A stretch of DNA of 64,000 bases. Origin: Pseudomonadota bacterium (GTDB taxonomy: Bacteria > Pseudomonadota > Alphaproteobacteria > Rhizobiales > Phreatobacteraceae). The position numbers and the translations under genes are program-made. Positions within the stretch are counted from its first letter, which is position 1; each line of letters opens with the position of its first letter. Location of the stretch: the NCBI GenBank assembly GCA_020161695.1, contig JAIUOO010000014.1, forward strand, positions 62,001 through 126,000, read 5' to 3'. Below the pieces are notes generated by a model, which did not search any database, was not told the origin of the DNA, and was given only the letters and a program-made list of their open reading frames with translations. Below are positions 1-64,000 of this stretch, piece by piece.

Positions 1-1079
1 AGGATCGTGCCACCGACCGAAACCATGTCCGGATAGCCGATGCCCACCGCCAGCGACGAGTTCTTGGCGAGGTTGAGATACTGGCTGGTCAGCGGCGGGA
101 TGATCACCCTGAGCGCCTGCGGAATAACGATGAGGTTGAGGATGCGCCCCTCGGCGAGGCCGAGCGAGCGGCCCGCCTCCGTCTGGCCGTGGCTGACCGC
201 CTGGATGCCGGCGCGGACGATCTCGCCGATGAAGGCGGCCGTGTAGGCGACCAGCGCGATGACCAGCGCCACGAATTCCGGGATGATGGTCATGCCGCCG
301 GTCAGGTTGAAGCGGCCCTGTTCGGCATAGTTGAACGAGATCGGCATGCCCGTCGCCAGATAGGCGAGGACCGGCAGGCCGATAATGATGCCCCACATGG
401 TCGGCACGACCGGAAACTGCTCGCCGGTTTCGGCCTGCCGCCTGTAGGCCCAGGACCGGACCACGAAGGCCGCGACGATGCCGAGCACCAGCGCCGCGCC
501 GATCCAGATCGCGCCGGCCTCGAAGACCGGGCGCGGCGCGGTGATGCCGCGCTGATTGGCGAAGAACAGCCCGAACAGCGAATAGGAATTGCGCGGGGCC
601 GGCATGGCCGCGAGAACCGCGAGATACCAGAACAGGATCTGGAACAGCAGCGGCAGGTTGCGGATGATCTCGACGTACCAGTAGGCGATTTTCGAGATCA
701 CCCAGTTGGGCGAGAGGCGCGCCACGCCGACGACGAAGCCGAGGATCGTCGCGAGGAAAATGCCGACGACGGCAACGAGCAGCGTGTTCAACAGGCCGAT
801 GACGAAGGCCCGGCCGTAGGACATCGATTCCGCCCAGGGGATGAGCGTCTGCGAGATGCCGAAGCCGGCCGTCTGGTCGAGGAATCCGAACCCTGCGGCG
901 ATGCGCTGGTTGGTCAGGTTGGTGACCGCGTTGGAGATGGCCGTGTAGATCACGAAGATCAGCAGGGCGAGCGCCAGCGCCTGGAAGATCAGGCTGCGAA
1001 CCTTCGGATCGTTGAAAAACGCCACTTTGGGCGCAACGTCCCCGCGCGCGGGCAACGTGCCGTCCGTCATGTCAGCCAT
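1..1079 (-). CDS. aapQ: General L-amino acid ABC transporter permease AapQ (3' end beyond window)
   Basis: Inner-membrane permease of the Aap-type general amino-acid importer. The frame is open from about 1079 on the minus strand to the window edge, about 359 residues of the roughly 400 usual for the family. It reads as a multi-pass membrane protein. Near the visible end it has the permease EAA-type loop (HGQTEAGRSLGLAEG, then IPQALRVIIPPLTSQYLN) that docks on the ATPase. Three in-frame ATG codons (1085, 1079, 1070) compete and no RBS decides among them; 1079 is a compromise. The gene lies 137 nt downstream of aapJ on the same strand, the usual aapJQMP order; aapM and aapP would lie outside the window. 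Confidence 0.9.
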   Translation of the reverse strand, partial: MADMTDGTLPARGDVAPKVAFFNDPKVRSLIFQALALALLIFVIYTAISNAVTNLTNQRIAAGFGFLDQTAGFGISQTLIPWAESMSYGRAFVIGLLNTLLVAVVGIFLATILGFVVGVARLSPNWVISKIAYWYVEIIRNLPLLFQILFWYLAVLAAMPAPRNSYSLFGLFFANQRGITAPRPVFEAGAIWIGAALVLGIVAAFVVRSWAYRRQAETGEQFPVVPTMWGIIIGLPVLAYLATGMPISFNYAEQGRFNLTGGMTIIPEFVALVIALVAYTAAFIGEIVRAGIQAVSHGQTEAGRSLGLAEGRILNLIVIPQALRVIIPPLTSQYLNLAKNSSLAVGIGYPDMVSVGGTI

Positions 1080-1152
1080 CCCCATCTCTGGCCCGGCGAG
1101 AGGCTCTTCTCGTTCCCTTTTGGGGCGGAGAGCCAGTTCTTCACCGAATGCA

Positions 1153-1177
1153 CGTCCCGGATCGTGGACCCGGGACG
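1153..1177 (-). promoter_or_regulatory. Intergenic stem-loop between aapJ and aapQ
   Basis: A perfect 8-bp stem (CGTCCCGG at 1153-1160, CCGGGACG at 1170-1177) with a 9-nt loop and no T-run. Binding-protein genes at the head of ABC operons often carry such a hairpin, which protects the upstream message or attenuates read-through so that binding protein exceeds permease. That role is inferred from position. Confidence 0.45.
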
Positions 1178-1216
1178 CTGATCATGTCCAGTCGTTTTCG
1201 CAACCGCGAACAGCGA

Positions 1217-2248
1217 TTAACGGATCGGCGGTGCGTATTGCAGGCCGCCCTTGTTCCACAGCGCGTTCAGGCCGCGGGCGATGCCGAGGCGGGTGGTCGG
1301 GCCGACATTGCGGTCGAAGACCTCGGAATAGTTGCCGACGTGGCGGACGATGCGCACCACCCAGTCCTTGGTCAGGCCGAGCGCCTCGCCGTTATTGCCC
1401 TCGATGCCGAGGACGCGGCGAATCTCCGGATTGGTCGACTGCAGCATCTGGTCGAGATTGGCCTTGCTGATGTTCAGCTCCTCGGCCGTGACCATGGCGA
1501 AATGCGTCCACTTGACGATGTCCATCCACTGGTCGTCGCCATGGCGGACCGCCGGTCCGAGCGGCTCCTTGGAGATGATCTCCGGCAGGACCATGTGATC
1601 GTCCGGGCGCTGCAGCTTGACGCGCTCGGCATAGAGGCCCGAGGCGTCCGTGGTGAACACGTCGCAGCGGCCGGCATCGTAGGCCTTCACGGTCTCGTCG
1701 GCGGTGGCGAACACGACCGGCTCGTACTTCAGATTGTTGGCGCGGAAGAAGTCGGCGACGTTCAGCTCGGTGGTGGTTCCGGTCTGCACGCAGACGGAGG
1801 CGCCGGAGAGTTCGCGGGCGCTCTTCACGTTGAGCGACTTGCGGACCATGAAGCCCTGGCCGTCATAGTAGTTGATGACCGAGAAGTTCAGGCCGAGCGA
1901 GGTGTCGCGCTGCAGCGTCCAGGTGGTGTTGCGCGACAGCACGTCGATCTCGCCGGACTGAAGCGCCGTGAAACGGTCCTTGGCCGAGAGCGGCGAGAAT
2001 CGGACCTTCGAGGGGTCGTTGAACACGGCGGCGGCGAGCGCGCGGCAGAAGTCGACGTCCATGCCGGTCCAGTTGCCGGCGCTGTCGGGCATCGAGAAGC
2101 CGGCGAGGCCCTGCGTCACGCCGCACTGGATGAAGCCCTTGGCCTGGATGTTCTGCAGTGTCGTCCGGCCCGGCGTCTGCGCCAGCGCCATGGTGGCGCC
2201 AAAGCTCATCGCCGCGCCGAGGGCGATGGTAGATACGATCCGTTTCAT
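1217..2248 (-). CDS. aapJ: General L-amino acid ABC transporter periplasmic binding protein AapJ
   Basis: Periplasmic receptor of the Aap broad-specificity amino-acid importer (343 aa, normal for AapJ/BztA). It starts MKRIVSTIALGAAMSFGATM with a Sec signal peptide ending about residue 23 (ALA then QTP). The body is a family-3 solute-binding fold: the segment around FIQCGVTQGLAGFSMPD, then WTGMDVDFCRALAAAVF and DRFTALQSGEIDVLSRNTTW. The frame is open further upstream, but the start at 2248 is preferred because it begins the signal peptide and follows a GGGAAAGG RBS. It heads the transporter operon, with aapQ next. It diverges from metC over a 238-nt gap. Confidence 0.93.
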   Translation of the reverse strand: MKRIVSTIALGAAMSFGATMALAQTPGRTTLQNIQAKGFIQCGVTQGLAGFSMPDSAGNWTGMDVDFCRALAAAVFNDPSKVRFSPLSAKDRFTALQSGEIDVLSRNTTWTLQRDTSLGLNFSVINYYDGQGFMVRKSLNVKSARELSGASVCVQTGTTTELNVADFFRANNLKYEPVVFATADETVKAYDAGRCDVFTTDASGLYAERVKLQRPDDHMVLPEIISKEPLGPAVRHGDDQWMDIVKWTHFAMVTAEELNISKANLDQMLQSTNPEIRRVLGIEGNNGEALGLTKDWVVRIVRHVGNYSEVFDRNVGPTTRLGIARGLNALWNKGGLQYAPPIR

Positions 2249-2486
2249 GGTGGCAGCCTTTCCCACTCTGTCTGTTGCAGTCGGCGGCGACTGTTGATTC
2301 AGTCGCGCGGCGTGTCGTGCGGCTGACGGCCATTCCCCTGATTTCACGGCCGTCAGACCCCGCATATCTGCATCACAGGCCATCTCCAAGCGGGGGTCAA
2401 GGGCTTGACGCCTTCGCATCCGGCCGGGGAAATGGCCTCCCTTCCCGGCCACCACGGCCACAGCTTCCCCAGTCTCGAGGCATTTC

Positions 2487-3668
2487 ATGACAGGCTCGTC
2501 CGACACCAAGCGGCTCTCCGAGCGCACGCGGCTCGTCATCGGAGGGCGCAAGCCGGCCGAGCAGTTCGGTTTCGTCAATACGCCGATCTATCGCGGCTCG
2601 ACCGTGCTCTACCCGACCTACGAGGAACTGAAGGCCCGCCGCCAGAAGTTCGTCTACGGAACCAAGGGAACACCGACGATTCTGGCGCTGGAAGAGGCCT
2701 GGGCCGACATTTCCGGCGCCGCCGGCACCGTTCTGGTGCCGTCGGGCCTCGCCGCCATCGTGGTGGCGCTCCAGTCCTGCCTCAAGGCCGGCGACCACAT
2801 GCTGGTGACGGATTCGGTCTATCGCCCGACCCGGCAATATGCCGACGGCCTGCTGAAGCGCTTCGGCGTCGAGACCACCTATTACGACCCGCTCGTCGGC
2901 GCGGGAATCGCCGATCTGATGCGGCCAAATACCACGGTGGTCTTCACCGAGGCGCCGGGGTCGCAGAGCTTCGAGATGCAGGACATCCCGGCCATCGCCG
3001 AGGCCGCCCATGCTCGCGGTGCCGTGGTGGTGATGGACAATACCTGGGCGACGCCCCTGCTCTTCCCGCCGCACGAGCGCGGCGTCGACATCGCCATCGA
3101 GGCGGGCACCAAATATCTCGGCGGCCATTCCGACCTGCTGATGGGCCTCGTCACCGCCAATGAGCGCTGCTGGCCGGCGCTGCGCCAGACCTACGACCTG
3201 ATGGCGATCGGCGCCGGGCCGGAGGACACGTTCCTGGCGCTGCGCGGCCTGCGCACGATGAAGCTGCGGCTGGACGAGGCGGGCCGGCAGGGCATGGCCA
3301 TGGCCGAGTGGCTCCAGTCCCGGCCGGAGGTGAAGACCCTGCTGCACCCCGCCTTCCCTTCCCACCCCGGCCACGCCATCTGGAAGCGCGACTTCAAGGG
3401 CGCCTCCGGCCTGTTCTCGGTCATCCTGCATCCCGTATCCGAGACCCAGCTCGCCGCCTTCCTCGACGGGCTGGAGCTGTTCGGCATGGGCTATTCCTGG
3501 GGCGGCTACGAGAGCCTCGTCGTGCCGTTCGACTGCGCGCCCTACCGCACGGCGACGACGTGGAACCCCGGCGGCACGGCCCTGCGCTTCCAGATCGGCC
3601 TGGAGGACGTGAAGGACCTACAGGCGGACCTCGCCGCCGGCTTCGAACGGATGAAGACGGTTTCCTGA
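2487..3668 (+). CDS. metC: Cystathionine beta-lyase
   Basis: Cytosolic PLP enzyme of the Cys/Met-metabolism family (393 aa) that cleaves cystathionine to homocysteine, ammonia and pyruvate in methionine synthesis. The PLP-binding lysine is expected at K209 in the block EAGTKYLGGHSDLLMG. The substrate and cofactor block YGTKGTPT lies near residue 57, and DNTWATP near 184-190. The family also includes gamma-synthases and gamma-lyases, but the ending GYSWGGYESLVVPF and TWNPGGTALRFQIGLED is typical of alphaproteobacterial MetC. It is transcribed away from aapJ and ends 4 nt from the convergent PAP2 gene. The upstream gap has an imperfect GACCCCGC/GCGGGGGTC hairpin (2356-2398); no SAM-II riboswitch was recognised. 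Confidence 0.92.
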   Translation: MTGSSDTKRLSERTRLVIGGRKPAEQFGFVNTPIYRGSTVLYPTYEELKARRQKFVYGTKGTPTILALEEAWADISGAAGTVLVPSGLAAIVVALQSCLKAGDHMLVTDSVYRPTRQYADGLLKRFGVETTYYDPLVGAGIADLMRPNTTVVFTEAPGSQSFEMQDIPAIAEAAHARGAVVVMDNTWATPLLFPPHERGVDIAIEAGTKYLGGHSDLLMGLVTANERCWPALRQTYDLMAIGAGPEDTFLALRGLRTMKLRLDEAGRQGMAMAEWLQSRPEVKTLLHPAFPSHPGHAIWKRDFKGASGLFSVILHPVSETQLAAFLDGLELFGMGYSWGGYESLVVPFDCAPYRTATTWNPGGTALRFQIGLEDVKDLQADLAAGFERMKTVS

Positions 3669-3672
3669 AGCC

Positions 3673-4539
3673 TCAGCCGCGCAGGCGGCGGCCGAAGGTC
3701 GCGAAGGCCTGCCAGAGCCTCCGGCGCGGCATGGGCATCGGCGCATGCCCGCCGCCGGGGAGGAAGACCAGACCGCGGCGCGCGAACCAGTTGCGCGTCA
3801 TGACGGTGAACCAGGCGCCCCAGAGCGAGCCGACCACGATGTCGGTGAAATAGTGCGCGTCGACGCCGACCCGGCTGAAGGCGACGACGGCCGCCACGAA
3901 CAAGAGCGGCCAGCGCCAGCGGGGAAACAGGAAGGCGAAGGACAGCGCGATGGCGAAGGCCGTCTGCGAGTGGCCCGAGGGGAAGCTCGCATAGGACGCC
4001 TGCCAGCTCGGAAACTGGAAGTGCAGCGCGCCGAACTCCTCGAAATAGCGCGGCCGCCCGCGTGCGATGATGCGCTTGACGATGGAGATGATCAGGCCCG
4101 AGCCGCCGACGGCGATGAAAACGAAGGCCAGTCGCGCGCAGAGCGCCAGCACCACCCGGTCGGCGAAGCGGCGCACTGGCGGCATCACCGCCAGGATCGC
4201 GAGAATCGCCACGCCGCTCGGGATCAGCACCCAGCCCGACTTGCCGATATCGGTGACGATCTGGAAGAATCGCGCCTGTTCCGGCGAGAGCAGGTGGCGG
4301 CTGCCCTGGATAAACGGATCGAGATAGGCCATGCCCGCCAGCACCAGCGCGAGGCCGAAGGCGACCGCGCAGAACCACTCGGCCCAGCTCGGGAACAGCG
4401 CGAAGACCGGCATCGTCACCGGCCGCGGCGGGCGAACGAGCCGGCGCACGCCATCGACGAAGGCGGCCGCGAACAGGTCGAGGCGCGCGCGCAGGCCCTC
4501 GGCAGGCCCCGGATGAGTGTCGATGCGTGTTTCCGTCAT
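3673..4539 (-). CDS. PAP2-family membrane phosphatase
   Basis: Integral membrane phosphatase of the PAP2/acid-phosphatase superfamily, 288 aa. All three signature motifs are present in order: K155-x6-R162-P163 (KRIIARGRP), PSGH at 187-190, and S222-R223-x5-H229-x3-D233 (SRVGVDAHYFTD). H190 and H229 are the expected catalytic histidines. Five to six hydrophobic helices surround them, as in LpxE, PgpB and undecaprenyl-PP phosphatases. The substrate is probably a lipid phosphate (lipid A, phosphatidylglycerol phosphate or undecaprenyl-PP), but the sequence does not choose. It is convergent with metC and divergent from the VUT gene. Start ATG at 4539. Confidence 0.88.
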   Translation of the reverse strand: MTETRIDTHPGPAEGLRARLDLFAAAFVDGVRRLVRPPRPVTMPVFALFPSWAEWFCAVAFGLALVLAGMAYLDPFIQGSRHLLSPEQARFFQIVTDIGKSGWVLIPSGVAILAILAVMPPVRRFADRVVLALCARLAFVFIAVGGSGLIISIVKRIIARGRPRYFEEFGALHFQFPSWQASYASFPSGHSQTAFAIALSFAFLFPRWRWPLLFVAAVVAFSRVGVDAHYFTDIVVGSLWGAWFTVMTRNWFARRGLVFLPGGGHAPMPMPRRRLWQAFATFGRRLRG

Positions 4540-4688
4540 AGTCCGGAGACGGTCCTTTCGTTACCGGTCGCTCGCTTCATTCTAGAGCATTCGTCCGGTC
4601 GCGTCAGGGCGTGCGCCGCACAAAGCACGTGACGGCAGGCGCTATCGGGTGTAGACGGCCGCGTTTCCAACACTCTGCTTGAGGTCCG

Positions 4689-5219
4689 ATGTTCGGTTAC
4701 TTCGCCCTCACCGGCTTCATCGCCACCATTCCCGCCGCCAACTGGCTGATCGGCAATGTCGGCACGACCTGCGTGCCCAACGGCCCCTGCCTCATCCCGG
4801 TCGGCTTCGGGCTGATGGCGCCGAGCGGCGTGCTGATGATCGGCCTCGCCCTCGTCCTGCGCGACGTCGTCCAGCGCACACTCGGCATCGGCTGGTCACT
4901 CGGCGGCATCGTCATGGGCGCCGCGCTGTCATGGTCCGTCGCGGCGCCGTCGCTGGCGCTCGCCTCGGCCGCGGCCTTCCTGTTCTCCGAACTTGCCGAT
5001 ACCGCCGTCTATACGCCGCTGGCCAAGCGCCGGCTGATCACCGCGGTGCTCGCCTCCAGCCTCGTCGGCACGGCGATCGACAGCGCGCTGTTCCTGTGGC
5101 TCGCCTTCGGCTCGGTCGCGCTGCTGCCCGGCCTCGTCCTCGGCAAGGTCTGGATGGTGTCGATGGCGACGCTGGTGCTCTGGCTCAACCGTCGCCGGTG
5201 GCAGGATACGGCGGCCTGA
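4689..5219 (+). CDS. VUT-family (YhhQ/DUF165-like) membrane transporter
   Basis: A 176-aa protein with about five hydrophobic segments. It has the VUT/YhhQ-type signatures VLRDVVQRTLG (about residues 57-67) and FLFSELADTAVYTPL (about 98-112). Characterised relatives are queuosine-precursor (preQ0/preQ1) transporters of the inner membrane; this substrate is inferred from family only. It is shorter than E. coli YhhQ (about 220 aa) but starts cleanly at ATG 4689. It stands alone between the divergent PAP2 gene and the convergent Bug-type protein, whose stop is 10 nt away. No riboswitch was recognised in the 149-nt leader. Confidence 0.8.
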   Translation: MFGYFALTGFIATIPAANWLIGNVGTTCVPNGPCLIPVGFGLMAPSGVLMIGLALVLRDVVQRTLGIGWSLGGIVMGAALSWSVAAPSLALASAAAFLFSELADTAVYTPLAKRRLITAVLASSLVGTAIDSALFLWLAFGSVALLPGLVLGKVWMVSMATLVLWLNRRRWQDTAA

Positions 5220-5229
5220 CGCCGGGCTT

Positions 5230-6255
5230 CTACTCGATCCGGACTTTCGTCTCCTCGACAACCTTCTTCCAGAAGGCGATCTCGTCCCTCAGGGACCGGG
5301 CGAATTCCGCCGGTCCCTTGTTGACGACATCGAAGCCGACATCGGCCAGCCGCTGCCGCGCGGCCGGCTGCTGCAGGAATTCCGAGACTTCGCGGTTGAT
5401 GGTGCTCGCCACCTCGTCCGGCGTGCCGCGCGGCGCCATGATGCCGACCCAGGTGTCGCCGGTGACTTCAGGGAAACCCTGCTCCGCCATGGTCGGCACG
5501 TTCGGCAGCAGCGGCGAGCGCCGCTCGCCGGTGACCGCCAGCGCCTTCAGCCGGCCGCCCGCGATCATCGGTCCCGCCGAAGCCATGGTCGTCCAGGCGC
5601 TCGAAATCTGGTTGCCGACGACGGCCTGGATCGCCGGCCCCGCACCGGGGAACGTCACCGCCACCATGTCCAGCTTCTGCGTCACCTTCAGCCGCTCGGC
5701 GAGCAGATGCCCCTGCGTGCCGAGGCCGCCATGGGCATAGTTCTGGTTCGGCCGCGCCCTCAGATCCGCGACGAAGTCGCGGGCATTGCCGGCCGCGACC
5801 GAGGGATGAACGGAGAGCACGTGGGTCGACGAGACCGACTGGTTGATCGGCACGAAATCGGCGACCGGATCATATTGCAGGTTCGAGAAGATCGACGGAT
5901 TGACCGCGTGGGTCGAGAGCGCGAACAGCAGCGTGTAGCCGTCGGGCGCGGAGCGCGCCGCCTGCGCCGTGCCGCGATTGCCGGTCGCGCCGGCGACATT
6001 CTCGACGACGAACTGCTGGCCGAGCTTCTGCGACAGGTGCTGGCAGGCGAGCCGGGCATAGACGTCGACCGTGCCGCCCGGGGCGAAGGTGACAATGGCG
6101 CGGACGGGGCGGGTTGGATAGGCCTGCGCCCTCGCGATGCGTGGCGACGTCATCAGCGCGAGCGAGCCGCCGGCAAGAGCCACCAGCCGTCGCCGGCTGA
6201 GCATGGCCGCGTCCGGCGGCTGGGGGAATCGGTCGCCAGCAGGAGCCTTGCCCAT
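5230..6255 (-). CDS. Bug-family (TctC-like) periplasmic solute-binding protein
   Basis: A 341-aa extracytoplasmic receptor of the Bug/TctC type. The N-terminus has a twin-arginine-like signal (SRRRLVALAGGSLALM) cleaved near ARA-QAYPTRP. The mature start YPTRPVRAIVTFAPGGTVDV is the diagnostic Bug ligand loop. PDGYTLLFA and PNVPTMAEQGFPEVTGDTWVG also match the family. The start at 6255 has a GGGAAGGGAAA RBS; an internal Met at 6204 would still leave the signal intact. No TctA/TctB membrane subunits lie nearby, so it is an orphan receptor, which is common for this family. Ligand unknown (usually a carboxylate). Confidence 0.88.
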   Translation of the reverse strand: MGKAPAGDRFPQPPDAAMLSRRRLVALAGGSLALMTSPRIARAQAYPTRPVRAIVTFAPGGTVDVYARLACQHLSQKLGQQFVVENVAGATGNRGTAQAARSAPDGYTLLFALSTHAVNPSIFSNLQYDPVADFVPINQSVSSTHVLSVHPSVAAGNARDFVADLRARPNQNYAHGGLGTQGHLLAERLKVTQKLDMVAVTFPGAGPAIQAVVGNQISSAWTTMASAGPMIAGGRLKALAVTGERRSPLLPNVPTMAEQGFPEVTGDTWVGIMAPRGTPDEVASTINREVSEFLQQPAARQRLADVGFDVVNKGPAEFARSLRDEIAFWKKVVEETKVRIE

Positions 6256-6371
6256 CGGTCGGTTTCCCTTCCCCTGACGCCGGCCGCGCGCGGGCCGAAG
6301 GCGTCAGAGTGCCAGCGGGAATGGACTGTGGCAATCGGCGGGGCGAAACCGTCCGCCAGGCAGGAGAATGG

Positions 6372-6445
6372 CGATCCCGGCAGGACTCGAACCTGCGACC
6401 AACAGCTTAGAAGGCTGTCGCTCTATCCGGCTGAGCTACGGGACC
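6372..6445 (-). tRNA. tRNA-Arg (UCU)
   Basis: The minus strand folds as a full cloverleaf of 74 nt: acceptor GGTCCCG/CGGGATC with discriminator G, D-arm GCTC...GAGC, anticodon stem ACAGC/GCTGT with loop CTTCTAA (anticodon TCT), and T-arm GCAGG-TTCGAGT-CCTGC. CCA is not encoded. It lies 116 nt upstream, in sense, of the Bug-type gene. Confidence 0.96.
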
Positions 6446-6476
6446 GGAACTGCCTGCTTATTCCGCTGATCGGCGC

Positions 6477-6782
6477 TCAGTGCGTCCAGGCGCCGACCCG
6501 GTTGAACTTGAAATTGTCGGAATAGGCGGCCATGCGCCGCTTCGGCTCCTCGGCCTCCGACACCTGATAGGCGATGCCGTTGCGCTCGGCATAGGCGATC
6601 GCCTCGTCTCTCGTGTCGAATTCCAGCCGCACCTGCTGGCGCATGTCGGTGGAGCTCGTATAGCCCATCAGCGGCTCGACGGTGCGCGCCACTTCCGGCT
6701 CGTAGTCGAGGCGCCAGCGCTCGGTCTTGGCGAGGCCCGACTGCATGGCCGTCTTGGCGGGCTTGTAGATGCGGGCGACCAC
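6477..6782 (-). CDS. NDUFS4-like Complex I accessory subunit
   Basis: A 101-aa protein matching the ETC Complex I subunit family (18-kDa NDUFS4). It has the N-terminal ARIYKPAKTAMQSGLAKT, then WRLDYEP, PLMGYTSSTDMRQQVRLEF (residues about 38-56) and the closing YSDNFKFNRVGAWTH. NDUFS4 is an accessory subunit of NADH:ubiquinone oxidoreductase shared by mitochondria and alphaproteobacteria. It helps assembly and stability of the matrix arm. Start ATG at 6782. The gene sits alone between two tRNA genes on the same strand, away from any nuo operon. Confidence 0.9.
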   Translation of the reverse strand: MVARIYKPAKTAMQSGLAKTERWRLDYEPEVARTVEPLMGYTSSTDMRQQVRLEFDTRDEAIAYAERNGIAYQVSEAEEPKRRMAAYSDNFKFNRVGAWTH

Positions 6783-6800
6783 GGCAACCTCCGGACTTGG

Positions 6801-6874
6801 TCGGGGCGACTGGATTCGAACCAGCGACCTAGAGTACCCAAAACTCTCGCGCTACCAGGCTGCGCTACGCCCCG
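6801..6874 (-). tRNA. tRNA-Pro (UGG)
   Basis: A 74-nt cloverleaf on the minus strand: acceptor CGGGGCG/CGCCCCG with discriminator A, D-arm GCGC...GCGC, anticodon stem AGAGT/ACTCT with loop TTTGGGT (anticodon TGG), and T-arm GCTGG-TTCGAAT-CCAGT with one G-T pair. CCA is not encoded. It lies 18 nt upstream of the NDUFS4-like gene and may be cotranscribed with it. Confidence 0.96.
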
Positions 6875-6931
6875 TCCGCCCCGCAATAGCCGAGGCGGTG
6901 GCGGGCGGCAAGCCGCGCGGCCTGCTCGCCC

Positions 6932-7387
6932 TCACCCCGCGAAGAAGGGATGCTCGACGCGGTCGCCGGCGGCAAGGCCGAGGCGGCGCGCCGTGCCGGC
7001 GATGACCTCCAGCACGCCCTTCACCGGGCCGCCGGACGAGATGGTCGCCTCGGAATGGGGCGTGGTGTTCTCGGCGATATGGCGGATCTGCCCGTTCGCG
7101 CGGATGAAGATCATGTCGAGCGGGATGTAGGTGTTCTTCATCCACATCGAGACGTCGGTCTCGCGCGAGCCGAAGTCGAACAGCATGCCGCGCCCGTCGG
7201 GCAGTTCACGGCGGAACATCAGGCCGCGCGACCGCGATTCCGGCGTGTTGGCGATCTCGAGCTGGAAGACGTGACGGTCGCCCGTCCGCGTGACGATGGT
7301 CAGGCGGTTCATCTCGCCCCGCGCGAAAGCGGGACGGGCGGCGACAAGGGCTGCTGAAGCGAGGAACAGGCGGCGATCGATCATCAT
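6932..7387 (-). CDS. DUF192-family exported protein
   Basis: A 151-aa protein with an N-terminal signal (MMIDRRLFLASAALVAARPAFA; twin Arg, cleavage near 22), then a DUF192 domain: FQLEIANTPESRSRGLMFRRELP, GMLFDF, VSMWMKNTYIPLDMIFI, and the C-terminal VLEVIAGTARRLGLAAGDRVEH. The domain is a small beta fold of unknown biochemical role, usually exported. Start ATG at 7387. It is followed on the same strand by tRNA-Pro and preceded by the cold-shock gene 115 nt away. Confidence 0.87.
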   Translation of the reverse strand: MMIDRRLFLASAALVAARPAFARGEMNRLTIVTRTGDRHVFQLEIANTPESRSRGLMFRRELPDGRGMLFDFGSRETDVSMWMKNTYIPLDMIFIRANGQIRHIAENTTPHSEATISSGGPVKGVLEVIAGTARRLGLAAGDRVEHPFFAG

Positions 7388-7501
7388 GGCCGGCAGGCTA
7401 GATCAAATTCCGGTTCGGTTGGACCGAATTTTCCGTGACCCTGCCCTCTGCGCAGGATCGCCCGGCGAGGCGTCGCCAGCCTCGCCTGACAAAGGCGCTC
7501 G

Positions 7502-8110
7502 TCAGTGCGAGGCCGGAAAGGCGACGCCATCGGGCCGCACTTCGGCGGCCATCAGGCCTTTGGAGCCGTCGCCGAAACGCACCAGCACCCACTGGCCCGG
7601 CCGCAGTTCGGTCATGCCGTAGCGGCGCAGCGTTTCCATGTGCACGAAGATGTCCGGCGTGCCGGGTCCGCGCGACAGGAAGCCGAAGCCGCGCAGCCGG
7701 TTGAACCACTTCACCTCGGCCCGCTCGAGACCGCTGGTCGGCACCACGGAAACATGGGTGCGCGGCGGCGGCAGCTGCGCCGGGTGAACGGCGGTCGAAT
7801 CATCCATGGAGAGGACGCGGAAGGTCTGGAGACCGCGCGAACGCGCCGTCGCCTCGACGACGATCCGAGCACCCTCATGGGCGGTCTGGAAACCGTCGCG
7901 CCTGAGGCTGGTGACGTGGAGGAGAACATCCGGCCCGCCGCCGTCGGGAACGATGAATCCGTACCCCTTGGCGACATCGAACCATTTGATGGTGCCGGCA
8001 ACCTCGACCAGATCGCCGGGCACCTCGTCGACCGAGGTCTGCCCCTCGGCACGCATGTGCAGGCTGTTCTTGCTGCCCAGGCCGTCCGGATCGGACCCGT
8101 CGGACGTCAT
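7502..8110 (-). CDS. Cold-shock protein with two cold-shock domains
   Basis: A 202-aa cytosolic nucleic-acid-binding protein. Two CSDs are visible: CSD1 at about 37-103 (GTIKWFDVAKGYGFIVPD with DVLLHVTSL) and CSD2 at about 131-193 (AEVKWFNRLRGFGFLSR with DIFVHMETL). Each keeps the RNP1-like K-G-Y/F-G-F and RNP2-like hydrophobic-H motifs. A short proline-containing linker joins them. Tandem-CSD proteins of about 200 aa are typical of Hyphomicrobiales. ATG 8110 is chosen over an upstream in-frame Met at 8203, which would add a basic non-CSD tail; GTG codons at 8113 and 8119 are alternatives. The gene follows the sirtuin on the same strand after a 156-nt leader. Confidence 0.9.
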   Translation of the reverse strand: MTSDGSDPDGLGSKNSLHMRAEGQTSVDEVPGDLVEVAGTIKWFDVAKGYGFIVPDGGGPDVLLHVTSLRRDGFQTAHEGARIVVEATARSRGLQTFRVLSMDDSTAVHPAQLPPPRTHVSVVPTSGLERAEVKWFNRLRGFGFLSRGPGTPDIFVHMETLRRYGMTELRPGQWVLVRFGDGSKGLMAAEVRPDGVAFPASH

Positions 8111-8266
8111 CACACTCACCGCCGCTCTATCGGGATCGTTGGCCTCGATCCCACCCCGCCTTGATTCTCTACTAAAAGGATAACACCGGCCCCGGCCCCG
8201 CAAAGACCAAATTTGAGGTAGTCCACCATTTCGCGAGCGTTTTGGTGCACGCCTTATTGACGTCGT

Positions 8267-9058
8267 TCAACAATCGAGCCCAAGGCCAAGTTCCGTCGCG
8301 ACCGCCATCAGAAGAGGGCCGATCTCGGCGGGAACGACGAGGTCGGCGATGTCGTCCAGCGGCGTTTCCTCGCGGTTGACGATGACCAGCCGCGCGCCGT
8401 TCTGCTTGGCGGCGATCGGCAGTCCGGCTGCGGGATAGACGACCAGCGACGAGCCGATGCAGATGAACAGATCGCTCTCCAGCGTCCATCGCGTCGCCCG
8501 CTGCATCTCCTTCTCCGGCATGGCCTGCCCGAAGGAGATCGTCGCCGATTTCACCGGCCCGCCGCAGGCCTCGCAATCGGGCGCCGTGCCGCCCTGAACG
8601 TCGAAGCGCTCCCTGACCCAGACAAGCTCATAGCGCCGCGCGCAGGCGAGGCAGGTGGCGTAGCTGCCATTGCCGTGCAGTTCCACCAGCCGATCGGCGG
8701 CGACGCCCGAATCCTGGTGCAGGTTGTCGATGTTCTGCGTGATGATGCCGGCGAGGCGCCCGGCGCGGGCCATGGCCGAGAGCACCCGGTGCCCCCTGCC
8801 CGGCGCGGCGCTCCGGAAACTCTCGTCCATGACGAACTTGCGCCGCCAGGCCTCGGTGCGCGCCTCGCGGCTCGCCATGAAGGCTTGGAACGGGATCGGC
8901 TTGTTCTGCGTCCAGAGGCCGCCCGGCGAACGGAAATCGGGAATGCCGCTTTCGGTGGACAGACCCGCCCCGGTGAAGGCGACAGCGTGGCTGGACTGTC
9001 GGATGAGGCTTGCCAGATCGCGCGCCGCCGTCTTCAACTCCGCGTCCGACATCGTCAC
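8267..9058 (-). CDS. NAD-dependent protein deacylase (sirtuin)
   Basis: A 263-aa class III sirtuin that removes acyl groups from lysines using NAD. Motifs: [16 protein letters not shown] (28-43, NAD loop), QNID (108-111), catalytic H128 in LHGNG, and four zinc cysteines C136, C139, C162 and C165. ISFGQAMPE and [15 protein letters not shown] complete the Rossmann region. Length and domain order are normal for bacterial CobB/Sir2-type enzymes. Start ATG at 9058. It diverges from gloA with only 19 nt between start codons, so the promoters must overlap. Likely substrates are acetylated metabolic enzymes such as acyl-CoA synthetases, inferred from family. Confidence 0.92.
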
Positions 9059-9077
9059 TCCCGCCTCGCGAGGACAT

Positions 9078-9536
9078 ATGCGCTACCTGCACACCATGGT
9101 GCGAGTCACCGACCTCGACCAGTCCCTCGACTTCTACTGCAACAAGCTCGGCCTGGTTCAGGTTCGCAAGAACGAGTTCCCGCAGGGCCGCTTCACGCTG
9201 GTCTTCCTCTGCGCGCCCGAGGACAAGGAACAGGCCGCCGCCGATCTCGCAGCCGGCCGCCGCGATTCGCCGATGCTGGAACTGACTTTCAACTGGGATC
9301 CGGAAGCCTATACGGGCGGGCGCAATTTCGGCCATCTCGCCTACGAGGTCGATGACATCTACGCCACCTGCGAGAAGCTGATGCGGGCCGGCGTGACCAT
9401 CAACCGCCCGCCGCGCGACGGCCGCATGGCCTTCGTCCGCTCGCCCGACAACGTCTCCATCGAACTGCTGCAGAAGGGCGAGGCGAAGCCCGCCGCCGAG
9501 CCCTGGGCCTCCATGCCGAATACCGGGGCCTGGTAG
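9078..9536 (+). CDS. gloA: Lactoylglutathione lyase (glyoxalase I)
   Basis: A 152-aa VOC-fold metalloenzyme that isomerises the methylglyoxal-glutathione hemithioacetal to S-lactoylglutathione. The four metal ligands of GloA align: H5, E68 (MLELTFNWD), H86 (FGHLAYEV) and E129 (VSIELLQ). The length is slightly above E. coli GloA (135 aa) because of a C-terminal tail. The frame is open upstream, but ATG 9078 aligns with family N-termini and has an AGGA RBS. The aminotransferase TTG start follows the stop by only 3 nt, so the two are probably co-translated. Confidence 0.93.
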
Positions 9537-9539
9537 CCG

Positions 9540-10709
9540 TTGCTCTCGCTCAATCCCGACATCGTCGATACCGGCACGCCGCCGATCCCTGCCGCGCGTG
9601 CCTGGATGGGACGCTATGGCGGCGGCTTCGGCGCGCCCATCGACCTGTCGCAGGCAGCCCCCGGTGCCCCGCCGCCGGACGAACTGCTGCGCCGGCTCGG
9701 CGCGGCGGCGGCGCGGCCGGAGGTCGCGCGCTACGGGCCGATCCTCGGCGACGAGCCCCTGCGCGCCGCCTATGCAGCCGATGTCGCCGATGTCTATGGC
9801 GGCGATATCGGTCCGGCCGACATTGCCATCACCGCCGGCTGCAACCTCGCCTTCCTCGCGGCGGTGCTGGCCATCGCTCGCGCCGGCAACTCGGTGATCC
9901 TGCCGCGGCCCTGGTATTTCAACCACCGCATGACGCTCGGCATGCTGGGCATCGCGACGCGCCCGCTCGACTGCGACGCCGCCGACGGCTTCGTTCCCGA
10001 TCCGGCCAAAGCGGAAGCGCTGGTCGACGCGACCACCCGCGCCATCGTGCTGGTGACGCCGAACAACCCGACCGGCGCCATCTACCCGGAAGCGACGATC
10101 ACGGCATTCTCGGCGCTCGCCAAGAGCCGCGGCATCGCGCTGATCATCGACGAGACCTACCGCGACTTCCTCGCGGACGGCATGGGACGCGCCCACGGGC
10201 TCATGGCGGAGCCCGGCTGGCGCGACCATGTGATCCAGCTCTACTCGTTCTCCAAGTCCTATGCCGTGCCCGGCCACCGGATCGGCGCCATCGCGGCCGG
10301 GCCGCGGCCGATGGCGGAAATCCTGAAGATCCTCGACAGCTTCCAGATCTGCGCCGCCCGCCCGGCGCAGCACGCGCTCGTCTGGGCGATCGAGGGGCTT
10401 GCCGACTGGCGCGCCGCCATGCGCGCGACGATCAACGGCCGCATCGCCGCCTTCGCGCAGGTCGTCGGTGCCTGTCCGGGATGGTCGATCTCGTCGATCG
10501 GCGCCTATTTCGCCTATGTGCGCCACCCGTTCGCGGGCGTCGCAGCGGAGCGGGTGGCCGAGCGGCTTGCGACCGAACGCGGCGTGCTCGGCCTGCCCGG
10601 CAGCTATTTCGGCGAGGGGCAGGAGGCGCACCTGCGGTTCGCCTTCGCCAATGCCGACGAAGCCGCCATCGCCGCCCTCCCCGCGCGGCTCAGGGATCTC
10701 TCGCCCTGA
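9540..10709 (+). CDS. Class I/II pyridoxal-phosphate aminotransferase
   Basis: A 389-aa fold-type I aminotransferase. The PLP lysine is K239 in YSFSKSYAVPGHRIG. PNNPTG is at 174-179, D204 lies in LIIDETY, and the C-terminal substrate arginine is probably the one in EAHLRFAFAN. The exact amino donor cannot be read from sequence; aspartate or aromatic types are possible. Translation appears to start at TTG 9540: no earlier start exists after the gloA stop, and the next ATG (WMGRYGG) would remove about 22 residues including the conserved TGTPPIPAARAW helix. It forms an operon with gloA and is convergent with dnaE (4 nt between stops). Confidence 0.85.
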   Translation: MLSLNPDIVDTGTPPIPAARAWMGRYGGGFGAPIDLSQAAPGAPPPDELLRRLGAAAARPEVARYGPILGDEPLRAAYAADVADVYGGDIGPADIAITAGCNLAFLAAVLAIARAGNSVILPRPWYFNHRMTLGMLGIATRPLDCDAADGFVPDPAKAEALVDATTRAIVLVTPNNPTGAIYPEATITAFSALAKSRGIALIIDETYRDFLADGMGRAHGLMAEPGWRDHVIQLYSFSKSYAVPGHRIGAIAAGPRPMAEILKILDSFQICAARPAQHALVWAIEGLADWRAAMRATINGRIAAFAQVVGACPGWSISSIGAYFAYVRHPFAGVAAERVAERLATERGVLGLPGSYFGEGQEAHLRFAFANADEAAIAALPARLRDLSP

Positions 10710-10713
10710 GCCT

Positions 10714-13700
10714 CTAGAGCTCCATCACCGCCTGCACGCCCGGCACCGCCTTGATAGCCCCGGCGATCTGCGGCGAGACCGCGAAGCGGCCGGGCAGCTT
10801 CACCTCGACCTCGCTCGCTGCATCGGCGAGGCGCAGGACGAGGCTCACCTCGCCGTCGCCCTTGGCCGGCAGGCGGCGGGCGATGCTGTCGACCGCCGCC
10901 ATGTCCTCGACGAAGACGCGGAAGCCCTTCTGGACGCGCACGGCCGCCTCGTCGAGCGGCTCGACCGACTGGATGCGCACGCGGACGTCCTCACCCTGAA
11001 GCTCGGCGCCGACCGCCATCAGCACCGCCTTGCCCGGCTCGAGCAGGTCGCGATAGAGCGCCAGCCCCTCGGAGAACAGCACCGCCTCGTAGTGGCCGGA
11101 GGCGTCCGACAGCGTCACGATGCCCATCTTGTTGCCGGTCTTGGTGCGCCGCTCCTGCCGGGCGGTGACCACGCCGGCGAGCCGGCCGGCGCTGGCGCCG
11201 CGCCGAACGCTCCGGGAGAACTCCACGAAAGGCTCGATGCGCAGGCGCCTGAGCGATTCCTGATAGTCGTCGAGCGGGTGGCCGGAGAGGAAGAAGCCGA
11301 TGGCGCGGTATTCCTCGTCCAGTTTCTGCGCCGGCAGCCAGGGCTCGACCTGCGGCAGGCGGATGGCGGCGGGGCCGCCGCCGCCGAACAGTTCGTTCTG
11401 GCCGCTGGCCCGCCCCTGCGCATGGAGCTGCGCCTCGGCCAGCACCTGCTCGACGGCCGCGAAGGCGCGGGCGCGATTGCCCTCCAGCGCGTCGAAGGCG
11501 CCGGCGGATGCGAGATTCTCCAGCGTCTTGCGATTCAGCACCTTCGGATTGATGCGATGGGCGAAATCGGCGAGGTCCGTGAACGGCCGGTCGCCGCGCG
11601 CCGCCACGATCGCCTCGACCGCCTGCGTGCCGACGCCCTTCACCGCCGCCAGCGCGTAGAGGATCCTGCCCTCGACCACGTCGAAATGGACGCCGGAGCG
11701 GTTGACGCAGGGCGGCTCGACCGTCAGTCCCAGGCGCACCGCCTCGCGGCGGAATTCCGAGAGTTTGTCGGTATTGGACAGGTCGAGCGTCATCGACGCC
11801 GCCAGGAATTCGACGGGATAGTTCGCCTTCAGATAGGCCGTATGGTAGGAGACCAGCGCATAGGCTGCCGCGTGGCTCTTGTTGAAGCCGTAGTCGGCGA
11901 ACTTGGCGAGCAGGTCGAAGATCTCGTCGGCCTTGGCCTTGGCGATGTTCCGCTCGACGCAGCCGGTGACGAAGCGCTCGCGCTGCTTGTCCATCTCCGC
12001 CTTGATCTTCTTGCCCATGGCGCGGCGCAGCAGATCAGCCTCGCCGAGCGAATAGCCGGACAGTATCTGGGCGGCCTGCATCACCTGTTCCTGGTAGACG
12101 ATGATGCCGTGGGTCTCGGCCAGCACCTGCTCCAGAAGAGGGTGCGGATATTCGGCCTCTTCAAGCCCGTGCTTGCGCGCGCAATAGACGGGGATGTTGG
12201 CCATCGGGCCCGGACGGTAGAGAGCCACCAGCGCGATGATGTCCTCGAACCGGCTCGCCTTCATCTCGACGAGCGCCTTGCGCATGCCGGCGCTTTCCAC
12301 CTGGAATACGCCGACCGTCTCGCCGCGCGCCATCATCTCGTAGCTCTTGGCATCGTCCAGCGGGATCGCCGCCAGATCGATGTCGATGCCGCGCAGCTTG
12401 ATCAGGTCCACCGCCTTCTGCAGCACGGTCAGCGTCTTCAGGCCGAGGAAGTCGAACTTCACGAGGCCGGCCTGTTCCACCCACTTCATGTTGAACTGGG
12501 TGACCGGCATGTCGGTCTTGGGATCGCGGTAGAGCGGCACCAGCTCGACCAGCGGCCGGTCGCCGATGACGAGGCCCGCCGCATGGGTCGAGGCATGGCG
12601 GTTGAGGCCCTCCAGCTTCACCGCGATGTCGAACAGCCGGCCGACGACGGGGTCCTCGTCGCGCGCCGCCTGCAGCTTCGGCTCGCCCTCGATGGCCTTG
12701 TCCAGCGTGATCGGCGCGGCCGGGTTCTGCGGCACCAGCTTGCAGAGCTTGTCGACCTGGCCGTAGGGCAGTTCCAGCACGCGGCCGACATCGCGCAGCA
12801 CGCCGCGCGCCTGCAGCGTGCCGAAGGTGATGATCTGCGCGACCTGGCTGCGGCCGTAGCGCTGCTGGACGTAGCGGATCACCTCGTCGCGCCGGTCCTG
12901 GCAGAAATCGATGTCGAAATCCGGCATCGACACGCGTTCGGGATTGAGGAAGCGCTCGAACAGCAGCTGGAAGCGCAGGGGGTCGAGGTCGGTCACGGTG
13001 AGCGCGTAGGCGACCAGCGAGCCGGCACCCGAACCGCGGCCCGGACCGACGGGAATGTCCTGCGCCTTGGCCCATTTGATGAAGTCCGAGACGATCAGGA
13101 AGTAGCCCGGGAATTTCATGCGCTCGATGATCGAGAGCTCGAAGTCGAGCCGCTTATGATAGTCCGCCTCGGTCAGGTCCGGCGCCGGGCCATGGGCGGC
13201 GAGCCGACGCGCCAGCCCCTCGCGGGCCTGCCGCGCCAGTTCCGCCGCCTCGTCGATGGCAGCGCCGCCCGGCTCCAGCGTGAAGCTCGGCAGGATCGGC
13301 TTGCGCGTGCGCGGCCGGTAGTGGCACCGCCGCGCGATCTCGATGGTCGACTCGATCGCCTCCGGCAGGTCGGCGAAGAGCGCGATCATCTCGGCCTGCG
13401 TCTTGAACCGGTGCTCCGAGGTCAGGCGGCGGCGGTCGGGATCGGAGAGGATGCGCCCCTCGGCGATGCTGATCAGCGCGTCGTGACTCTCGTAGTCACC
13501 GAGCGAGCCGAAATAGCACTGATTGGTCGCCACCAGCGGCAGGCCGCGGGCATAGGCCTCGTCGATCAGGTCGGCCTCGACCGCCCGCTCGCCATCGAGC
13601 CCATGGCGCTGCAGCTCGACATAAAGCGCGTCGCCGTAGATATCGGAAAGGCTGGCGAGACGCGCCCGCGCGAGCGCCCCCTGCCCGTCCCGGAACGCCT

Positions 13701-14148
13701 GGTCGACCGGCCCGCCGGGCCCGCCGGTGAGAGCGATCAGGCCGCCGGCATGGGCGGAGAGCGCTGTCACCGGCACCGCGACCTCGCCGGTATCGCCGCT
13801 CTCCATGAAGGCCATGGAGGTCAGCGCCATGAGGTTGCGGTAGCCCTCTTCACTGGCGGCATAGAGCGCGATGGACGGAGGCGTCTGCGGCAGGCCCGGC
13901 CGGCGCGGATCCGTGGCCCGGTCGGCGAAATCCACGTTGAGGGTCAGGCCGGCGATCGGCTGGATGCCGCTGCCGGCGAGCTTGTCGGAGAGCTCCAGCG
14001 CGCCGAACAGGTTGTTCGTATCGGTCACCGCCAGCGCCGGCATGCGGTCGTGCTGGGCAAGCTTGGCGAGCTTGGCGATGACCAGCGCGCCCTCCAGCAG
14101 CGAGTAGGAGGAATGAACGCGCAGATGCACGAAGCGGCGATCCGTCAC
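10714..14148 (-). CDS. dnaE: DNA polymerase III alpha subunit
   Basis: The replicative polymerase catalytic subunit, 1144 aa. It has an N-terminal PHP domain (HLRVHSSYSLLEGAL, then VTDTNNLFGA), the C-family palm with VGPGRGSGAGSLVAY (about 367-381) and catalytic aspartates D410 and D412 in MPDFDIDFCQD. The thumb and fingers include a GVFQVES block, the helix-hairpin-helix region GVGTQAVEAIVAARG follows, and a C-terminal OB fold and tau-binding tail close the protein. Length matches DnaE1 rather than ImuC/DnaE2. It starts at GTG 14148 with RBS AAGGAGAGG. Upstream on the same strand, 110 nt away, is a LexA-box micro-ORF, so SOS control by read-through is possible. Confidence 0.97.
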   Translation of the reverse strand: MTDRRFVHLRVHSSYSLLEGALVIAKLAKLAQHDRMPALAVTDTNNLFGALELSDKLAGSGIQPIAGLTLNVDFADRATDPRRPGLPQTPPSIALYAASEEGYRNLMALTSMAFMESGDTGEVAVPVTALSAHAGGLIALTGGPGGPVDQAFRDGQGALARARLASLSDIYGDALYVELQRHGLDGERAVEADLIDEAYARGLPLVATNQCYFGSLGDYESHDALISIAEGRILSDPDRRRLTSEHRFKTQAEMIALFADLPEAIESTIEIARRCHYRPRTRKPILPSFTLEPGGAAIDEAAELARQAREGLARRLAAHGPAPDLTEADYHKRLDFELSIIERMKFPGYFLIVSDFIKWAKAQDIPVGPGRGSGAGSLVAYALTVTDLDPLRFQLLFERFLNPERVSMPDFDIDFCQDRRDEVIRYVQQRYGRSQVAQIITFGTLQARGVLRDVGRVLELPYGQVDKLCKLVPQNPAAPITLDKAIEGEPKLQAARDEDPVVGRLFDIAVKLEGLNRHASTHAAGLVIGDRPLVELVPLYRDPKTDMPVTQFNMKWVEQAGLVKFDFLGLKTLTVLQKAVDLIKLRGIDIDLAAIPLDDAKSYEMMARGETVGVFQVESAGMRKALVEMKASRFEDIIALVALYRPGPMANIPVYCARKHGLEEAEYPHPLLEQVLAETHGIIVYQEQVMQAAQILSGYSLGEADLLRRAMGKKIKAEMDKQRERFVTGCVERNIAKAKADEIFDLLAKFADYGFNKSHAAAYALVSYHTAYLKANYPVEFLAASMTLDLSNTDKLSEFRREAVRLGLTVEPPCVNRSGVHFDVVEGRILYALAAVKGVGTQAVEAIVAARGDRPFTDLADFAHRINPKVLNRKTLENLASAGAFDALEGNRARAFAAVEQVLAEAQLHAQGRASGQNELFGGGGPAAIRLPQVEPWLPAQKLDEEYRAIGFFLSGHPLDDYQESLRRLRIEPFVEFSRSVRRGASAGRLAGVVTARQERRTKTGNKMGIVTLSDASGHYEAVLFSEGLALYRDLLEPGKAVLMAVGAELQGEDVRVRIQSVEPLDEAAVRVQKGFRVFVEDMAAVDSIARRLPAKGDGEVSLVLRLADAASEVEVKLPGRFAVSPQIAGAIKAVPGVQAVMEL

Positions 14149-14258
14149 GTCCCTCTCCTTCGGCTGAGTCGCTGATCCCTACAGGTTGCGGCTCCCGTGC
14201 CGGATCACAAGGGCTCCGTCATCATCATGCCCGGTCTCCACAGGCCCGCCCGCGAGGG

Positions 14259-14357
14259 TCACATGCCCTGGAAGGCCTGCGCCCACAAGGTCACCATGCC
14301 GGTGAACAGCCCGAGCGCGACGAGCGATGCCATGTCTTCCATGAACTGCCGGATCAT
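14259..14357 (-). CDS. 32-aa membrane micropeptide under a LexA box (SidA-like candidate)
   Basis: A 33-codon ORF between lolD and dnaE, on the strand of both. It begins MIRQFMEDMASLVALG and ends WAQAFQGM, with one hydrophobic helix at about residues 10-28 after a short charged N-terminus. The RBS AAGGGAGG (14363-14370) is ideally spaced. The LexA box lies 33 nt further upstream inside a plausible promoter. This architecture (about 30 aa, single helix, SOS control) is that of Caulobacter SidA, a division inhibitor. No sequence homology to SidA is claimed. It could instead be a leader peptide for dnaE. It is real as an ORF with good translation signals; the function is inferred. Confidence 0.7.
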   Translation of the reverse strand: MIRQFMEDMASLVALGLFTGMVTLWAQAFQGM

Positions 14358-14390
14358 TGCGGCCTCCCTTGTTGTCGATGGAGGCAGCAT

Positions 14391-14405
14391 GTTCCACTTT
14401 TGTTC
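14391..14405 (-). promoter_or_regulatory. LexA (SOS) box, perfect GTTC-N7-GTTC
   Basis: On the plus strand GTTC (14391-14394), seven bases, then GTTC (14402-14405). In the direction of the micro-ORF this reads GAACAAAAGTGGAAC. This is the exact direct-repeat consensus of alphaproteobacterial LexA. It fills the spacer of a possible promoter (TTGCCA at 14409-14414, CATGCT at 14386-14391, 17-nt spacing). A second, degenerate copy (GAAC-N7-CAAC) lies at 14422-14436. Confidence 0.75.
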
Positions 14406-14472
14406 TCATGGCAAGCACCCGGAACAAACTGGCAACCCATATGGTTGACGCAACGTGAATGCTCGAATGAGG

Positions 14473-15201
14473 TCAGACTTCGACGATCAGCCCGTCGCGA
14501 ATGGTGACGCGCCGGTCCATCCGCGCCGCCAGATCCATGTTGTGCGTGGCGATCACCGCCGCCAGCCGCGAGGCGCGGACCAGCTGGGTCAGCGCCTGGA
14601 ACACGTGGTCGGCCGTCTTCGGGTCGAGATTGCCGGTCGGCTCGTCCGCCATGAGGATGCGCGGCGCATTGGCGACCGCGCGGGCGATGGCGACGCGCTG
14701 CTGCTCGCCGCCGGAGAGTTCGGCGGGCCGGTGGCTGACGCGTTCGGCGAGGCCGAGATAGCCGAGCAGTTCGGCGGCCCGCGTCCGCGCCTCCTTCTGG
14801 CCGAGGCCGCGGATCATCTGCGGCAGCACGACATTCTCCAGCGCGGAGAATTCGGGAAGCAGGTGGTGGAACTGGTAGACGAAGCCGATCTCCAGCCGCC
14901 GGATGCGCGTGCGGTCCTTGTCGGCGAGCTTCGAGGTGGCGGTGCCGCCGATATAGACCTCGCCGGCATCGGGCGCCTCCAGCAGTCCCGCGACATGGAG
15001 CAGCGTCGACTTGCCGGTGCCGGAGGGCGCGATCAGCGCGACGCTCTCGCCCGGCCAGACCGCGAAATCCGCGCCTTTCAGGATTTCCAGCGCGCCGCCC
15101 GCCTGCTTGTAGCGGCGCTCGACAGCCTTCAGCCAGAGCACCGGCGGCTCCTCGGCGGAAGCAGCCGCGCCGGCCACGCCCCGTTCGACCTGTTCACTCA
15201 T
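14473..15201 (-). CDS. lolD: Lipoprotein-releasing ABC transporter ATPase LolD
   Basis: A 242-aa ABC ATPase that powers release of lipoproteins from the inner membrane. Walker A is PSGTGKST (59-66, K64), Q-loop Q110, signature LSGGEQQRV (162-170) and Walker [11 protein letters not shown] (D186, E187). The LolD/MacB-type block [23 protein letters not shown] (split here by the Q-loop) precedes it. An N-terminal extension of about 20 residues rich in Ala and Glu is not part of the fold. It overlaps lolC/E by 8 nt, so the two are translationally coupled. The micro-ORF and dnaE follow downstream. Confidence 0.93.
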
Positions 15202-16462
15202 AGCGGAGGGCCTCGACCGGATCGAGCTTGGCAGCGCGCCAGGACGGATAGAGCGTGGCGAGCAGCGACAGGGTCAGCGCCATGATCAGCACGGCGAAGG
15301 TCTCGCCGGTGGACATGTCGGCGGGGATCTGGGTGAGGAACCTGACCGTCGGGTCCCACAGCGTGGTGCCGGTCGCCCAGGAGACGAATTCCTGGATCTT
15401 CTCAATGTTGAGGCAGACGATCACCCCGAGCGCGAAGCCCGCGAGTGTTCCGACCACGCCGATGGACGCGCCCGTGATCAGGAAGATGCGCATGATCGAG
15501 CCGCGCGTCGCACCCATGGTGCGCAGGATCGCGATGTCGCTGCCCTTGTCCTTCACCAGCATGATCAGGCCGGAAATGATGTTGAGCGCCGCCACCAGCA
15601 CGATCAGCGTGAGGATCATGAACATGACGTTGCGCTCGACCTGCAGCGCCGAGAAGAAGGTCGCGTTGCGCTGGCGCCAGTCGACGATGAAGACCGGCCG
15701 CTCGACCGCCTCCGACACCGCCCGCCGGTACTGGTCGATCCGGTCGGCATTGTCGGTATAGACCTCGACGGAGGAGGCATCGCCCTCGCGGTTGAAATAG
15801 GCCTGCGCCTCGGTGAACGGCATGAACACGAAGGCGGAATCGTATTCGGTCATGCCGACCTCGAAGATCGCCACGATCGGATAGGCCTTGATCCGGGGCG
15901 TCATGCCCATCGGCGTCGGCGCGCCGCGCGGCGAGATCAGCGTCAGCGAATCCCCGAGCCGGAGCGACAGCTGGTTGGCGAGGCGCTGGCCGACCATGAC
16001 GCCCTCGGACGTGTCGAAGTCCTCGAGGCCGCCCTGCTTGATCGACGACGAGATCAGCGGCAGGCGCCTGAGATCCTCGGCCCGCATGCCGCGCACGATG
16101 GCGCCGCCGCCGTTGAACGGCGAGGATGCCAGCGCCTGTCCTTCCACGATCGGTGCTGCAAGCCGCACGCCCTGCACGCGGCTCAGCCGCTGGGCGACCT
16201 CGGCGAAATCGGTCAGCGGCGTATCGATCGGCTGGAGCACCATATGGCCCTGCACGCCGAGGATCTTGCCGAGCAGTTCCTTGCGGAAGCCGTTCATCAC
16301 CGCCATCACGATGATCAGCGTCGCGACGCCCAGCATGATGCCGATGAAGGAAAAGCCGGCGATGACCGAGATGAAGCCCTCCTTCCGCCGCGCGCGGAGG
16401 TAGCGCAGCGAGAGCATCCATTCGAAGGCGGAGAAGGGTTTTGTTCCGGTGGCGTCTGACAT
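15194..16462 (-). CDS. lolC: Lipoprotein-releasing ABC transporter permease LolC/LolE
   Basis: A 422-aa inner-membrane subunit of the Lol system. It has an N-terminal helix (residues about 24-48, [19 protein letters not shown]), a large periplasmic domain (about 50-270), then three helices near 275-300, 320-350 and 375-400, the standard FtsX/MacB-like layout. Alphaproteobacteria usually have one permease serving as both LolC and LolE. The motif [20 protein letters not shown] and the ending [16 protein letters not shown] are typical. Start ATG at 16462. It heads the lolCD pair. The region upstream ends in a fragment of a polysaccharide deacetylase gene. Confidence 0.93.
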
Positions 16463-16570
16463 CGGCCGTTTGCGACTGAGCGCACGGCGGAGCGCCGCGC
16501 GGGATGCACAAACTATCTGATTCAGGCCTTCTCGCGACCGGGTCGCGGCGGATTTTCCTCCGCGTGGCAG

Positions 16571-16646
16571 CTAGGCCGCATTGACCTTCCGGAACCTGTT
16601 GAAAAAGGCGAAGGGCGCGCCGGACAGGAGAGCATCGAAATAGTGC
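16571..16646 (-). pseudogene. 3'-terminal fragment of a polysaccharide deacetylase gene (direct repeat copy 1)
   Basis: Bases 16572-16646 are identical at 74 of 75 positions to 19020-19094, the end of the intact deacetylase gene; the only mismatch is A16634 versus G19082. On the minus strand the fragment encodes the last 24 residues (HYFDALLSGAPFAFF...) and ends in TAG instead of TAA. Upstream of it the frame stays open for some codons but no longer resembles the deacetylase. With the intact copy it brackets 2.4 kb, in direct orientation. It may be a remnant of a second gene or a junction scar. Confidence 0.8.
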
Positions 16647-16744
16647 GGCGGCGTCAGATGGCTTTGCCGGCCGCGACGCTCGAACTTCGCTGGTCCGCCG
16701 TGACTGCTGTCGCGATTGGCATCCCCGCAGCCGCCATCGCCGGC

Positions 16745-17041
16745 CTAGGAGGACGCTCCAGCGGCCACCATGGCCGCGGGCTGATCCGTGCTGACGCGCC
16801 CGGCGTCCAACGCCGCGCTTCGAACAGCCGCCTGGGCCGACTCCTGCTCGCTGGCGATCAGGCGGATGATGTCTCTGGCCTTCGCGATGAGCCGCCTGCG
16901 CTCATCCGCACCGTCATTCGCGACGCGGGCGTCCGAAAAACTCACGGTCACGCTGCCGCCGAACGCTACGTCATCGAAGAATCTGATAGACACATCCCGC
17001 TGCCCAAGCGCCGATTCAAGCACCGCAACACTCGTCGCCAT
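16745..17041 (-). CDS. Hypothetical protein, 98 aa
   Basis: An uncharacterised ORF starting MATSVAVLESALGQRD. The first half looks like a short beta-rich segment (VSIRFFDDVAFGGSVTVSF), followed by an alpha-helical charged stretch (ADERRRLIAKARDIIRLIASEQ) and an Ala/Ser-rich end. No signal peptide, membrane helix or known motif. The start ATG at 17041 follows a GTGGGGGCG purine block and an unusually AT-rich upstream stretch (17085-17110), suggesting a promoter such as TTGCAA-N17-GTAGTA. Composition is protein-like and the opposite-frame reading is poor, so I take it as real. It lies within the 2.4-kb segment bracketed by the 75-bp repeats. Confidence 0.5.
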   Translation of the reverse strand: MATSVAVLESALGQRDVSIRFFDDVAFGGSVTVSFSDARVANDGADERRRLIAKARDIIRLIASEQESAQAAVRSAALDAGRVSTDQPAAMVAAGASS

Positions 17042-17413
17042 TTACGCCCCCACGACGCAACCAACACCACCCGTTACGAAAGTACTACGCATTGTTTAAT
17101 TATCCTTGCAACATCAATGTTCCCACAGACTTGATAGCCTTTCGGATGGCGGCTGGAATGGCTATCAGCGATGGTGGCATGCCAACCCACGTCCGGTTGC
17201 GAGATGCCGGAGTGATTCCCTCTCGATTTTCATAACGAATGCCCGTTTCACCGCAGCAAAGGCGCTTCCCAAAGCGAGGCGATAGCGCCGCTGCCCATGA
17301 TGTCGCCAAGACGTTCGCGACGCAGTCTGCGTGTCAGCCATGGACCTGCTAGGGCACCGCCGTCGTCGTGGCGCCCATCCTCATGACCGCGAAAGTGCAT
17401 GGAAGAAGCACGT
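17042..17413. other. Gene-free stretch, AT-rich in part
   Basis: A region of 372 nt with no convincing ORF. It has a local AT-rich island at 17085-17125, unlike the surrounding GC-rich DNA. A perfect 8-bp inverted repeat lies just beyond it (TGATAGCC at 17132-17139, GGCTATCA at 17160-17167, 20-nt loop). It separates the minus-strand 98-aa ORF from the plus-strand membrane protein and probably holds both promoters. Confidence 0.5.
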
Positions 17414-18970
17414 ATGACGATTGCAGCCGCGACCGCGACCGATTGCCTGCAGCGAGACGCGAGGTTGGGCGCCAGGTGGGCCTGGTGCATCGGACTAGCC
17501 ATCCTTCTCCTGCCGCTGGTGGCCTTCAGCCAACCCTATCTGCAGGATTTTCCCAATCACCTGTCCCGCATCGAGATCGCGCGCGCGATCAATGATCCGG
17601 CGATCGCAGCCAATTACGAGCTCCTTCCGTTACGTCCCGGAAACGCGGCCTTCGATGTCGTCGTCACGTTCCTGTCGGCGTTCATGCCGCCCGTCGAGGC
17701 GGGGCGTCTCTATGTCATCGTCGCCCTCGTGATGATCGCCACCGGCGCTCTGGCGCTGCGCCGGGCCTTCGGACTGCCCATCGACATAGTGGCGCTTGCC
17801 GGCCTGCCTTTCATCTACTCGGCCAGCTTCTCGTATGGCTTCCTGCCCTACCTGATGGGAATGGGGCTGGCGCTCCATTGCATGGCGCTGTGGGTCCGTG
17901 CGGACGGCTGGCCTCCCGGCGCCCGGTGGCTGCTCGCTCCCGCGGCGATGCTCCTGGCGGCAACGCATTTCTATACGCTCGGCATCTTCGCGATCTTCGC
18001 AGCGGCGGAGACGTGGCAAAGGCGGGCCGGCTGGACCATGTGGCGAAGCGGCTGGTTCTGGCTGCGCGGCCTGTCGGACGGGCTCGTGCTGGTGCCGGCA
18101 GTTCTGTTTCTCTTCTGGGCCGCGGACACCGACAAGCTCGCCGGCACCCAGGCGATCGAATGGAGCCTGGAGAAGCCGATCCAGTTCTTCACGACAGCAC
18201 TCGGCTTCGGCCCCTGGTGGATGTCGCTCGTCGCTCTCGGCGCATGGGCTGCCATCGTCGGACTCGCGGCGCGACGGTCGCGCCGGTACGTCGATCCCCG
18301 TGCAGTTTTGGCAGCGGCAGCAATGGTGGCCGCCTTTGTCGTGATGCCCCACCGCCTCGGCGATCTCTATTCGGTTGACTGGCGAATTCTCAACTGCGCG
18401 GCACCGGTATTCCTGGCCGGCCTGCGTCTCGATCTGCCGGAGGCTGCAATCGCCCGCATGCGCCTGCAGCTTCTCGGCTTCATGGGCGCGCTTGCGTTGG
18501 CGCTATCCTGGGTATGGCTCCCCGCTGCCGCCGCCCGGGCTGATGTGCTGGCTATCACGGAGCAGATTCCACCCGGCTCGCGGCTGTTCTGGAGCGTGGC
18601 CGATCCGGGGACTGCGGCCTGGGTTTCTTCGGCCGGATACGGGCTCTATCACGCCGCCTCGCACGCCGCCGCGGTGCGGCGCATTCTGGTCTCCACGACC
18701 TTCGCGCTCCCCGGACAGCATCCGCTCCGCTTCCGTGATCCCCTGCTGAGACAGGGCGGCAATTTGTCGATGCTGAGCGCCAGCGATCTCAAGCGGGATC
18801 TCACCCACCACAAGGTCAGGGTTGCGTCGATCGTGACCCGCTTCGACTATGCCCTGATCTACAGGCCGGCATCCGCGACCGGGGCCATGCTGCTGCCTCT
18901 CTCGCATATGTCGCTGGTCGCGACGCGCGGCGCCTTGCAACTCTACGCCATCCGCCCCGGCAGCCCCTGA
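17414..18970 (+). CDS. Polytopic membrane protein of the exopolysaccharide region, unknown function
   Basis: A 518-aa inner-membrane protein with about 9-11 hydrophobic helices. The first starts near WAWCIGLAILLLPLVAFS and is followed by the loop QPYLQDFPNHLSRIEIA. The C-terminal about 130 residues are soluble (VLAITEQIPPGSRLFW...). This layout of many helices, an early acidic periplasmic loop (D and H near residues 46-50) and a soluble tail recalls GT-C-type lipid-linked sugar transferases and uncharacterised exopolysaccharide-locus proteins, but I do not recognise the family. ATG 17414 is preferred over 17399 because GGAAGAAG precedes it. It lies between the two copies of the 75-bp repeat and converges with the deacetylase gene. 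Confidence 0.8.
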   Translation: MTIAAATATDCLQRDARLGARWAWCIGLAILLLPLVAFSQPYLQDFPNHLSRIEIARAINDPAIAANYELLPLRPGNAAFDVVVTFLSAFMPPVEAGRLYVIVALVMIATGALALRRAFGLPIDIVALAGLPFIYSASFSYGFLPYLMGMGLALHCMALWVRADGWPPGARWLLAPAAMLLAATHFYTLGIFAIFAAAETWQRRAGWTMWRSGWFWLRGLSDGLVLVPAVLFLFWAADTDKLAGTQAIEWSLEKPIQFFTTALGFGPWWMSLVALGAWAAIVGLAARRSRRYVDPRAVLAAAAMVAAFVVMPHRLGDLYSVDWRILNCAAPVFLAGLRLDLPEAAIARMRLQLLGFMGALALALSWVWLPAAAARADVLAITEQIPPGSRLFWSVADPGTAAWVSSAGYGLYHAASHAAAVRRILVSTTFALPGQHPLRFRDPLLRQGGNLSMLSASDLKRDLTHHKVRVASIVTRFDYALIYRPASATGAMLLPLSHMSLVATRGALQLYAIRPGSP

Positions 18971-19018
18971 CCTTCGGCCGAACGGGCGCGGTCAGGCCCG
19001 CCCTTCCAGCCTGATGGC

Positions 19019-20074
19019 TTAGGCCGCATTGACCTTCCGGAACCTGTTGAAAAAGGCGAAGGGCGCGCCGGACAGGAGAGCGTCGAAATAGTGCAGCGAC
19101 TGGAAGTGGCCGTTCAGCGAGACGCGCGGCAGCGCGGTCAGGTGGGCGGCATGTTCGGCGTGGATGACGCCGGGCCGCGTCGTCACCGCGGTCGCGAAGC
19201 CGAGGTCGCGCGCCATGTCGAACTCGCGGGCGCCGGCGGAGGTCGGATCGCCGACCGGATAGGCGAAGTGCAGCATCGGCCGGCCGAGCTCGCGCTCCAG
19301 CCGCTCCTTGGAGCCCTGAATCTCCGCCCGGACGACGTCTTCGGGGTATTTGGCGAGCATGACGTGATTGACCGTGTGCGCGCCATAGGTGACCAGCGGG
19401 TCCTGCCCAAGCGCCCGCACCTCGTCCCAGGTCATGCACAGCGAACGGCAGATGTCGCGGAAATCGAGGCCGTGACGGGCCGCGAGATCGCGGACATAGG
19501 CGCGCAGCTCCGTCTCGGGCAGCGAGCGCAGCCACCAATAGATCTCGCGCCACGCCTCGTTCTTCAGCGCCGCCGTCGAACAGTCGAAATGCACCGTGCG
19601 GCCGCCGATCGAGGCGACCACCGTCCGCTGCGTCTGGATCGTCTTCTCGAGCACCAGCCACCACAACTCGCCCTCGTGGTCGATGAACGAGGTCGGCAGG
19701 TAGATGGTGAAGGGCACGCCGTGCCGCCTGAGGATCGGATAGGCGAATTCGGCATTGTCGCGATAGCCGTCGTCGAAGGTGAAGGCGACGAAGGGCCGCG
19801 CCTCGTCGCCGGCCCTGATGCGCGCCGGCACCTCGTCCATCGCGACGATGTCGAAGCCTTGAGCGCGCACGCGCTCGACGACGCTTTCGAGGAAGCCCGG
19901 CGTCACTTCCAGCAGCGAATTGGGCGCGAATTCGGCGCCCTGCGCCGGCCGCACGTGGTGCAGCATCAGGATCGCGCCGAGCCCGCCGAAGACGGGCCGC
20001 AGCATCCGGTGGGCGCCGGTGAAATAGAGCGTGCCGAGCCCCGCCTTGAAGAGGGTCGTGCGAATTCCGCTCAT
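19019..20074 (-). CDS. Polysaccharide deacetylase (NodB/CE4 family)
   Basis: A 351-aa enzyme with a NodB-homology domain. The metal and catalytic aspartates D101-D102 lie in VAFTFDDGYRDN, and the metal histidines H233 and H237 in TYGAHTVNH. Motif 3-like MLHFAYPVGDP follows. The N-terminus (FKAGLGTLYFTGAHRML) is hydrophobic but not a clear signal. This subclass is common in exopolysaccharide loci and probably deacetylates an N-acetyl sugar of the polymer or its lipid-linked precursor. The frame is open far upstream; ATG 20074 is chosen because GGAGGAG lies 12 nt before it. It is divergent from the acetyltransferase gene (120 nt). Its last 75 bp recur at 16572-16646. Confidence 0.9.
   Translation of the reverse strand: MSGIRTTLFKAGLGTLYFTGAHRMLRPVFGGLGAILMLHHVRPAQGAEFAPNSLLEVTPGFLESVVERVRAQGFDIVAMDEVPARIRAGDEARPFVAFTFDDGYRDNAEFAYPILRRHGVPFTIYLPTSFIDHEGELWWLVLEKTIQTQRTVVASIGGRTVHFDCSTAALKNEAWREIYWWLRSLPETELRAYVRDLAARHGLDFRDICRSLCMTWDEVRALGQDPLVTYGAHTVNHVMLAKYPEDVVRAEIQGSKERLERELGRPMLHFAYPVGDPTSAGAREFDMARDLGFATAVTTRPGVIHAEHAAHLTALPRVSLNGHFQSLHYFDALLSGAPFAFFNRFRKVNAA
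19020..19094 (-). repeat. 75-bp direct repeat, copy 2 (native 3' end of deacetylase gene)
   Basis: Matches 16572-16646 at 74 of 75 positions in the same orientation, 2448 bp away. Homology stops abruptly on both sides. The pair brackets the 98-aa ORF and the polytopic membrane protein. Confidence 0.9.
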
Positions 20075-20194
20075 GACGCCGTCGCTCCTCCGCGTGCCCG
20101 CGCCGGATACCGGCGGCGGCGCTGCGATCCTGCCAACCATTTCTTGAGACTTCTTTGACAACCTCCGACGCTTGCAGAGCTCGGATGGACACCG

Positions 20195-21394
20195 ATGACC
20201 CTGGTCCTCGACATGACGGCGGCGGACGCGGTGGCGCATGCCGATGCGGGCAGCCCCGTGACGGTGGCGCTCGCTGTCGGTTTCGATGAGATCGAGGCGA
20301 CGTGGCGGGCGCTGGAAACGACCACCGTCTCCTCCGGCTACCGCTCGTTTGACTGGCAGAGCCGCTTCCACCGCCATCTCGGCGACGGCGGCACGCCCTG
20401 CCTCGCCTTGCTCGGCGACCGCCCCGACGCGCCGCGCGCCATCCTGCCCTTCGTGGTCGAGCGCTCGGCGCTCGGCGGCGTCGCATCCTTCATCGGCGAC
20501 AAGCACGCCAATTTCGGCATGGGCCTGTGGCAGCGCGATTTCGCCGCCGCGATGACCGGACCGCTGCTGACCGGAGCACTCAGGGAGATCGCCCGCCGCT
20601 CGCCGGCGCGGATCGACCTGTTCCGCCTCGCCAATCAGCCGGCGGTCTGGGACGGAATGGCCAATCCTTTCCTCGCCCTGCCGCACCAGCCCTCGCCGTC
20701 CTTCGGCTATCATCTGGCGCTGGAGCCGGACGCCGATGCGGTGCTCGGCCGGGTCGTCTCCAGCAATTCCCGACGCAAGCTGAAGAAGAAGGAACGCAAT
20801 CTCGCCGAGACCGGCCCCGTTTCCTTCCGCGTCGCCGCGACGCCCGCGGAGGTGGAGCGGTTCACGGACCAGTTCCTTGCGTTCAAGGCGGTCAGATTCG
20901 AGGCGCTCGGCATCGCCAATGTCTTCGGCACGCCCGGCATGCGGGAATTTATCATTGGCGCCGCCACCGATGGCCTCGGATCGCCGACGCCCGCCATCGA
21001 ACTCTGCGCACTGATGGTCGGCGACGAGCCCATCGCCTTCTTCGGCGGAGCGATCTCGCGCAACCGCTACAGCGGCATGTTCAACGCCATGACGCCGGGC
21101 CCCCTGATGAAGGACAGCCCGGGCGAACTGCTGCTGCATCATCTCATCCGTCATTGCTGCGAGCGCGGGCTGGCGGTCTTCGACCTCGGCGCGGGCGAGG
21201 CGCAGTACAAGAGCAATCTCTGCGACGGGCAGGACGCGCTGTTCGACCAGTTCATCCCGATGACGCTGCGCGGCCATGTCGCCGCGAACGGCCTGTCGCT
21301 GGCGGCGCAGGCGAAGCGCCGGGTCAAGCAATCGCCGCGGCTCTGGTCGCTGGTGACGAAACTGCGCCGCGCGCGCGGTCGGACCGAAAGCTGA
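20195..21394 (+). CDS. CelD/FemAB-like GNAT-fold acyltransferase of the exopolysaccharide locus
   Basis: A 399-aa protein with the BioF2-like/CelD acetyltransferase architecture: an N-terminal half (about 30-190) and a C-terminal GNAT half. The C-terminal half has ALMVGDEPIAFFGGAISRNRYSGMFNAM and KDSPGELLLHHLIRHCCERGLAVFDLGAGEAQYKSNLCD (split by family-typical spacing), ending in the basic helix QAKRRVKQSPRLW. Family members are tied to cellulose and exopolysaccharide synthesis and probably transfer an acyl group to the sugar or to a lipid carrier. No signal peptide, so cytosolic. It is divergent from the deacetylase, and the pairing suggests opposite modifications. It converges on the GumC-like gene. 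Confidence 0.85.
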   Translation: MTLVLDMTAADAVAHADAGSPVTVALAVGFDEIEATWRALETTTVSSGYRSFDWQSRFHRHLGDGGTPCLALLGDRPDAPRAILPFVVERSALGGVASFIGDKHANFGMGLWQRDFAAAMTGPLLTGALREIARRSPARIDLFRLANQPAVWDGMANPFLALPHQPSPSFGYHLALEPDADAVLGRVVSSNSRRKLKKKERNLAETGPVSFRVAATPAEVERFTDQFLAFKAVRFEALGIANVFGTPGMREFIIGAATDGLGSPTPAIELCALMVGDEPIAFFGGAISRNRYSGMFNAMTPGPLMKDSPGELLLHHLIRHCCERGLAVFDLGAGEAQYKSNLCDGQDALFDQFIPMTLRGHVAANGLSLAAQAKRRVKQSPRLWSLVTKLRRARGRTES

Positions 21395-21407
21395 TCGCCT
21401 TACCGGT

Positions 21408-23546
21408 TCAGGCGGCGGCCACCGCCTCGTCTGCCGCGAGCATCACGACGACCGGACGCAAGCCCGCGCCGCGCAGCCGCTCGAAGGCGGAGACGACGCG
21501 CGGATCGCTCGCCGATGTCTCCGCGACCACGACGGCGTCGCTCGCCAGCGCGGCGAGCCGGTCGAAGGCTTCCGGTTCCGGCGGCAATAGGCCGGCCGCG
21601 ATCACCACGCTGTCATAGCTGCGCGCCAGCGCCTCGACGACGAAGTCCGCCGTATCGGGATCGGCCTCGGCGCCCGCGCCGAACGGCACGATATGAGCCG
21701 AAGAGGCCGGATCGGCATGCAGGATGGCACCGAAACCGGCGCGTCCCTCGGCGAAGTCGCCAAGACCGGCTGCGCCGGGCGGCAGGAGCGCGGACAGCGC
21801 CCGCCCCTCGGCGTCGAGGTCGACGAGCGCGGCGCGCCGGCCATCGGCCGCGACATGACGGCCGAGAGCGACCGCGACGCCGACGGCGGCATAGCCGCGC
21901 GTCACCGGCACGACCAGCGTGCGCCCGCCACCGGTCTCCGCCGGATCGAGCATTGCGGCGAGCGCCGCGATGCTGTCCGGCCCTTCGGCAAACGAAGCCT
22001 CCGCCTCGCCAGCCGGCACATGGAACCCGGCCAGAGCCTCGGCGTCGAACGACGGCGCGGTCGGCGGGGCGCTGTCGCCGGCCATAGGGGCTCCCGCGTC
22101 CACCCGATCCTCGTCGTCGCGCGCGGCAGCTGGCGCCCCGACGCCCATCAGCGCGGCCGTTGCGACGCAGCCGAAGGCCAGCAGCATCGTGCCAAGCGTG
22201 GTGATCAGGATGGTCGGCAGTTTCTTCGGGAAGGCCGGGATGTTGGAGACGACGGCGCGCGAGACGATGCGCGCATCGGCCGGCAGGGCGTCCGGCGTGT
22301 CGCGGACCGTGGCGTCGCGATAGCGGCCGAGCAGCGCTTCCAGCTGGTCGCGCAGCGATTTTGCCTCGCGCTCCAGCACGCGGAGCTGCACTTCCTGTTC
22401 GCTTGCCTCGCTCGCCTGCCGCTTCACCTGGTCGAGGTTCTGCTGGAGCGCCTCGACCCGTGCGCCGGCAAGGCGCGAATCGTTTTCCAGGACGCGCACC
22501 AGCTTCTCGGCCTCGACGCGCACCTGGCTGTCGAGATTGGTCCGCTGTGCCTGCAACTCCGCGATGCGCGGGTGGCGGGGCCCGAGCGTCGAGGATTGCT
22601 CGGCGAGCTGGGCGGTCACCGCCGCGCGCTGCTCGTTGAGGCGGCGAATGATCTCGGAATTGACGATGTCGCCCGCCTCGATCGGCCGGCCGGAGCGCAG
22701 GAAGTCGCGCAGGAGGCGCGCGCGGGTCTGGGCATCGGTCTGCTGGGCCTTTGCCGAGGCGATCTGGCTGTTGACCTCCGCCAGTTGCTGGGCGGTCAGG
22801 CTGACATTGTTGGAGCCGACGAACAGGTTGGCGCGGGCACGGAAACTCTCCACCCGCCCCTCGGCCTCCTCGACCTTCTTGCGCAGAGTCTCGACTTCGC
22901 CGGACAGCCACTGTCCGGCATTGCGCGTGCGGTCACGCTTGGCTGTCTGCTGCGCGGCGATGAGCTGCGCCGCGATCGCGTTCGCCGCCTCCGCCGCAAG
23001 CCGCGGATCGGCCGATTCGAACTGGACGGCGATGATGCGCGACTTGTCGACCTGATAGGCGGCGAGCTTCTCGAAATAGCTGCGCAGCACCCGTTCCTCG
23101 GCGGTCATGCGCAGCGGATTGTCGGCAAGGCCGACCAGCATCAGGCCCTGCCGGACCGGATTGACCGCGCGCAACGCCGGGTCGAACTCGGGCCGGCGCG
23201 ACAGTTCCAGCTTGTCCGCGACCGCACGCGCGATGTCGCGCGACTGCACCAGCTGGACCTGGCTCAGCACCGTTTCCTGATCGATCGCCGCCCGCTCGCC
23301 GCCGGAGCGATCGCCCTCGGCGCGCGTATAGCCGGTCTCGCCGCTCTCAACGAGAATGCGGGCCTCGGAGCGATAGGTCGGGTTCGTCAGGTTGACGATC
23401 ACTGCCGAGCCGACCAGCGCCAGCGCCGTCGGCACGGCGATCCACAGGCGCCTGCGCCAGATGGCCGCGGCGAGCGCAGACAGGTCGAGCGCCCCGAATG
23501 ACGGGCGCTCTCTCTGGCCGGCGTCGTCTCCGCCCGTCGTCCGCAT
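21408..23546 (-). CDS. GumC/Wzc-type polysaccharide co-polymerase with degenerate BY-kinase-like domain
   Basis: A 712-aa inner-membrane protein. TM1 is at about 32-52 and TM2 at about 443-470. Between them is a long periplasmic region with Wzz-type start (YRSEARILVESG) and coiled coils (about 210-410), then the proline-rich ARIVSRAVVSNIPAFPKKLP before TM2. Such proteins set chain length and link polymerisation to the Wza exporter. The cytosolic tail (540-710) is the BY-kinase P-loop fold, but Walker A is lost (PVTRGYAAVG at 547-556, no GK[ST]). Walker A'-like RAALVDLDAEG (571-581) persists, and there is no C-terminal tyrosine cluster. It is probably catalytically dead. It is divergent from the export lipoprotein gene. 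Confidence 0.88.
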   Translation of the reverse strand: MRTTGGDDAGQRERPSFGALDLSALAAAIWRRRLWIAVPTALALVGSAVIVNLTNPTYRSEARILVESGETGYTRAEGDRSGGERAAIDQETVLSQVQLVQSRDIARAVADKLELSRRPEFDPALRAVNPVRQGLMLVGLADNPLRMTAEERVLRSYFEKLAAYQVDKSRIIAVQFESADPRLAAEAANAIAAQLIAAQQTAKRDRTRNAGQWLSGEVETLRKKVEEAEGRVESFRARANLFVGSNNVSLTAQQLAEVNSQIASAKAQQTDAQTRARLLRDFLRSGRPIEAGDIVNSEIIRRLNEQRAAVTAQLAEQSSTLGPRHPRIAELQAQRTNLDSQVRVEAEKLVRVLENDSRLAGARVEALQQNLDQVKRQASEASEQEVQLRVLEREAKSLRDQLEALLGRYRDATVRDTPDALPADARIVSRAVVSNIPAFPKKLPTILITTLGTMLLAFGCVATAALMGVGAPAAARDDEDRVDAGAPMAGDSAPPTAPSFDAEALAGFHVPAGEAEASFAEGPDSIAALAAMLDPAETGGGRTLVVPVTRGYAAVGVAVALGRHVAADGRRAALVDLDAEGRALSALLPPGAAGLGDFAEGRAGFGAILHADPASSAHIVPFGAGAEADPDTADFVVEALARSYDSVVIAAGLLPPEPEAFDRLAALASDAVVVAETSASDPRVVSAFERLRGAGLRPVVVMLAADEAVAAA

Positions 23547-23644
23547 GTCGCATCTGCCTCAAGGAACCGATGCCCCATCAGAAATGATTAAGGTTGCCAC
23601 TGCGTTAACCGCCCAACGCGGCGCGTCATGCGGTCAGCGTTTCT

Positions 23645-23652
23645 TAACCATG
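23645..23652 (+). promoter_or_regulatory. Possible CtrA half-site TTAACCAT upstream of the export gene
   Basis: The 8-mer TTAACCAT, a known short CtrA motif, occurs in the 155-nt divergent gap between the GumC-like gene and the export lipoprotein. A TTAA from CGTTAACCG lies near 23605. Eight bases can occur by chance, so this is a weak call; cell-cycle control is only suggested. Confidence 0.2.
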
Positions 23653-23701
23653 ACGACGCATCATCCCCGCCATGTTGATTGGCATGCAGAGGCGGGACGC
23701 G

Positions 23702-24337
23702 ATGCGTCGGTCAGGGATGCGCCGTTTGCTGGTCGCTTCAGCGATCGGGCTGACGCTGGCCGGCTGCGCCGGGCGCCCGGGCGCAGGCCCCGGCACGCTG
23801 GTCGACACCACGCGCGGGGTCGTCGGGCCGGTCGGCGGCGAAGGCCACCTCGTGCCTCATGCCCAGATCGAGCCGCAGGGCCCCTATCTCCTCGACACCG
23901 GCGACCGCCTCCGCGTCGTCGTCTTTGGCCAGGAAGGCCTGACCAATTCCTATGCCGTCGATTCGGCCGGCGCCATTTCCATGCCGCTGATCGGCGCTGT
24001 GCCGGCAGCCGGACGCTCCGCCCCCTCGCTCGGGCAGGAGATCGCCTCGCGGCTGCGCGGCGGCTACATCCGCGATCCCAGCGTCTCCGTCGAGATCGAG
24101 ACCTATCGCCCCTTCTTCATCATGGGCGAGATCACGGCGGGCGGGCAGTTTCCCTTCGTCACCGGCATGACCGTGCAGAATGCCGTCGCCATCGCCGGCG
24201 GCTTCACCCCGCGTGCCAATCGCTGGAACGTCGAGGTCACGCGCAAGGTCAACGGCCAGCTCTACCGCGCCGACGTGCCCCTCACCCACCGGCTCCAGCC
24301 CGGCGATACCGTCGTGGTGCGCGAGCGCTGGTTCTGA
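23702..24337 (+). CDS. Polysaccharide export outer-membrane lipoprotein (Wza/KpsD-type)
   Basis: A 211-aa lipoprotein precursor: MRRSGMRRLLVASAIGLTLAGC with a lipobox at LAGC (Cys22). The Poly_export domain follows (YLLDTGDRLRVVVFGQEGLTNSYAVDSAGAISMPLIG), then an SLBB-like repeat (FFIMGEITAGGQFPFVTGMTV). It forms the outer-membrane exit channel with the co-polymerase. ATG 23702 is preferred over 23672 because GAGGCGGG precedes it and the signal peptide then has normal length; the longer form would add 10 residues. It is followed after 5 nt by the glycosyltransferase, so probably co-transcribed. It is divergent from the co-polymerase gene, its functional partner. Confidence 0.87.
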   Translation: MRRSGMRRLLVASAIGLTLAGCAGRPGAGPGTLVDTTRGVVGPVGGEGHLVPHAQIEPQGPYLLDTGDRLRVVVFGQEGLTNSYAVDSAGAISMPLIGAVPAAGRSAPSLGQEIASRLRGGYIRDPSVSVEIETYRPFFIMGEITAGGQFPFVTGMTVQNAVAIAGGFTPRANRWNVEVTRKVNGQLYRADVPLTHRLQPGDTVVVRERWF

Positions 24338-24342
24338 GCGTC

Positions 24343-25467
24343 GTGGGCCAGACATTCTCGATCCTGCACGTCATGCGCTCGCCGGTCGGCGGGCTGTTCC
24401 GCCATGTCGCCGATCTCGCGCGCGAGCAGACGGCGCGTGGCCACCGCGTCGGCATCGTCGCCGATGCCTCGACCGGCGGCGAGCGTGCCGAGCGCGTTCT
24501 CGCGGAGCTTGGCCCGGAACTGGCTCTCGGCGTCACCCGCGTCGCCATGAGCCGCGAGCTGGGGCCGTCCGACTGGTCGGCGGGACGTTTCGTCGCGCGG
24601 CGCATCGGCGAGCTCGGCGTCGATGTCGTTCATGGCCACGGCTCCAAGGGCGGCGCCTATGCACGCCTTGTGGGCGGCAGGCGGCTGAAGGTCTACACGC
24701 CGCACGGCGGCAGCCTGCACTATTCGCGGACGACCCCCGTCGGCTTCGCCTATCTGACGCTCGAAGCCCTGCTGGCACGGCGCACGGATCTGTTCCTGTT
24801 CGAGAGCCGCTACGGGCTCGACACGTTCCGCGCCAAGGTCTGCGAGCCGCAGGGCGTGACGCGGGTCGTCCATAACGGCGTCGCCGAGGAGGAATTCGCG
24901 CCGGTTCAAACCGCAAGCGATGCGACGGACCTCATCTTCATCGGCGAGCTGCGCCTGCTGAAGGGCGTCGACGTGCTGCTGGAGGCGATCGCCCTGCTGG
25001 CGCGCGAGGGCCGCACCGTCACGGCGACGCTGGTCGGCGCCGGCCCCGACGCCGAGACCTTCCGGGAACAGGCGGATCGCCTCGGACTGGCCGGGCGCGT
25101 GCGCTTTCCGGGCGCCCTGCCCGCACGGCAGGCCTTCGCGATGGGGCGCCTGATGATCGTGCCATCGCGCGCGGAATCCCTGCCCTATGTCGTTCTCGAG
25201 GCCGGGGCCGCCGGCTTGCCGCAGATCGCCACGGCCGTCGGCGGCATCGGCGAGATTTTCGGCGACGAGGCCACGCGATTGATCCCGGCGGGCGATGCCC
25301 CGGCCCTCGCCGGCGCCATTGCCGGCATGCTCGACGCCCCTGCCGAGGCTGCCGCATCCGCAGCCCGGCTGCGGCAACGCATTGCCAGCGGCTTCTCGGT
25401 ATCGGCCATGACCGATGGCGTTCTGGACGCCTATCGCGAGGCTCTCGCCCCACGCGGCAATCGTTAG
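24343..25467 (+). CDS. Family 4 glycosyltransferase
   Basis: A 374-aa cytosolic GT-B glycosyltransferase of family GT4. The N-terminal domain starts ILHVMRSPVGGLFRHVADLAREQ (about 7-29), with VVHGHGSKGGAYARL. The C-terminal domain has DLIFIGELRLLKGVDVLLEAIALL, the donor-site motif VPSRAESLPYVVLEAGAAG (E-x7-E) and GGIGEIF. The donor and acceptor sugars cannot be read. It starts at GTG 24343, 5 nt after the export gene stop; no ATG is in range. It precedes the initiating phosphoglycosyltransferase by 77 nt on the same strand. Confidence 0.88.
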   Translation: MGQTFSILHVMRSPVGGLFRHVADLAREQTARGHRVGIVADASTGGERAERVLAELGPELALGVTRVAMSRELGPSDWSAGRFVARRIGELGVDVVHGHGSKGGAYARLVGGRRLKVYTPHGGSLHYSRTTPVGFAYLTLEALLARRTDLFLFESRYGLDTFRAKVCEPQGVTRVVHNGVAEEEFAPVQTASDATDLIFIGELRLLKGVDVLLEAIALLAREGRTVTATLVGAGPDAETFREQADRLGLAGRVRFPGALPARQAFAMGRLMIVPSRAESLPYVVLEAGAAGLPQIATAVGGIGEIFGDEATRLIPAGDAPALAGAIAGMLDAPAEAAASAARLRQRIASGFSVSAMTDGVLDAYREALAPRGNR

Positions 25468-25544
25468 CCTCTGCAACCCGCGATCAAGCGAAAAGCAACC
25501 ATTGGCCAGTAGTCTCGCGCGCGGGAAACGGGTGAGGCAGGATC

Positions 25545-27086
25545 ATGCTGGGCATAACCGGGCGGGACATCATCAAGGCCGTCGAGGCGGATCAGGCAGC
25601 AAAGCCGGCCGCCGACGGCGAGCGGCGCGAGCTCTCCGCCCTCGCGGCCAAGATCGCCGACGAGACGGTCGGCTCGGCCTATTCGCCGGTTGTGCTCGGC
25701 GGTTTCGTCCGCCTCATCGAGTTCACCGTCGTTCTGTCGCTCGGCGCGGTCATCTATCTCGGCTGGGTCTATCCGGTCCACGGCCTGCAATGGACCTCGA
25801 CCGTCAGCCTGTTCGGTCTCGCCATGCTGACGCTCGCGGCCTTCCAGGCCGCCGGGCTCTATGACGTTCACGTCTTCCGCACCCATGTCGCGCAGTTCAG
25901 CCGCCTCTTGATCGCCTGGACGCTGGTCTTCCTCGTCGCGGTTGCGCTCGCCTTCTTCTTCAAGGCCGGCGAGGAGCTATCGCGGGTCTGGCTCGGCAGT
26001 TGGTACGTCTCGGGCCTGATCATCCTCGCCTCGGCCCGTGTCGCCCTCGCGCAGGTCGTCAGGTCCTGGTCCCGCGCGGGCCGCCTCCAGCGCCGCGCGG
26101 TCGTCGTCGGCGGCGGTGAGCCGGCCGAGGAGCTGATCCAGTCGATCCTCGCGCAGGAGGATTCGGACGTGACCATTTGCGGGACGTTCGACGACCGCAC
26201 CGACGCGCGCTCGCCCGCGCACGCGGCGCATGTGCCGAAGCTCGGCACCGTCGACGACCTCGTCGAATTCGCGCGCCGCACGCGCGTCGACCTCGTCATC
26301 GTCACGATCCCGATGACGGCCGAGGCGCGCGTTCTGACCATGCTGCGCAAGCTCTGGGTGCTGCCGGTGGACATCCGCCTCGCCGCCCACACAGCCAAGT
26401 TGCGATTCCGCCCGCGCGCCTATTCCTATATCGGCAATGTCCCCGTCCTCGATGTGTTCGACAAGCCGATCCAGGACTGGGACGTCGTGCTGAAGTGGAT
26501 CTTCGACAAGGTCGTCGGCACGCTGGCGCTGATCGCGCTGTCGCCGGTCCTGCTCGCCACCGCCATCGCGGTGAAGCTCGATTCCAAGGGCCCAGTCCTG
26601 TTCCGCCAGAAGCGCTACGGCTTCAACAACGAGCTGGTCGAGGTCTTCAAGTTCCGCTCCATGTACACCGACATGAGCGACGCCACGGCCTCGAAACTCG
26701 TCAGCAAGGGCGACCCGCGCGTCACCCGCGTCGGCCGCTTCATCCGCAAGACCTCGATCGACGAACTGCCGCAGCTCATCAACGTCGTGTTCAAGGGCAA
26801 CCTGTCGCTGGTCGGCCCGCGGCCGCACGCGGCCCACGCCAAGGCCGCCGACAAGCTCTATGACGACGTGGTCGACGGCTATTTCGCCCGCCACAAGGTG
26901 AAGCCCGGCATTACCGGCTGGGCCCAGATCAACGGCTGGCGCGGCGAGACCGACACGCCCGAGAAAATCCAGCGGCGCGTCGAGCACGATCTCTACTATA
27001 TCGAGAACTGGTCGATCCTGTTCGACCTCTACATCCTCGCGAAAACGCCGATCTCGCTGGCGCAGCACCGCGACAACGCCTTCTGA
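25545..27086 (+). CDS. Undecaprenyl-phosphate sugar phosphotransferase (initiating, WcaJ/GumD-type)
   Basis: A 513-aa polyisoprenyl-phosphate hexose-1-phosphate transferase that starts repeat-unit synthesis on undecaprenyl phosphate. The N-terminal about 280 residues hold four TM helices (near 60-165) and a CoA-binding-like soluble domain ([15 protein letters not shown]). The catalytic bacterial_transf domain (about 305-513) has [52 protein letters not shown] and SLVGPRPHA. The invariant Asp-Glu (DEL) and the PRP motif are intact. The final [21 protein letters not shown] matches the undecaprenyl-P glucose subclass. Start ATG at 25545. The stop overlaps the polymerase start by 1 nt. Confidence 0.92.
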
Positions 27087-28360
27087 TGAGCCTCGCGAAC
27101 CCCGCCGGAAGCGTCGCGGGTTCGGGCACGGCCGGCTGGCTGGTGGACCGGGAAGCGCTGCGCCTGCGCGTCCTGTTCCTGATGCTGGTCGGCAGCGCCT
27201 TCGTCTTCGCCGAGCCCTCCCCGTATGAGATCGGCGCGCTCGGCGCCATCGGCTGTTTCGCGGCCACGGGCGGGTTGAGGCTGCGCGCGGCCTTCATGCC
27301 GCTGGTGCTCATTCTCATCGTCTATTGCCTTGGCCTGACGGTTTCGGCGATTCCCGTCCTCGGCGCGAAGAAAGTCGCGCCCTGGATCGCGGTATCCTGG
27401 TATCTCGCGGTCACCATGGTGTTCTTCGCCATCGTCGCGGCAGAGAACACCGCGGCGCGGATGGACGTGGTCGTGCGCGCCTGGACCCTCGCCGCCGTCA
27501 TCGCCGCGATTGCCGGGATCGCCGGCTATTTCCGCGCCTTTCCGGGGGCCTTCGACCTTTTCACCCTCTATGGCCGCGCGAAGGGAACCTTCAACGATCC
27601 CAACGTCTTCGGCCCGTTCCTTATCCTGCCCATGCTGACGGCGATGCAGGCCTTCTATGCTGGCAGCCGCAGACAGATGCTGCACGCGGGACTGATTCTC
27701 GGCGTGCTGCTGATCGCCCTGCTCCTGTCATTCTCGCGCGGCGCCTGGATTCACTTCGTGCTGTCGGCGGCGGTGATGACCGGGCTCCTGTTCCTGACCG
27801 CCGGCACGCGCGCGGAGAGGCTTCGCATCCTCGTCGTGGTGGCGGCGGGCCTCGTGCTGCTCGGCCTGGCTCTCGCGGCGCTACTCTCCGTCGATAAGGT
27901 GGCGGACCTGATGAAGGAGCGCGCCAGCTTCAACCAGAGCTACGACAACGGGCCGATGGGCCGCTTCGGCCGGCACGCCTATGGCTGGCAGATGGCGCTC
28001 GACATGCCCCTGGGCCTTGGCCCGCTGCAGTTCACCCGCTTCTTCCCCGAGGACGTCCACAACGTCTACCTGAACTCCTTCATGTCCGGCGGCTGGACGG
28101 CGGGCATCGCCTACCACGTCCTGGTCGGGCTGACGCTGTTCGTCGGGCTCATCGCCGCCCTCCGCCGCACACCCTGGCAGCCGGCGACCATCGCCGTGTT
28201 CGCGACCTTCTGCGGGCTCGCCTTCGAGGGCAAGATCATCGACACCGACCACTGGCGCCACTTCTGGGCGCTCGGCGGCCTCTTGTGGGGATTGGCCGTC
28301 GCAGGCGGGTTGCAGCCGCCGCCGAAACGTCCTAAATCCCCCGGCACGGTCGGAGTGTAG
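27086..28360 (+). CDS. O-antigen ligase/polymerase (Wzy/WaaL-like)
   Basis: A 424-aa membrane protein with about 10-12 helices and the O-antigen_ligase signature. This includes the large loop with GRAKGTFNDPNVFGPFLI (about 169-186), SFSRGAWIHFVLSA, and the periplasmic region ending in DVHNVYLNSFMSGG. Family members polymerise or ligate lipid-linked repeat units at the periplasmic face; the EPS context favours polymerisation. ATG 27086 overlaps the preceding TGA by one base. The TAG stop (28358-28360) lies inside the tRNA-Pro gene, a 10-nt overlap. No Wzx flippase is in the window. Confidence 0.88.
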   Translation: MSLANPAGSVAGSGTAGWLVDREALRLRVLFLMLVGSAFVFAEPSPYEIGALGAIGCFAATGGLRLRAAFMPLVLILIVYCLGLTVSAIPVLGAKKVAPWIAVSWYLAVTMVFFAIVAAENTAARMDVVVRAWTLAAVIAAIAGIAGYFRAFPGAFDLFTLYGRAKGTFNDPNVFGPFLILPMLTAMQAFYAGSRRQMLHAGLILGVLLIALLLSFSRGAWIHFVLSAAVMTGLLFLTAGTRAERLRILVVVAAGLVLLGLALAALLSVDKVADLMKERASFNQSYDNGPMGRFGRHAYGWQMALDMPLGLGPLQFTRFFPEDVHNVYLNSFMSGGWTAGIAYHVLVGLTLFVGLIAALRRTPWQPATIAVFATFCGLAFEGKIIDTDHWRHFWALGGLLWGLAVAGGLQPPPKRPKSPGTVGV

Positions 28361-28427
28361 CGCAGCCCGGTAGCGCACTTGCATGGGGTGCAAGGGGTCC
28401 CGAGTTCGAATCTCGGCACTCCGACCA
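28351..28427 (+). tRNA. tRNA-Pro (GGG), CCA encoded
   Basis: A 74-nt cloverleaf plus genomic CCA: acceptor CGGAGTG/CACTCCG with discriminator A, D-arm GCGC...GCGC, anticodon stem CTTGC/GCAAG with loop ATGGGGT (anticodon GGG), T-arm CCGAG-TTCGAAT-CTCGG. It is the second proline tRNA in the window. Its first 10 nt coincide with the last codons and stop of the upstream polymerase gene. Confidence 0.95.
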
Positions 28428-28820
28428 ATTTCCCCAAATTTTACAATATGTTACGTCGGCCGCCCATTCGACACGGGGCCACCTTCTGCAAAAACCGACA
28501 CGACCGCGGCTGCTGGTGGCCAAGGCTTCCGGAGTCGAAAGGTCGTCAACGAGTCGGTCGCACCGGACTGACCGAGCTGGCTTTCCACGGAGTGGGCAAG
28601 GCAGGCTGGCCGGCAAGGAGAACGCGGCCTGCGTCTGGCACGTTCTCTGTCATCCGGCGTGGTGAACGGCGGCCCGCTTGCCGTCTGTCGCCGGGTGAAG
28701 GGGATTCGGACCTTTGAGCGCCAGCCCGCACAAGCGTTCTCGGCTTCAGTGCCATGTGTTCGAGAATCTGCTCGTAGGCCGAGGCGACGCCAAGAAAGCT
28801 CGATGAAAAGACGCATGACC
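28428..28820. other. Gene-free stretch after tRNA-Pro(GGG)
   Basis: About 390 nt in which every open frame either reads across the tRNA in antisense or has random composition. The first 30 nt after the tRNA are AT-rich (ATTTCCCCAAATTTTAC), possibly its terminator. No integrase, att-like copy of the tRNA end or IS was seen. Confidence 0.45.
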
Positions 28821-28848
28821 AACGAAAAGAGGCCGCCCGAAGGCGGCC
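28821..28848 (-). terminator. Rho-independent terminator of the outer-membrane protein gene
   Basis: On the minus strand the order is GGCCGCC, tetraloop TTCG, GGCGGCC, then TCTTTTCGTT. The 7-bp GC stem (28831-28837 with 28842-28848), stable UUCG loop and T-rich tail make a good intrinsic terminator, 37 nt past the stop at 28885. Confidence 0.8.
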
Positions 28849-28884
28849 CCGTTGTTCTGAAATTTCAATGCCCTGCTTAGGGAA

Positions 28885-29619
28885 TCAATACCGGGCGACA
28901 ACCGCCGAAGCGCCGGTCGAGAACAGGTAGCTCACGCCGAGGCGGATGGCGTGATCATCCTTTGGGCTGATGTTGAAGCGGCTGTTGGTAGCTGCGTTGG
29001 CATTGGAGAAGGAGCCAAAATTGGCGTAGCGATATTCCAGCCGCGCCGTCCAATTCGGCGTGAAGGCGTGCTCGACGCCGGCGCCAACGGTCCAGCCGAC
29101 ACGCGTGGTGGTGAACGTATGGAACGGGGCCGCGCCAGCATTGGCCATCGTATTGCGCGCGCTGGTGAACGCCACGCCGCCAGTCACATAGAACAGCGTG
29201 CGGTCCATGGCGACGCCGGCGCGGGCGCGCACGGAACCCATGAAGCTCTGCCGCATAGTCATGTCAAACAGGCCGCCGCTTACGCCGCGCCGCGCGCCGC
29301 TGACGGTCGAGAATTCCAGATCGGCCTCGGCGCCCAGCACGATCCGGTTGACCTGATAGTTGAAGCCGGCATGGAGGCCGCCGACGAAGCCGGCGCCATA
29401 GGCCAGTGCCACCGGGTTGCCGCCGGCCAAAGTCGTGTTCGAGCCGCCCTGGCGCGCCCAGACGCCGCCGATTTGGCCGCCCAGATAGAATCCGGTCCAG
29501 GAGAACACGGGGGCGACAACCACATCGGCGACGGAGCCGCGCGGCGAACCGAGGTCAGCAGCCTGTGCGCCGGTGACGAGGGCGGCGACGGCTGCGCCAG
29601 TCAGCAATAACCTCTTCAT
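28885..29619 (-). CDS. Outer-membrane beta-barrel protein (Omp25/31-type porin-like)
   Basis: A 244-aa protein starting MKRLLLTGAAVAALVTGAQA with a signal peptide cleaved near residue 20 (AQA then ADL). It then has the rhizobial Omp signature FSWTGFYLGGQIGGVWARQG. Alternating hydrophobic strands follow: GFNYQVNRIVLGAEADLEFS, SVRARAGVAMDRTLFYVTGGVAF, WTVGAGVEHAFTPNWTARLEYRYANFG, and the C-terminal HAIRLGVSYLF. This is an eight-stranded OmpA/Omp25-type barrel. A longer frame begins at 29658, but ATG 29619 starts the signal and has a GGGGGAA RBS. It has its own terminator, so is monocistronic. Final residues (SAVVARY) extend past the usual aromatic end. Confidence 0.92.
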   Translation of the reverse strand: MKRLLLTGAAVAALVTGAQAADLGSPRGSVADVVVAPVFSWTGFYLGGQIGGVWARQGGSNTTLAGGNPVALAYGAGFVGGLHAGFNYQVNRIVLGAEADLEFSTVSGARRGVSGGLFDMTMRQSFMGSVRARAGVAMDRTLFYVTGGVAFTSARNTMANAGAAPFHTFTTTRVGWTVGAGVEHAFTPNWTARLEYRYANFGSFSNANAATNSRFNISPKDDHAIRLGVSYLFSTGASAVVARY

Positions 29620-30021
29620 ATGGTATTCCCCCACAATTGACGTACGGTTAGTTAGCATGCCTAGCCCGCTCGTCGGAGTATCCCGGCACCGACCCCGCAG
29701 CAGCGGGCAACGCGATGCAAACCAGCAACACCAGTTTTGGGGATTTCAAACAATAGGCGACCCCTCACCGCTGGACGTTCCGACCAAATCGTTCAGAGCC
29801 TTGACGGCAACGTGCAGGTCGTGCCGAGCGCCTCTGACGGACCTTGAGGCCCGGTCCGGGACACGCGGAGGTCGGTCGGGGCGCAACGCCAGCGAAGGGG
29901 TAGGCGGACGGCCAATTGCGGGCCGATGACGCACAGCCGGCCGCCGGACATCAGCCGCGCTCTGTGTTCGCTCGCATGAAGGGCGTCAACGGCAGCGAGT
30001 GGAACTTGGCCCCCGCTCCGC
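29620..30021. other. Gene-free stretch upstream of the outer-membrane protein gene
   Basis: About 400 nt without a credible ORF. The part near 29620-29760 should hold the promoter of the minus-strand barrel gene. I saw no strong operator or repeat in it. Confidence 0.4.
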
Positions 30022-30225
30022 TCAACGGAACCGCGAGAACATGCGGTCGATCGAGTGGCTGAACGCCTGCCCCTGATGTCGGACGAAGTCCCAGACCGCT
30101 CGCGAATAGTCGCTGTCCGTGACGGCGTAGTCGATGCCGACCAACAGCGCGCAAACCAGTACGACCTTCAGGACGCGATCAAGCAAGTCCTCACCTGGCA
30201 ACATGGTCGGCTCAGTGAGCCACAT
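30022..30225 (-). CDS. Small membrane protein, 67 aa, unknown
   Basis: The frame reads MWLTEPTMLPGEDLLDRV, one hydrophobic helix (KVVLVCALLVGIDYAV), then a soluble tail with DSDYSRAVWDFVRHQG and ending MFSRFR. It looks like a small membrane-anchored protein; related-looking short proteins with Asp-Tyr-rich loops occur in this order, but I cannot name a family. The start is uncertain: ATG 30225 has TGGAGC close upstream, ATG 30204 is an alternative. Neighbours give no clue. Confidence 0.45.
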   Translation of the reverse strand: MWLTEPTMLPGEDLLDRVLKVVLVCALLVGIDYAVTDSDYSRAVWDFVRHQGQAFSHSIDRMFSRFR

Positions 30226-30986
30226 GCTCCATGATAGGCATATGCCGGCGGCGTCTTCGACCCTCCCCAATTACCAGAATCGACGTGTGAGGTCGCCGAA
30301 GCTCGTCGATGCCTGAGTCTGCGAACGCAGCCTCCGGACTCCTGTCATGGTCGCGTTGAATGCACGGATGAACAGCCGATGGTATCCGACGCAGAGAGCC
30401 ATTCGCGCACTGGCGGGCGGCGAATTGGCATTGCGGCCGCAGATGAACCCCGCCCGCTCGGCCCCTGCTATCGCGACGCCAATATCTTCATTCTCGTTCG
30501 ATATGGCGAACGTTCACGCCGCAAATTGCGCCCGCGACACGTGGGCCTGTGACGCGAAACGGCATGAATGATCGCGGCTTTTCTTGATCATTCTACAATT
30601 CACTGATCAGGGGCATAGATATATCCCGCATCACCGTTCTTTTTAGAGAATGATTTTATTGACATGGCAGCCCCGGCGGCCGCATGATCAAGGCTCAGTC
30701 GTCGGCTTCGGTTCGATGCCTGACGCGGCTTTTGATGGAGCAGCTTGCACCGCGTGACCAAGGGCTAAAGCGCCACGAATGAAGTTCGTGGGCTCCTCGC
30801 TGGAGTTGGTCCGATGAATTTCGTTGCCTGCGCGGCTTCTCCGCCGCGCCTCTTCTCCCAGACCTGGCCCTGCCGCCGGATGCGCCGCAACGGACGGTGT
30901 TGTCGGTCCATGTGACCGACACCCCTCTCCCGCCCTTCGCGTTCATCACAATGGAGACGCCGGCCCCGTCCGGCGGCAGGTCTTTC
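30226..30986. other. Gene-poor stretch with AT-rich core and inverted repeat
   Basis: About 760 nt with no credible gene. A perfect 8-bp inverted repeat (GAATGATC at 30566-30573, GATCATTC at 30586-30593, 12-nt loop) borders an AT-rich core (30585-30665), where base composition departs sharply from the window. A possible plus-strand promoter TTGACA (30659-30664), 18 nt, CATGAT (30683-30688) points toward the 78-aa ORF and metNIQ. Confidence 0.45.
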
Positions 30987-31223
30987 ATGTTCCAGTCCCA
31001 TGTCTCGCATCCGCTTCGCTCGGATGTCTCCCTCATCGAGTTCGACAATGAAGCCGTCGGCCTCGCGGTCCAGGATCGCGGCGGGTTCCGCTTCTTCGCG
31101 GCAACGCCGACGCTGAACAGGCTGGACTCGCAGCTCTTCCGATCCCTGAAGCTTCTGCGCCGCGCCATCGCCGATGCCCGGCGCGGCGTCCTGCCGGCGG
31201 CTGCCCTGCGCATCGCCGCCTGA
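30987..31223 (+). CDS. Hypothetical protein, 78 aa
   Basis: Small cytosolic protein starting MFQSHVSHPLRSDVSL, with a compact core (FDNEAVGLAVQDRGGFRFFAATPTLNRL) and a helical end (SLKLLRRAIADARRG). The core has the feel of a conserved rhizobial small-protein domain, but I cannot name it. The frame is open upstream to a GTG at 30897; ATG 30987 is chosen because GGCAGG lies 7-12 nt before it. It lies 86 nt upstream of metN on the same strand and might share its transcript. Confidence 0.55.
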   Translation: MFQSHVSHPLRSDVSLIEFDNEAVGLAVQDRGGFRFFAATPTLNRLDSQLFRSLKLLRRAIADARRGVLPAAALRIAA

Positions 31224-31309
31224 GCCTCGCTACTCCCTCACCCGACCGGTCCCGCCACCCGCGCCGACGCCGTGGGGCCGGTGCCTCGTTCCCCGAAGGC
31301 CGAGCCGCC

Positions 31310-32437
31310 ATGAATGCACTGACACGCTTCCCCGATCCCGTGGCGATCCCGCTGCCTGAACCGCCACCGGCGGAAGACCCGGGCAGTACGGGTTCAACCA
31401 TCCTGTTCCGCAACGTTTCCAAGGAGTTCCAGGCCCGGGACAAGGATCCCGCCGTGACGGCGCTCGACGGCGTCGATCTGGCCGTGCCCGGCGGCAGCAT
31501 CACCGGCATTATCGGCAGGTCCGGCGCCGGCAAGTCGACGCTGCTGCGGATCATCAACGGGCTCGACCGGCCGACTTCGGGATCGGTCGTCGTCGATGGC
31601 GCCGAGGTCGGCAATCTCGAACCGGCGCGCCTGCGCGATCTTCGGCGCAGCATCGGCATGATCTTCCAGCACTTCAACCTGCTGTCGTCGCGCACCGTGT
31701 TCGACAATATCGCACTGCCGCTGGAACTTGCCGGCACCCCCCGAGCGGAGATCCGGAGCCGGGTCGACGAGCTCATCGAGCTGGTCGGCCTCGGCGACAA
31801 GCGCGGCCGCTACCCCGTCGAACTCTCGGGCGGCCAGAAGCAGCGCGTCGGCATCGCCCGCGCGCTGGCGACGCGCCCGAAAGTGCTGCTGTCGGACGAG
31901 GCGACCTCGGCGCTCGATCCGGAGACGACACGCGCGATTCTGGCGCTGCTCAAGCGCATCAACGCGCTGACCGGCGTGACCATCGTGCTGATCACCCACG
32001 AAATGCAGGTCATCAAGGAGATCTGCGACCGGGTCGCCGTCATCGAGCGTGGCCGGATCATCGAGGAGGGCCCGGTCTACGAGGTCTTCGCCCGCCCGCG
32101 CGCCGAGACGACCCGCAACTTCGTCGCGTCCGTCACCGGCAGCGCCCTGCCCCGCGATCTCGCGGACCGGCTGAACGCCTCGCCGGACGGCGCGGGCTCG
32201 GCGGTCATCCGCATCGTCTTCACCGGGGAGCATGCCACGGCGCCGGTCATCTCGCGGCTGTCCCGCTCGCTCGACATCGACGTGAACGTGCTGTCCGGCC
32301 AGGTCGACGAGATCGGCGGCCGGCCGTTCGGCAACCTCATCGTCACGGTTCCGGCCCGGCGCGACGTCAGCGCCGCGCTGCAGGCGCTCGCCACGGCGCA
32401 CGGCCTCCACACGGAGATTCTCGGCTATGTCCCCTGA
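31310..32437 (+). CDS. metN: Methionine ABC transporter ATPase MetN
   Basis: A 375-aa ATPase of the methionine importer. Walker A is GRSGAGKST (69-77, K75), the Q-loop IGMIFQHFNLL, signature LSGGQKQRVGIARAL and Walker B VLLSDEATSALDPETT. The C-terminal about 90 residues form the NIL/C2 domain (VIRIVFTGEHATAPVISRLSR...), which binds methionine and causes trans-inhibition in MetNI. The N-terminus has an extra proline-rich about 25 residues before FRNVSKEF; a start further inside would also be possible. metI overlaps its end by 11 nt. Confidence 0.95.
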   Translation: MNALTRFPDPVAIPLPEPPPAEDPGSTGSTILFRNVSKEFQARDKDPAVTALDGVDLAVPGGSITGIIGRSGAGKSTLLRIINGLDRPTSGSVVVDGAEVGNLEPARLRDLRRSIGMIFQHFNLLSSRTVFDNIALPLELAGTPRAEIRSRVDELIELVGLGDKRGRYPVELSGGQKQRVGIARALATRPKVLLSDEATSALDPETTRAILALLKRINALTGVTIVLITHEMQVIKEICDRVAVIERGRIIEEGPVYEVFARPRAETTRNFVASVTGSALPRDLADRLNASPDGAGSAVIRIVFTGEHATAPVISRLSRSLDIDVNVLSGQVDEIGGRPFGNLIVTVPARRDVSAALQALATAHGLHTEILGYVP

Positions 32438-33092
32438 AATCGCACGACTTCTCGCGGAAGCCACCTGGCAGACGCTCTACATGGTCACGGTGGCCGGGCT
32501 GGCCGGGACGCTTCTCGGCCTGCCGCTTGGCGTGTTCCTGGCGACCAGCGGCAAGGGCGAGCTGTTTCAGGCCGTCGCGGTCAACCGCGTGCTCGGGCTC
32601 GTGGTGAATGCGGCGCGTTCGACGCCGTTCATCATCCTCGTCGTCGCGATCATCCCGTTCACCCGCCTCGTCGCCGGCACGTCCATCGGCACGACGGCTG
32701 CCATCGTGCCGCTGACCGTCGCCGCCACCCCCTTCATCGCCCGCATCGTCGAGGCAGCTATCCGGGAGGTGGACCAGGGGCTGATCGAGGCTTCGCGGGC
32801 CATGGGCGCGACCGCGTTCCAGATCGTCCGCAAGGTTCTGCTGCCCGAGGCCCTGCCGGCCATCGTGCTCGGCCTCACCCTCACCGCCGTCAGCCTCATC
32901 GGCTACTCGGCCATGGTCGGCGCGGTAGGCGGCGGGGGCCTCGGCGATCTCGGCATCCGCTTCGGCTACCAGCGCTTCATGCCCGAGGTCATGGCCGCCG
33001 TCGTCATCGTCCTGATCGTGCTCGTTCAGGGCGTCCAGAGCATCGGCGAATCGATAGCCCGCCGCGTCAACAGGCGGCTGCGAACCGCCTGA
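32427..33092 (+). CDS. metI: Methionine ABC transporter permease MetI
   Basis: A 221-aa inner-membrane permease with five helices, the usual MetI size. The EAA loop is DQGLIEASRAMGATAFQIVRKVLLPEALPAI. Segments GLAGTLLGLPLGVFLA and NAARSTPFIILVVAIIPF are typical. It is co-translated with metN (11-nt overlap) and followed by metQ after 62 nt. Confidence 0.95.
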   Translation: MSPEIARLLAEATWQTLYMVTVAGLAGTLLGLPLGVFLATSGKGELFQAVAVNRVLGLVVNAARSTPFIILVVAIIPFTRLVAGTSIGTTAAIVPLTVAATPFIARIVEAAIREVDQGLIEASRAMGATAFQIVRKVLLPEALPAIVLGLTLTAVSLIGYSAMVGAVGGGGLGDLGIRFGYQRFMPEVMAAVVIVLIVLVQGVQSIGESIARRVNRRLRTA

Positions 33093-33154
33093 TCCCAGGG
33101 GCCGGGGAACCTCCCGGACCGCATCCCTCTCCCAAAACCGAAGGAACCACTCCA

Positions 33155-33961
33155 ATGACCTCGTTCAGCATCGACCGCCGCAGCCTCATCCTGTCGGCCA
33201 CGGCCCTTGTCGCCGCTCCCGCCATCGCCCGCGCGCAGGCACCGACGAAGCTGCGCGTCGGCGTCACCGCCGGACCGCACGCCCAGATCCTCGAGGCCGT
33301 GAAGCCGGTCGCGGCGAAGCGCGGGCTCGACCTCTCCATCGTCGAGTTCTCCGACTACATCCTGCCGAACGCGGCGCTCGCCTCGGGCGACCTCGACGTG
33401 AACTCCTACCAGCACAAGCCCTTCCTCGATCAGCAGAACGCCGACCGGAAGTACAATCTCGCCGGCGTCGGCTTCACCGTGAACTTCCCGATCGGCGTCT
33501 ATTCCAAGAAGCACAAGCGCTGGGAGGAGGTGCCGGCCGGCGCGCAGGTCGCGATCCCGAACGATCCGACCAATGGCGGCCGCGCGCTGCTGCTGTTCCA
33601 GGACAAGGGTCTGGTGAAGCTCAAGGACGGCGTCGGCTATCGCCCGACCATTGCCGACATCGTGCAGAACGAAAGGCGCTTCCGCTTCATCGAACTGGAG
33701 GCCGCCCAGACCGCGCGCTCGCTCGACGACGTCGCCGCAGCCGTCATCAACACCAATTACGCACTGTCGGCGGGCCTTGCGCCCGGTCGCGACGCTCTGC
33801 TGCGCGAGGATCCGAAGGGGCCCTATGTCAACCTGATCGCCGTCCGCGATGCCGACAAGGACAAGCCCTGGGTGAAGCCCTTCGTCGAGAGCTACCAGTC
33901 GGCCGAGGTCCGGGACTTCGTCGAGAAGACGTTCCAGGGCTCGGTGCTGTCGTCCTGGTAA
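33155..33961 (+). CDS. metQ: Methionine-binding protein MetQ (NlpA family)
   Basis: A 268-aa periplasmic receptor. The signal MTSFSIDRRSLILSATALVAAPAIARA lacks a lipobox and has twin Arg, so it may be a soluble, possibly Tat-exported form rather than the usual lipoprotein. The NlpA core has LRVGVTAGPHAQILEAVKPVA, DLDVNSYQHKPFLDQQN and FPIGVYSKKHKRWEEVPAGAQVAIPNDPTNGGRALL (spread over the two lobes). The ending SAEVRDFVEKTFQGSVLSSW is also family-like. It is the last gene of metNIQ. Specificity for D/L-methionine is inferred from operon and family. Confidence 0.94.
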   Translation: MTSFSIDRRSLILSATALVAAPAIARAQAPTKLRVGVTAGPHAQILEAVKPVAAKRGLDLSIVEFSDYILPNAALASGDLDVNSYQHKPFLDQQNADRKYNLAGVGFTVNFPIGVYSKKHKRWEEVPAGAQVAIPNDPTNGGRALLLFQDKGLVKLKDGVGYRPTIADIVQNERRFRFIELEAAQTARSLDDVAAAVINTNYALSAGLAPGRDALLREDPKGPYVNLIAVRDADKDKPWVKPFVESYQSAEVRDFVEKTFQGSVLSSW

Positions 33962-33969
33962 ATGACAAA

Positions 33970-34003
33970 GGGAGGAGCCCTGCCGCTGCGGCGGGCTCCT
34001 CCC
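33970..34003 (+). terminator. Strong stem-loop after metQ
   Basis: Perfect 11-bp stem GGGAGGAGCCC (33970-33980) and GGGCTCCTCCC (33993-34003) with a 12-nt loop, 9 nt past the metQ stop. No T-run follows on the plus strand; on the minus strand TTTGTCATTT follows, so it may act mainly for RNA coming from the other side or as a 3'-end stabiliser. Confidence 0.55.
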
Positions 34004-34043
34004 GATGACCGGTCTTCGCTCGCCATCGGCGCGGCGCGTCGAC

Positions 34044-34076
34044 AAAAAAACGGACGGCCGCACATGGCGACCGTCC
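34044..34076 (-). terminator. Rho-independent terminator of the fnr gene
   Basis: Read on the minus strand: GGACGG (34076-34071), 13-nt loop, CCGTCC (34057-34052), then G and seven T (34050-34044). It lies 110 nt downstream of the fnr stop at 34187. Confidence 0.65.
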
Positions 34077-34186
34077 CGGCCCCGTCGTAACCGTCGTTCC
34101 CCCGAAAGACGGCCCGAGATCAGGCCATCGCCATCATGGCAAATTCGGCAGGGACCGCTTTGATACGGATCAACTGCGAGCCTGCC

Positions 34187-34930
34187 TCAGCTTCGCGCGA
34201 GCTGCGCCAGCCGGCCCTCGTCCAGAATGCGCACGGCCTCCGGCACGATAAGAATGACGCGGTCACGCGCGAGCCGGGTGAGCGTGCGGCTCACCGTCTC
34301 GATGGTCAGGCCGAGATAATCGGCGATATCGAGCCGCTGCATCGGCAGCTGGACGGTCACCGACGCGCCGCTGATGCGGGCCCAGCGGTCGCGCATCATC
34401 AGCAGGAAAGCGGCGATCCGCTCTTCGGCCGAGCGGCGGCCGATCAGCGTCATCTGCTCCTGCGCGATAACCAGTTCATGGGTCGCGAATTCATGGAGGC
34501 GGCGCAGGAAATGCGGCTTGGCGGAGACCAGCCGGTCGAATTCCGCGCGGTCGAACTTGCAGAGCGCCACGGCGTCCACCGCATCGGCCGAGAAGCCGTA
34601 GCGGTTGTGCAAAGCCAATCCGAGGAAGTCGCCGGGCATCGCGAAGCCGACGATCTGACGGCGGCCGTCGGACAGCAGCTTGTAGAGGCGCACCGTGCCC
34701 TCGACCACGGAGAAGACCGAGGTCGCGTCCTCACCCTGATGGATGAAGGTCTCCTTCGCCGCGACACGCCCCTGATGGACGATGGCGTCGAGTTCGTGCA
34801 GTTCACCCGCCTCGAGAGCGGCGCAGACGGCGAGCGGCCTCACCTTGCACGCGTCGCAGTAGCTCGGCCCGCCGGAGCGGGCGCAGGCACTGCGCGGAGA
34901 AGGCGTGGCTAACGCTGCAAGCGTGGTCAT
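34187..34930 (-). CDS. fnr: FNR-type oxygen-sensing transcription regulator
   Basis: A 247-aa Crp/Fnr regulator. The N-terminus has C25-x2-C28-x7-C36 (YCDACKVRPLAVC) and a fourth cysteine C124 (VALCKFD), the ligand set of an oxygen-labile [4Fe-4S] FNR; a further Cys16 is extra. A cNMP-like beta barrel (about 40-150), a dimer helix and a C-terminal HTH (RLDIADYLGLTIETVSRTLTRL, with the E-x2-S-R recognition signature) follow. It should bind TTGAT-N4-ATCAA under low oxygen. A 355-codon frame is open upstream; ATG 34930 has RBS AAGGGG. FNR-type boxes before ccoN/hemN and ccoG make these likely targets. Confidence 0.93.
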   Translation of the reverse strand: MTTLAALATPSPRSACARSGGPSYCDACKVRPLAVCAALEAGELHELDAIVHQGRVAAKETFIHQGEDATSVFSVVEGTVRLYKLLSDGRRQIVGFAMPGDFLGLALHNRYGFSADAVDAVALCKFDRAEFDRLVSAKPHFLRRLHEFATHELVIAQEQMTLIGRRSAEERIAAFLLMMRDRWARISGASVTVQLPMQRLDIADYLGLTIETVSRTLTRLARDRVILIVPEAVRILDEGRLAQLARS

Positions 34931-34998
34931 GGCAGTGACCCCTTGGTTGAGAGCGCTTTTGCTGAGGATCAAACTACCAGCAGGCGCGGGTCGCACGA

Positions 34999-35012
34999 TT
35001 GATCTAGCACAA
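34999..35012. promoter_or_regulatory. Degenerate FNR box upstream of fnr
   Basis: TTGAT-CTAG-CACAA: one perfect half site and one with two mismatches to ATCAA. It lies 69 nt before the fnr start, between fnr and the divergent 157-aa gene. Autoregulation is common in FnrN-type genes; here the site is imperfect. Confidence 0.4.
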
Positions 35013-35077
35013 AGACCGTGGCGTCGCGCGCGCCGATCCTTTCCCCGGCCAACTGCCTCAATGGGAAGCCGCGCCCG

Positions 35078-35551
35078 ATGTTCACCGCCCGCCTCGTGCA
35101 TGGCGCAGATGCGATGGCCGCGCTCGGCATCGTCCGCATCTGCCATCCCGACATCGAAATCGAGAACTGGCGCGCCCTGTTCGACCATGACGAGGCTGGC
35201 GACAGCGCCCATTTCGGCTGCGTGGTTGTGGCCGACCAGCGCGGCTATGCCCATGCCGCGTGCCTGTTCCGCATCGCCCTCGACCCGCGATTCGGCCGGC
35301 GACTGGAAGTGTCCTACCTCTCGCGCGCAGACCTGCCCGCCAGCACAGCCTCGGACGTCCTGTTCGACTTCATCGACTCGCTTGCCGCGCGGCGCGCCTG
35401 CACCCAGATCGTGATCGAGGACGCCGATTCACGAATCGCGGCCGAGCGGCTGAGCAGCTGGACCGATATCGGCCAGGTGCTGACCGATCACCACTTCCGG
35501 CCGGGTTCCGTCGGCTTCGTCAAGTCGGTCGCCGTCGCGCCGACCGCCTGA
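35078..35551 (+). CDS. Hypothetical protein divergent from fnr, 157 aa
   Basis: Starts MFTARLVHGADAMAALGIVR and has an alternating strand-helix pattern (GCVVVADQRGYAHAACLFRIAL, ASDVLFDFIDSLAARRACTQIVIEDAD). This could be a degenerate GNAT-like acyltransferase fold, but no acetyl-CoA motif is clear. No signal or membrane helix. A longer start at 35018 exists; 35078 is preferred because GGGAAG lies about 15 nt upstream and the longer N-terminus looks random. It shares the upstream region with fnr and the FNR-like box. Its last 64 nt overlap, in antisense, the 3' end of ccoS. Confidence 0.6.
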   Translation: MFTARLVHGADAMAALGIVRICHPDIEIENWRALFDHDEAGDSAHFGCVVVADQRGYAHAACLFRIALDPRFGRRLEVSYLSRADLPASTASDVLFDFIDSLAARRACTQIVIEDADSRIAAERLSSWTDIGQVLTDHHFRPGSVGFVKSVAVAPTA

Positions 35552-35712
35552 GCCCCGTCCGCCCCCAGCGATCCGTCCTCGTCGGCGATGGCACGCCAGG
35601 CGGCGCCGTCGAGATCCTCGTACTGGCCGCTGTTGAGCGACCAGAGAAAGGCCGCGAGGCCCAGAAGGCCAAGGCCGAGCGCCAGCGGCACGAGGAAGAC
35701 CAGCACGTCCAT
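35488..35712 (-). CDS. ccoS: cbb3 oxidase assembly protein CcoS/FixS
   Basis: A 74-aa single-span membrane protein: MDVLVFLVPLALGLGLLGLAAFLWSLNSGQYEDLDGAAWRAI is the CcoS/FixS pattern, including the SGQYEDL-x-G-x-x-x-R-I signature. The remaining about 30 residues are a low-complexity tail. It is needed for cofactor insertion into cbb3 oxidase. The start at ATG 35712 has a GAGGGAGG RBS and follows the ccoI stop by 11 nt. Its 3' part overlaps the convergent 157-aa ORF. It is last in ccoGHIS. Confidence 0.92.
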   Translation of the reverse strand: MDVLVFLVPLALGLGLLGLAAFLWSLNSGQYEDLDGAAWRAIADEDGSLGADGAQAVGATATDLTKPTEPGRKW

Positions 35713-35723
35713 TCCAGCCTCCC

Positions 35724-37982
35724 TCAGAGCCGCGCCGACCGCGCGCGCAGCGCGTTGGCCGTGACGATGACCGACGAGCCCGACATGGCGAGCGCGGCGA
35801 TGAGCGGCGTCACCAGTCCGGCAATGGCGATGGGCACGGCGACGGCGTTGTAGACGACCGCAAGCCACAGGTTCTCGGTCATCAGCCGGCGCGCCTTGCG
35901 GGCGATGGCGAGGGTAGCGGCGACCGGTGCGAGCCTGTCGCCGAGGAACACGGCGTCGGCCGCAGCCTGTGTCAGGTGCACGGCGGTGATCGGCGAGATC
36001 GATACATGGGCGCTGGCGAGCGCGGGAGCGTCGTTCAGCCCGTCGCCGACCATCAGCACCCTGGCTCCGACGGATTTGAGCGCCGCGATCCGGTTGATCT
36101 TGCCGGCGGGCTTCAGCCCCCCCTCGAAAGCCGTGATGCCAAGCTCCCGCGCGACGGTCTCGACGGCCTCGACGCGATCGCCGGAATAGATCGCAAGCTC
36201 GAAGCCGGCGCGGCGCAGGGCCGCGACAACCGCCACCGCATCCGGTCGAAGGGCCTGCCTGACCGCGAAGACGTGACGCAGATCGCCATGCGCGAAGGCG
36301 ATCAGCGAGGCATCGGGATAACGGGCCGCAACGGCGGCGGCCTCGGCCTCGGCACCGCAGAACACCGAACTGCCGAGCCGGGCCTCGACGCCGTCGATGA
36401 GTGCCCGAACGCCCTGCCCCGGCACTTCCTCCAGATCAGCCGGCGGTGCCGCATGCGGCGCTGCGGCGGCGACGGCCCGCGCCAGCGGGTGGTGCGAGCC
36501 CTGCGCCAGCGCGGCCGCGCGTCCGAGAACCTGTTCCGACACGGAGCCGGCATCCGCAATGGCCGGCACGGGCAGCGTCAGCGTGCCGGTCTTGTCGAAA
36601 ACGATCGTGTCGACCTCGGCGAGCCGCTCCAGCGCATCGCCGGACTGGAGCAGGACATTGGTGCGGAACAGCGCACCGGAGGCGACCACCTGCACGGCGG
36701 GGATGGCGAGGCCGAGCGCGCAGGGGCAGGTGATGATCAGCACCGTGATGGCGATGACCAGCGCCGGCTGCCAGGCGAGGCCAAAGGCGAGCCATCCCGC
36801 GAAGGTCGCGATGGCGGTGACATGGACCACCGGCGAATAGAGCGCCGAAGCCCGGTCGGCCAGCCGGCGATAGGCGGAACGCGACTGCGCGGCGGTCTCG
36901 ATGAGTCGCTCGACCTCGTCCAGCAGCGTGCCGCGCGCGGCGGCCCTGACCGTGACGCGCAGCATGCCGGACAGGTTGGTCGTTCCAGCGAAGACCGGGT
37001 CGCCCGGCGCGACCGTCTGCGGCAGCGTCTCGCCGGTGACGAGGCTCTGGTCGATGGCGGAGGTTCCGGCGGTAATGACGCCGTCCACGGCAATACGCTC
37101 GCCGGGCCGGACCAGCACGATGTCGCCGGCCGCGACCGCCGCGATGGGCACCTGCCGCAACGCGCCGTCCGTCATGACCTTCAGCGCCGTCTCGGCCTTC
37201 AGCGCGGCGAGATTGGCCGCGACGGAGGAGGTCTTGCGGCGCATGAGCTGCTCGCAATAGCGCCCGGTGAGCAGGAAGAACAACAGCATCACCGCGCTGT
37301 CGAAATAGGCGTGGGTGCCGTGGTTCCAGGTTTCCGCCAGCGACAGGCCGACCGCCAGCAGGACGCCGAGCGAGATCGGCACATCCATGTTGAGCTGGCC
37401 GGCGGCCAGCGCCGTCCGCGCCGACCGGAAGAACGGCCGGCCGGCATAGGCGACCGACGGCACGGCGATGAGCGCCGAGAGCCAGTGGAAGAAGTCGCGC
37501 TGCTCCTGCGTGATGTCGCTGACATTGCCGGACCAGACCGACACCGACAGCAGCATGATGTTCATCATGGCGAAGCCGGCGACGCCGAGGCACTTCATAA
37601 GGAAGCGCGCCTCGGCCGCCTCGGCGCTCTCGGCGGCCTTCGGATCGAAGGGAAACGCCCTGAAGCCGAGCCGATCGAGCCGTTTGACGACGGTCTCCGC
37701 ATCGGTGCGGTCCTGCCGCCATTCGACCGCGACGCGCCGGTTGGTCAGATTGACACGCGCGGCGACGACACCGGGAATGGCCTTCAGCCCCTGTTCGATC
37801 ACCGGCATGCAGGCGGCGCAGGTGATGCCGTCGACGGCAAGGTCGAGGCGCGCCATGCCGTCGCCCAGCGGCTCGACGAAAAGCGACAGGTCGGTGGCGG
37901 GCGGAACCGCAGCCGCGTCGGGCAGAGGGGCGTCGGCCGTGGCGGGGTGGAGGGCGTCCGCGACGAGGACGGCCTGGCTCAT
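35724..37982 (-). CDS. ccoI: Copper-exporting P1B-type ATPase CcoI/FixI
   Basis: A 752-aa copper ATPase that supplies copper for cbb3 oxidase CuB. The N-terminal HMA domain has C55-A-A-C58 (GITCAACMP). Eight TM helices are expected, with CPC at 419-421 (IITCPCALGLAIP). The phosphorylation motif DKTGT is at 463-467, HP in SHHPLARAV (near 497-505) and GDGLND at 646-651. The actuator motif TGET is at 316-319. It belongs to the FixI subgroup by operon, between ccoH (4-nt overlap) and ccoS. Confidence 0.95.
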   Translation of the reverse strand: MSQAVLVADALHPATADAPLPDAAAVPPATDLSLFVEPLGDGMARLDLAVDGITCAACMPVIEQGLKAIPGVVAARVNLTNRRVAVEWRQDRTDAETVVKRLDRLGFRAFPFDPKAAESAEAAEARFLMKCLGVAGFAMMNIMLLSVSVWSGNVSDITQEQRDFFHWLSALIAVPSVAYAGRPFFRSARTALAAGQLNMDVPISLGVLLAVGLSLAETWNHGTHAYFDSAVMLLFFLLTGRYCEQLMRRKTSSVAANLAALKAETALKVMTDGALRQVPIAAVAAGDIVLVRPGERIAVDGVITAGTSAIDQSLVTGETLPQTVAPGDPVFAGTTNLSGMLRVTVRAAARGTLLDEVERLIETAAQSRSAYRRLADRASALYSPVVHVTAIATFAGWLAFGLAWQPALVIAITVLIITCPCALGLAIPAVQVVASGALFRTNVLLQSGDALERLAEVDTIVFDKTGTLTLPVPAIADAGSVSEQVLGRAAALAQGSHHPLARAVAAAAPHAAPPADLEEVPGQGVRALIDGVEARLGSSVFCGAEAEAAAVAARYPDASLIAFAHGDLRHVFAVRQALRPDAVAVVAALRRAGFELAIYSGDRVEAVETVARELGITAFEGGLKPAGKINRIAALKSVGARVLMVGDGLNDAPALASAHVSISPITAVHLTQAAADAVFLGDRLAPVAATLAIARKARRLMTENLWLAVVYNAVAVPIAIAGLVTPLIAALAMSGSSVIVTANALRARSARL

Positions 37983-38488
37983 GGCAGCATGATCCGGTTG
38001 CGCGAGCGGAACAGGACAGCGCCGTCGCGGCTGACCTCGACCACCAGATCATGGGCGCCGGAGGTCACGTCAGCGGCCGTGCCGGCATAGAGCCCTGTGC
38101 CGGTTCGCGTCATGTCGAGCGGTCGGTCCAGCGCCCGGCGCGCCGGATGCTCGAGCCGGGCGGCGAGGCTCACGCCCTCGACCGGCCCGCCGGCCGGATC
38201 GCGCAGCGACACCGTCACAGCCGCGAAGCCCGCCGGATCGCGGTCGGCACGCGCCTCCACTGCCCAGCCGCGGGCGTCGCGCTCGCGCGCGGCGGCGAGG
38301 TCGCGGTTGAAGCGCTGGCTCGCCTGATAGGAACTGGCGGTCGTCAGGCCGGGCATCGTGTCGAGCGCCAGCGTCAGCATCAGTGCGTTGACGGTGAAGA
38401 TGACGCCGAAGAAGGCGACGAACATCAGGAACACCATCCGCCCGGTCAGCCTGCGCGACCGACGGTCCGAAGTGTCGAGAACAGCCAT
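37979..38488 (-). CDS. ccoH: cbb3 oxidase assembly protein CcoH/FixH
   Basis: A 169-aa membrane-anchored periplasmic protein: N-terminal RRSRRLTGRMVFLMFVAFFGVIFTVNALM holds the single helix (about 16-38), followed by LALDTMPGLTTASSYQASQRFN. The last is the FixH signature. The rest is a beta-rich domain (AVTVSLRDPAGGPVEGVSL...). It aids cbb3 assembly, likely together with ccoP. ATG 38488 has a GAGGAG RBS; the frame is open further upstream. It overlaps ccoI by 4 nt. Confidence 0.9.
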   Translation of the reverse strand: MAVLDTSDRRSRRLTGRMVFLMFVAFFGVIFTVNALMLTLALDTMPGLTTASSYQASQRFNRDLAAARERDARGWAVEARADRDPAGFAAVTVSLRDPAGGPVEGVSLAARLEHPARRALDRPLDMTRTGTGLYAGTAADVTSGAHDLVVEVSRDGAVLFRSRNRIMLP

Positions 38489-38501
38489 GGCAGCGGCTCC
38501 T

Positions 38502-39965
38502 CTAGCGGGCGATGAAATGGTCGCGGGACGAGACCCTCTCGCCGGACCCGAGTTCGGTGATGCGGAAGGTGACGTCGGTCGATGCCGGCAGCGACGCGGC
38601 ATTGGGCGCGGTCACGTGGACGATGACCTCGCGCGTCGCGTCCGGCGCAACCTCGATCAGCGGCCAGCCGATCTCGGTATTGGGGATGCCGACCGCGGTG
38701 GCCCGCGCCTGCGGGAGCCCGTCCACCGCCAGCACGAAGATGCGGTGCAGCGGCCGCTTGTTGAGCAGGCGCACCGTGTAGCTGTTGCGGACCGAGCCGT
38801 CGGAGAGCTGGACGAACAGCGGATTACGGTCGTGCAGCACCGACAGATCGGTGAACGAGCGCGTCATCAGCCCGTAGAGCATGGCGAGGCCGACCAGCGC
38901 GATCATGGCGACGTAGAGCACGGTGCGCGAGCGGACGATCGGATAGGTTTCTTCGAGGCCCTCCGCGCGCCTGGTGATATTGACGTCGTTGTCATAGGCG
39001 ATCAGGCCCAGCGGCCGGTTCACCTTGGTCATGACCGTGTTGCAGGCGTCGATGCAGAGGCCGCACTGGATGCAGCCCATCTGCGAGCCGTCGCGGATAT
39101 CGACGCCGGTCGGGCAGACGACGACGCACTGACGGCAGTCGATGCAGTCGCCGGCCGGCTCCTCGGCCGCGCGCGCCTTCGCCGCCGACTTGACCGACAT
39201 GCGCGGCTCGCCGCGGTCGTAGCGATAGGTGACGTTGAGCGCGTACTGATCGGTCAGCGCGGCCTGGATGCGCGGCCAGGGGCACATGTAGAGGCAGACC
39301 TGTTCGCGCATCAGGCCAGCCAGCGCATAGGTCGTGAAGGTCAGGATGGCGATCCAGACATAGGCGATCATCGGCGCCTGGAAGGTCGCAAGGTCCTTCA
39401 CCAGCGTCGGCGCGTCGGCGAAATAGAGCACCCAGGCGCCGCCGGTCCACCAGGCGATCATCAGCCAGACGAAGTGCTTGAGCGCGAGACGCCCGAACTT
39501 CGCCGCCGTCATCGGCCGGGCATCGGCCAGCATCCGCTCGCGGCGGTCGCCCTCGATCCAGCGCTCCACGGTCATGAACAGGTCGGTCCAGACCGTCTGC
39601 GGGCAGAGATAGCCGCACCAGACGCGGCCCGCGACCGCATTGCTCAGGAACAGGATGAGCGAGGCGAGCACCAGCAGGCCGGTGAAGTAGTAGACCTCCT
39701 GCGGCCAGATCTCGATGAAGAAGAAGTAGAAGCGGTTATTGGCGAGGTCGACGAGGACCGCCTGATCCGGCTGGTTCGGCCCGCGATACCAGCGCACGAA
39801 CGGCAGGAAATAATAGACGCCGAGGCAGACGAACAGCACCGCCCACTTGATCGTGCGCAGCCGCCCCTTGACGCTCTGCTGGTAGATGCGCGGCCCGCCG
39901 ACATAGAGCGGCTCGTCGTCCGGTGACGGGACGGTGGTCTCGGAAAGGCTCGCGGATTTCTGCAT
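38502..39965 (-). CDS. ccoG: cbb3 oxidase accessory iron-sulfur protein CcoG/FixG/RdxA
   Basis: A 487-aa inner-membrane ferredoxin-like protein with about five TM helices. It holds two 4Fe-4S clusters, C274-x2-C277-x2-C280-x3-C284 and C298-x2-C301-x2-C304-x3-C308, and redox-type C117, C121 (WCGYLCPQTVW) and C224, C228. A C-terminal Ig-like domain (about 380-487) follows. CcoG reduces Cu(II) for oxidase maturation. ATG 39965 is preferred over the upstream in-frame ATG at 40043; an FNR-type box overlaps the latter. It heads ccoGHIS, with ccoH 13 nt after its stop. Confidence 0.95.
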   Translation of the reverse strand: MQKSASLSETTVPSPDDEPLYVGGPRIYQQSVKGRLRTIKWAVLFVCLGVYYFLPFVRWYRGPNQPDQAVLVDLANNRFYFFFIEIWPQEVYYFTGLLVLASLILFLSNAVAGRVWCGYLCPQTVWTDLFMTVERWIEGDRRERMLADARPMTAAKFGRLALKHFVWLMIAWWTGGAWVLYFADAPTLVKDLATFQAPMIAYVWIAILTFTTYALAGLMREQVCLYMCPWPRIQAALTDQYALNVTYRYDRGEPRMSVKSAAKARAAEEPAGDCIDCRQCVVVCPTGVDIRDGSQMGCIQCGLCIDACNTVMTKVNRPLGLIAYDNDVNITRRAEGLEETYPIVRSRTVLYVAMIALVGLAMLYGLMTRSFTDLSVLHDRNPLFVQLSDGSVRNSYTVRLLNKRPLHRIFVLAVDGLPQARATAVGIPNTEIGWPLIEVAPDATREVIVHVTAPNAASLPASTDVTFRITELGSGERVSSRDHFIAR

Positions 39966-40029
39966 GGCTGTCCCGGGGGAAAAGGTTCGCGCCGTCCCTG
40001 CACCCTGCCCCGCCGCCGGCGGGTGCGCC

Positions 40030-40043
40030 TTGACCTGTCTCAA
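40030..40043. promoter_or_regulatory. FNR-type box upstream of ccoG
   Basis: TTGAC-CTGT-CTCAA, one mismatch from TTGAC-N4-GTCAA, 64 nt upstream of the ccoG ATG. It suggests that ccoGHIS has its own anaerobic promoter rather than depending on read-through from ccoNOQP. Confidence 0.6.
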
Positions 40044-40065
40044 GCGCGGTTCGCGATACGGACAA

Positions 40066-40095
40066 GGGCGCGTGCCGCTGCCACGACACGCGCCC
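40066..40095 (-). terminator. Stem-loop between ccoP and ccoG
   Basis: Perfect 9-bp stem GGGCGCGTG (40066-40074) and CACGCGCCC (40087-40095) with a 12-nt loop, 30 nt downstream of the ccoP stop. Only a weak TTGTCC follows on the minus strand, so it may attenuate or stabilise rather than terminate fully. Confidence 0.5.
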
Positions 40096-40124
40096 CTCCG
40101 ATCACGCCCCTTGCGGTTCCCGGG

Positions 40125-41003
40125 CTATTGCCCGCCGCCGAGCGCGTGGACGTAGATTGTGAGCGCCTTGACGGTGGTGTCGTCGAGGCGGCCGGTCCAG
40201 CCGGGCATGACCCCGCCGCGACCGTTGTTGATGGTCTCCACGATGGTCGCCTCGTCCGAGCCATAGACCCAGTTGGCGCTGGTCAGGTTGGCGGCGCCGA
40301 GTTCGCGATTGCCGCGGCCGTCGGCCCCGTGGCAGGCGACGCAATTGGTCTCGAACAGCTCCTTGCCCTTGGCGAGGTCGGTGCCCTGCCGGACCGAAAG
40401 TCCCGCCAGCGAGCGGACATAGTTGGCGACCGTGATCACCTCATCGCGCTTGAGGACGCCGTTCGGTCCGCCGAGCGCCGGCATGGAGCCCTGACGGGAG
40501 CGGTCGTCGCCGGTGCGCACGCCGTGGGCGATGGTCTGGCGGATCTCGGCGAGCGAGCCGCCCCACAGCCAGGTGTCGTCGCGCAGGTTCGGGAAGCCGC
40601 GCGCGCCGGTGGCGGAGAGGCCGTGGCAGGGCGCGCAATTGTCGCCGAACGCGGCCTTGCCCTGGGCCAGGGCGAAGGTGAGCAGGTCCGGATTGCGCTG
40701 GATGTCCTCCAGCGAGGCCGAGGCCAGCGCCGTGCTGCGCGAGGCCCTGAGCGCCTTCAGCGCGTCGAGTTCGACGACGACGCTCTCGCGCGACGAATAG
40801 CCGAACAGCCCCTTGGTGTAGCCGGTGACCAGCGGCCAGGCGGGATAGACGATCCAGTAGCCGATCGACCAGACGATGGTCGCGTAGAAGACATAGAGCC
40901 ACCACTTCGGCAGCGGCGAGTTCAGCTCCTTGATGCCGTCCCACTCATGGCCTGTCGTTGAGCGGCCGGTGGCGGCATCGATCTCGGGGGGATGGTTGGC
41001 CAT
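40125..41003 (-). CDS. ccoP: cbb3 oxidase subunit III, diheme cytochrome c CcoP/FixP
   Basis: A 292-aa membrane-anchored diheme cytochrome c. N-terminal PPEIDAATGRSTTGHEWDGIKELNSPLPKWW is the CcoP signature, then one TM helix (about 34-56). The two heme sites are C123-x2-C126-H127 (NCAPCHGLSATG) and C221-x2-C224-H225 (NCVACHGADGRG), with axial Met in GSMPALGGP and a later segment. It passes electrons from cytochrome bc1 to CcoO. It follows ccoQ by 3 nt. Confidence 0.95.
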   Translation of the reverse strand: MANHPPEIDAATGRSTTGHEWDGIKELNSPLPKWWLYVFYATIVWSIGYWIVYPAWPLVTGYTKGLFGYSSRESVVVELDALKALRASRSTALASASLEDIQRNPDLLTFALAQGKAAFGDNCAPCHGLSATGARGFPNLRDDTWLWGGSLAEIRQTIAHGVRTGDDRSRQGSMPALGGPNGVLKRDEVITVANYVRSLAGLSVRQGTDLAKGKELFETNCVACHGADGRGNRELGAANLTSANWVYGSDEATIVETINNGRGGVMPGWTGRLDDTTVKALTIYVHALGGGQ

Positions 41004-41006
41004 TGA

Positions 41007-41159
41007 TCAGTCCTCCCGCAGCGGGATGGTCGAAGCCTCGTCGAACCGCGCCCTGTTGCGCGGCCAGAAGGCGTAAGCGGCGATGGCGAGAAACATGCCG
41101 ACGAAGTAGAGAAGTCCGGCGGTCTGGGCGAAGCCGGCAAGCCAGGAATAGGCGCTCAT
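41007..41159 (-). CDS. ccoQ: cbb3 oxidase small subunit CcoQ/FixQ
   Basis: A 50-aa protein, MSAYSWLAGFAQTAGLLYFV then an aliphatic helix end and FWPRNRARFDEAS, which is the CcoQ pattern of one TM helix followed by a WP-basic stretch. CcoQ stabilises the oxidase complex. RBS GAGGAG precedes ATG 41159. Position between ccoO (10 nt) and ccoP (3 nt) supports the call. Confidence 0.92.
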   Translation of the reverse strand: MSAYSWLAGFAQTAGLLYFVGMFLAIAAYAFWPRNRARFDEASTIPLRED

Positions 41160-41169
41160 CGGTGTCTCC

Positions 41170-41919
41170 TCAGCGGATGTTCGCGCGGGCGTCGTAGGTG
41201 CGGAAATCGACCATCGTGCCGAGCACCTGGAGGTAGGCGACCAGCGCGTCCATCTCGGTGACGGTGCCGTTGGCGGCTGCCGACGTGTTGCCGCCGAAGG
41301 CGCGGACGATGGCGCCGGGATAGCGGCTCTGGAAGGCCGCGAGGGTCGGGGCGTCCGGGTTCACCTGCGCCCGTAGGTCGCCCCAGGCATTGGCCACCTG
41401 CTCGGGCGAATAGGGCACGCCGCCGCGACGGTTGGAGATGAAGTGGCCCTCGATCTGCTCGGGCCTGACCTCCGCCTGCGAGAGGAAGGCGTAGCCCGGC
41501 ATGATCGACTGCGGCACGATCGAGCGCGGGTTGGCGAGATGCGCGACGTGCCACTCGTCCGAATATTTGCCGCCGACGCGGGCAAGGTCCGGGCCGGTGC
41601 GCTTGGAGCCCCACTGGAAGGGCTTGTCGTACATGCTCTCCGCCGCCAGCGAGTAGTGACCGTAGCGCTCGACCTCGTCGCGCAGCGGCCGGACCATCTG
41701 GCTGTGGCAGTTGTAGCAGCCCTCGCGCACGTAGATGGCGCGCCCGGCGAGTTCCAGCGGCGTGTAGGGCCTGACCCCCTCCACCCGCTCGATGGTCGAG
41801 CGCAGGTAGAAGAGCGGGGCGATCTCGACGAGGCCGCCGATGGCGACCACGATGATGATGCCGACGGTCAGGATGATCGAGTTCTTCTCGAGGATCGCGT
41901 GCTTGTTCCAGAGTGACAT
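41170..41919 (-). CDS. ccoO: cbb3 oxidase subunit II, monoheme cytochrome c CcoO/FixO
   Basis: A 249-aa cytochrome c, anchored by one N-terminal helix (about 14-36). Heme motif C68-x2-C71-H72 ([18 protein letters not shown]) and the family block [36 protein letters not shown] follow. Axial Met is probably in [13 protein letters not shown] 41919 with GAGGACC is preferred over the ORF start at 41931, which overlaps ccoN. It lies 8 nt after ccoN and 10 nt before ccoQ. Confidence 0.96.
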
Positions 41920-41927
41920 GGGGGTCC

Positions 41928-43574
41928 TCACTCAGCCGGCACGAGCGCGGCGGCGGGCTCCTGCTCCGCCTCCTCGCCGCTGCGCACGGTCATGATCAGG
42001 TTGAAGGCCATGATCAGGGAGCCGGCGACGAAGAAGGCGCCGCCGAGAGCCCGGATCGCGTAGTAGGGGTGCATGGCCGCGACGGACTCGATGAACGAGT
42101 ATTCGAGGAAGCCGAGCGCGGTGTAGGCGCGCCACATGAGGCCCTGCATGATGCCGGCGACCCACATCGACGAGATGTAGAGGACGATGCCGAGCGTCGA
42201 GACCCAGAAGTGCCACTCGACCAGCCGGTTCGAGTAGAGCTGCTTGCGGTTGTAGAGCCACGGCACCAGGCAGTAGAGCGCGCCGAAGGACACGTAGGCG
42301 ACCCAGCCGAGCGCGCCGGAATGGACGTGGCCGATGGTCCAGTCGGTGTAGTGCGACAGCGAGTTGACCGCCTTGATCGACATGAGCGGCCCCTCGAAGG
42401 TCGACATGCCGTAGAAGGCGAGCGAGACGACCATCAGGCGCAGGACCGGGTCGGTCCGCAGCTTGTCCCAGGCGCCCGAGAGCGTCATCAGGCCGTTGAT
42501 CATGCCGCCCCACGAGGGCATCCACAGGATGACCGAGAAGGTCATGCCCAGCGTCTGCGCCCAGTCGGGCAGCGCGGTGTAGTGGAGATGGTGGGGGCCG
42601 GCCCAGATATAGAGGAAGATCAGCGCCCAGAAGTGGACGATGGAGAGCCGGTAGGAATAGATCGGCCGCTCGGCCCGCTTCGGGATGAAGTAGTACATGA
42701 TGGCGAGGAAGCCGGCGGTGAGGAAGAAGCCCACCGCGTTGTGGCCGTACCACCACTGGAACATGGCGTCCTGCACGCCCGACCAGACGATGTAGCTCTT
42801 CGGCGAGTAGATCGACACCGGCACGGCGGCGTTGTTGCCGAGATGCAGCACCGCGATGGTGACGATGAAGGCGAGATAGAACCAGTTCGCCACGAAGATG
42901 TGCGGTTCCTTGCGCCGCCAGATGGTGGCGAGGAAGACCAGCAGATAGACGACCCAGACCACCGTCAGGAACAGGTCGGCGTACCATTCGGGCTCGGCGT
43001 ATTCCTTGCCCTGGGTGATGCCGAGCAGGTAGCCGGTGCCGGCGACGACGATGAAGAGGTTGTAGCCGAGGATGACGAACCACGGCGCGATCTCGCCGGC
43101 GAGGCGGGCCCGGCAGGTCTTCTGGACGACGTAGAAGGACGTGCCGATCAGCACGTTGCCGCCGAAGGCGAAGATCACCGCCGAGGTGTGCAGCGGGCGC
43201 ATGCGCCCGAAATTCGTCCAGGGCAGGTCGAAGTTCAGCGCCGGCCAGGCGAGCTGGCTGGCGATCAGCAGCCCGATGGTGAAGCCGGCAACGCCCCAGA
43301 ACACCGAGGCCCAGACCGCGAACTTCACCGGCTCCATGTTGTAGTTGGGCTTGCCGTCGATCTCGAGCGGGATCGATACCGGGCGCGCCATGTAGCGATT
43401 GCCGATCAGGAAGATGGCCGCGACCGAGGCCGCCGCGAAGACCAGCGCATGGAAGGTATAGCCCTGATCGACCGAGCCGGCGGCGATCACCAGGCTGAGC
43501 AGCGCGGTTGCCGCGAAGGCTAGCATCGAGCCCGCCTCCGCGAGGCTGAATGTCTTCTGGGCTTGCGCCGTCAT
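41928..43574 (-). CDS. ccoN: cbb3-type cytochrome c oxidase catalytic subunit I CcoN/FixN
   Basis: A 548-aa heme-copper oxidase subunit with about 12 TM helices, terminal oxidase for low oxygen. Visible heme and CuB ligand regions: [17 protein letters not shown] (CuB His and the cross-linked Tyr region), [43 protein letters not shown]. The subfamily tyrosine arrangement is that of cbb3, with no D- or K-channel Glu-Asp pattern of aa3. The frame runs up to 43673; ATG 43574 with GAGGAG RBS is the usual start ([15 protein letters not shown]). It heads ccoNOQP and diverges from hemN. Confidence 0.97.
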
Positions 43575-43659
43575 GATGGTCTGCTCCTCGGGGGCACCGG
43601 GCGGCGCAGGGGCCGGCACCGGATCACGCCGGACCATCGCAGGCGGCGCGCTTGTCTCA

Positions 43660-43673
43660 TTGACCTGCGTCAA
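43660..43673. promoter_or_regulatory. FNR box 1, upstream of ccoN
   Basis: TTGAC-CTGC-GTCAA, a perfect TTGAY-N4-RTCAA palindrome, 85 nt upstream of the ccoN ATG and 114 nt from the hemN ATG. A leader of about 45 nt would place it near -41.5 for ccoN. Confidence 0.8.
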
Positions 43674-43710
43674 TCGCCGACTTTTCCGCGCGCACCGGCC
43701 TCAGCGCGAT

Positions 43711-43724
43711 TTGACGCCGATCAA
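43711..43724. promoter_or_regulatory. FNR box 2, upstream of hemN
   Basis: TTGAC-GCCG-ATCAA, matching TTGAY-N4-RTCAA. It is 63 nt from the hemN start and 136 nt from ccoN, so it probably serves hemN, with box 1 serving ccoN. The boxes are 51 nt apart centre to centre. Confidence 0.8.
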
Positions 43725-43787
43725 CGCGCGCCGCGCGCGCCCGTCGTTTGGTCGGCACGAAGACATCCAAGGACCGGACGTCCCGCC

Positions 43788-45176
43788 ATGATCGTTCCCC
43801 CGCCGGCCGGCGGCGCACCCGCCGCCCGCGATTCCAGCCCCATCCCGGCCGCTCTCGCGGGCCGGCAGGTGCCGCGCTACACCTCCTATCCGACCGCTCC
43901 GCACTTCCATGCCGGCGTCGATGCCGGCACCTATCGGGACTGGCTCGGACAGTTGTCGGCCGGCACGAGCCTGTCGCTCTATCTGCACGTGCCGTTCTGT
44001 GCGGCCATGTGCTCCTATTGCGGCTGCCACACCAAGGTGACGCGGCGGCGGGAGCCGGTTGACGCCTATGCCGACCGGCTCGCGGCCGAGATCGACCTCG
44101 TGTCAGCATCGACCGCAGCCCGCCGGGTGGACCACATCCACTGGGGCGGCGGCACGCCGAGCACCCTGCGGGCCGACGGCCTCGCCCGGCTGGTCGATCG
44201 CATGGCGCTGCGCTTCGCGCTCCCGGACGACCTCGATCACGCCATCGAGCTGGACCCGCGCACGGTCGACGACGCGTTCGCCGCCGCGCTCGGCGCCATC
44301 GGCGTGACGCGCGCCAGCCTCGGCGTCCAGGACCTGAACCCGCATGTTCAGGTGGCCATCGGCCGCGTGCAGCCCTATGCGGCCGTCGCCTCGGCTGTCG
44401 GCGCGCTGCGCAAGGCGGGAATCGCCGCGATCTCGTTCGACCTCATGTACGGCCTGCCGCATCAATCGACCGCCGATCTGGTCGCGACCGTCGCCCTTGC
44501 CGCCACGCTTCGCCCGGACCGCATCTCGCTGTTCGGCTATGCCCATGTGCCCTGGATGAAGTCGCACCAGCGGCTCATCGACGAGGCGGCCCTGCCGGAC
44601 GCGGCGCTGCGCTTCGAGCAGGAGCGCGAGGCGCGCGTCGCCCTCGTCGCCGCCGGCTATGTCGCGGTCGGCCTCGACCATTTCGCCCTGCCCGCCGACA
44701 CGATGGCGCGGGCCCATCAGGGTGGCGACCTTCGCCGCAACTTCCAGGGCTACACGGTGGACGACGCCGACGCCCTGATCGGCCTCGGCGCCTCGGCCAT
44801 CGGCCGCCTGCCGCAGGGCCATGTCCAGAACGCGCCGGACACGGCCGGATACCAGCGCGCCATCGATGCCGGCAGGCTCGCCACGGTGCGCGGCCTCGCC
44901 TTCACCCGCGAGGACCGGGCGCGCGGCGAGGTCATCGAGCGGCTGATGTGCGGCTATCCCGCCGATCTGCCCGCCATCCTCAACCGCCACGACCTCGCGC
45001 CGAACCTGTTCGACGCCGCGCTGGACGCGCTGCGCGATCTCGAAGCGGAAGGTCTTGCGCGGCACGAGGGCGGCCTCGTCTCGGTGACCGAGACCGGCCG
45101 GCCGCTGACGCGCATCGTCGCGGCGGTGTTCGACGCCCGGCTCGGCCAGGCCGGCCGCCATTCGGCGGCGGTCTGA
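43788..45176 (+). CDS. hemN: Oxygen-independent coproporphyrinogen III dehydrogenase HemN
   Basis: A 462-aa radical-SAM enzyme that makes protoporphyrinogen IX without oxygen. The cluster site is C71-x3-C75-x2-C78 with C80 (PFCAAMCSYCGCHTKV). Preceding VPRYTSYPTAPHF and following HWGGGTPSTL are HemN hallmarks, as is the C-terminal GLGASAIGRLPQGHVQN and MCGYPADL. Full length matches genuine HemN (about 450) rather than HemW (about 380). The start ATG 43788 is chosen by homology to family N-termini; the RBS is distant (AAGGA, 16 nt). Divergent from ccoN; supplies heme for it when oxygen is low. TauE/SafE follows after 2 nt. Confidence 0.95.
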   Translation: MIVPPPAGGAPAARDSSPIPAALAGRQVPRYTSYPTAPHFHAGVDAGTYRDWLGQLSAGTSLSLYLHVPFCAAMCSYCGCHTKVTRRREPVDAYADRLAAEIDLVSASTAARRVDHIHWGGGTPSTLRADGLARLVDRMALRFALPDDLDHAIELDPRTVDDAFAAALGAIGVTRASLGVQDLNPHVQVAIGRVQPYAAVASAVGALRKAGIAAISFDLMYGLPHQSTADLVATVALAATLRPDRISLFGYAHVPWMKSHQRLIDEAALPDAALRFEQEREARVALVAAGYVAVGLDHFALPADTMARAHQGGDLRRNFQGYTVDDADALIGLGASAIGRLPQGHVQNAPDTAGYQRAIDAGRLATVRGLAFTREDRARGEVIERLMCGYPADLPAILNRHDLAPNLFDAALDALRDLEAEGLARHEGGLVSVTETGRPLTRIVAAVFDARLGQAGRHSAAV

Positions 45177-45178
45177 CC

Positions 45179-45883
45179 ATGTCGGGCACGCTGCCTCTGG
45201 CCCTTGGAAGCGGCTTCCTCGTCGGCCTTGCCTCCAGCCTGCACTGCGCCGGCATGTGCGGCAGCATCGGCAGCGCGCTGACCATGACCATCCATCCCGA
45301 CGGCAGCACGGCCGCGGCGGCCCGGACGCTGGTGCTGACCCAGATCGGCAGGGTCGTCGCCTATGCCGTGGCGGGCAGCGCGGTCGGGTTGCTCGGCACT
45401 TCGGTCGTCCACCTGTTCGACCAGGCGACCGCCTTCAACCTGCTCCGCACCGCGAGCGCCGCCGTGCTGATCTGGATCGGACTGTCCACCGCCGGCCTCC
45501 TGCCCTCGCCCGCCCTGTTCGACCGATGGGCCGCGCCTGTCGCCAATGCCGTCATCGCCGCCTCGCGCGCCCTGCCCGCCGGCGCGACCGGCGCGCCGAT
45601 CGCCGCCGGCATCGTCTGGGGCTTCCTGCCCTGCGCCATGGTCTATGCCGCGCTCTTCGCCGCAATGCTGCAGGGAACCGCCACCGGCGGCGGCACATTC
45701 ATGCTCGGCTTCGGGCTTGCCACCATGCCGGCCGTCATCGGCGCTGCGCTCGGCATTTCCGCCTTGCGCTCGGTCGCGCGCCGGGACGGCATGCGCCGGC
45801 TCATCGGCGTCGCCATTGCCGGCGCGGGCGCGCTGTCGCTGGCGTTCTCGCCCGTCGCCGCCTTCCTCTGCCTGCCGGTCTGA
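45179..45883 (+). CDS. TauE/SafE-like membrane protein with HCxGMCG metal motif (cbb3-associated)
   Basis: A 234-aa polytopic protein with about six helices. N-terminal H22-C23-x-G-M-C27-G (SLHCAGMCGSIGSAL) is a potential metal site. This subgroup of sulfite exporter TauE/SafE-like proteins (UreH/DsbD-like fold) is often found beside cbb3 genes and is thought to help copper or heme handling. A conserved proline-cysteine site GFLPCAMVYAAL lies near 145-160. ATG 45179 follows the hemN stop by 2 nt, so it is co-translated. A role in oxidase maturation is inferred from context. Confidence 0.8.
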   Translation: MSGTLPLALGSGFLVGLASSLHCAGMCGSIGSALTMTIHPDGSTAAAARTLVLTQIGRVVAYAVAGSAVGLLGTSVVHLFDQATAFNLLRTASAAVLIWIGLSTAGLLPSPALFDRWAAPVANAVIAASRALPAGATGAPIAAGIVWGFLPCAMVYAALFAAMLQGTATGGGTFMLGFGLATMPAVIGAALGISALRSVARRDGMRRLIGVAIAGAGALSLAFSPVAAFLCLPV

Positions 45884-46245
45884 GACCCCCTCAGGGGGGC
45901 GGCTCCGATTTTTCTTCGGAAGGGCCGGAGCCAGTCCCCCGCAAGGGCGCTTCCCCAATCGCTCCTAGGGAGCCCGAGACCGCCCGCCGCCTGCCTCTGA
46001 CCCCCACCCCCTGGACAGCGACCGGCGGTTCATTTTTCCCGACAGGCTGTCCCCTCGAACGCAAGCGCGGAGCCTCGCCGCCGGCCATCGGTTCCCGGAA
46101 AACGGCGAAGTTGGTCCATGCCCGACCGCCGCGAGAGGCGCGAAGCGGCCGGCCTGTCGCAACCCTCGATACGCTGACGGGTTGCACAACAGGGGCGCGC
46201 CCGGCCACACTGACGCTCCGTCATGTCGGTGTACGGGGTGAATCG
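45884..46245. other. Gene-free stretch with stem-loops
   Basis: About 360 nt downstream of the TauE-like gene with no convincing ORF. GGCTCCG (45901-45907) and CGGAGCC (45926-45932) form a 7-bp stem whose loop contains ATTTTTCTTC; CCCCCT/GGGGGG lies just before. These may end the hemN transcript, but no T-run follows. Confidence 0.4.
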
Positions 46246-46638
46246 ATGAGAGTGACGAGCCGGCTGAGGCCGCGCCTGGCCGGGGTCATCGGCATCGTGC
46301 TCGTGCTGGTCCTGCCGGCCGCCGTGGGCGCTGCCTATGTCAGCGCGATCAATGCCGCCAGTTTCGAGGATCGCAACCTGCTCTGGCAGGTGACGCTGGC
46401 GCTCAGCCTGCTGCTGCCGGCCGGGCCGCTGCTGATCCTGTTCGGCTCCGAGGTCGTGACCAGGCCCGACCCGGAGGCGCTGGCCAAGGTCGACAAGCTC
46501 ATTTCCGAGCTGGAATATGCCAACCAGCAGGCCAGCGACCTCTCGCACGGGCTGGAACCGGTGCGGGACGTGGCGGCGCATATGAAGGCGCGGATCGACG
46601 AAGCCGCGCGGCCGCCTCAGCCGAACTGGAACCGGTAA
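46246..46638 (+). CDS. Small two-helix membrane protein, unknown
   Basis: A 130-aa protein: helix 1 about 12-33 (LAGVIGIVLVLVLPAAVGAAYV), a short loop (AASFEDRNLLW), helix 2 about 48-67 (QVTLALSLLLPAGPLLILFG), then a charged coiled-coil-like cytoplasmic tail (ALAKVDKLISELEYANQQASDL). No recognised family. ATG 46246 follows GGGGTG; frame is open far upstream but without good start. It converges with the DUF1489 gene (6 nt between stops). Confidence 0.65.
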   Translation: MRVTSRLRPRLAGVIGIVLVLVLPAAVGAAYVSAINAASFEDRNLLWQVTLALSLLLPAGPLLILFGSEVVTRPDPEALAKVDKLISELEYANQQASDLSHGLEPVRDVAAHMKARIDEAARPPQPNWNR

Positions 46639-46644
46639 CCCGGA

Positions 46645-47058
46645 TCAGAGCAGGCCGAGGTCGGCCAGTTCCTTCGCCAGTTCCGGCGGCATGCCCTTGG
46701 TCGGACCGGCATCGAGGTCCGGCGGCGCGTCCTTCGCCTCGAAATAGCGCCAGCCCTGAAACGGGCCCCTGCGGCGCGGCTGGACGCGGATGATGACCGG
46801 TTCGAGGATCAGGTCGCAGCGCCCGATGCCCTCGGAATCCGTGAAGGGCCTGATGCCGAGGATGCGCTGGCGGCAGAGGATCGTGCCCTTGATCACCCAG
46901 TAGAGCGAACCCTCGCCGACGATCTCGTCGCCGCGCTTCGGCACCATGCGGGTGGTGTGGACCTGTTCTCCATGCATGTGCATGCGCCGGTCGACCCATT
47001 CCTGCAGGTCTTCGACCGATTCCGCGCCGACGCAGAGCTTGATGAGATTGAGTGCCAC
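46645..47058 (-). CDS. DUF1489 family protein
   Basis: A 137-aa cytosolic protein typical of alphaproteobacteria: MALNLIKLCVGAESVEDLQEWV, then HTTRMVPKRGDEIVGEGSLYWVIKG (residues about 33-58), the block RQRILGIRPFTDSEGIGRCDLILEP and the closing RPRRRGPFQGWRYFE-like segment. Length is normal. The function is unknown, and neighbours do not suggest one. Start ATG at 47058. Confidence 0.88.
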   Translation of the reverse strand: MALNLIKLCVGAESVEDLQEWVDRRMHMHGEQVHTTRMVPKRGDEIVGEGSLYWVIKGTILCRQRILGIRPFTDSEGIGRCDLILEPVIIRVQPRRRGPFQGWRYFEAKDAPPDLDAGPTKGMPPELAKELADLGLL

Positions 47059-47104
47059 GCGCCGATACTAGCGCCGGCCGGCCTCGCGCCCAAGGGGAGC
47101 GGCT

Positions 47105-47497
47105 TCAACGGTTGGGGACAAAGGGGGCCGGACGCAGCGCCAGAGACATGCAATTGTCGGTGCGCCAGACGCGGCCATCGCGCATCGCGGCGACGACGAC
47201 GCGCTGGGTGATGCGGAACGGCACGCCGCAGGCGGCCGTCGAGCCGGGCGTCAGCAGCGTGAGCGAGGTGACGGGTGGGCCCTTCTCGATCCGCGACACG
47301 TCGATCGTTGCCTGCAAAAGACCGCGCACCTCCGTCACCACCGCGACCGTGCCCTCGAACACGATATCGGCGCGCTGGACAATCTCGGCGCGGGAGAAAT
47401 TGTAGCACTGACAGGCATGGGCGGGGGCTGAAAGCACCATGCCCAGCAGAACGGCGAGCGCAGCGCCCGACCAGCTCAGAGAGGCGCGGGGCTTCAC
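47105..47497 (-). CDS. Secreted TIMP/NTR-like protein
   Basis: A 130-aa exported protein. The GTG start at 47497 gives VKPRASLSWSGAALAVLLG and a signal peptide ending AHA, directly followed by C-Q-C. A mature N-terminal CxC followed by RADIVFEGTVAVVTEVRG and an internal C (TAACGVPF) is the pattern of bacterial netrin/TIMP-like domains. Family members are secreted and of unknown role; protease inhibition is not shown here. A frame of 191 codons is open to 47680, but its first 60 residues read through palindromic repeats and look like translated repeat DNA, so they are excluded. An alternative start further in remains possible. Confidence 0.6.
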   Translation of the reverse strand: MKPRASLSWSGAALAVLLGMVLSAPAHACQCYNFSRAEIVQRADIVFEGTVAVVTEVRGLLQATIDVSRIEKGPPVTSLTLLTPGSTAACGVPFRITQRVVVAAMRDGRVWRTDNCMSLALRPAPFVPNR

Positions 47498-47661
47498 CTC
47501 TCGCCGGCGGGGAGAGGTCGATCCGAGCTTGAGCGAGGATCGGGAGAGGGGAAGCGTGCTTGCTGAAGGGGTCTCGCCCCCTCTCCCGGCCATAGCATCG
47601 AGCGAACGGGAGATGCGTTCGCATCTCGCTATGGGCCGACCTCTCCCCGGCGGGGAGAGGT
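47496..47661. repeat. Composite palindromic repeat upstream of the TIMP-like gene
   Basis: Two copies of an ACCTCTCxCC-GGC-GGGGAGAGGT palindrome, at 47496-47518 (one arm mismatch) and 47639-47661 (perfect 10-bp arms). They enclose further hairpins: GATCC/GGATC near 47520-47542, a GAGATGC-GTTC-GCATCTC stem at about 47610-47627, and CCATAG/CTATGG flanks. The same core recurs at 62045-62078. This is REP-like intergenic DNA common in Hyphomicrobiales. Confidence 0.7.
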
Positions 47662-47676
47662 AATGCGGCGTCGCCT

Positions 47677-49725
47677 TCACGCCGCCTTCCCCTGCTCTTC
47701 CGCAGCCTCGATGGCCGCCACCGGCGCGCCTTCGGCCACCTGTTCGCCCGCCAGCACCGCCACCATGGTCACGGTGCCGCCGGTGGGCGCGACCAGCGTA
47801 TGCTCCATCTTCATGGCCTCGATAACCGCGATGCGGTCGCCCTTCTCCACCTGCTGTCCCGGCTCGACGAAGACCTGCACGACCTTGCCGTGCATCGGCG
47901 CCTTGACCGAACCGCCGCCGTCGAGATGGTCGAGATCGACATCGAGCGGGTCGAAGGCGCGGACTTCGGTCTGGCGGCCGTTGCGGATGACGAAGACGCG
48001 GTCGCCGGCCTCAATGACACGCACGTCATCTGGGAAAATGTCGTCGCCGAAGATAAAGCCGCCCATGGGCCCGAAGCCCTTGAACTCTCCGACCAGCGGC
48101 ACTGACACGCTTTCAGCGCCTTCAAGCCGCACATTCGGGCCTGCCGGCGACCAATTGAGCCTAGCTTCTACTCGCTCGCCATTCAGATCCGCGCGCGTCG
48201 AACGCGACCATGTTGCGCCCAGCGTGAAACCATCCGCGTAGAGAGGCGACCACGGCCCGGCGTGGCCCTGCGCATCGAAGGCTTCGACCTTTTCGATGCT
48301 GTTCTGGATAAGTTTGAGCACACCGTAACCCGCCGCCCTTGCATCCATCGGCTGCGGCACGGCCCCCAGCGCCTCAACGTTCCTGTCGATGAACCCCGTG
48401 TCGAAATCGCCCTCGCGGAAGCCGTCAGCCTCGGTCAGCGCCTTCAGGAACGTCACATTGGTCCGCGGCCCCGCCACCACGGTCCCGCCCAGCGCCTCGC
48501 CGAGCCGGTCCAGCGCCTCGTCGCGGGTCGCGCCATGGGCGATGACCTTGGCGATCATCGGATCGTAGAAGGGCGAGACCTCGGCCCCCTCCTCCACGCC
48601 GGTATCGATGCGCACGCCGTCCGCCGTGCCGAATTCCAGCGCATGGAGCTTGCCGGTCGAGGGCAGGAAGCCCTTCTCGGGGTCCTCGGCATAAAGCCGG
48701 GCCTCCACCGCATGGCCGTTGATCGCGAGATTGTCCTGCAGCAGCGGCAGGCGCTCGCCGGATGCGACCCTCAGCTGCCATTCCACGAGATCCTGCCCCG
48801 TGATCGCCTCGGTCACGGGATGCTCGACCTGAAGGCGGGTGTTCATCTCCATGAACCAGAACTTGTCGGGCGAGAGACCCGCCGAGCCGTCGGCGATGAA
48901 CTCCACCGTGCCGGCGCCGACATAGCCGACCGCCCGCGCCGCCTCGACCGCCGCCTGCCCCATGGCCGCTCGCATCGCCTCGGGCATTCCCGGCGCGGGC
49001 GCTTCCTCGATCACCTTCTGGTGGCGGCGCTGCAGCGAGCAGTCGCGCTCGAACAGGTGGACGACATTGCCGTGGGTGTCGCCGAACACCTGAATCTCGA
49101 TATGGCGCGGCGAGAGCACGTACTTTTCGATCAGCACGCGCGGATCGCCGAAGGCGCCCTGCGCTTCGCGCTGCGCGGAGGCCAGCGCCTCCTCGAAGTC
49201 CATCGCCTTGTCGACGCGCTTCATGCCCTTGCCGCCGCCGCCGGCGACCGCCTTGATCAGCACGGGATAGCCGATCTCGTAGGCCTTCTCCTTGAGGAAC
49301 TTCGCGTCCTGCATGGCGCCATGATAGCCGGGCACGACCGGCACGCCGGCCTTCTGCATCAGCGCCTTGGCGCCGTCCTTCAGGCCCATGGCGCGGATGG
49401 CGGAGGCAGGCGGCCCGACGAAGACGATGCCGGCCGCCGCGCAGGCCTCGGCGAATTCGGCGCGCTCGGACAGGAAGCCGTAGCCGGGATGGATCGCCTC
49501 GGCCATGGCCTGTTTCGCCACCGAAATGATCCTGTCGATGACCAGATAGCTGTCGCGCGCGGGCGCGGGGCCGATCGGATAGGCCTCATCCGCCATTTTC
49601 ACGTGCATGGCGTTCGCATCGGCGTCCGAATAGACGGCGATGGTGCGCAGTCCCAGCCGTTTCGCCGTCCGGATGACGCGGACGGCGATCTCGCCACGGT
49701 TGGCGATCAGGACGGACGACAGCAT
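47677..49725 (-). CDS. mccA: Biotin-dependent acyl-CoA carboxylase alpha subunit (probable methylcrotonyl-CoA carboxylase)
   Basis: A 682-aa biotin carboxylase fused to biotin carrier. Starts SSVLIANRGEIAVRVIRTAKRLG, then ATP-grasp domain (GGGGKGMKRV about residue 165), FMEMNTRLQVEHPVTE and the C-terminal biotinyl domain with A-M-K639-M (VIEAMKMEHTLVAP). A middle domain (about 470-600) is that of the propionyl/methylcrotonyl type. Co-location with an MCC-beta-like gene and isovaleryl-CoA dehydrogenase makes methylcrotonyl-CoA the likely substrate; propionyl-CoA carboxylase alpha is the alternative. ATG 49725 with RBS GAGG is used; the frame is open to 49809. It is divergent from the amidase. 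Confidence 0.9.
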   Translation of the reverse strand: MLSSVLIANRGEIAVRVIRTAKRLGLRTIAVYSDADANAMHVKMADEAYPIGPAPARDSYLVIDRIISVAKQAMAEAIHPGYGFLSERAEFAEACAAAGIVFVGPPASAIRAMGLKDGAKALMQKAGVPVVPGYHGAMQDAKFLKEKAYEIGYPVLIKAVAGGGGKGMKRVDKAMDFEEALASAQREAQGAFGDPRVLIEKYVLSPRHIEIQVFGDTHGNVVHLFERDCSLQRRHQKVIEEAPAPGMPEAMRAAMGQAAVEAARAVGYVGAGTVEFIADGSAGLSPDKFWFMEMNTRLQVEHPVTEAITGQDLVEWQLRVASGERLPLLQDNLAINGHAVEARLYAEDPEKGFLPSTGKLHALEFGTADGVRIDTGVEEGAEVSPFYDPMIAKVIAHGATRDEALDRLGEALGGTVVAGPRTNVTFLKALTEADGFREGDFDTGFIDRNVEALGAVPQPMDARAAGYGVLKLIQNSIEKVEAFDAQGHAGPWSPLYADGFTLGATWSRSTRADLNGERVEARLNWSPAGPNVRLEGAESVSVPLVGEFKGFGPMGGFIFGDDIFPDDVRVIEAGDRVFVIRNGRQTEVRAFDPLDVDLDHLDGGGSVKAPMHGKVVQVFVEPGQQVEKGDRIAVIEAMKMEHTLVAPTGGTVTMVAVLAGEQVAEGAPVAAIEAAEEQGKAA

Positions 49726-49887
49726 GCTGGGCCTCGGAGCTACAGGGGCGCCGAATGTAACCGGTTCGCCCGGCGATTCCAGCCGGACGAAGGAAAGAAC
49801 GCCGCGCATGGCCCCTCAGCCGGCGCTGCCCCTTGCGGATCGGCCGCTTGGAGAGGAATTGTGGCGCAACAGCCTTCCGGAGCCTCT

Positions 49888-51285
49888 ATGTCCGACCTCG
49901 CCGATCTCTCCGCAGCCGACCTCTCCAAAGCCTACAAGTCGAAGAAACTGTCCCCGGTGGAGGTGACCAAAGCGGTTCTCGCCCGGATCGAGGCGACGGA
50001 ACCGCACCTGAACGCCATGTACATCGTCTCGGCGGAAGCAGCGCTGAAGGCCGCCAAGTCGGCCGAACGCCGCTGGAACCGCGGCAAGGCGCTGTCCGCC
50101 CTCGACGGCGTGCCGGTGACGGTGAAGGAGAACCTGATGACGGCGGGCGATCCCGCCCCCATCGGCGTTCCCATCGCCGACATGACGCCGAAGGAGGCGG
50201 ATTCGCCGGTTCCCGCGCGCCTGCGCGAGGCCGGCGCGGTCATTCTCGGCAAGACCACCATGCCCGACTACGGCATGCTGTCGGCGGGACTCTCCTCGCT
50301 GCATGGCGTGACCCGCAACCCCTGGAACCTCGCCAAAAACCCGGCGGGCTCCTCCTCCGGCGCGGGCGCTGCGGGCGCGGCCGGCTACGGGCCGCTGCAT
50401 GTCGGCACCGATATCGGCGGCTCGATCCGCCTGCCGGCCGCCCATTGCGGCCTGTTCGGCCTGAAGCCCTCGCTTGGCCGCGTGCCGATCAACCCGCCAT
50501 TCCTCGGCCGTGTCGCCGGTCCCATGACCCGCACGGTGCGCGACGGCGCCATGCTGATGAACGTCATCGCCAGGCCCGACGCCCGCGACTACCGCAGCCT
50601 GCCCTATGCGCGGACCGACTACACACGGAACCTCGAGGCGCTGCCGCTCAAGGGCCTGAAGATCGGCGTCATCACCGCCATGCAGGCGGGCCTGCCGGCC
50701 GATGCCACGATCATCCGGGCGGTGAAGGCGGCCGCCAAGGCGCTGGAGGCGGAAGGCGCCATCGTCGAGCCGGTGCAGGGCTTCCTTACCCACGAGATGC
50801 TCGACGGCATCTGCCGCTTCTTCGAGGCGCGCTCCTATGGCGACGTCGCCAAGCTCAAGGCCGAGCAGAAGCGCCAGCTGCTGCCCTATATCGTGGAATG
50901 GGCGACCTGGCGCGCCCGCAAGTTCACCGGCGACGACGTGATGAGCGGCTATCTCGCCGTGCAGGCCATGCGCGAGGCCGCCATCGCCACCAGCGAGCCC
51001 TACGACTACATCCTCTCGCCGGTCACCTGCCCGGTCAGCTATTCCGCCGAGGCGCACTCGCCGACCGACGATCCGCACCGGGCTCTGGACCACATTCCCT
51101 TCACCGTGGCCGCCAATATGAGCGAGCAGCCGGCGGCCAGCATCAACTGGACCTTCGCGCGCAACGGCATGCCGGTCGGCGTGCAGGTGATCGGCAAGCG
51201 CTTCGACGATGCCGGCGTGATGAAGCTCTGCGCCTCGCTGGAAGTGCTCAGGCCGCAGCAGAAGCCCTGGCCGGTGGTGGGTTAG
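49888..51285 (+). CDS. Amidase (amidase-signature family)
   Basis: A 465-aa amidase-signature hydrolase. The Ser-cisSer-Lys triad is seen: K80 (VPVTVKENL), cis-Ser S156 (NPAGSSSGAG) and nucleophile S179 (GTDIGGSIRLP). N-terminal helices (LSAADLSKAYKSKKLSPVEV) and the C-terminal QPAASINWTFARNGMPVGVQVIGKRFDD fit. Natural substrate unknown; GatA is excluded since gatCB are absent and the protein is shorter. It lies between the carboxylase alpha subunit (divergent) and the SDR (convergent). ATG 49888 agrees with family starts; the preceding frame belongs to the antisense of mccA. Confidence 0.88.
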   Translation: MSDLADLSAADLSKAYKSKKLSPVEVTKAVLARIEATEPHLNAMYIVSAEAALKAAKSAERRWNRGKALSALDGVPVTVKENLMTAGDPAPIGVPIADMTPKEADSPVPARLREAGAVILGKTTMPDYGMLSAGLSSLHGVTRNPWNLAKNPAGSSSGAGAAGAAGYGPLHVGTDIGGSIRLPAAHCGLFGLKPSLGRVPINPPFLGRVAGPMTRTVRDGAMLMNVIARPDARDYRSLPYARTDYTRNLEALPLKGLKIGVITAMQAGLPADATIIRAVKAAAKALEAEGAIVEPVQGFLTHEMLDGICRFFEARSYGDVAKLKAEQKRQLLPYIVEWATWRARKFTGDDVMSGYLAVQAMREAAIATSEPYDYILSPVTCPVSYSAEAHSPTDDPHRALDHIPFTVAANMSEQPAASINWTFARNGMPVGVQVIGKRFDDAGVMKLCASLEVLRPQQKPWPVVG

Positions 51286-51297
51286 AGGGCACCAAGC

Positions 51298-51322
51298 AAC
51301 CCTCTCCCATGGGGAGAGGGTT
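51298..51322. terminator. Palindrome between convergent amidase and SDR genes
   Basis: AACCCTCTCCC (51298-51308) and GGGAGAGGGTT (51312-51322) with a 3-nt loop. It lies 12 nt past the amidase stop and 9 nt before the SDR stop, in position to act for both strands. No clear T-run follows on either side. The core resembles the 47.6-kb and 62-kb repeats. Confidence 0.5.
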
Positions 51323-51331
51323 CCTGTGTGC

Positions 51332-52066
51332 TCAAATCGGCGCGACGCCCACCGTCATGCCGCCGCAGACGTAAAGCACCTGCCCGGTCACGAAGCTTGC
51401 CTCGTCCGACAGGAAGAAATCGGCGGCATGGGCGATGTCCTCGGGCTGGCCGAGGCGCTGCACCGGCACGCCGCGAATGATCGCCTGCGTGCGCGGCGAA
51501 TTGTGGGGGTTGGCGGACTTGAACAGTTCCGTCTCGATCGGCCCCGGCCCGACCGCGTTGACCGTGATGCCCGAAGGCGCGAGTTCCAGCGCCCAGGTGC
51601 GGGTGAAGCCGATGACCCCGGCTTTCGTGGCGGCATAGGCGGTCCGCAGTTCCTTGCCGAGCGCGGCGCGCGAGGAAATGCTGACGATCCGCCCCCTGCC
51701 CGCCGCCTTCATGCCGGGAACGACGGCCTGCGCCGCCAGCATGACCGCGCGCAGATTCACCGCCACGACGCGGTCGAAATCCTCCAGCGTCGTTTCTTCG
51801 AGCGAAGCCGGCGGCGAAATGCCGGCATTGTTGACCAGCCAGAGGATCGGCTGTTCCGTGACGATCTCGTGCAGCGCATCGCGGGTCGCATCGACATCGG
51901 TCAGGTCGACCTCGACGAAATCAGCGCCGTTGTCGGTCTCCGGCGGCGCGCGGTCGAGATTGATCACGGGAATGCCGCGACGGATCAACCGCTCGACGAT
52001 GGCTGCGCCAATGCCACGGCTGCCGCCGGTGACGAGAGCCGCGGGTTCATTGTCGGATGCGGTCAT
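51332..52066 (-). CDS. Short-chain dehydrogenase/reductase
   Basis: A 244-aa classical SDR. The cofactor motif TGGSRGIG is at 13-20, NNAG at 79-82, catalytic S131, Y144 and K148 (YAATKAG). Arg in LDRA (39) after the second strand hints at NADP or NAD with a small 2'-OH pocket; not decisive. A C-terminal substrate-loop region GRPIETELF-like (GPIETELFKSANPHN) is seen. The C-terminus (VTGQVLYVCGGMTV) is standard. Substrate unknown. It may be co-transcribed with the carboxylase beta gene upstream. Confidence 0.9.
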   Translation of the reverse strand: MTASDNEPAALVTGGSRGIGAAIVERLIRRGIPVINLDRAPPETDNGADFVEVDLTDVDATRDALHEIVTEQPILWLVNNAGISPPASLEETTLEDFDRVVAVNLRAVMLAAQAVVPGMKAAGRGRIVSISSRAALGKELRTAYAATKAGVIGFTRTWALELAPSGITVNAVGPGPIETELFKSANPHNSPRTQAIIRGVPVQRLGQPEDIAHAADFFLSDEASFVTGQVLYVCGGMTVGVAPI

Positions 52067-52107
52067 GCGCTTCGTCCCCAGTTGCGCCTTATGCGGCCCC
52101 TCGGCGC

Positions 52108-52196
52108 GTCATGGCCGGGCTTGGCCCGGCCATCCACGACTTGAACACGACTGCCAAAGGCAAATCGTGGATACCCGGCCCAAGGCCGGGCATGGC
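52108..52196. repeat. Inverted palindromic repeat unit (Hyphomicrobiales type)
   Basis: Two outer arms, ATGGCCGGGCTTGGCCCGGCCAT near 52111-52133 and CCCGGCCCAAGGCCGGGCAT near 52174-52193, are themselves palindromic. Between them ATCCACGAC (52132-52140) pairs with TCGTGGAT (52165-52172). It fits the abundant intergenic repeats of this order and could form a large cruciform or RNA hairpin. It separates the SDR from the carboxylase beta gene. Confidence 0.75.
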
Positions 52197-52225
52197 GGAA
52201 GGAGGATCAAGCGCGCCCCTTTCCC

Positions 52226-53833
52226 TCACATCCTGAACACGCCGAACTTGGTCGGCGGCACCGGCGCGTTGAGACAGGCGCTCAAGGCCAGCGACAGGAC
52301 GCGCCGCGTCTCCGACGGCAGGATGATGCCGTCGTCCCAGAGCCGCGCCGTCGCGTAATAGGGATGGCCCTCGGCCTCGTAGTTCGACCGGATCGGCGCC
52401 TTGAAGGCCTCCTCCTCGTCCGCCGACCAGTCCTTGCCCTCGGCCTCGAAATTCTCGCGCTTCACGGTCGCCAGCACGCTCGCCGCCTGCTCGCCGCCCA
52501 TGACGGAGATGCGCGAGTTCGGCCAGGTGAACAGGAAACGCGGCGAATAGGCCCGCCCGCACATGCCGTAATTGCCGGCGCCGTAGGAGCCGCCGACCAG
52601 CAGGGTGATCTTCGGCACCTGCGCGCAGGCGACCGCCGTGACGAGCTTGGCGCCGTCCTTGGCGATGCCGCCCGCCTCGAACTGCCGGCCGACCATGAAG
52701 CCCGTGATGTTCTGGAGGAACAGCAGCGGAATGCGCCGCTGGCAGCACAGTTCGATGAAATGCGCGCCCTTCATGGCGCTTTCCGAGAACAGGATGCCGT
52801 TATTGGCGATGATGCCGACCGGCATGCCGTGGAGCCGCGCGAAGCCCGTCACCAGCGTCGTGCCGTAGAGCGCCTTGAACTCGTCGAACTCGGAGCCGTC
52901 CACCAGCCGCGCGATGACCTCGCGGATGTCGTACTGGGTCTTGAGATTGGTCGGGACCAGCGCCTCCAGCTCGGCCGGGTCGTATTTCGGCTCGCGCGGG
53001 TCGGCCAGCGCGATGTCGACATTCTTCACGGAATTGACGTTGGCGACGATGCGCCGGGCGATCGCCAGCGCATGGGTGTCGTCCACCGCATAATGGTCGG
53101 CGACGCCGGACTGGCGGGCATGGACCTCGGCGCCGCCGAGATCCTCGGCCGTGACGATCTCGCCGGTCGCCGCGCGCACCAGCGGCGGGCCGCCGAGGAA
53201 GATCGTGCCCTGCTTCCTGACGATCACGGTCTCGTCCGACATGGCCGGCACATAGGCGCCGCCCGCCGTGCAGGAGCCCATGACCACGGCGATCTGCGGG
53301 ATGGAGGCGGCCGACAGGTTCGCCTGATTGAAGAAGATGCGGCCGAAATGCTCGCGGTCGGGGAAGACCTCGGTCTGGTGCGGCAGGTTGGCGCCGCCGG
53401 AATCGACGAGATAGACGCAGGGCAGCCGGTTCTGCAGCGCGATCTCCTGCGCGCGCAGGTGCTTCTTCACCGTCATCGGGTAGTAGGTGCCGCCCTTGAT
53501 GGTCGAATCGTTGGCGACGATCATCACCTCGCGGCCTTCGACCCGGCCGATGCCGGTGATCACGCCCGCGCCGTGGATTGCCTCGCCGTAAAGGCCGTTG
53601 GCGGCAAGCTGCGACAGTTCGAGGAAGGGCGAGCCGGGATCGATGAGGCCCATGACGCGGTCGCGCGGCAAGAGCTTGCCGCGGGCGACATGGCGCTGGC
53701 GCGCGCGCTCGTTGCCGCCGAGGGCAGCCTCGGCGCGCTTCGCCTGAAGGTCGTCGACGAGGCCGCGCCAAGCCTCGGCATTGGCTTTGGCCTCGGGCGC
53801 GGCAGCATTGAAGGCGGATTTCAGGATGGCCAA
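52226..53833 (-). CDS. mccB: Methylcrotonyl-CoA carboxylase beta (carboxyltransferase) subunit
   Basis: A 535-aa carboxyltransferase with N- and C-terminal crotonase-like halves. N-half: [34 protein letters not shown], then [44 protein letters not shown]-half: [31 protein letters not shown] and [21 protein letters not shown]. These match the MCC beta subunit better than PCC beta. The enzyme carboxylates 3-methylcrotonyl-CoA in leucine breakdown. The alpha subunit lies 2.5 kb away on the same strand, with the amidase (opposite strand) and the SDR between. Start ATG 53833. Confidence 0.93.
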
Positions 53834-53977
53834 GGCGGCGGGCTCCGGCGCGGAAGCGATTCCAGCAAAAATGCGAGGCGGTTCCAGGTCCGGAATGGCG
53901 AGGACGGAAGAACCGCGTTCGGGCCGTCTTGGTTAGCGTGCAATCGGCAGCCTGTCATCCGGGCGGAGCGGCGGAGG

Positions 53978-54763
53978 TCAGCGCCCCGCGACCGGCTCCA
54001 TATGCGCGGCGCGGATCGCAGGCTCCGCCGCGGGGCTGTTCATCAGCCAGATGAAGGCGCGGGCCGCCCCGGCCTCCCGGGGATTTGCGGCAAGGCCCGC
54101 CGCATAGGTGGTGACGAGTTGCAGTTCGGCCGGCAAAGGCCCGACGAGGCGCACGCCGCGCACCGGCATGATCTCGCTGATCTGATGGAACACCACGTCA
54201 GCCTCGCCGCTTGCGACGAGTTCGGCCGCGTAGCCGCCCATTTTCGGCTTCGCCCTGGCGCGCAGAACCTCGGCAAGCCCCAACCGCTCGACCATCTGGA
54301 CGAAATAGATGCCGCTGGTGCCGCCGCCTGCGGGATCGACATAGGCTATGCCGCGCGCCGCGACGATCAACCGCTTCACCGCGTCGACCGAGGAAATGTC
54401 GGGCATCGCGGCGCCCTCCGCGACGCCGATACCGATGCCGGTGCGTGCGAGGTCGAGGCGCGATCCGTTCGCGATGCGGCCCGACTGGATCAGCGCATCG
54501 ATGACGACCGGCGTGGCGACGACGACATCGGCCGCCTCGCCGGACTGGATGCGCCGCTGGACGCCGCCGGCCGTGTCGGTGACGAGCACGATCCGGTGGC
54601 CGGTCTGCGCCTGAAACAGTTCGCCGAGCGCCTGGACCAGCGCCTTGGAGGCGCCGGTGGCCATCACCTGCAGATCGGCAGCCGACGCGCGGCCGTCGCC
54701 CGACAGCAGCGCCAGCGCGAAAGCCAATGCTCCGGCAGCCGCCCTCGCCCCGCACCACGCCAT
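53978..54763 (-). CDS. ModA-like periplasmic solute-binding protein (orphan)
   Basis: A 261-aa exported receptor. A signal (ALAFALALLSGDGRASA) ends near residue 28, followed by ADLQVMATGASKALVQALGELFQAQTGHRIVL. Then QRRIQSGEAADVVVATPVVIDALI and DPAGGGTSGIYFVQMVERLG follow the type-2 periplasmic-binding order of molybdate-binding proteins. The ModA consensus oxyanion pocket is not clear, so the ligand may differ. No ModB, ModC or ModE is nearby. Many genomes have such orphan ModA-like proteins. Start ATG 54763. Confidence 0.8.
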   Translation of the reverse strand: MAWCGARAAAGALAFALALLSGDGRASAADLQVMATGASKALVQALGELFQAQTGHRIVLVTDTAGGVQRRIQSGEAADVVVATPVVIDALIQSGRIANGSRLDLARTGIGIGVAEGAAMPDISSVDAVKRLIVAARGIAYVDPAGGGTSGIYFVQMVERLGLAEVLRARAKPKMGGYAAELVASGEADVVFHQISEIMPVRGVRLVGPLPAELQLVTTYAAGLAANPREAGAARAFIWLMNSPAAEPAIRAAHMEPVAGR

Positions 54764-54858
54764 GCCCGCCTCCCCATTTGCCCCGTCGCGATCATGCGCG
54801 GGTCCGGGGCGGCAGCAACAGGAAAGGCACGGCCTGAAATCGCGTTCGCGTGAATGCC

Positions 54859-55509
54859 TCAGGCCACGTCGTCGCTATCGGCGAGGTGCCAGGGCTCGGC
54901 ATCGGCCGCCTGCTTCCACTCCTGCCAGGCCGGCAGTGCCATGATCCGCTCCATGTAGGCGCGCACCGGCGGCGGCACCTCCACCCCATAGGAATGAAAC
55001 CGGGAGACAACCGGCGCATACATGGCGTCGGCGCCCGAGAAGGCGCCGTAGAGGAACGGCCCGCCGGCGCCGAACCGGGCCCGCGCCTCGGTCCAGCCAG
55101 CGACGATGCGGGCGACATTGGCCTCGACATCCGGCCCGAGGATCACCGCTTTCGGTTCCCGCCGGATGTTCATGGGGCAACGGGCGCGCAGCGGCGCGAA
55201 GCCCGCATGCATTTCGGTCGACAGCGACCGGGCATGAGCGCGGGCGGCGCTGTCGGCCGGCCAGACGCCGCGATCCGGGAAGCGGTCGGCGATGTACTCG
55301 ATGATCGAGAGGCTCTCCCAGACGACGACATCGCTGTCGATCAGCGCCGGCACCTTGCCGCCGGGCGAGGTCGCGCGAATCCGCCCGGCCGACCCGTCGC
55401 GGTAGAGCGGGATCAGTTCCTCCTCGAACGACAGCCCCAGCGTGCGCATCAGAATCCACGGCCTGAACGACCAGGACGAATAGGCCTTGTTGCCGATGAC
55501 GAGCTTCAT
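54859..55509 (-). CDS. Glutathione S-transferase family protein
   Basis: A 216-aa GST-like protein: MKLVIGNKAYSSWSFRPWIL starts the thioredoxin-like domain (catalytic Ser/Cys region SSWS), then GKVPALIDSDVVVWESLSIIEYIADRFPDRG (split cis-Pro loop and ES motif at the glutathione site). The helical domain contains RSLSTEMHAGFAPLRARCPMN and FLYGAFSGADAMYAPVVSRF. Its role is unknown. Start ATG 55509. Confidence 0.88.
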   Translation of the reverse strand: MKLVIGNKAYSSWSFRPWILMRTLGLSFEEELIPLYRDGSAGRIRATSPGGKVPALIDSDVVVWESLSIIEYIADRFPDRGVWPADSAARAHARSLSTEMHAGFAPLRARCPMNIRREPKAVILGPDVEANVARIVAGWTEARARFGAGGPFLYGAFSGADAMYAPVVSRFHSYGVEVPPPVRAYMERIMALPAWQEWKQAADAEPWHLADSDDVA

Positions 55510-55600
55510 GACGCCTCTCTCGCGGAGGCATCACGATGACCGGCGACCTCTGCCCATTCCAGCGAATTGCCGTGATCGGCCCATTCGCCGCGCTGATCGA

Positions 55601-56014
55601 TCAGGCCTTGGGCTTCGGCGCCCAGGCCTCCACCGGCCCACCGGACTTCTTCCATGCGCCGAAGCCGCCCTCGACATGGGCGACCGGCTTCAGGCCCATA
55701 TCCTGCGCCGTCTTGGCCGCGAGCGCCGAACGCAGGCCGCCGGCGCAGAAGAACACGAACTGCTTGTCCTCCTGGAAGATCGGCTTGGCATAGGGGCTTT
55801 CCGGGTCGATCCAGAATTCCAGCATGCCGCGCGTGCAGGAAAAGGCGCCGGGCACCTTGCCGTCGCGCTCCTGTTCGCGGGGGTCGCGAATGTCGACCAG
55901 CACCACGTCGTCGCGGCCGTGCAGCGCCTTCGCCTCCTCGATGGTCAGCGTCTTCACCGCGCGGTTGGCCTCGTCGAGCATGGCCTTGTAGCCGCGCGTG
56001 ATGGTCTGGGGCAT
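55601..56014 (-). CDS. Rhodanese-domain protein
   Basis: A 137-aa single-domain rhodanese. LTIEEAKALHGRDDVVLVDIRDPREQERDGKVPGA is the fold core, with active-site cysteine C90 in FFCAGGLRSALAA and GFGAWKKSGGPV at the end. The loop C-A-G-G-L-R is the sulfurtransferase type. Sulfur donor and target unknown. ATG 56014 with GGAGGA is preferred over 56047. Confidence 0.9.
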   Translation of the reverse strand: MPQTITRGYKAMLDEANRAVKTLTIEEAKALHGRDDVVLVDIRDPREQERDGKVPGAFSCTRGMLEFWIDPESPYAKPIFQEDKQFVFFCAGGLRSALAAKTAQDMGLKPVAHVEGGFGAWKKSGGPVEAWAPKPKA

Positions 56015-56127
56015 GTCGTCCTCCGCTGTTTGAGCCGAACCTAGCATCGCCTTCCCCGCCCGGCACAGGCCCGCCGACGCATGACGCTCTGGACGAAGCC
56101 GCGCGGCCCGCGCTACCGATTGAACCC

Positions 56128-56805
56128 ATGCTCGGCCTGACCCTCCTCGACGGCATCGCTTTCGCCTATTTCGCCATTGCCTGGGCGGTCTATGCCTGGA
56201 TCGTCGAGATCTGGGGCGGGCGCCGGCGCGGGCTCACCGCCATCATGCACAGCTACCGGCACCGCTGGATGGCCGAGATGCTGGTGCGCCCGAACCGCAT
56301 CGTCGACACCCAGATCAACATGACGCTGCAGCAGGGCTCGTCGTTCTTCGCGTCCACCTCGCTGCTCGCGGTCGGCGCCTGCCTCGGCCTGATGAACGCC
56401 TCCGACCGGGCGCTGGAAGTGGTGCAGGGTCTGTCCTTCGGCCATGCCGGCTCGCGCCAGCAATGGGAGGTGAAGCTGGCCGGCCTGATGGTGATCTTCG
56501 TCTATGCCTTCTTCAAGTTCGGCTGGGCCTACCGGGTGTTCAACTACTGCGCCATCCTGATCGGCGCGACGCCGGAGGGCGACCGGCGCACCAGCGAGGA
56601 AGCACAGGCCATGGCCACCCGCGCGGCCAAGCTCAACGGCATTGCCGCGTCGCATTTCAATCGCGGGCAGCGCGCCTTCTTCTTCGCGCTCGGCTATCTC
56701 GGCTGGTTCGCGGGGCCGCTGGTCTTCGTCGCGACGACGACGGCGGTCTTCGCCGTGCTCTACCGTCGCCAGTTCATGTCGGAGAGCCGCGAAGCGGTCC
56801 TCTAG
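56128..56805 (+). CDS. DUF599 membrane protein
   Basis: A 225-aa protein with about four TM helices: near 6-27 (LLDGIAFAYFAIAWAVYAWIV), 72-92, 118-137 (LMVIFVYAFFKFGWAYRVF) and 183-205. The signature block MHSYRHRWMAEMLVRPNRIVDTQI and the later GATPEGDRRT and HFNRGQRAFFFALGYLGWF match DUF599, a family of unknown role common in alphaproteobacteria. Divergent from the rhodanese gene (113 nt). Start ATG 56128. Confidence 0.88.
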   Translation: MLGLTLLDGIAFAYFAIAWAVYAWIVEIWGGRRRGLTAIMHSYRHRWMAEMLVRPNRIVDTQINMTLQQGSSFFASTSLLAVGACLGLMNASDRALEVVQGLSFGHAGSRQQWEVKLAGLMVIFVYAFFKFGWAYRVFNYCAILIGATPEGDRRTSEEAQAMATRAAKLNGIAASHFNRGQRAFFFALGYLGWFAGPLVFVATTTAVFAVLYRRQFMSESREAVL

Positions 56806-56895
56806 GGGTGCGCGGCGACGAATGCCGACGCCAGGATCCTGCAGCCGCAATTGCGGAACATGCCTGAAACCTACCTGACCAGCGTTACGCTGTCA

Positions 56896-56915
56896 AGGAC
56901 CATGGTCCTATTTTA
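56896..56915 (+). terminator. Weak terminator after DUF599 gene
   Basis: AGGAC-CATG-GTCCT (56896-56909) followed by ATTTTA. Stem is only 5 bp. It sits about 90 nt past the stop of the DUF599 gene; a second short hairpin CAGCG-TTA-CGCTG lies at 56880-56892. Confidence 0.35.
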
Positions 56916-56947
56916 CGCCACCCACGGTTGTCGATCGCCATGATTTC

Positions 56948-58930
56948 CTATCGCCGCCTTGGGTCCGGGTGGCCGTCGAGGCGCATCTGGAACAGGAAAT
57001 AGGTCGGCGAGCAGTAGCCGAGGCCAGCCACGCGGCCGACATCCGGCAGATCCGCCGGCAGCGCCTGACACATGAAATCCTCGCGGCAGAGGCGCTCGGC
57101 CGAGCAGGTCGCCCGCATGCCGCGGACGATGGAAGCCCCGAGGCACCCCGCGAAATCGTTGGTGGCGACGCAGAGGTCGAAGGCGCGCCCTCCGGCAAAG
57201 CCGCAGATGTCGTCCGGCGGCGTCTGGCCCGGCCGGAACGCAGCGAACCGCCGGTCCTGATCGTTGCACTGGCGATAGGCGAGTCCCGCCGGCGTGCCGC
57301 CCACCGGCGGCCGGCAGGTGTGGTCCACCCTGTTGATGCGTGGCGCATGGGCATTGAGCCGGGTCAGGACGGTGAAGCGGTCGACCCACGGCCGGATGCC
57401 GGACGAGGGCTCGATGCGGCCGGCGAGGCAGGCCTGCCCGGAGAACTCCCGGCTGCGCTCGTTGACCATGCACTGGCCGTAATCGACGCCGATGGATGGG
57501 TTTTCCGCCAGCACGGTGCAGGTCGCTCCGCCGCCGCAGGTCCAGCCCTGACCGATGTCGCGCCCTGTCGCCGCCGGCAGGCAGGCCTGCCCGAGCGTCG
57601 CCTGGCGATAGGTCGGCCGGCTCCCCGCCCAGTCGGCCGGCGGGGCCGCCGGCAGCGGCCGGAAGCGCGCGGGTTCGCGGCCGGCCGCAACGGCCCCGGA
57701 ATAGGCGGCCCGGCGCGGGCGTTCGGCGTGGAAATGCGGTGAATAGCCGACCAGCACGCGGTTCAGCGGCGAGGTGTCCGGCTCGTCCTCGCCGATGACG
57801 TGGAAGCCGGCGGTGGAGCCGGACTGATGACAGCCCTGACAGGTCATGCCGTCCAGCCGCTCGACGAAGCCGCGCACCGAGCGCACGACGCCTTCCGAGC
57901 CGAACGCCGTGCCGGCGAAGGCGTCGCCGTTCCTGCCGAAGACCTGCGCGTAGGGCCGGTTGCCGTAGCGCGCCGAACCGTAGGTCGACCAGGACATGAC
58001 GCGGGTCGCGAGGAAGCGGTCCGGCACCCGGATGACGCCCTCCTCGACAGCGCCGGTGCGCGCCTTGAGGAAAGCGGCGAGATCGTCCCTCAGCGCCGCG
58101 TCGTCCTTCAGGCGCGCGACATCCGGCGTGTTCTCCAGCGGCTTGTCGAAGAGCGCGACCGCCCCCTCGCCCGGCGCGACGCCGAAGACGCGCATCAGAT
58201 AGGCCGCCTGCCCGCCGAACGCGACCTCCTGTCCCGACGGGAAGCGGACGATCTGGGCGTTGATCTCGATCTGCTTCGGCCGCGCCGGGGCGGCGGCCAG
58301 GGGACCGCTGGCGAGCCATCCGGCGCGCGCCTCGGCGCTGCCGAGACCCGCCGGCACGGTCAGGCCGCGCGCGACATCGGCGCAGGAGCCATTCGGCGGC
58401 TTCGGCAGGTCGTGCACCACATTGACCGAGAAGGGCATGCGCGAGGCATGGGTGCGGCCCTCGCGCTGGAACCGGTAGGCGAGCCGGTAGAGCAGCCTGA
58501 TCTCGCCGCAACTGGCCTCCCGTTCGCCCTCGGCCACGAAATCGCGCCGGTCCAGCCGCGCGACCACGCCGACCAGCGCGAAACGCGCCGTGGGCGACGA
58601 CAGCCAGGCGAGTTCGAAGACACGGCCGGCATTGGCATTGGTGATCTCGTGCAGCGGCCGCCCGGTCGATGCCATGTCGGCGCGCAGTTCGCGGACGTCG
58701 GCGCTGACAGTCTCGACCACCTGCCGATAGGCCGGGCTCGCCTGATGGAGGGCGGCGTTGGTCGCGCCCGGCGCGCCGAAAGCGCGGGCCATGCCGAAGC
58801 CGCGCGCCTCCAGCGCCCGCAGCGTGGCATTGTCGAGCGTATCGAGAAACGGTCGCCCGGCCTCGAAGGCGGCGGCGGGGCACAGGGCGGCGAGCATGGC
58901 CGCGAGCGGGAGCACTAGGCGAAGCAGCAT
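56948..58930 (-). CDS. Large Cys-rich secreted protein with one CxxCH (unknown family)
   Basis: A 660-aa exported protein. A signal (MLLRLVLPLAAMLAALCPAAA) ends near residue 21. The first 350 residues are Cys-poor, then C364-x2-C367-H368 (GMTCQGCHQSG) in a context that looks like a single cytochrome-c heme site. From about 470 there are about 14 further cysteines in a regular spread (WTCGGGATCTVL, GQACLAGRIEP, HTCRPPVGG, DICGFAGGRAFDLC), probably disulfide-rich and perhaps repeated. No known domain recognised. ATG 58930 is chosen for the signal; the frame is open to 59137. It is divergent from the DUF3253 gene. Confidence 0.75.
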   Translation of the reverse strand: MLLRLVLPLAAMLAALCPAAAFEAGRPFLDTLDNATLRALEARGFGMARAFGAPGATNAALHQASPAYRQVVETVSADVRELRADMASTGRPLHEITNANAGRVFELAWLSSPTARFALVGVVARLDRRDFVAEGEREASCGEIRLLYRLAYRFQREGRTHASRMPFSVNVVHDLPKPPNGSCADVARGLTVPAGLGSAEARAGWLASGPLAAAPARPKQIEINAQIVRFPSGQEVAFGGQAAYLMRVFGVAPGEGAVALFDKPLENTPDVARLKDDAALRDDLAAFLKARTGAVEEGVIRVPDRFLATRVMSWSTYGSARYGNRPYAQVFGRNGDAFAGTAFGSEGVVRSVRGFVERLDGMTCQGCHQSGSTAGFHVIGEDEPDTSPLNRVLVGYSPHFHAERPRRAAYSGAVAAGREPARFRPLPAAPPADWAGSRPTYRQATLGQACLPAATGRDIGQGWTCGGGATCTVLAENPSIGVDYGQCMVNERSREFSGQACLAGRIEPSSGIRPWVDRFTVLTRLNAHAPRINRVDHTCRPPVGGTPAGLAYRQCNDQDRRFAAFRPGQTPPDDICGFAGGRAFDLCVATNDFAGCLGASIVRGMRATCSAERLCREDFMCQALPADLPDVGRVAGLGYCSPTYFLFQMRLDGHPDPRRR

Positions 58931-59011
58931 GGCATCGAAGTCCCATGTCCGGATTTCGGCCCGATGCCGCGCGCGGCTCGACGCGGTATCCGCAGTGAGG
59001 CATGAGGGGGC

Positions 59012-59275
59012 ATGACCATCGAATCCGAACTCGAAGACGCCATCCTCACGCTGGCGCGTGCCCGCGGTCCCGACAAGTCCATCGACCCCTCCGAGCCCGC
59101 CAAGCAGGTCGCGGCGGCGCGCGGCAGCGATTGGCACGCGCTGATGCAGCCGGTCCGGCGCGCGGCGGTGAGCCTCGCGAAGCAGGGCCGGCTCGTGATC
59201 CTGCGCAAGGGCAAGCCCGTCGATCCCGCCGACTTCAAGGGCGTCTATCGCCTCACCGTGCCGCGCGAGGACTGA
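59012..59275 (+). CDS. DUF3253 domain protein
   Basis: An 87-aa cytosolic protein: LEDAILTLARARGPDKSIDPSEPAKQVAAARG, then WHALMQPVRRAAVSLAKQGRLVILRKGKPVDP and FKGVYRLTVP. This is the DUF3253 pattern, a likely winged-helix-like fold found in many proteobacteria. The function is unknown. The frame has ATG 59012, 81 nt from the divergent secreted protein gene. Confidence 0.85.
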   Translation: MTIESELEDAILTLARARGPDKSIDPSEPAKQVAAARGSDWHALMQPVRRAAVSLAKQGRLVILRKGKPVDPADFKGVYRLTVPRED

Positions 59276-59335
59276 GGGAATTCGCCATTTCGCGAGTCCG
59301 GAGAATCGGTTGCTCCGCGAATTTGAGGCGGATTC

Positions 59336-60166
59336 TCAACGCGCGCCGGGCGCCGGGAACAGCGCGTCGGTGCGCCCGCCGACCCGGTAGGCCAGAAGGC
59401 CGAGCCATTCGCGCGCCATCTTGTCGACGAGGTCGAGGCCCCTGCCCGCCGGCAGGACCGGCCGCCAGAGTTCTCGGTCGGTGTTGCGCGTCTCGAAGTC
59501 GGTGGGATAGGCGATGACCTCCCAGCCGGCGCGGCGGAAGATGCCGACCGAGCGCGGCATGTGCCAGGCCGAGGTGACGAGCACCCAGCGCTCCCCCGGC
59601 TTCGGCTGCACCAGTCCCCGTGTCAGCGTCGCGTTCTCGAACGTGTTGCGGCTCTGCCGCTCTATGGTGACGCGTTCCGGCGCGATGCCGAGTTCGCCAA
59701 AGAGTTTCGCCGCCGATTGCGCCTCGTCGGCCGCGTCGTCACGCAGGAGCGCTGCCGAGCCGCCGGTGAAGACCAGCCGCGCCTGCGGGTAGCGGCGGGC
59801 GAGCGCCACCGCTTCGGTCATTCGGCCGGGAGCCGCGCCCATCGTCACCTGCCCGCCCCGCGCGGCGGTGGTGAGCTGGTCGATGGAGCCGCCGAGCACG
59901 AGGATGCCGGTCGGCGACTGCATCTCCTGTGGCTGGACGGGAAAGCGGTTCTCCAGCGGCCGTGCGAGCCAGATGCCGACTGGCGCAAAGCCGCAGACGG
60001 CGAGGCCGAGGGCGGCGAGCACGACGAGGCGCCGCCCGCCCCGGCTCCAGCGGGTGAACAGCAGCAGGCTGCCGAGCACCACCATGCCGATCAGCACGTT
60101 GGACGGGGCGGCAAACCACCAGACGATCTTCGAGAGGTAGAAGAACAGGTTGCTGAGAATGCTCAC
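59336..60166 (-). CDS. YdcF/ElyC-family (DUF218) membrane protein
   Basis: A 276-aa protein with two N-terminal TM helices (about 5-40 and 45-65) and a DUF218 domain. The domain starts GILVLGGSIDQ (near 89-98), with TEAVALARRYPQARLVFTGGSAALL, ERQSRNTFENA and VLVTSAWHMPRSVGIFRRAGWEVIAYPTDF (split by family gaps). ElyC and SanA relatives take part in envelope integrity and lipid carrier handling. Role here unknown. Start ATG 60166. Confidence 0.88.
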   Translation of the reverse strand: MSILSNLFFYLSKIVWWFAAPSNVLIGMVVLGSLLLFTRWSRGGRRLVVLAALGLAVCGFAPVGIWLARPLENRFPVQPQEMQSPTGILVLGGSIDQLTTAARGGQVTMGAAPGRMTEAVALARRYPQARLVFTGGSAALLRDDAADEAQSAAKLFGELGIAPERVTIERQSRNTFENATLTRGLVQPKPGERWVLVTSAWHMPRSVGIFRRAGWEVIAYPTDFETRNTDRELWRPVLPAGRGLDLVDKMAREWLGLLAYRVGGRTDALFPAPGAR

Positions 60167-60261
60167 GATGCGGATTGCCTGCGCTGCGGGTGCCGTCGCC
60201 CCGCGCCTGACTGGACGATGTCCGTTTCAGCCGCGTGACGCCAGCGCCCCCGCCCCTCGCC

Positions 60262-61434
<1,173 letters not shown>

Positions 61435-61531
61435 GGCATTCTCCCGGAGCCTTATGATCAGCGTTATAGAAGCGCCGCCCGGACCTGTCATGATCGCCCG
61501 ATCGGCGAGGGCCGCGCCGGACGAGGCCAGC

Positions 61532-62005
61532 ATGAGCGACACACCCGACGACCGCCCGAACCGGCTGCCGCTGCCGCCCATGATCTATGTCGGCAGCCTT
61601 CTCGGCGCCTGGCTCTTGGCCGAATACGCGCCGATCCCGATCGATCTGCCGCGCGAACTCCTGCGCATCAAGGGCGCGGTGATGATCGGCCTCGGGCTGA
61701 TGCTGATGGTCTGGTCGTCGTCGACCCTGTCGCGCGCCGGAACGACCGTCCTGCCCAACCGCGCCAGCACGGCGCTGGTGACGACAGGGCCGTTCGGCTT
61801 CTCGCGCAACCCCATCTACATCGGCAACACGCTGGTTCTCGCCGGCTTCGGCGGCATTGCCGGCTCGCCGTGGTACTGGCTCGCGGCCGCCATCGCCCTG
61901 CTGCTGGTCGACCGGCTGGCCGTGCGCCCCGAGGAACAGCACCTTGCCGCGCGTTTTCCTGCCGAATGGGCCGCCTATGCGGCCCGCGTCCGGCGCTGGC
62001 TGTGA
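61532..62005 (+). CDS. Isoprenylcysteine methyltransferase-like membrane protein
   Basis: A 157-aa protein with about four TM helices: about 18-38, 48-66 ([19 protein letters not shown]), 100-118 and 122-135. Motif [20 protein letters not shown], then [25 protein letters not shown], is the isoprenylcysteine carboxyl methyltransferase/PEMT-like family. Substrate unknown in bacteria (lipids or small thiols). ATG 61532. Divergent from ivd (97 nt). Confidence 0.87.
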
Positions 62006-62044
62006 CGGGGCGTGCGCGAAAAAGGCGATGCCAGATCGGCTCAT

Positions 62045-62078
62045 GCCTCACCTCTCCCCCGGCGGGGAGAGGTGAGGC
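62045..62078. repeat. Perfect REP-like palindrome, 15-bp arms
   Basis: GCCTCACCTCTCCCC (62045-62059), CGGC loop (62060-62063), GGGGAGAGGTGAGGC (62064-62078), without mismatch. Same core as 47496-47661. It sits 40 nt past the methyltransferase stop and could act as a 3'-end stabiliser; no T-run follows. Confidence 0.8.
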
Positions 62079-62134
62079 AACCGCAAGGTGGCGCAGGGTG
62101 TCGCCGCGAAGCGCCCCAAATGAGCGGCTTTGAC

Positions 62135-63127
62135 CTAGAACCTCGGCCGTGCGGCCGGCAGGGGAGCCGTGATCATGGCCGGCGCGTCGGCCGCCGGCAC
62201 GGCCTGAGCCGGAACGCTGGTCGTCGCGGTGGACGCCTGCACCGGCGCCGTGGCGGACGCGGCGAGAACCGTTGCGCCGGCAGCGGGCGCAGCGGCCGGA
62301 ACAGGCGCGGGCGTCGATGCCGCGACCGCCGTGCCGCCGTGGCCGCGATGGCGGAAGCCGGTCTGGGCGATCTGCTGCCACTGGTGGCGCGTGCCCGCGA
62401 AGACGTTGCGGTCCACCGGCGTGTTGATGCCGGCGATGCGGCCGGTCGCGGTGATCTGCCAGAACGCCCAGCGGCGGCCCGGATAGCGCTCGTGCGGAAC
62501 GGTGCGCACCGAGCGCACCCAGAACGGATATTCGGCGAATTCGTTGCCGGCCAGCACCTCGCGATGGAAGGTGATGTCGGCATAGATGATCGGCTTCTTG
62601 CCGTAATGCCGCTCCATGGCGTGCAGGAACTCCCGCATCTTGGAGCGGGCGAGGTCCACCGAGACGCGGCGCGGGCAGGTCGGCGAGTGGAAGTTCCATT
62701 CGACGTCGAGCACCGGCGGCAGCGCGTCCGGCTCGTTCGGCACGTGGCGCTTGAACCAGGCGATCTGGTCGGCCATCGGCCGGCACCAATAGGTGAAGTG
62801 ATAGGCGCCCCGCGGCACGCCGGCCCGGCGCGATGCCTCCCAGTTCTCCTGGAAGCGGCTGTCGACGCGGTCGCCGCCCTCCGTCGCCTTGATGAAGGCG
62901 AAGGAGACGCCAGCCGCCCTCACCTGCTCCCAGTCGATCTGGCCCTGATATTTCGACACGTCGATGCCATGCACGGGATGGGCGTGGTGGCCGGTCGTAT
63001 GGGTCAGGGTCGGGAACGGGTGCTCGCCGCCGACCGGAGCGGCAACCTCGGTCGGCACGCTGCCGCAGGCTGCGAGCGACAGCCCCATCAGGATCACGGT
63101 GGCGAAAGAGATGGAGCGTCGCGTCAT
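62135..63127 (-). CDS. GH25 lysozyme-like lipoprotein
   Basis: A 330-aa exported lipoprotein: MTRRSISFATVILMGLSLAAC, lipobox LAAC, Cys21. GH25 domain (about 52-262): HGIDVSKYQGQIDW, FAFIKATEGGDRVD, GAYHFTYWCRP, and PPVLDVEWN with the D141/E143 catalytic pair. The final segment FWQITATGRIAGINTPVDRNVFAG is GH25-like. The last about 70 residues are Ala/Pro/Val-rich low complexity, probably a linker or wall-spanning stretch. It would cut peptidoglycan glycan strands. ATG 63127 gives a normal signal; 63181 and 63232 are possible longer starts. It follows the RraA gene on the same strand. Confidence 0.9.
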   Translation of the reverse strand: MTRRSISFATVILMGLSLAACGSVPTEVAAPVGGEHPFPTLTHTTGHHAHPVHGIDVSKYQGQIDWEQVRAAGVSFAFIKATEGGDRVDSRFQENWEASRRAGVPRGAYHFTYWCRPMADQIAWFKRHVPNEPDALPPVLDVEWNFHSPTCPRRVSVDLARSKMREFLHAMERHYGKKPIIYADITFHREVLAGNEFAEYPFWVRSVRTVPHERYPGRRWAFWQITATGRIAGINTPVDRNVFAGTRHQWQQIAQTGFRHRGHGGTAVAASTPAPVPAAAPAAGATVLAASATAPVQASTATTSVPAQAVPAADAPAMITAPLPAARPRF

Positions 63128-63182
63128 CGGTGGCGCTTTGGTGGAGAATTGCGGCCGCCGCGTGGCAGCCTCCTGCGGCATG

Positions 63183-63920
63183 TTATGCTTTACGACCCGT
63201 TTCCTTTTCGTAACGAGCCTTGTTTTCCGCATTCGGCGGGTAGAGGCCGGGCAGCGGGATGCCGTTCTCGACCTGCTGCATGAGCCAGGTTTCGAGGTGT
63301 TCCTGCTCGACCGCCGCGTCGACCACCGCTTCGAGCATGTCCTGCGGGATCAGCACCGCGCCGTCGCCGTCCGCGACGATCACGTCGTTCGGGAACACCG
63401 CGACGCCGCCGCAGCCGATCGGCTCCTGCCAGCTGACGAACGTCAGGGCCGCGACCGAGGCCGGCGCCGAGGCGCCCGAGCACCAGACCGGCAGGTTGGT
63501 GCCCTTCACGCCATCGCCGTCGCGCACGACACCGTCGGTGACGAGGCCGGCGACGCCGCGCTTCTTCATGCGCGCGCAGAGGATGTCGCCGAAGACGCCG
63601 GCTTCCTTCGAACCCATGGCATCGATCACCGCGATCACGCCGTCCGGCATGGCCTCGATGGCGGCGCGGGTGGAGATGGGCGAGGCCCAGCTGGCCGGCG
63701 TCGCCAGATCCTCGCGCGCGGGCACGAAGCGCAGCGTGAACGCCCGCCCGACCTGCCGCTTGCCGGTGTGACAGAACGGCGTCGTGCCGGCCATCCAGAC
63801 CTTGCGAAGACCCTTCTTCAGGAGGACCGTCGTGAGCGTCGCGGTGGTGATGCCTTCGAGCTTCGCCTTGATGGCGGGATCGAGCGGCAGGACGGGCACG
63901 TTCGGCAGGGCTTGGGTCAT
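63183..63920 (-). CDS. RraA-family protein (HMG aldolase-like)
   Basis: A 245-aa protein of the RraA/HMG-aldolase fold: PASWASPISTRAAIEAMPDGVIAVIDAMGSKEAGVFGDILCARMKKRGVAGLVTDGVVRD holds the family G-x-x-G-D and RD metal/substrate motifs (read as separate parts). The C-terminal GGVAVFPNDVIVADGDGAVLIP is typical. Substrate unknown: 4-hydroxy-4-methyl-2-oxoglutarate and other alpha-keto acids are known for relatives; RNase E regulation is not implied. ATG 63920 is preferred over 63992. It ends 55 nt before the GH25 start. Confidence 0.88.
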   Translation of the reverse strand: MTQALPNVPVLPLDPAIKAKLEGITTATLTTVLLKKGLRKVWMAGTTPFCHTGKRQVGRAFTLRFVPAREDLATPASWASPISTRAAIEAMPDGVIAVIDAMGSKEAGVFGDILCARMKKRGVAGLVTDGVVRDGDGVKGTNLPVWCSGASAPASVAALTFVSWQEPIGCGGVAVFPNDVIVADGDGAVLIPQDMLEAVVDAAVEQEHLETWLMQQVENGIPLPGLYPPNAENKARYEKETGRKA

Positions 63921-64000
63921 CGGACAGTCTCGGGACGGCGGAAATGCCAAGCCGCACTCATGCCCGAGCGTCACGGCGATGTCGAGTTGCACCGGCGCGG
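63921..64000. other. Window edge, no gene called
   Basis: Contains the leader of the RraA-like gene. The frame continues in-frame to 63992 but its extra 24 residues look like leader DNA. Confidence 0.4.

Follow-up and report, generated by a model that had tools for sequence, protein, structure and literature searches.

A candidate SidA-type division inhibitor encoded upstream of dnaE behind a predicted LexA site in Hyphomicrobiales

Does the short open reading frame that precedes dnaE in a Phreatobacteraceae genome encode a functional peptide, and if so, what might a membrane peptide under putative SOS control do at this place? The question arose from a first-pass annotation of the window, by which we mean the whole 64-kb stretch of DNA that was analysed. 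It described a 32-aa ORF with a ribosome-binding site, a LexA box in the promoter spacer and dnaE as the next gene, all of which could be confirmed in the sequence (Table 1). For the function it proposed either a functional analogue of the Caulobacter division inhibitor SidA or an SOS leader that couples dnaE to DNA damage.

Table 1. Positions in the window of the micropeptide ORF, its predicted control elements and its neighbours
Feature	Position	Strand	Detail	Basis
SidA-like membrane micropeptide ORF	14259..14357	minus	32 aa, MIRQFMEDMASLVALGLFTGMVTLWAQAFQGM then stop	translation
Shine-Dalgarno	14363..14370	minus	AAGGGAGG, 5 nt ahead of ATG	sequence
Putative -10	14386..14391	minus	CATGCT (CATNAT in relatives)	sequence; box-centred alignment
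LexA box	14391..14405	minus	GAACAAAAGTGGAAC (GTTC-N7-GTTC on the plus strand)	sequence; conserved in relatives
Putative -35	14409..14414	minus	TTGCCA (TTGAC in most relatives)	sequence; box-centred alignment
dnaE (dnaE1), replicative DNA polymerase III alpha	10714..14148	minus		Pfam; TIGR00594, 1181 bits
ABC transporter ATPase, lolD type, upstream neighbour	14473..15201	minus		Pfam ABC_tran
FtsX/MacB-type permease, lolC/E type, partner of the ATPase	15194..16462	minus		Pfam

The reading frame and its conservation

On the minus strand the start region reads AAGGGAGG-ccgca-ATG, with the ATG at 14357. An alternative in-frame ATG at 14390 would give 43 aa, but only the start at 14357 is both conserved and preceded by a ribosome-binding site. 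The ORF ends 110 nt ahead of the dnaE start at 14148, on the same strand, and the lolD-type ATPase gene is its upstream neighbor in most congeners as well. The single hydrophobic helix ascribed to the peptide is borne out by a mean hydropathy of 1.53 over 19 residues and by a structure prediction that gives one helix over residues 2-31 (pLDDT 95); its charges are one Arg and two acidic residues. Searches of Pfam, PHROGs and NCBIfam with the window peptide assigned it to no family. A gene of 32 codons is easily missed by gene callers, and the curated libraries that were searched do not contain this one.

The reading frame is conserved in close relatives, where its absence would have spoken against the ORF: the peptide is present in 11 of the 11 other genomes of the genus that were searched, all of them Phreatobacter or close to it as judged by dnaE, at 72-100% identity. 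Substitutions in the Phreatobacter group show the synonymous bias that the first-pass annotation had named as a check, with a pN/pS of 0.20 in frame, whereas the two other frames give 2.1 and 6.3; of 31 codons, 26 vary at the third position and 3 at the second. In-frame values are similarly low in Bradyrhizobium (0.17) and Caulobacteraceae (0.25), the other frames of the three groups ranging from 0.85 to 6.3. By the pattern of its substitutions, the window ORF is a real gene under purifying selection.

The same genome contains a second TIGR00594 gene, dnaE2, on contig C26, where a LexA box lies directly ahead of imuA and dnaE2 follows further 3'. This is the usual SOS mutagenesis cassette (2817-8237 of the contig) and is separate from the dnaE1 of the window.

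The LexA box and its promoter

A direct repeat of this alphaproteobacterial LexA type is not in itself unusual in 64 kb: the window has three matches to GTTC-N7-GTTC where 1.3 are expected, and 13 of 100 shuffled sequences also reach three. The two other matches (49999-50013 and 50065-50079, minus strand) are chance occurrences within a coding gene and have GC-rich spacers. Conservation therefore had to decide, and the box gains its significance because it is conserved in relatives and because the same type of box stands ahead of the SOS genes of this genome. It precedes recA, lexA (two boxes), the divergent uvrA/ssb pair and imuA, which by sequence places the window box in the organism's LexA regulon; a yifB-type gene and a ligase-associated DEXH helicase gene are preceded by it as well.

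The box lies where such a site would be expected to act, since a repressor bound in a promoter spacer obstructs RNA polymerase. Between the putative -35 and -10 elements of the window, the spacer measures 17 nt and contains the box, base 14391 being common to the box and the -10. The hexamers themselves are weak (TTGCCA and CATGCT), and a strict consensus promoter scan reported no promoter at the site. Relatives aligned on the box read TTGAC-aaaa-GAACAAAACAAGAAC-ATNAT and carry TTGAC-N17/18-CATNAT, again with the box inside the sigma-70 spacer. The mismatch-free repeat that the first-pass annotation described in the spacer of a possible promoter stands, and relatives keep it between better hexamers.

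Additional boxes occur at several of these loci. Seven congeners (L003-L007, L011 and L012) have a second box, in the opposite writing (GTTC-N7-GTTC), about 30 nt upstream of the main one, of which the window retains only a degenerate trace; in Bradyrhizobium and its relatives a second box lies 18 nt downstream of the main box instead. Such double boxes may tighten repression.

Relation to Caulobacter sidA and spread of the family

In the genome of Caulobacter vibrioides (G517), a 29-aa ORF lies directly upstream of dnaE behind LexA boxes. We take this genome to be Caulobacter from the 100% identity of its PopZ to C. crescentus PopZ, an assignment backed by the match of the ORF to NCBIfam NF033228, the curated SidA model (72.4 bits over the full length, cut-off 35), which identifies the ORF as SidA. 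SidA is an SOS-induced inner-membrane peptide of 29 aa (PMC4211646), and the published locus numbers, CC1926 for dnaE (PMC1839093) and CCNA_02004 for sidA (PMC10769358), fit the sidA-dnaE slot. The window ORF resembles sidA in several respects. It immediately precedes dnaE and is read from the same strand, has a predicted LexA site in its promoter and encodes a peptide of about 30 aa with one predicted hydrophobic membrane helix.

The two peptides also have a sequence core in common, [E/D]-x-x-A-[L/F]-x-[S/A]-[V/L]-x-x-F. Profile-profile comparison (hhalign) of the order against Caulobacteraceae gave a probability of 93.9 and an E value of 1.5e-7 over 24 ungapped columns. With the order profile, whose members were chosen using an iterated profile that had taken in Caulobacteraceae peptides, 22 of 24 Caulobacteraceae peptides score above all but at most one of 500 of their own shuffles, and with an independent profile 14 of the 24 reach p<=0.05. 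The window peptide on its own does not differ significantly from its shuffles against the Caulobacteraceae profile (p 0.08), so the link to SidA runs through the family, at which level the hhalign and shuffle results indicate homology. Unlike SidA, the window peptide lacks the FVWMMC stretch and has LF-TGMVTLWAQ, its C-terminus is a few residues longer, and its host belongs to a different bacterial order. It also lies outside the curated model: the window peptide gives no match to it, and none of 199 genomes of the order passes the 35-bit cut-off, which 1 of 14 control genomes exceeds. For this reason we file the window ORF as a divergent homologue in the SidA slot and not as a certified SidA equivalog. 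The proposal of a functional analogue is thereby supported and, as far as the shared slot, the profile match and the conserved frame can tell, strengthened to one of homology.

How far does the family extend? The 32-aa query alone gives weak matches in nine further families of the order. Their E values (0.001 to 0.9) carry little weight by themselves; in all cases the match immediately precedes dnaE and is itself preceded by a LexA box. A class-wide whole-genome search with the small first profile was too weak to go further and returned mostly chance matches outside the order. The best of these (L026) was rejected as lying within a response-regulator gene, and another (L022) was spurious, within a 450-aa frame. 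The survey was for this reason confined to the regions upstream of dnaE; with three duplicate loci removed, it covered 99 different genomes from the order, 85 from the class and 30 from Caulobacteraceae. In these regions a profile built from the first 14 peptides matched 70 small ORFs on the forward strand at E<1, whereas the reverse strand gave no match. With the iterated profile (E<0.01, at most 500 nt from dnaE), members were detected in 46 of 99 genomes of the order, 27 of 30 Caulobacteraceae and 12 of the 85 others. Genome-wide, a family-profile search places a member in 101 of 199 genomes and 53 of 99 genera of the order, the carriers including Bradyrhizobium, Ancylobacter, Microvirga, Bosea, Kaistia, Methylopila, Chelatococcus, Pseudolabrys, Martelella (with the peptide MIDILRDVAAFASISLFVLTLSLIVTAF), Aurantimonas and a Bartonella MAG; the Hyphomicrobium loci examined are without a member.

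Peptide and box are conserved together, as the first-pass annotation had suggested they should be if the gene were genuine. A perfect LexA box is present in 72 of 85 peptide-bearing regions versus 20 of 129 regions without the peptide (odds ratio 30), with a p of 6e-25 that serves only as a guide, the 214 loci being related by descent. Within the survey the ORF and dnaE are 27 to 326 nt apart, a gap that widens to about 600-680 nt in two congeners, L007 and L008, and in some genomes a copy lies kilobases from dnaE or on another contig. The latter is the case in G700 and G706, which may hold relocated sidA-like genes. Microvirga solisilvae (L333) has two LexA-like boxes upstream of dnaE, oriented oppositely to those of its congeners, and no family ORF was found there, possibly as a result of local rearrangement or loss.

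Candidate function in cell division

Taken together, sequence and analogy make it likely that the window ORF is a LexA-controlled, divergent homologue of sidA that delays cytokinesis through the septal complex. LexA bound to the box between the -35 and -10 elements would repress the promoter of the ORF; upon DNA damage, RecA-stimulated cleavage of LexA would allow the 32-aa peptide to be made, and the peptide would insert as a single helix into the inner membrane, where it would hold the septal peptidoglycan synthase complex (FtsW/FtsI/FtsN) inactive, so that cytokinesis would be delayed until repair. SidA is an interaction partner of FtsW and holds the FtsW/I/N complex in an inactive state (PMC4211646), and a recent low-confidence model places it on transmembrane helix 7 of FtsW (PMC13396833). 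The present analysis itself yielded the reality of the gene, the LexA-type box, the slot and the family-level homology, and from Caulobacter we infer the FtsW target and the division arrest in Hyphomicrobiales. In the FtsW of the window genome both F145 and A246 are present, the two residues at which substitutions in Caulobacter FtsW suppress SidA; the comparison covers few species, and the conservation may have other reasons. SOS-induced inhibition of FtsW and septation is accordingly put forward, by analogy, as the most likely function.

The principal alternative is that the short ORF, or its LexA-controlled transcript, mainly sets the expression of dnaE and that the peptide itself acts on no target. 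In its favor, the ORF was always on the strand of dnaE in the survey, no terminator-like site was seen between the two, and the S. meliloti authors cited below proposed uORF roles for sORFs in 5'-UTRs. A leader would be expected to keep a constrained spacing and an obligate linkage to dnaE; the family shows neither, with gaps of 27 to over 600 nt and some copies far away or unlinked. In addition, the amino-acid sequence of the membrane helix is conserved across families, and at the corresponding position Caulobacter has an ORF whose product has been proven to inhibit division. The leader proposal of the first-pass annotation thus emerges as the weaker one: as a sole function it fits badly because the spacing varies, copies are unlinked and the peptide is conserved, and we regard it as improbable. 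Read-through that raises dnaE is possible as an extra role and would be compatible with that of the peptide. Less probable still is an SOS peptide of the TisB/DinQ sort, which would lower the proton motive force and slow growth without binding the divisome. Peptides of this type are under antisense RNA control and depolarise the membrane. Small single-helix SOS peptides do exist in E. coli (DinQ, PMC3567139), but both the slot and the resemblance at family level favor SidA, whose target is FtsW, and the charges of the window peptide are by inspection unlike those of TisB, its helix not being cationic. SulA is a cytoplasmic FtsZ inhibitor of about 170 aa, and an inhibitor of that type was rejected on size and location, the window peptide being 32 aa, hydrophobic and without a Pfam match. 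That a chance ORF sits beside a chance LexA-like box, as the insignificance of the box by itself might suggest, has next to no probability given the conserved frame, the family profile, the co-occurrence with the box and the empty reverse-strand control.

Small division inhibitors of comparable design are known elsewhere. YneA (Bacillus), SosA (Staphylococcus) and ChiZ (Mycobacterium) are, to our knowledge, not homologous to the window peptide; they belong to other lineages and have a LysM or an extended C-terminus. Like the SidA type, they are small SOS-induced single-helix inhibitors of late division and have been modelled on FtsW (PMC13396833). DidA of Caulobacter (71 aa) is likewise a small, DNA-damage-induced single-helix division inhibitor, but it is longer, SOS-independent (DriD) and binds FtsN (PMC4211646). 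Closer to the window ORF is sORF25 of Sinorhizobium meliloti, a translated small ORF that Ribo-seq detected in the 5'-UTR of dnaE1, thus in the same place in a related family; it was missing from older annotations and found by ribosome profiling or proteomics, and its authors discuss a possible uORF and mention neither SidA nor LexA in the text (PMC10117765). Judged by its position, sORF25 is probably the same gene as the window ORF, and if so there is evidence of translation in a relative. Our literature search, with subscription papers (the original SidA paper included) outside its scope, found no paper linking the sORF upstream of dnaE to SidA and none naming an SOS division inhibitor in Hyphomicrobiales.

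The curated SidA model covers none of the 199 Hyphomicrobiales genomes sampled, and the peptide family is a candidate for the SOS division inhibitor of this order. Candidate hosts are Bradyrhizobium, Ancylobacter, Microvirga, Bosea, Kaistia, Methylopila, Martelella, the Bartonella MAG and their relatives, and probably S. meliloti, where the family would explain a translated sORF ahead of dnaE1. Its alignment offers a way to find the SidA residues that touch FtsW, and the possibly relocated copies in G700 and G706 could separate the role of the peptide from that of a dnaE leader. A broader picture, which we consider tentative and rather doubtful, is that a single LexA-controlled transcript both blocks septation and raises dnaE, and that a checkpoint of the SidA type is ancestral in much of Alphaproteobacteria. 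By analogy with Caulobacter, the rhizobia-related bacteria that carry the peptide probably use the division brake of SidA.
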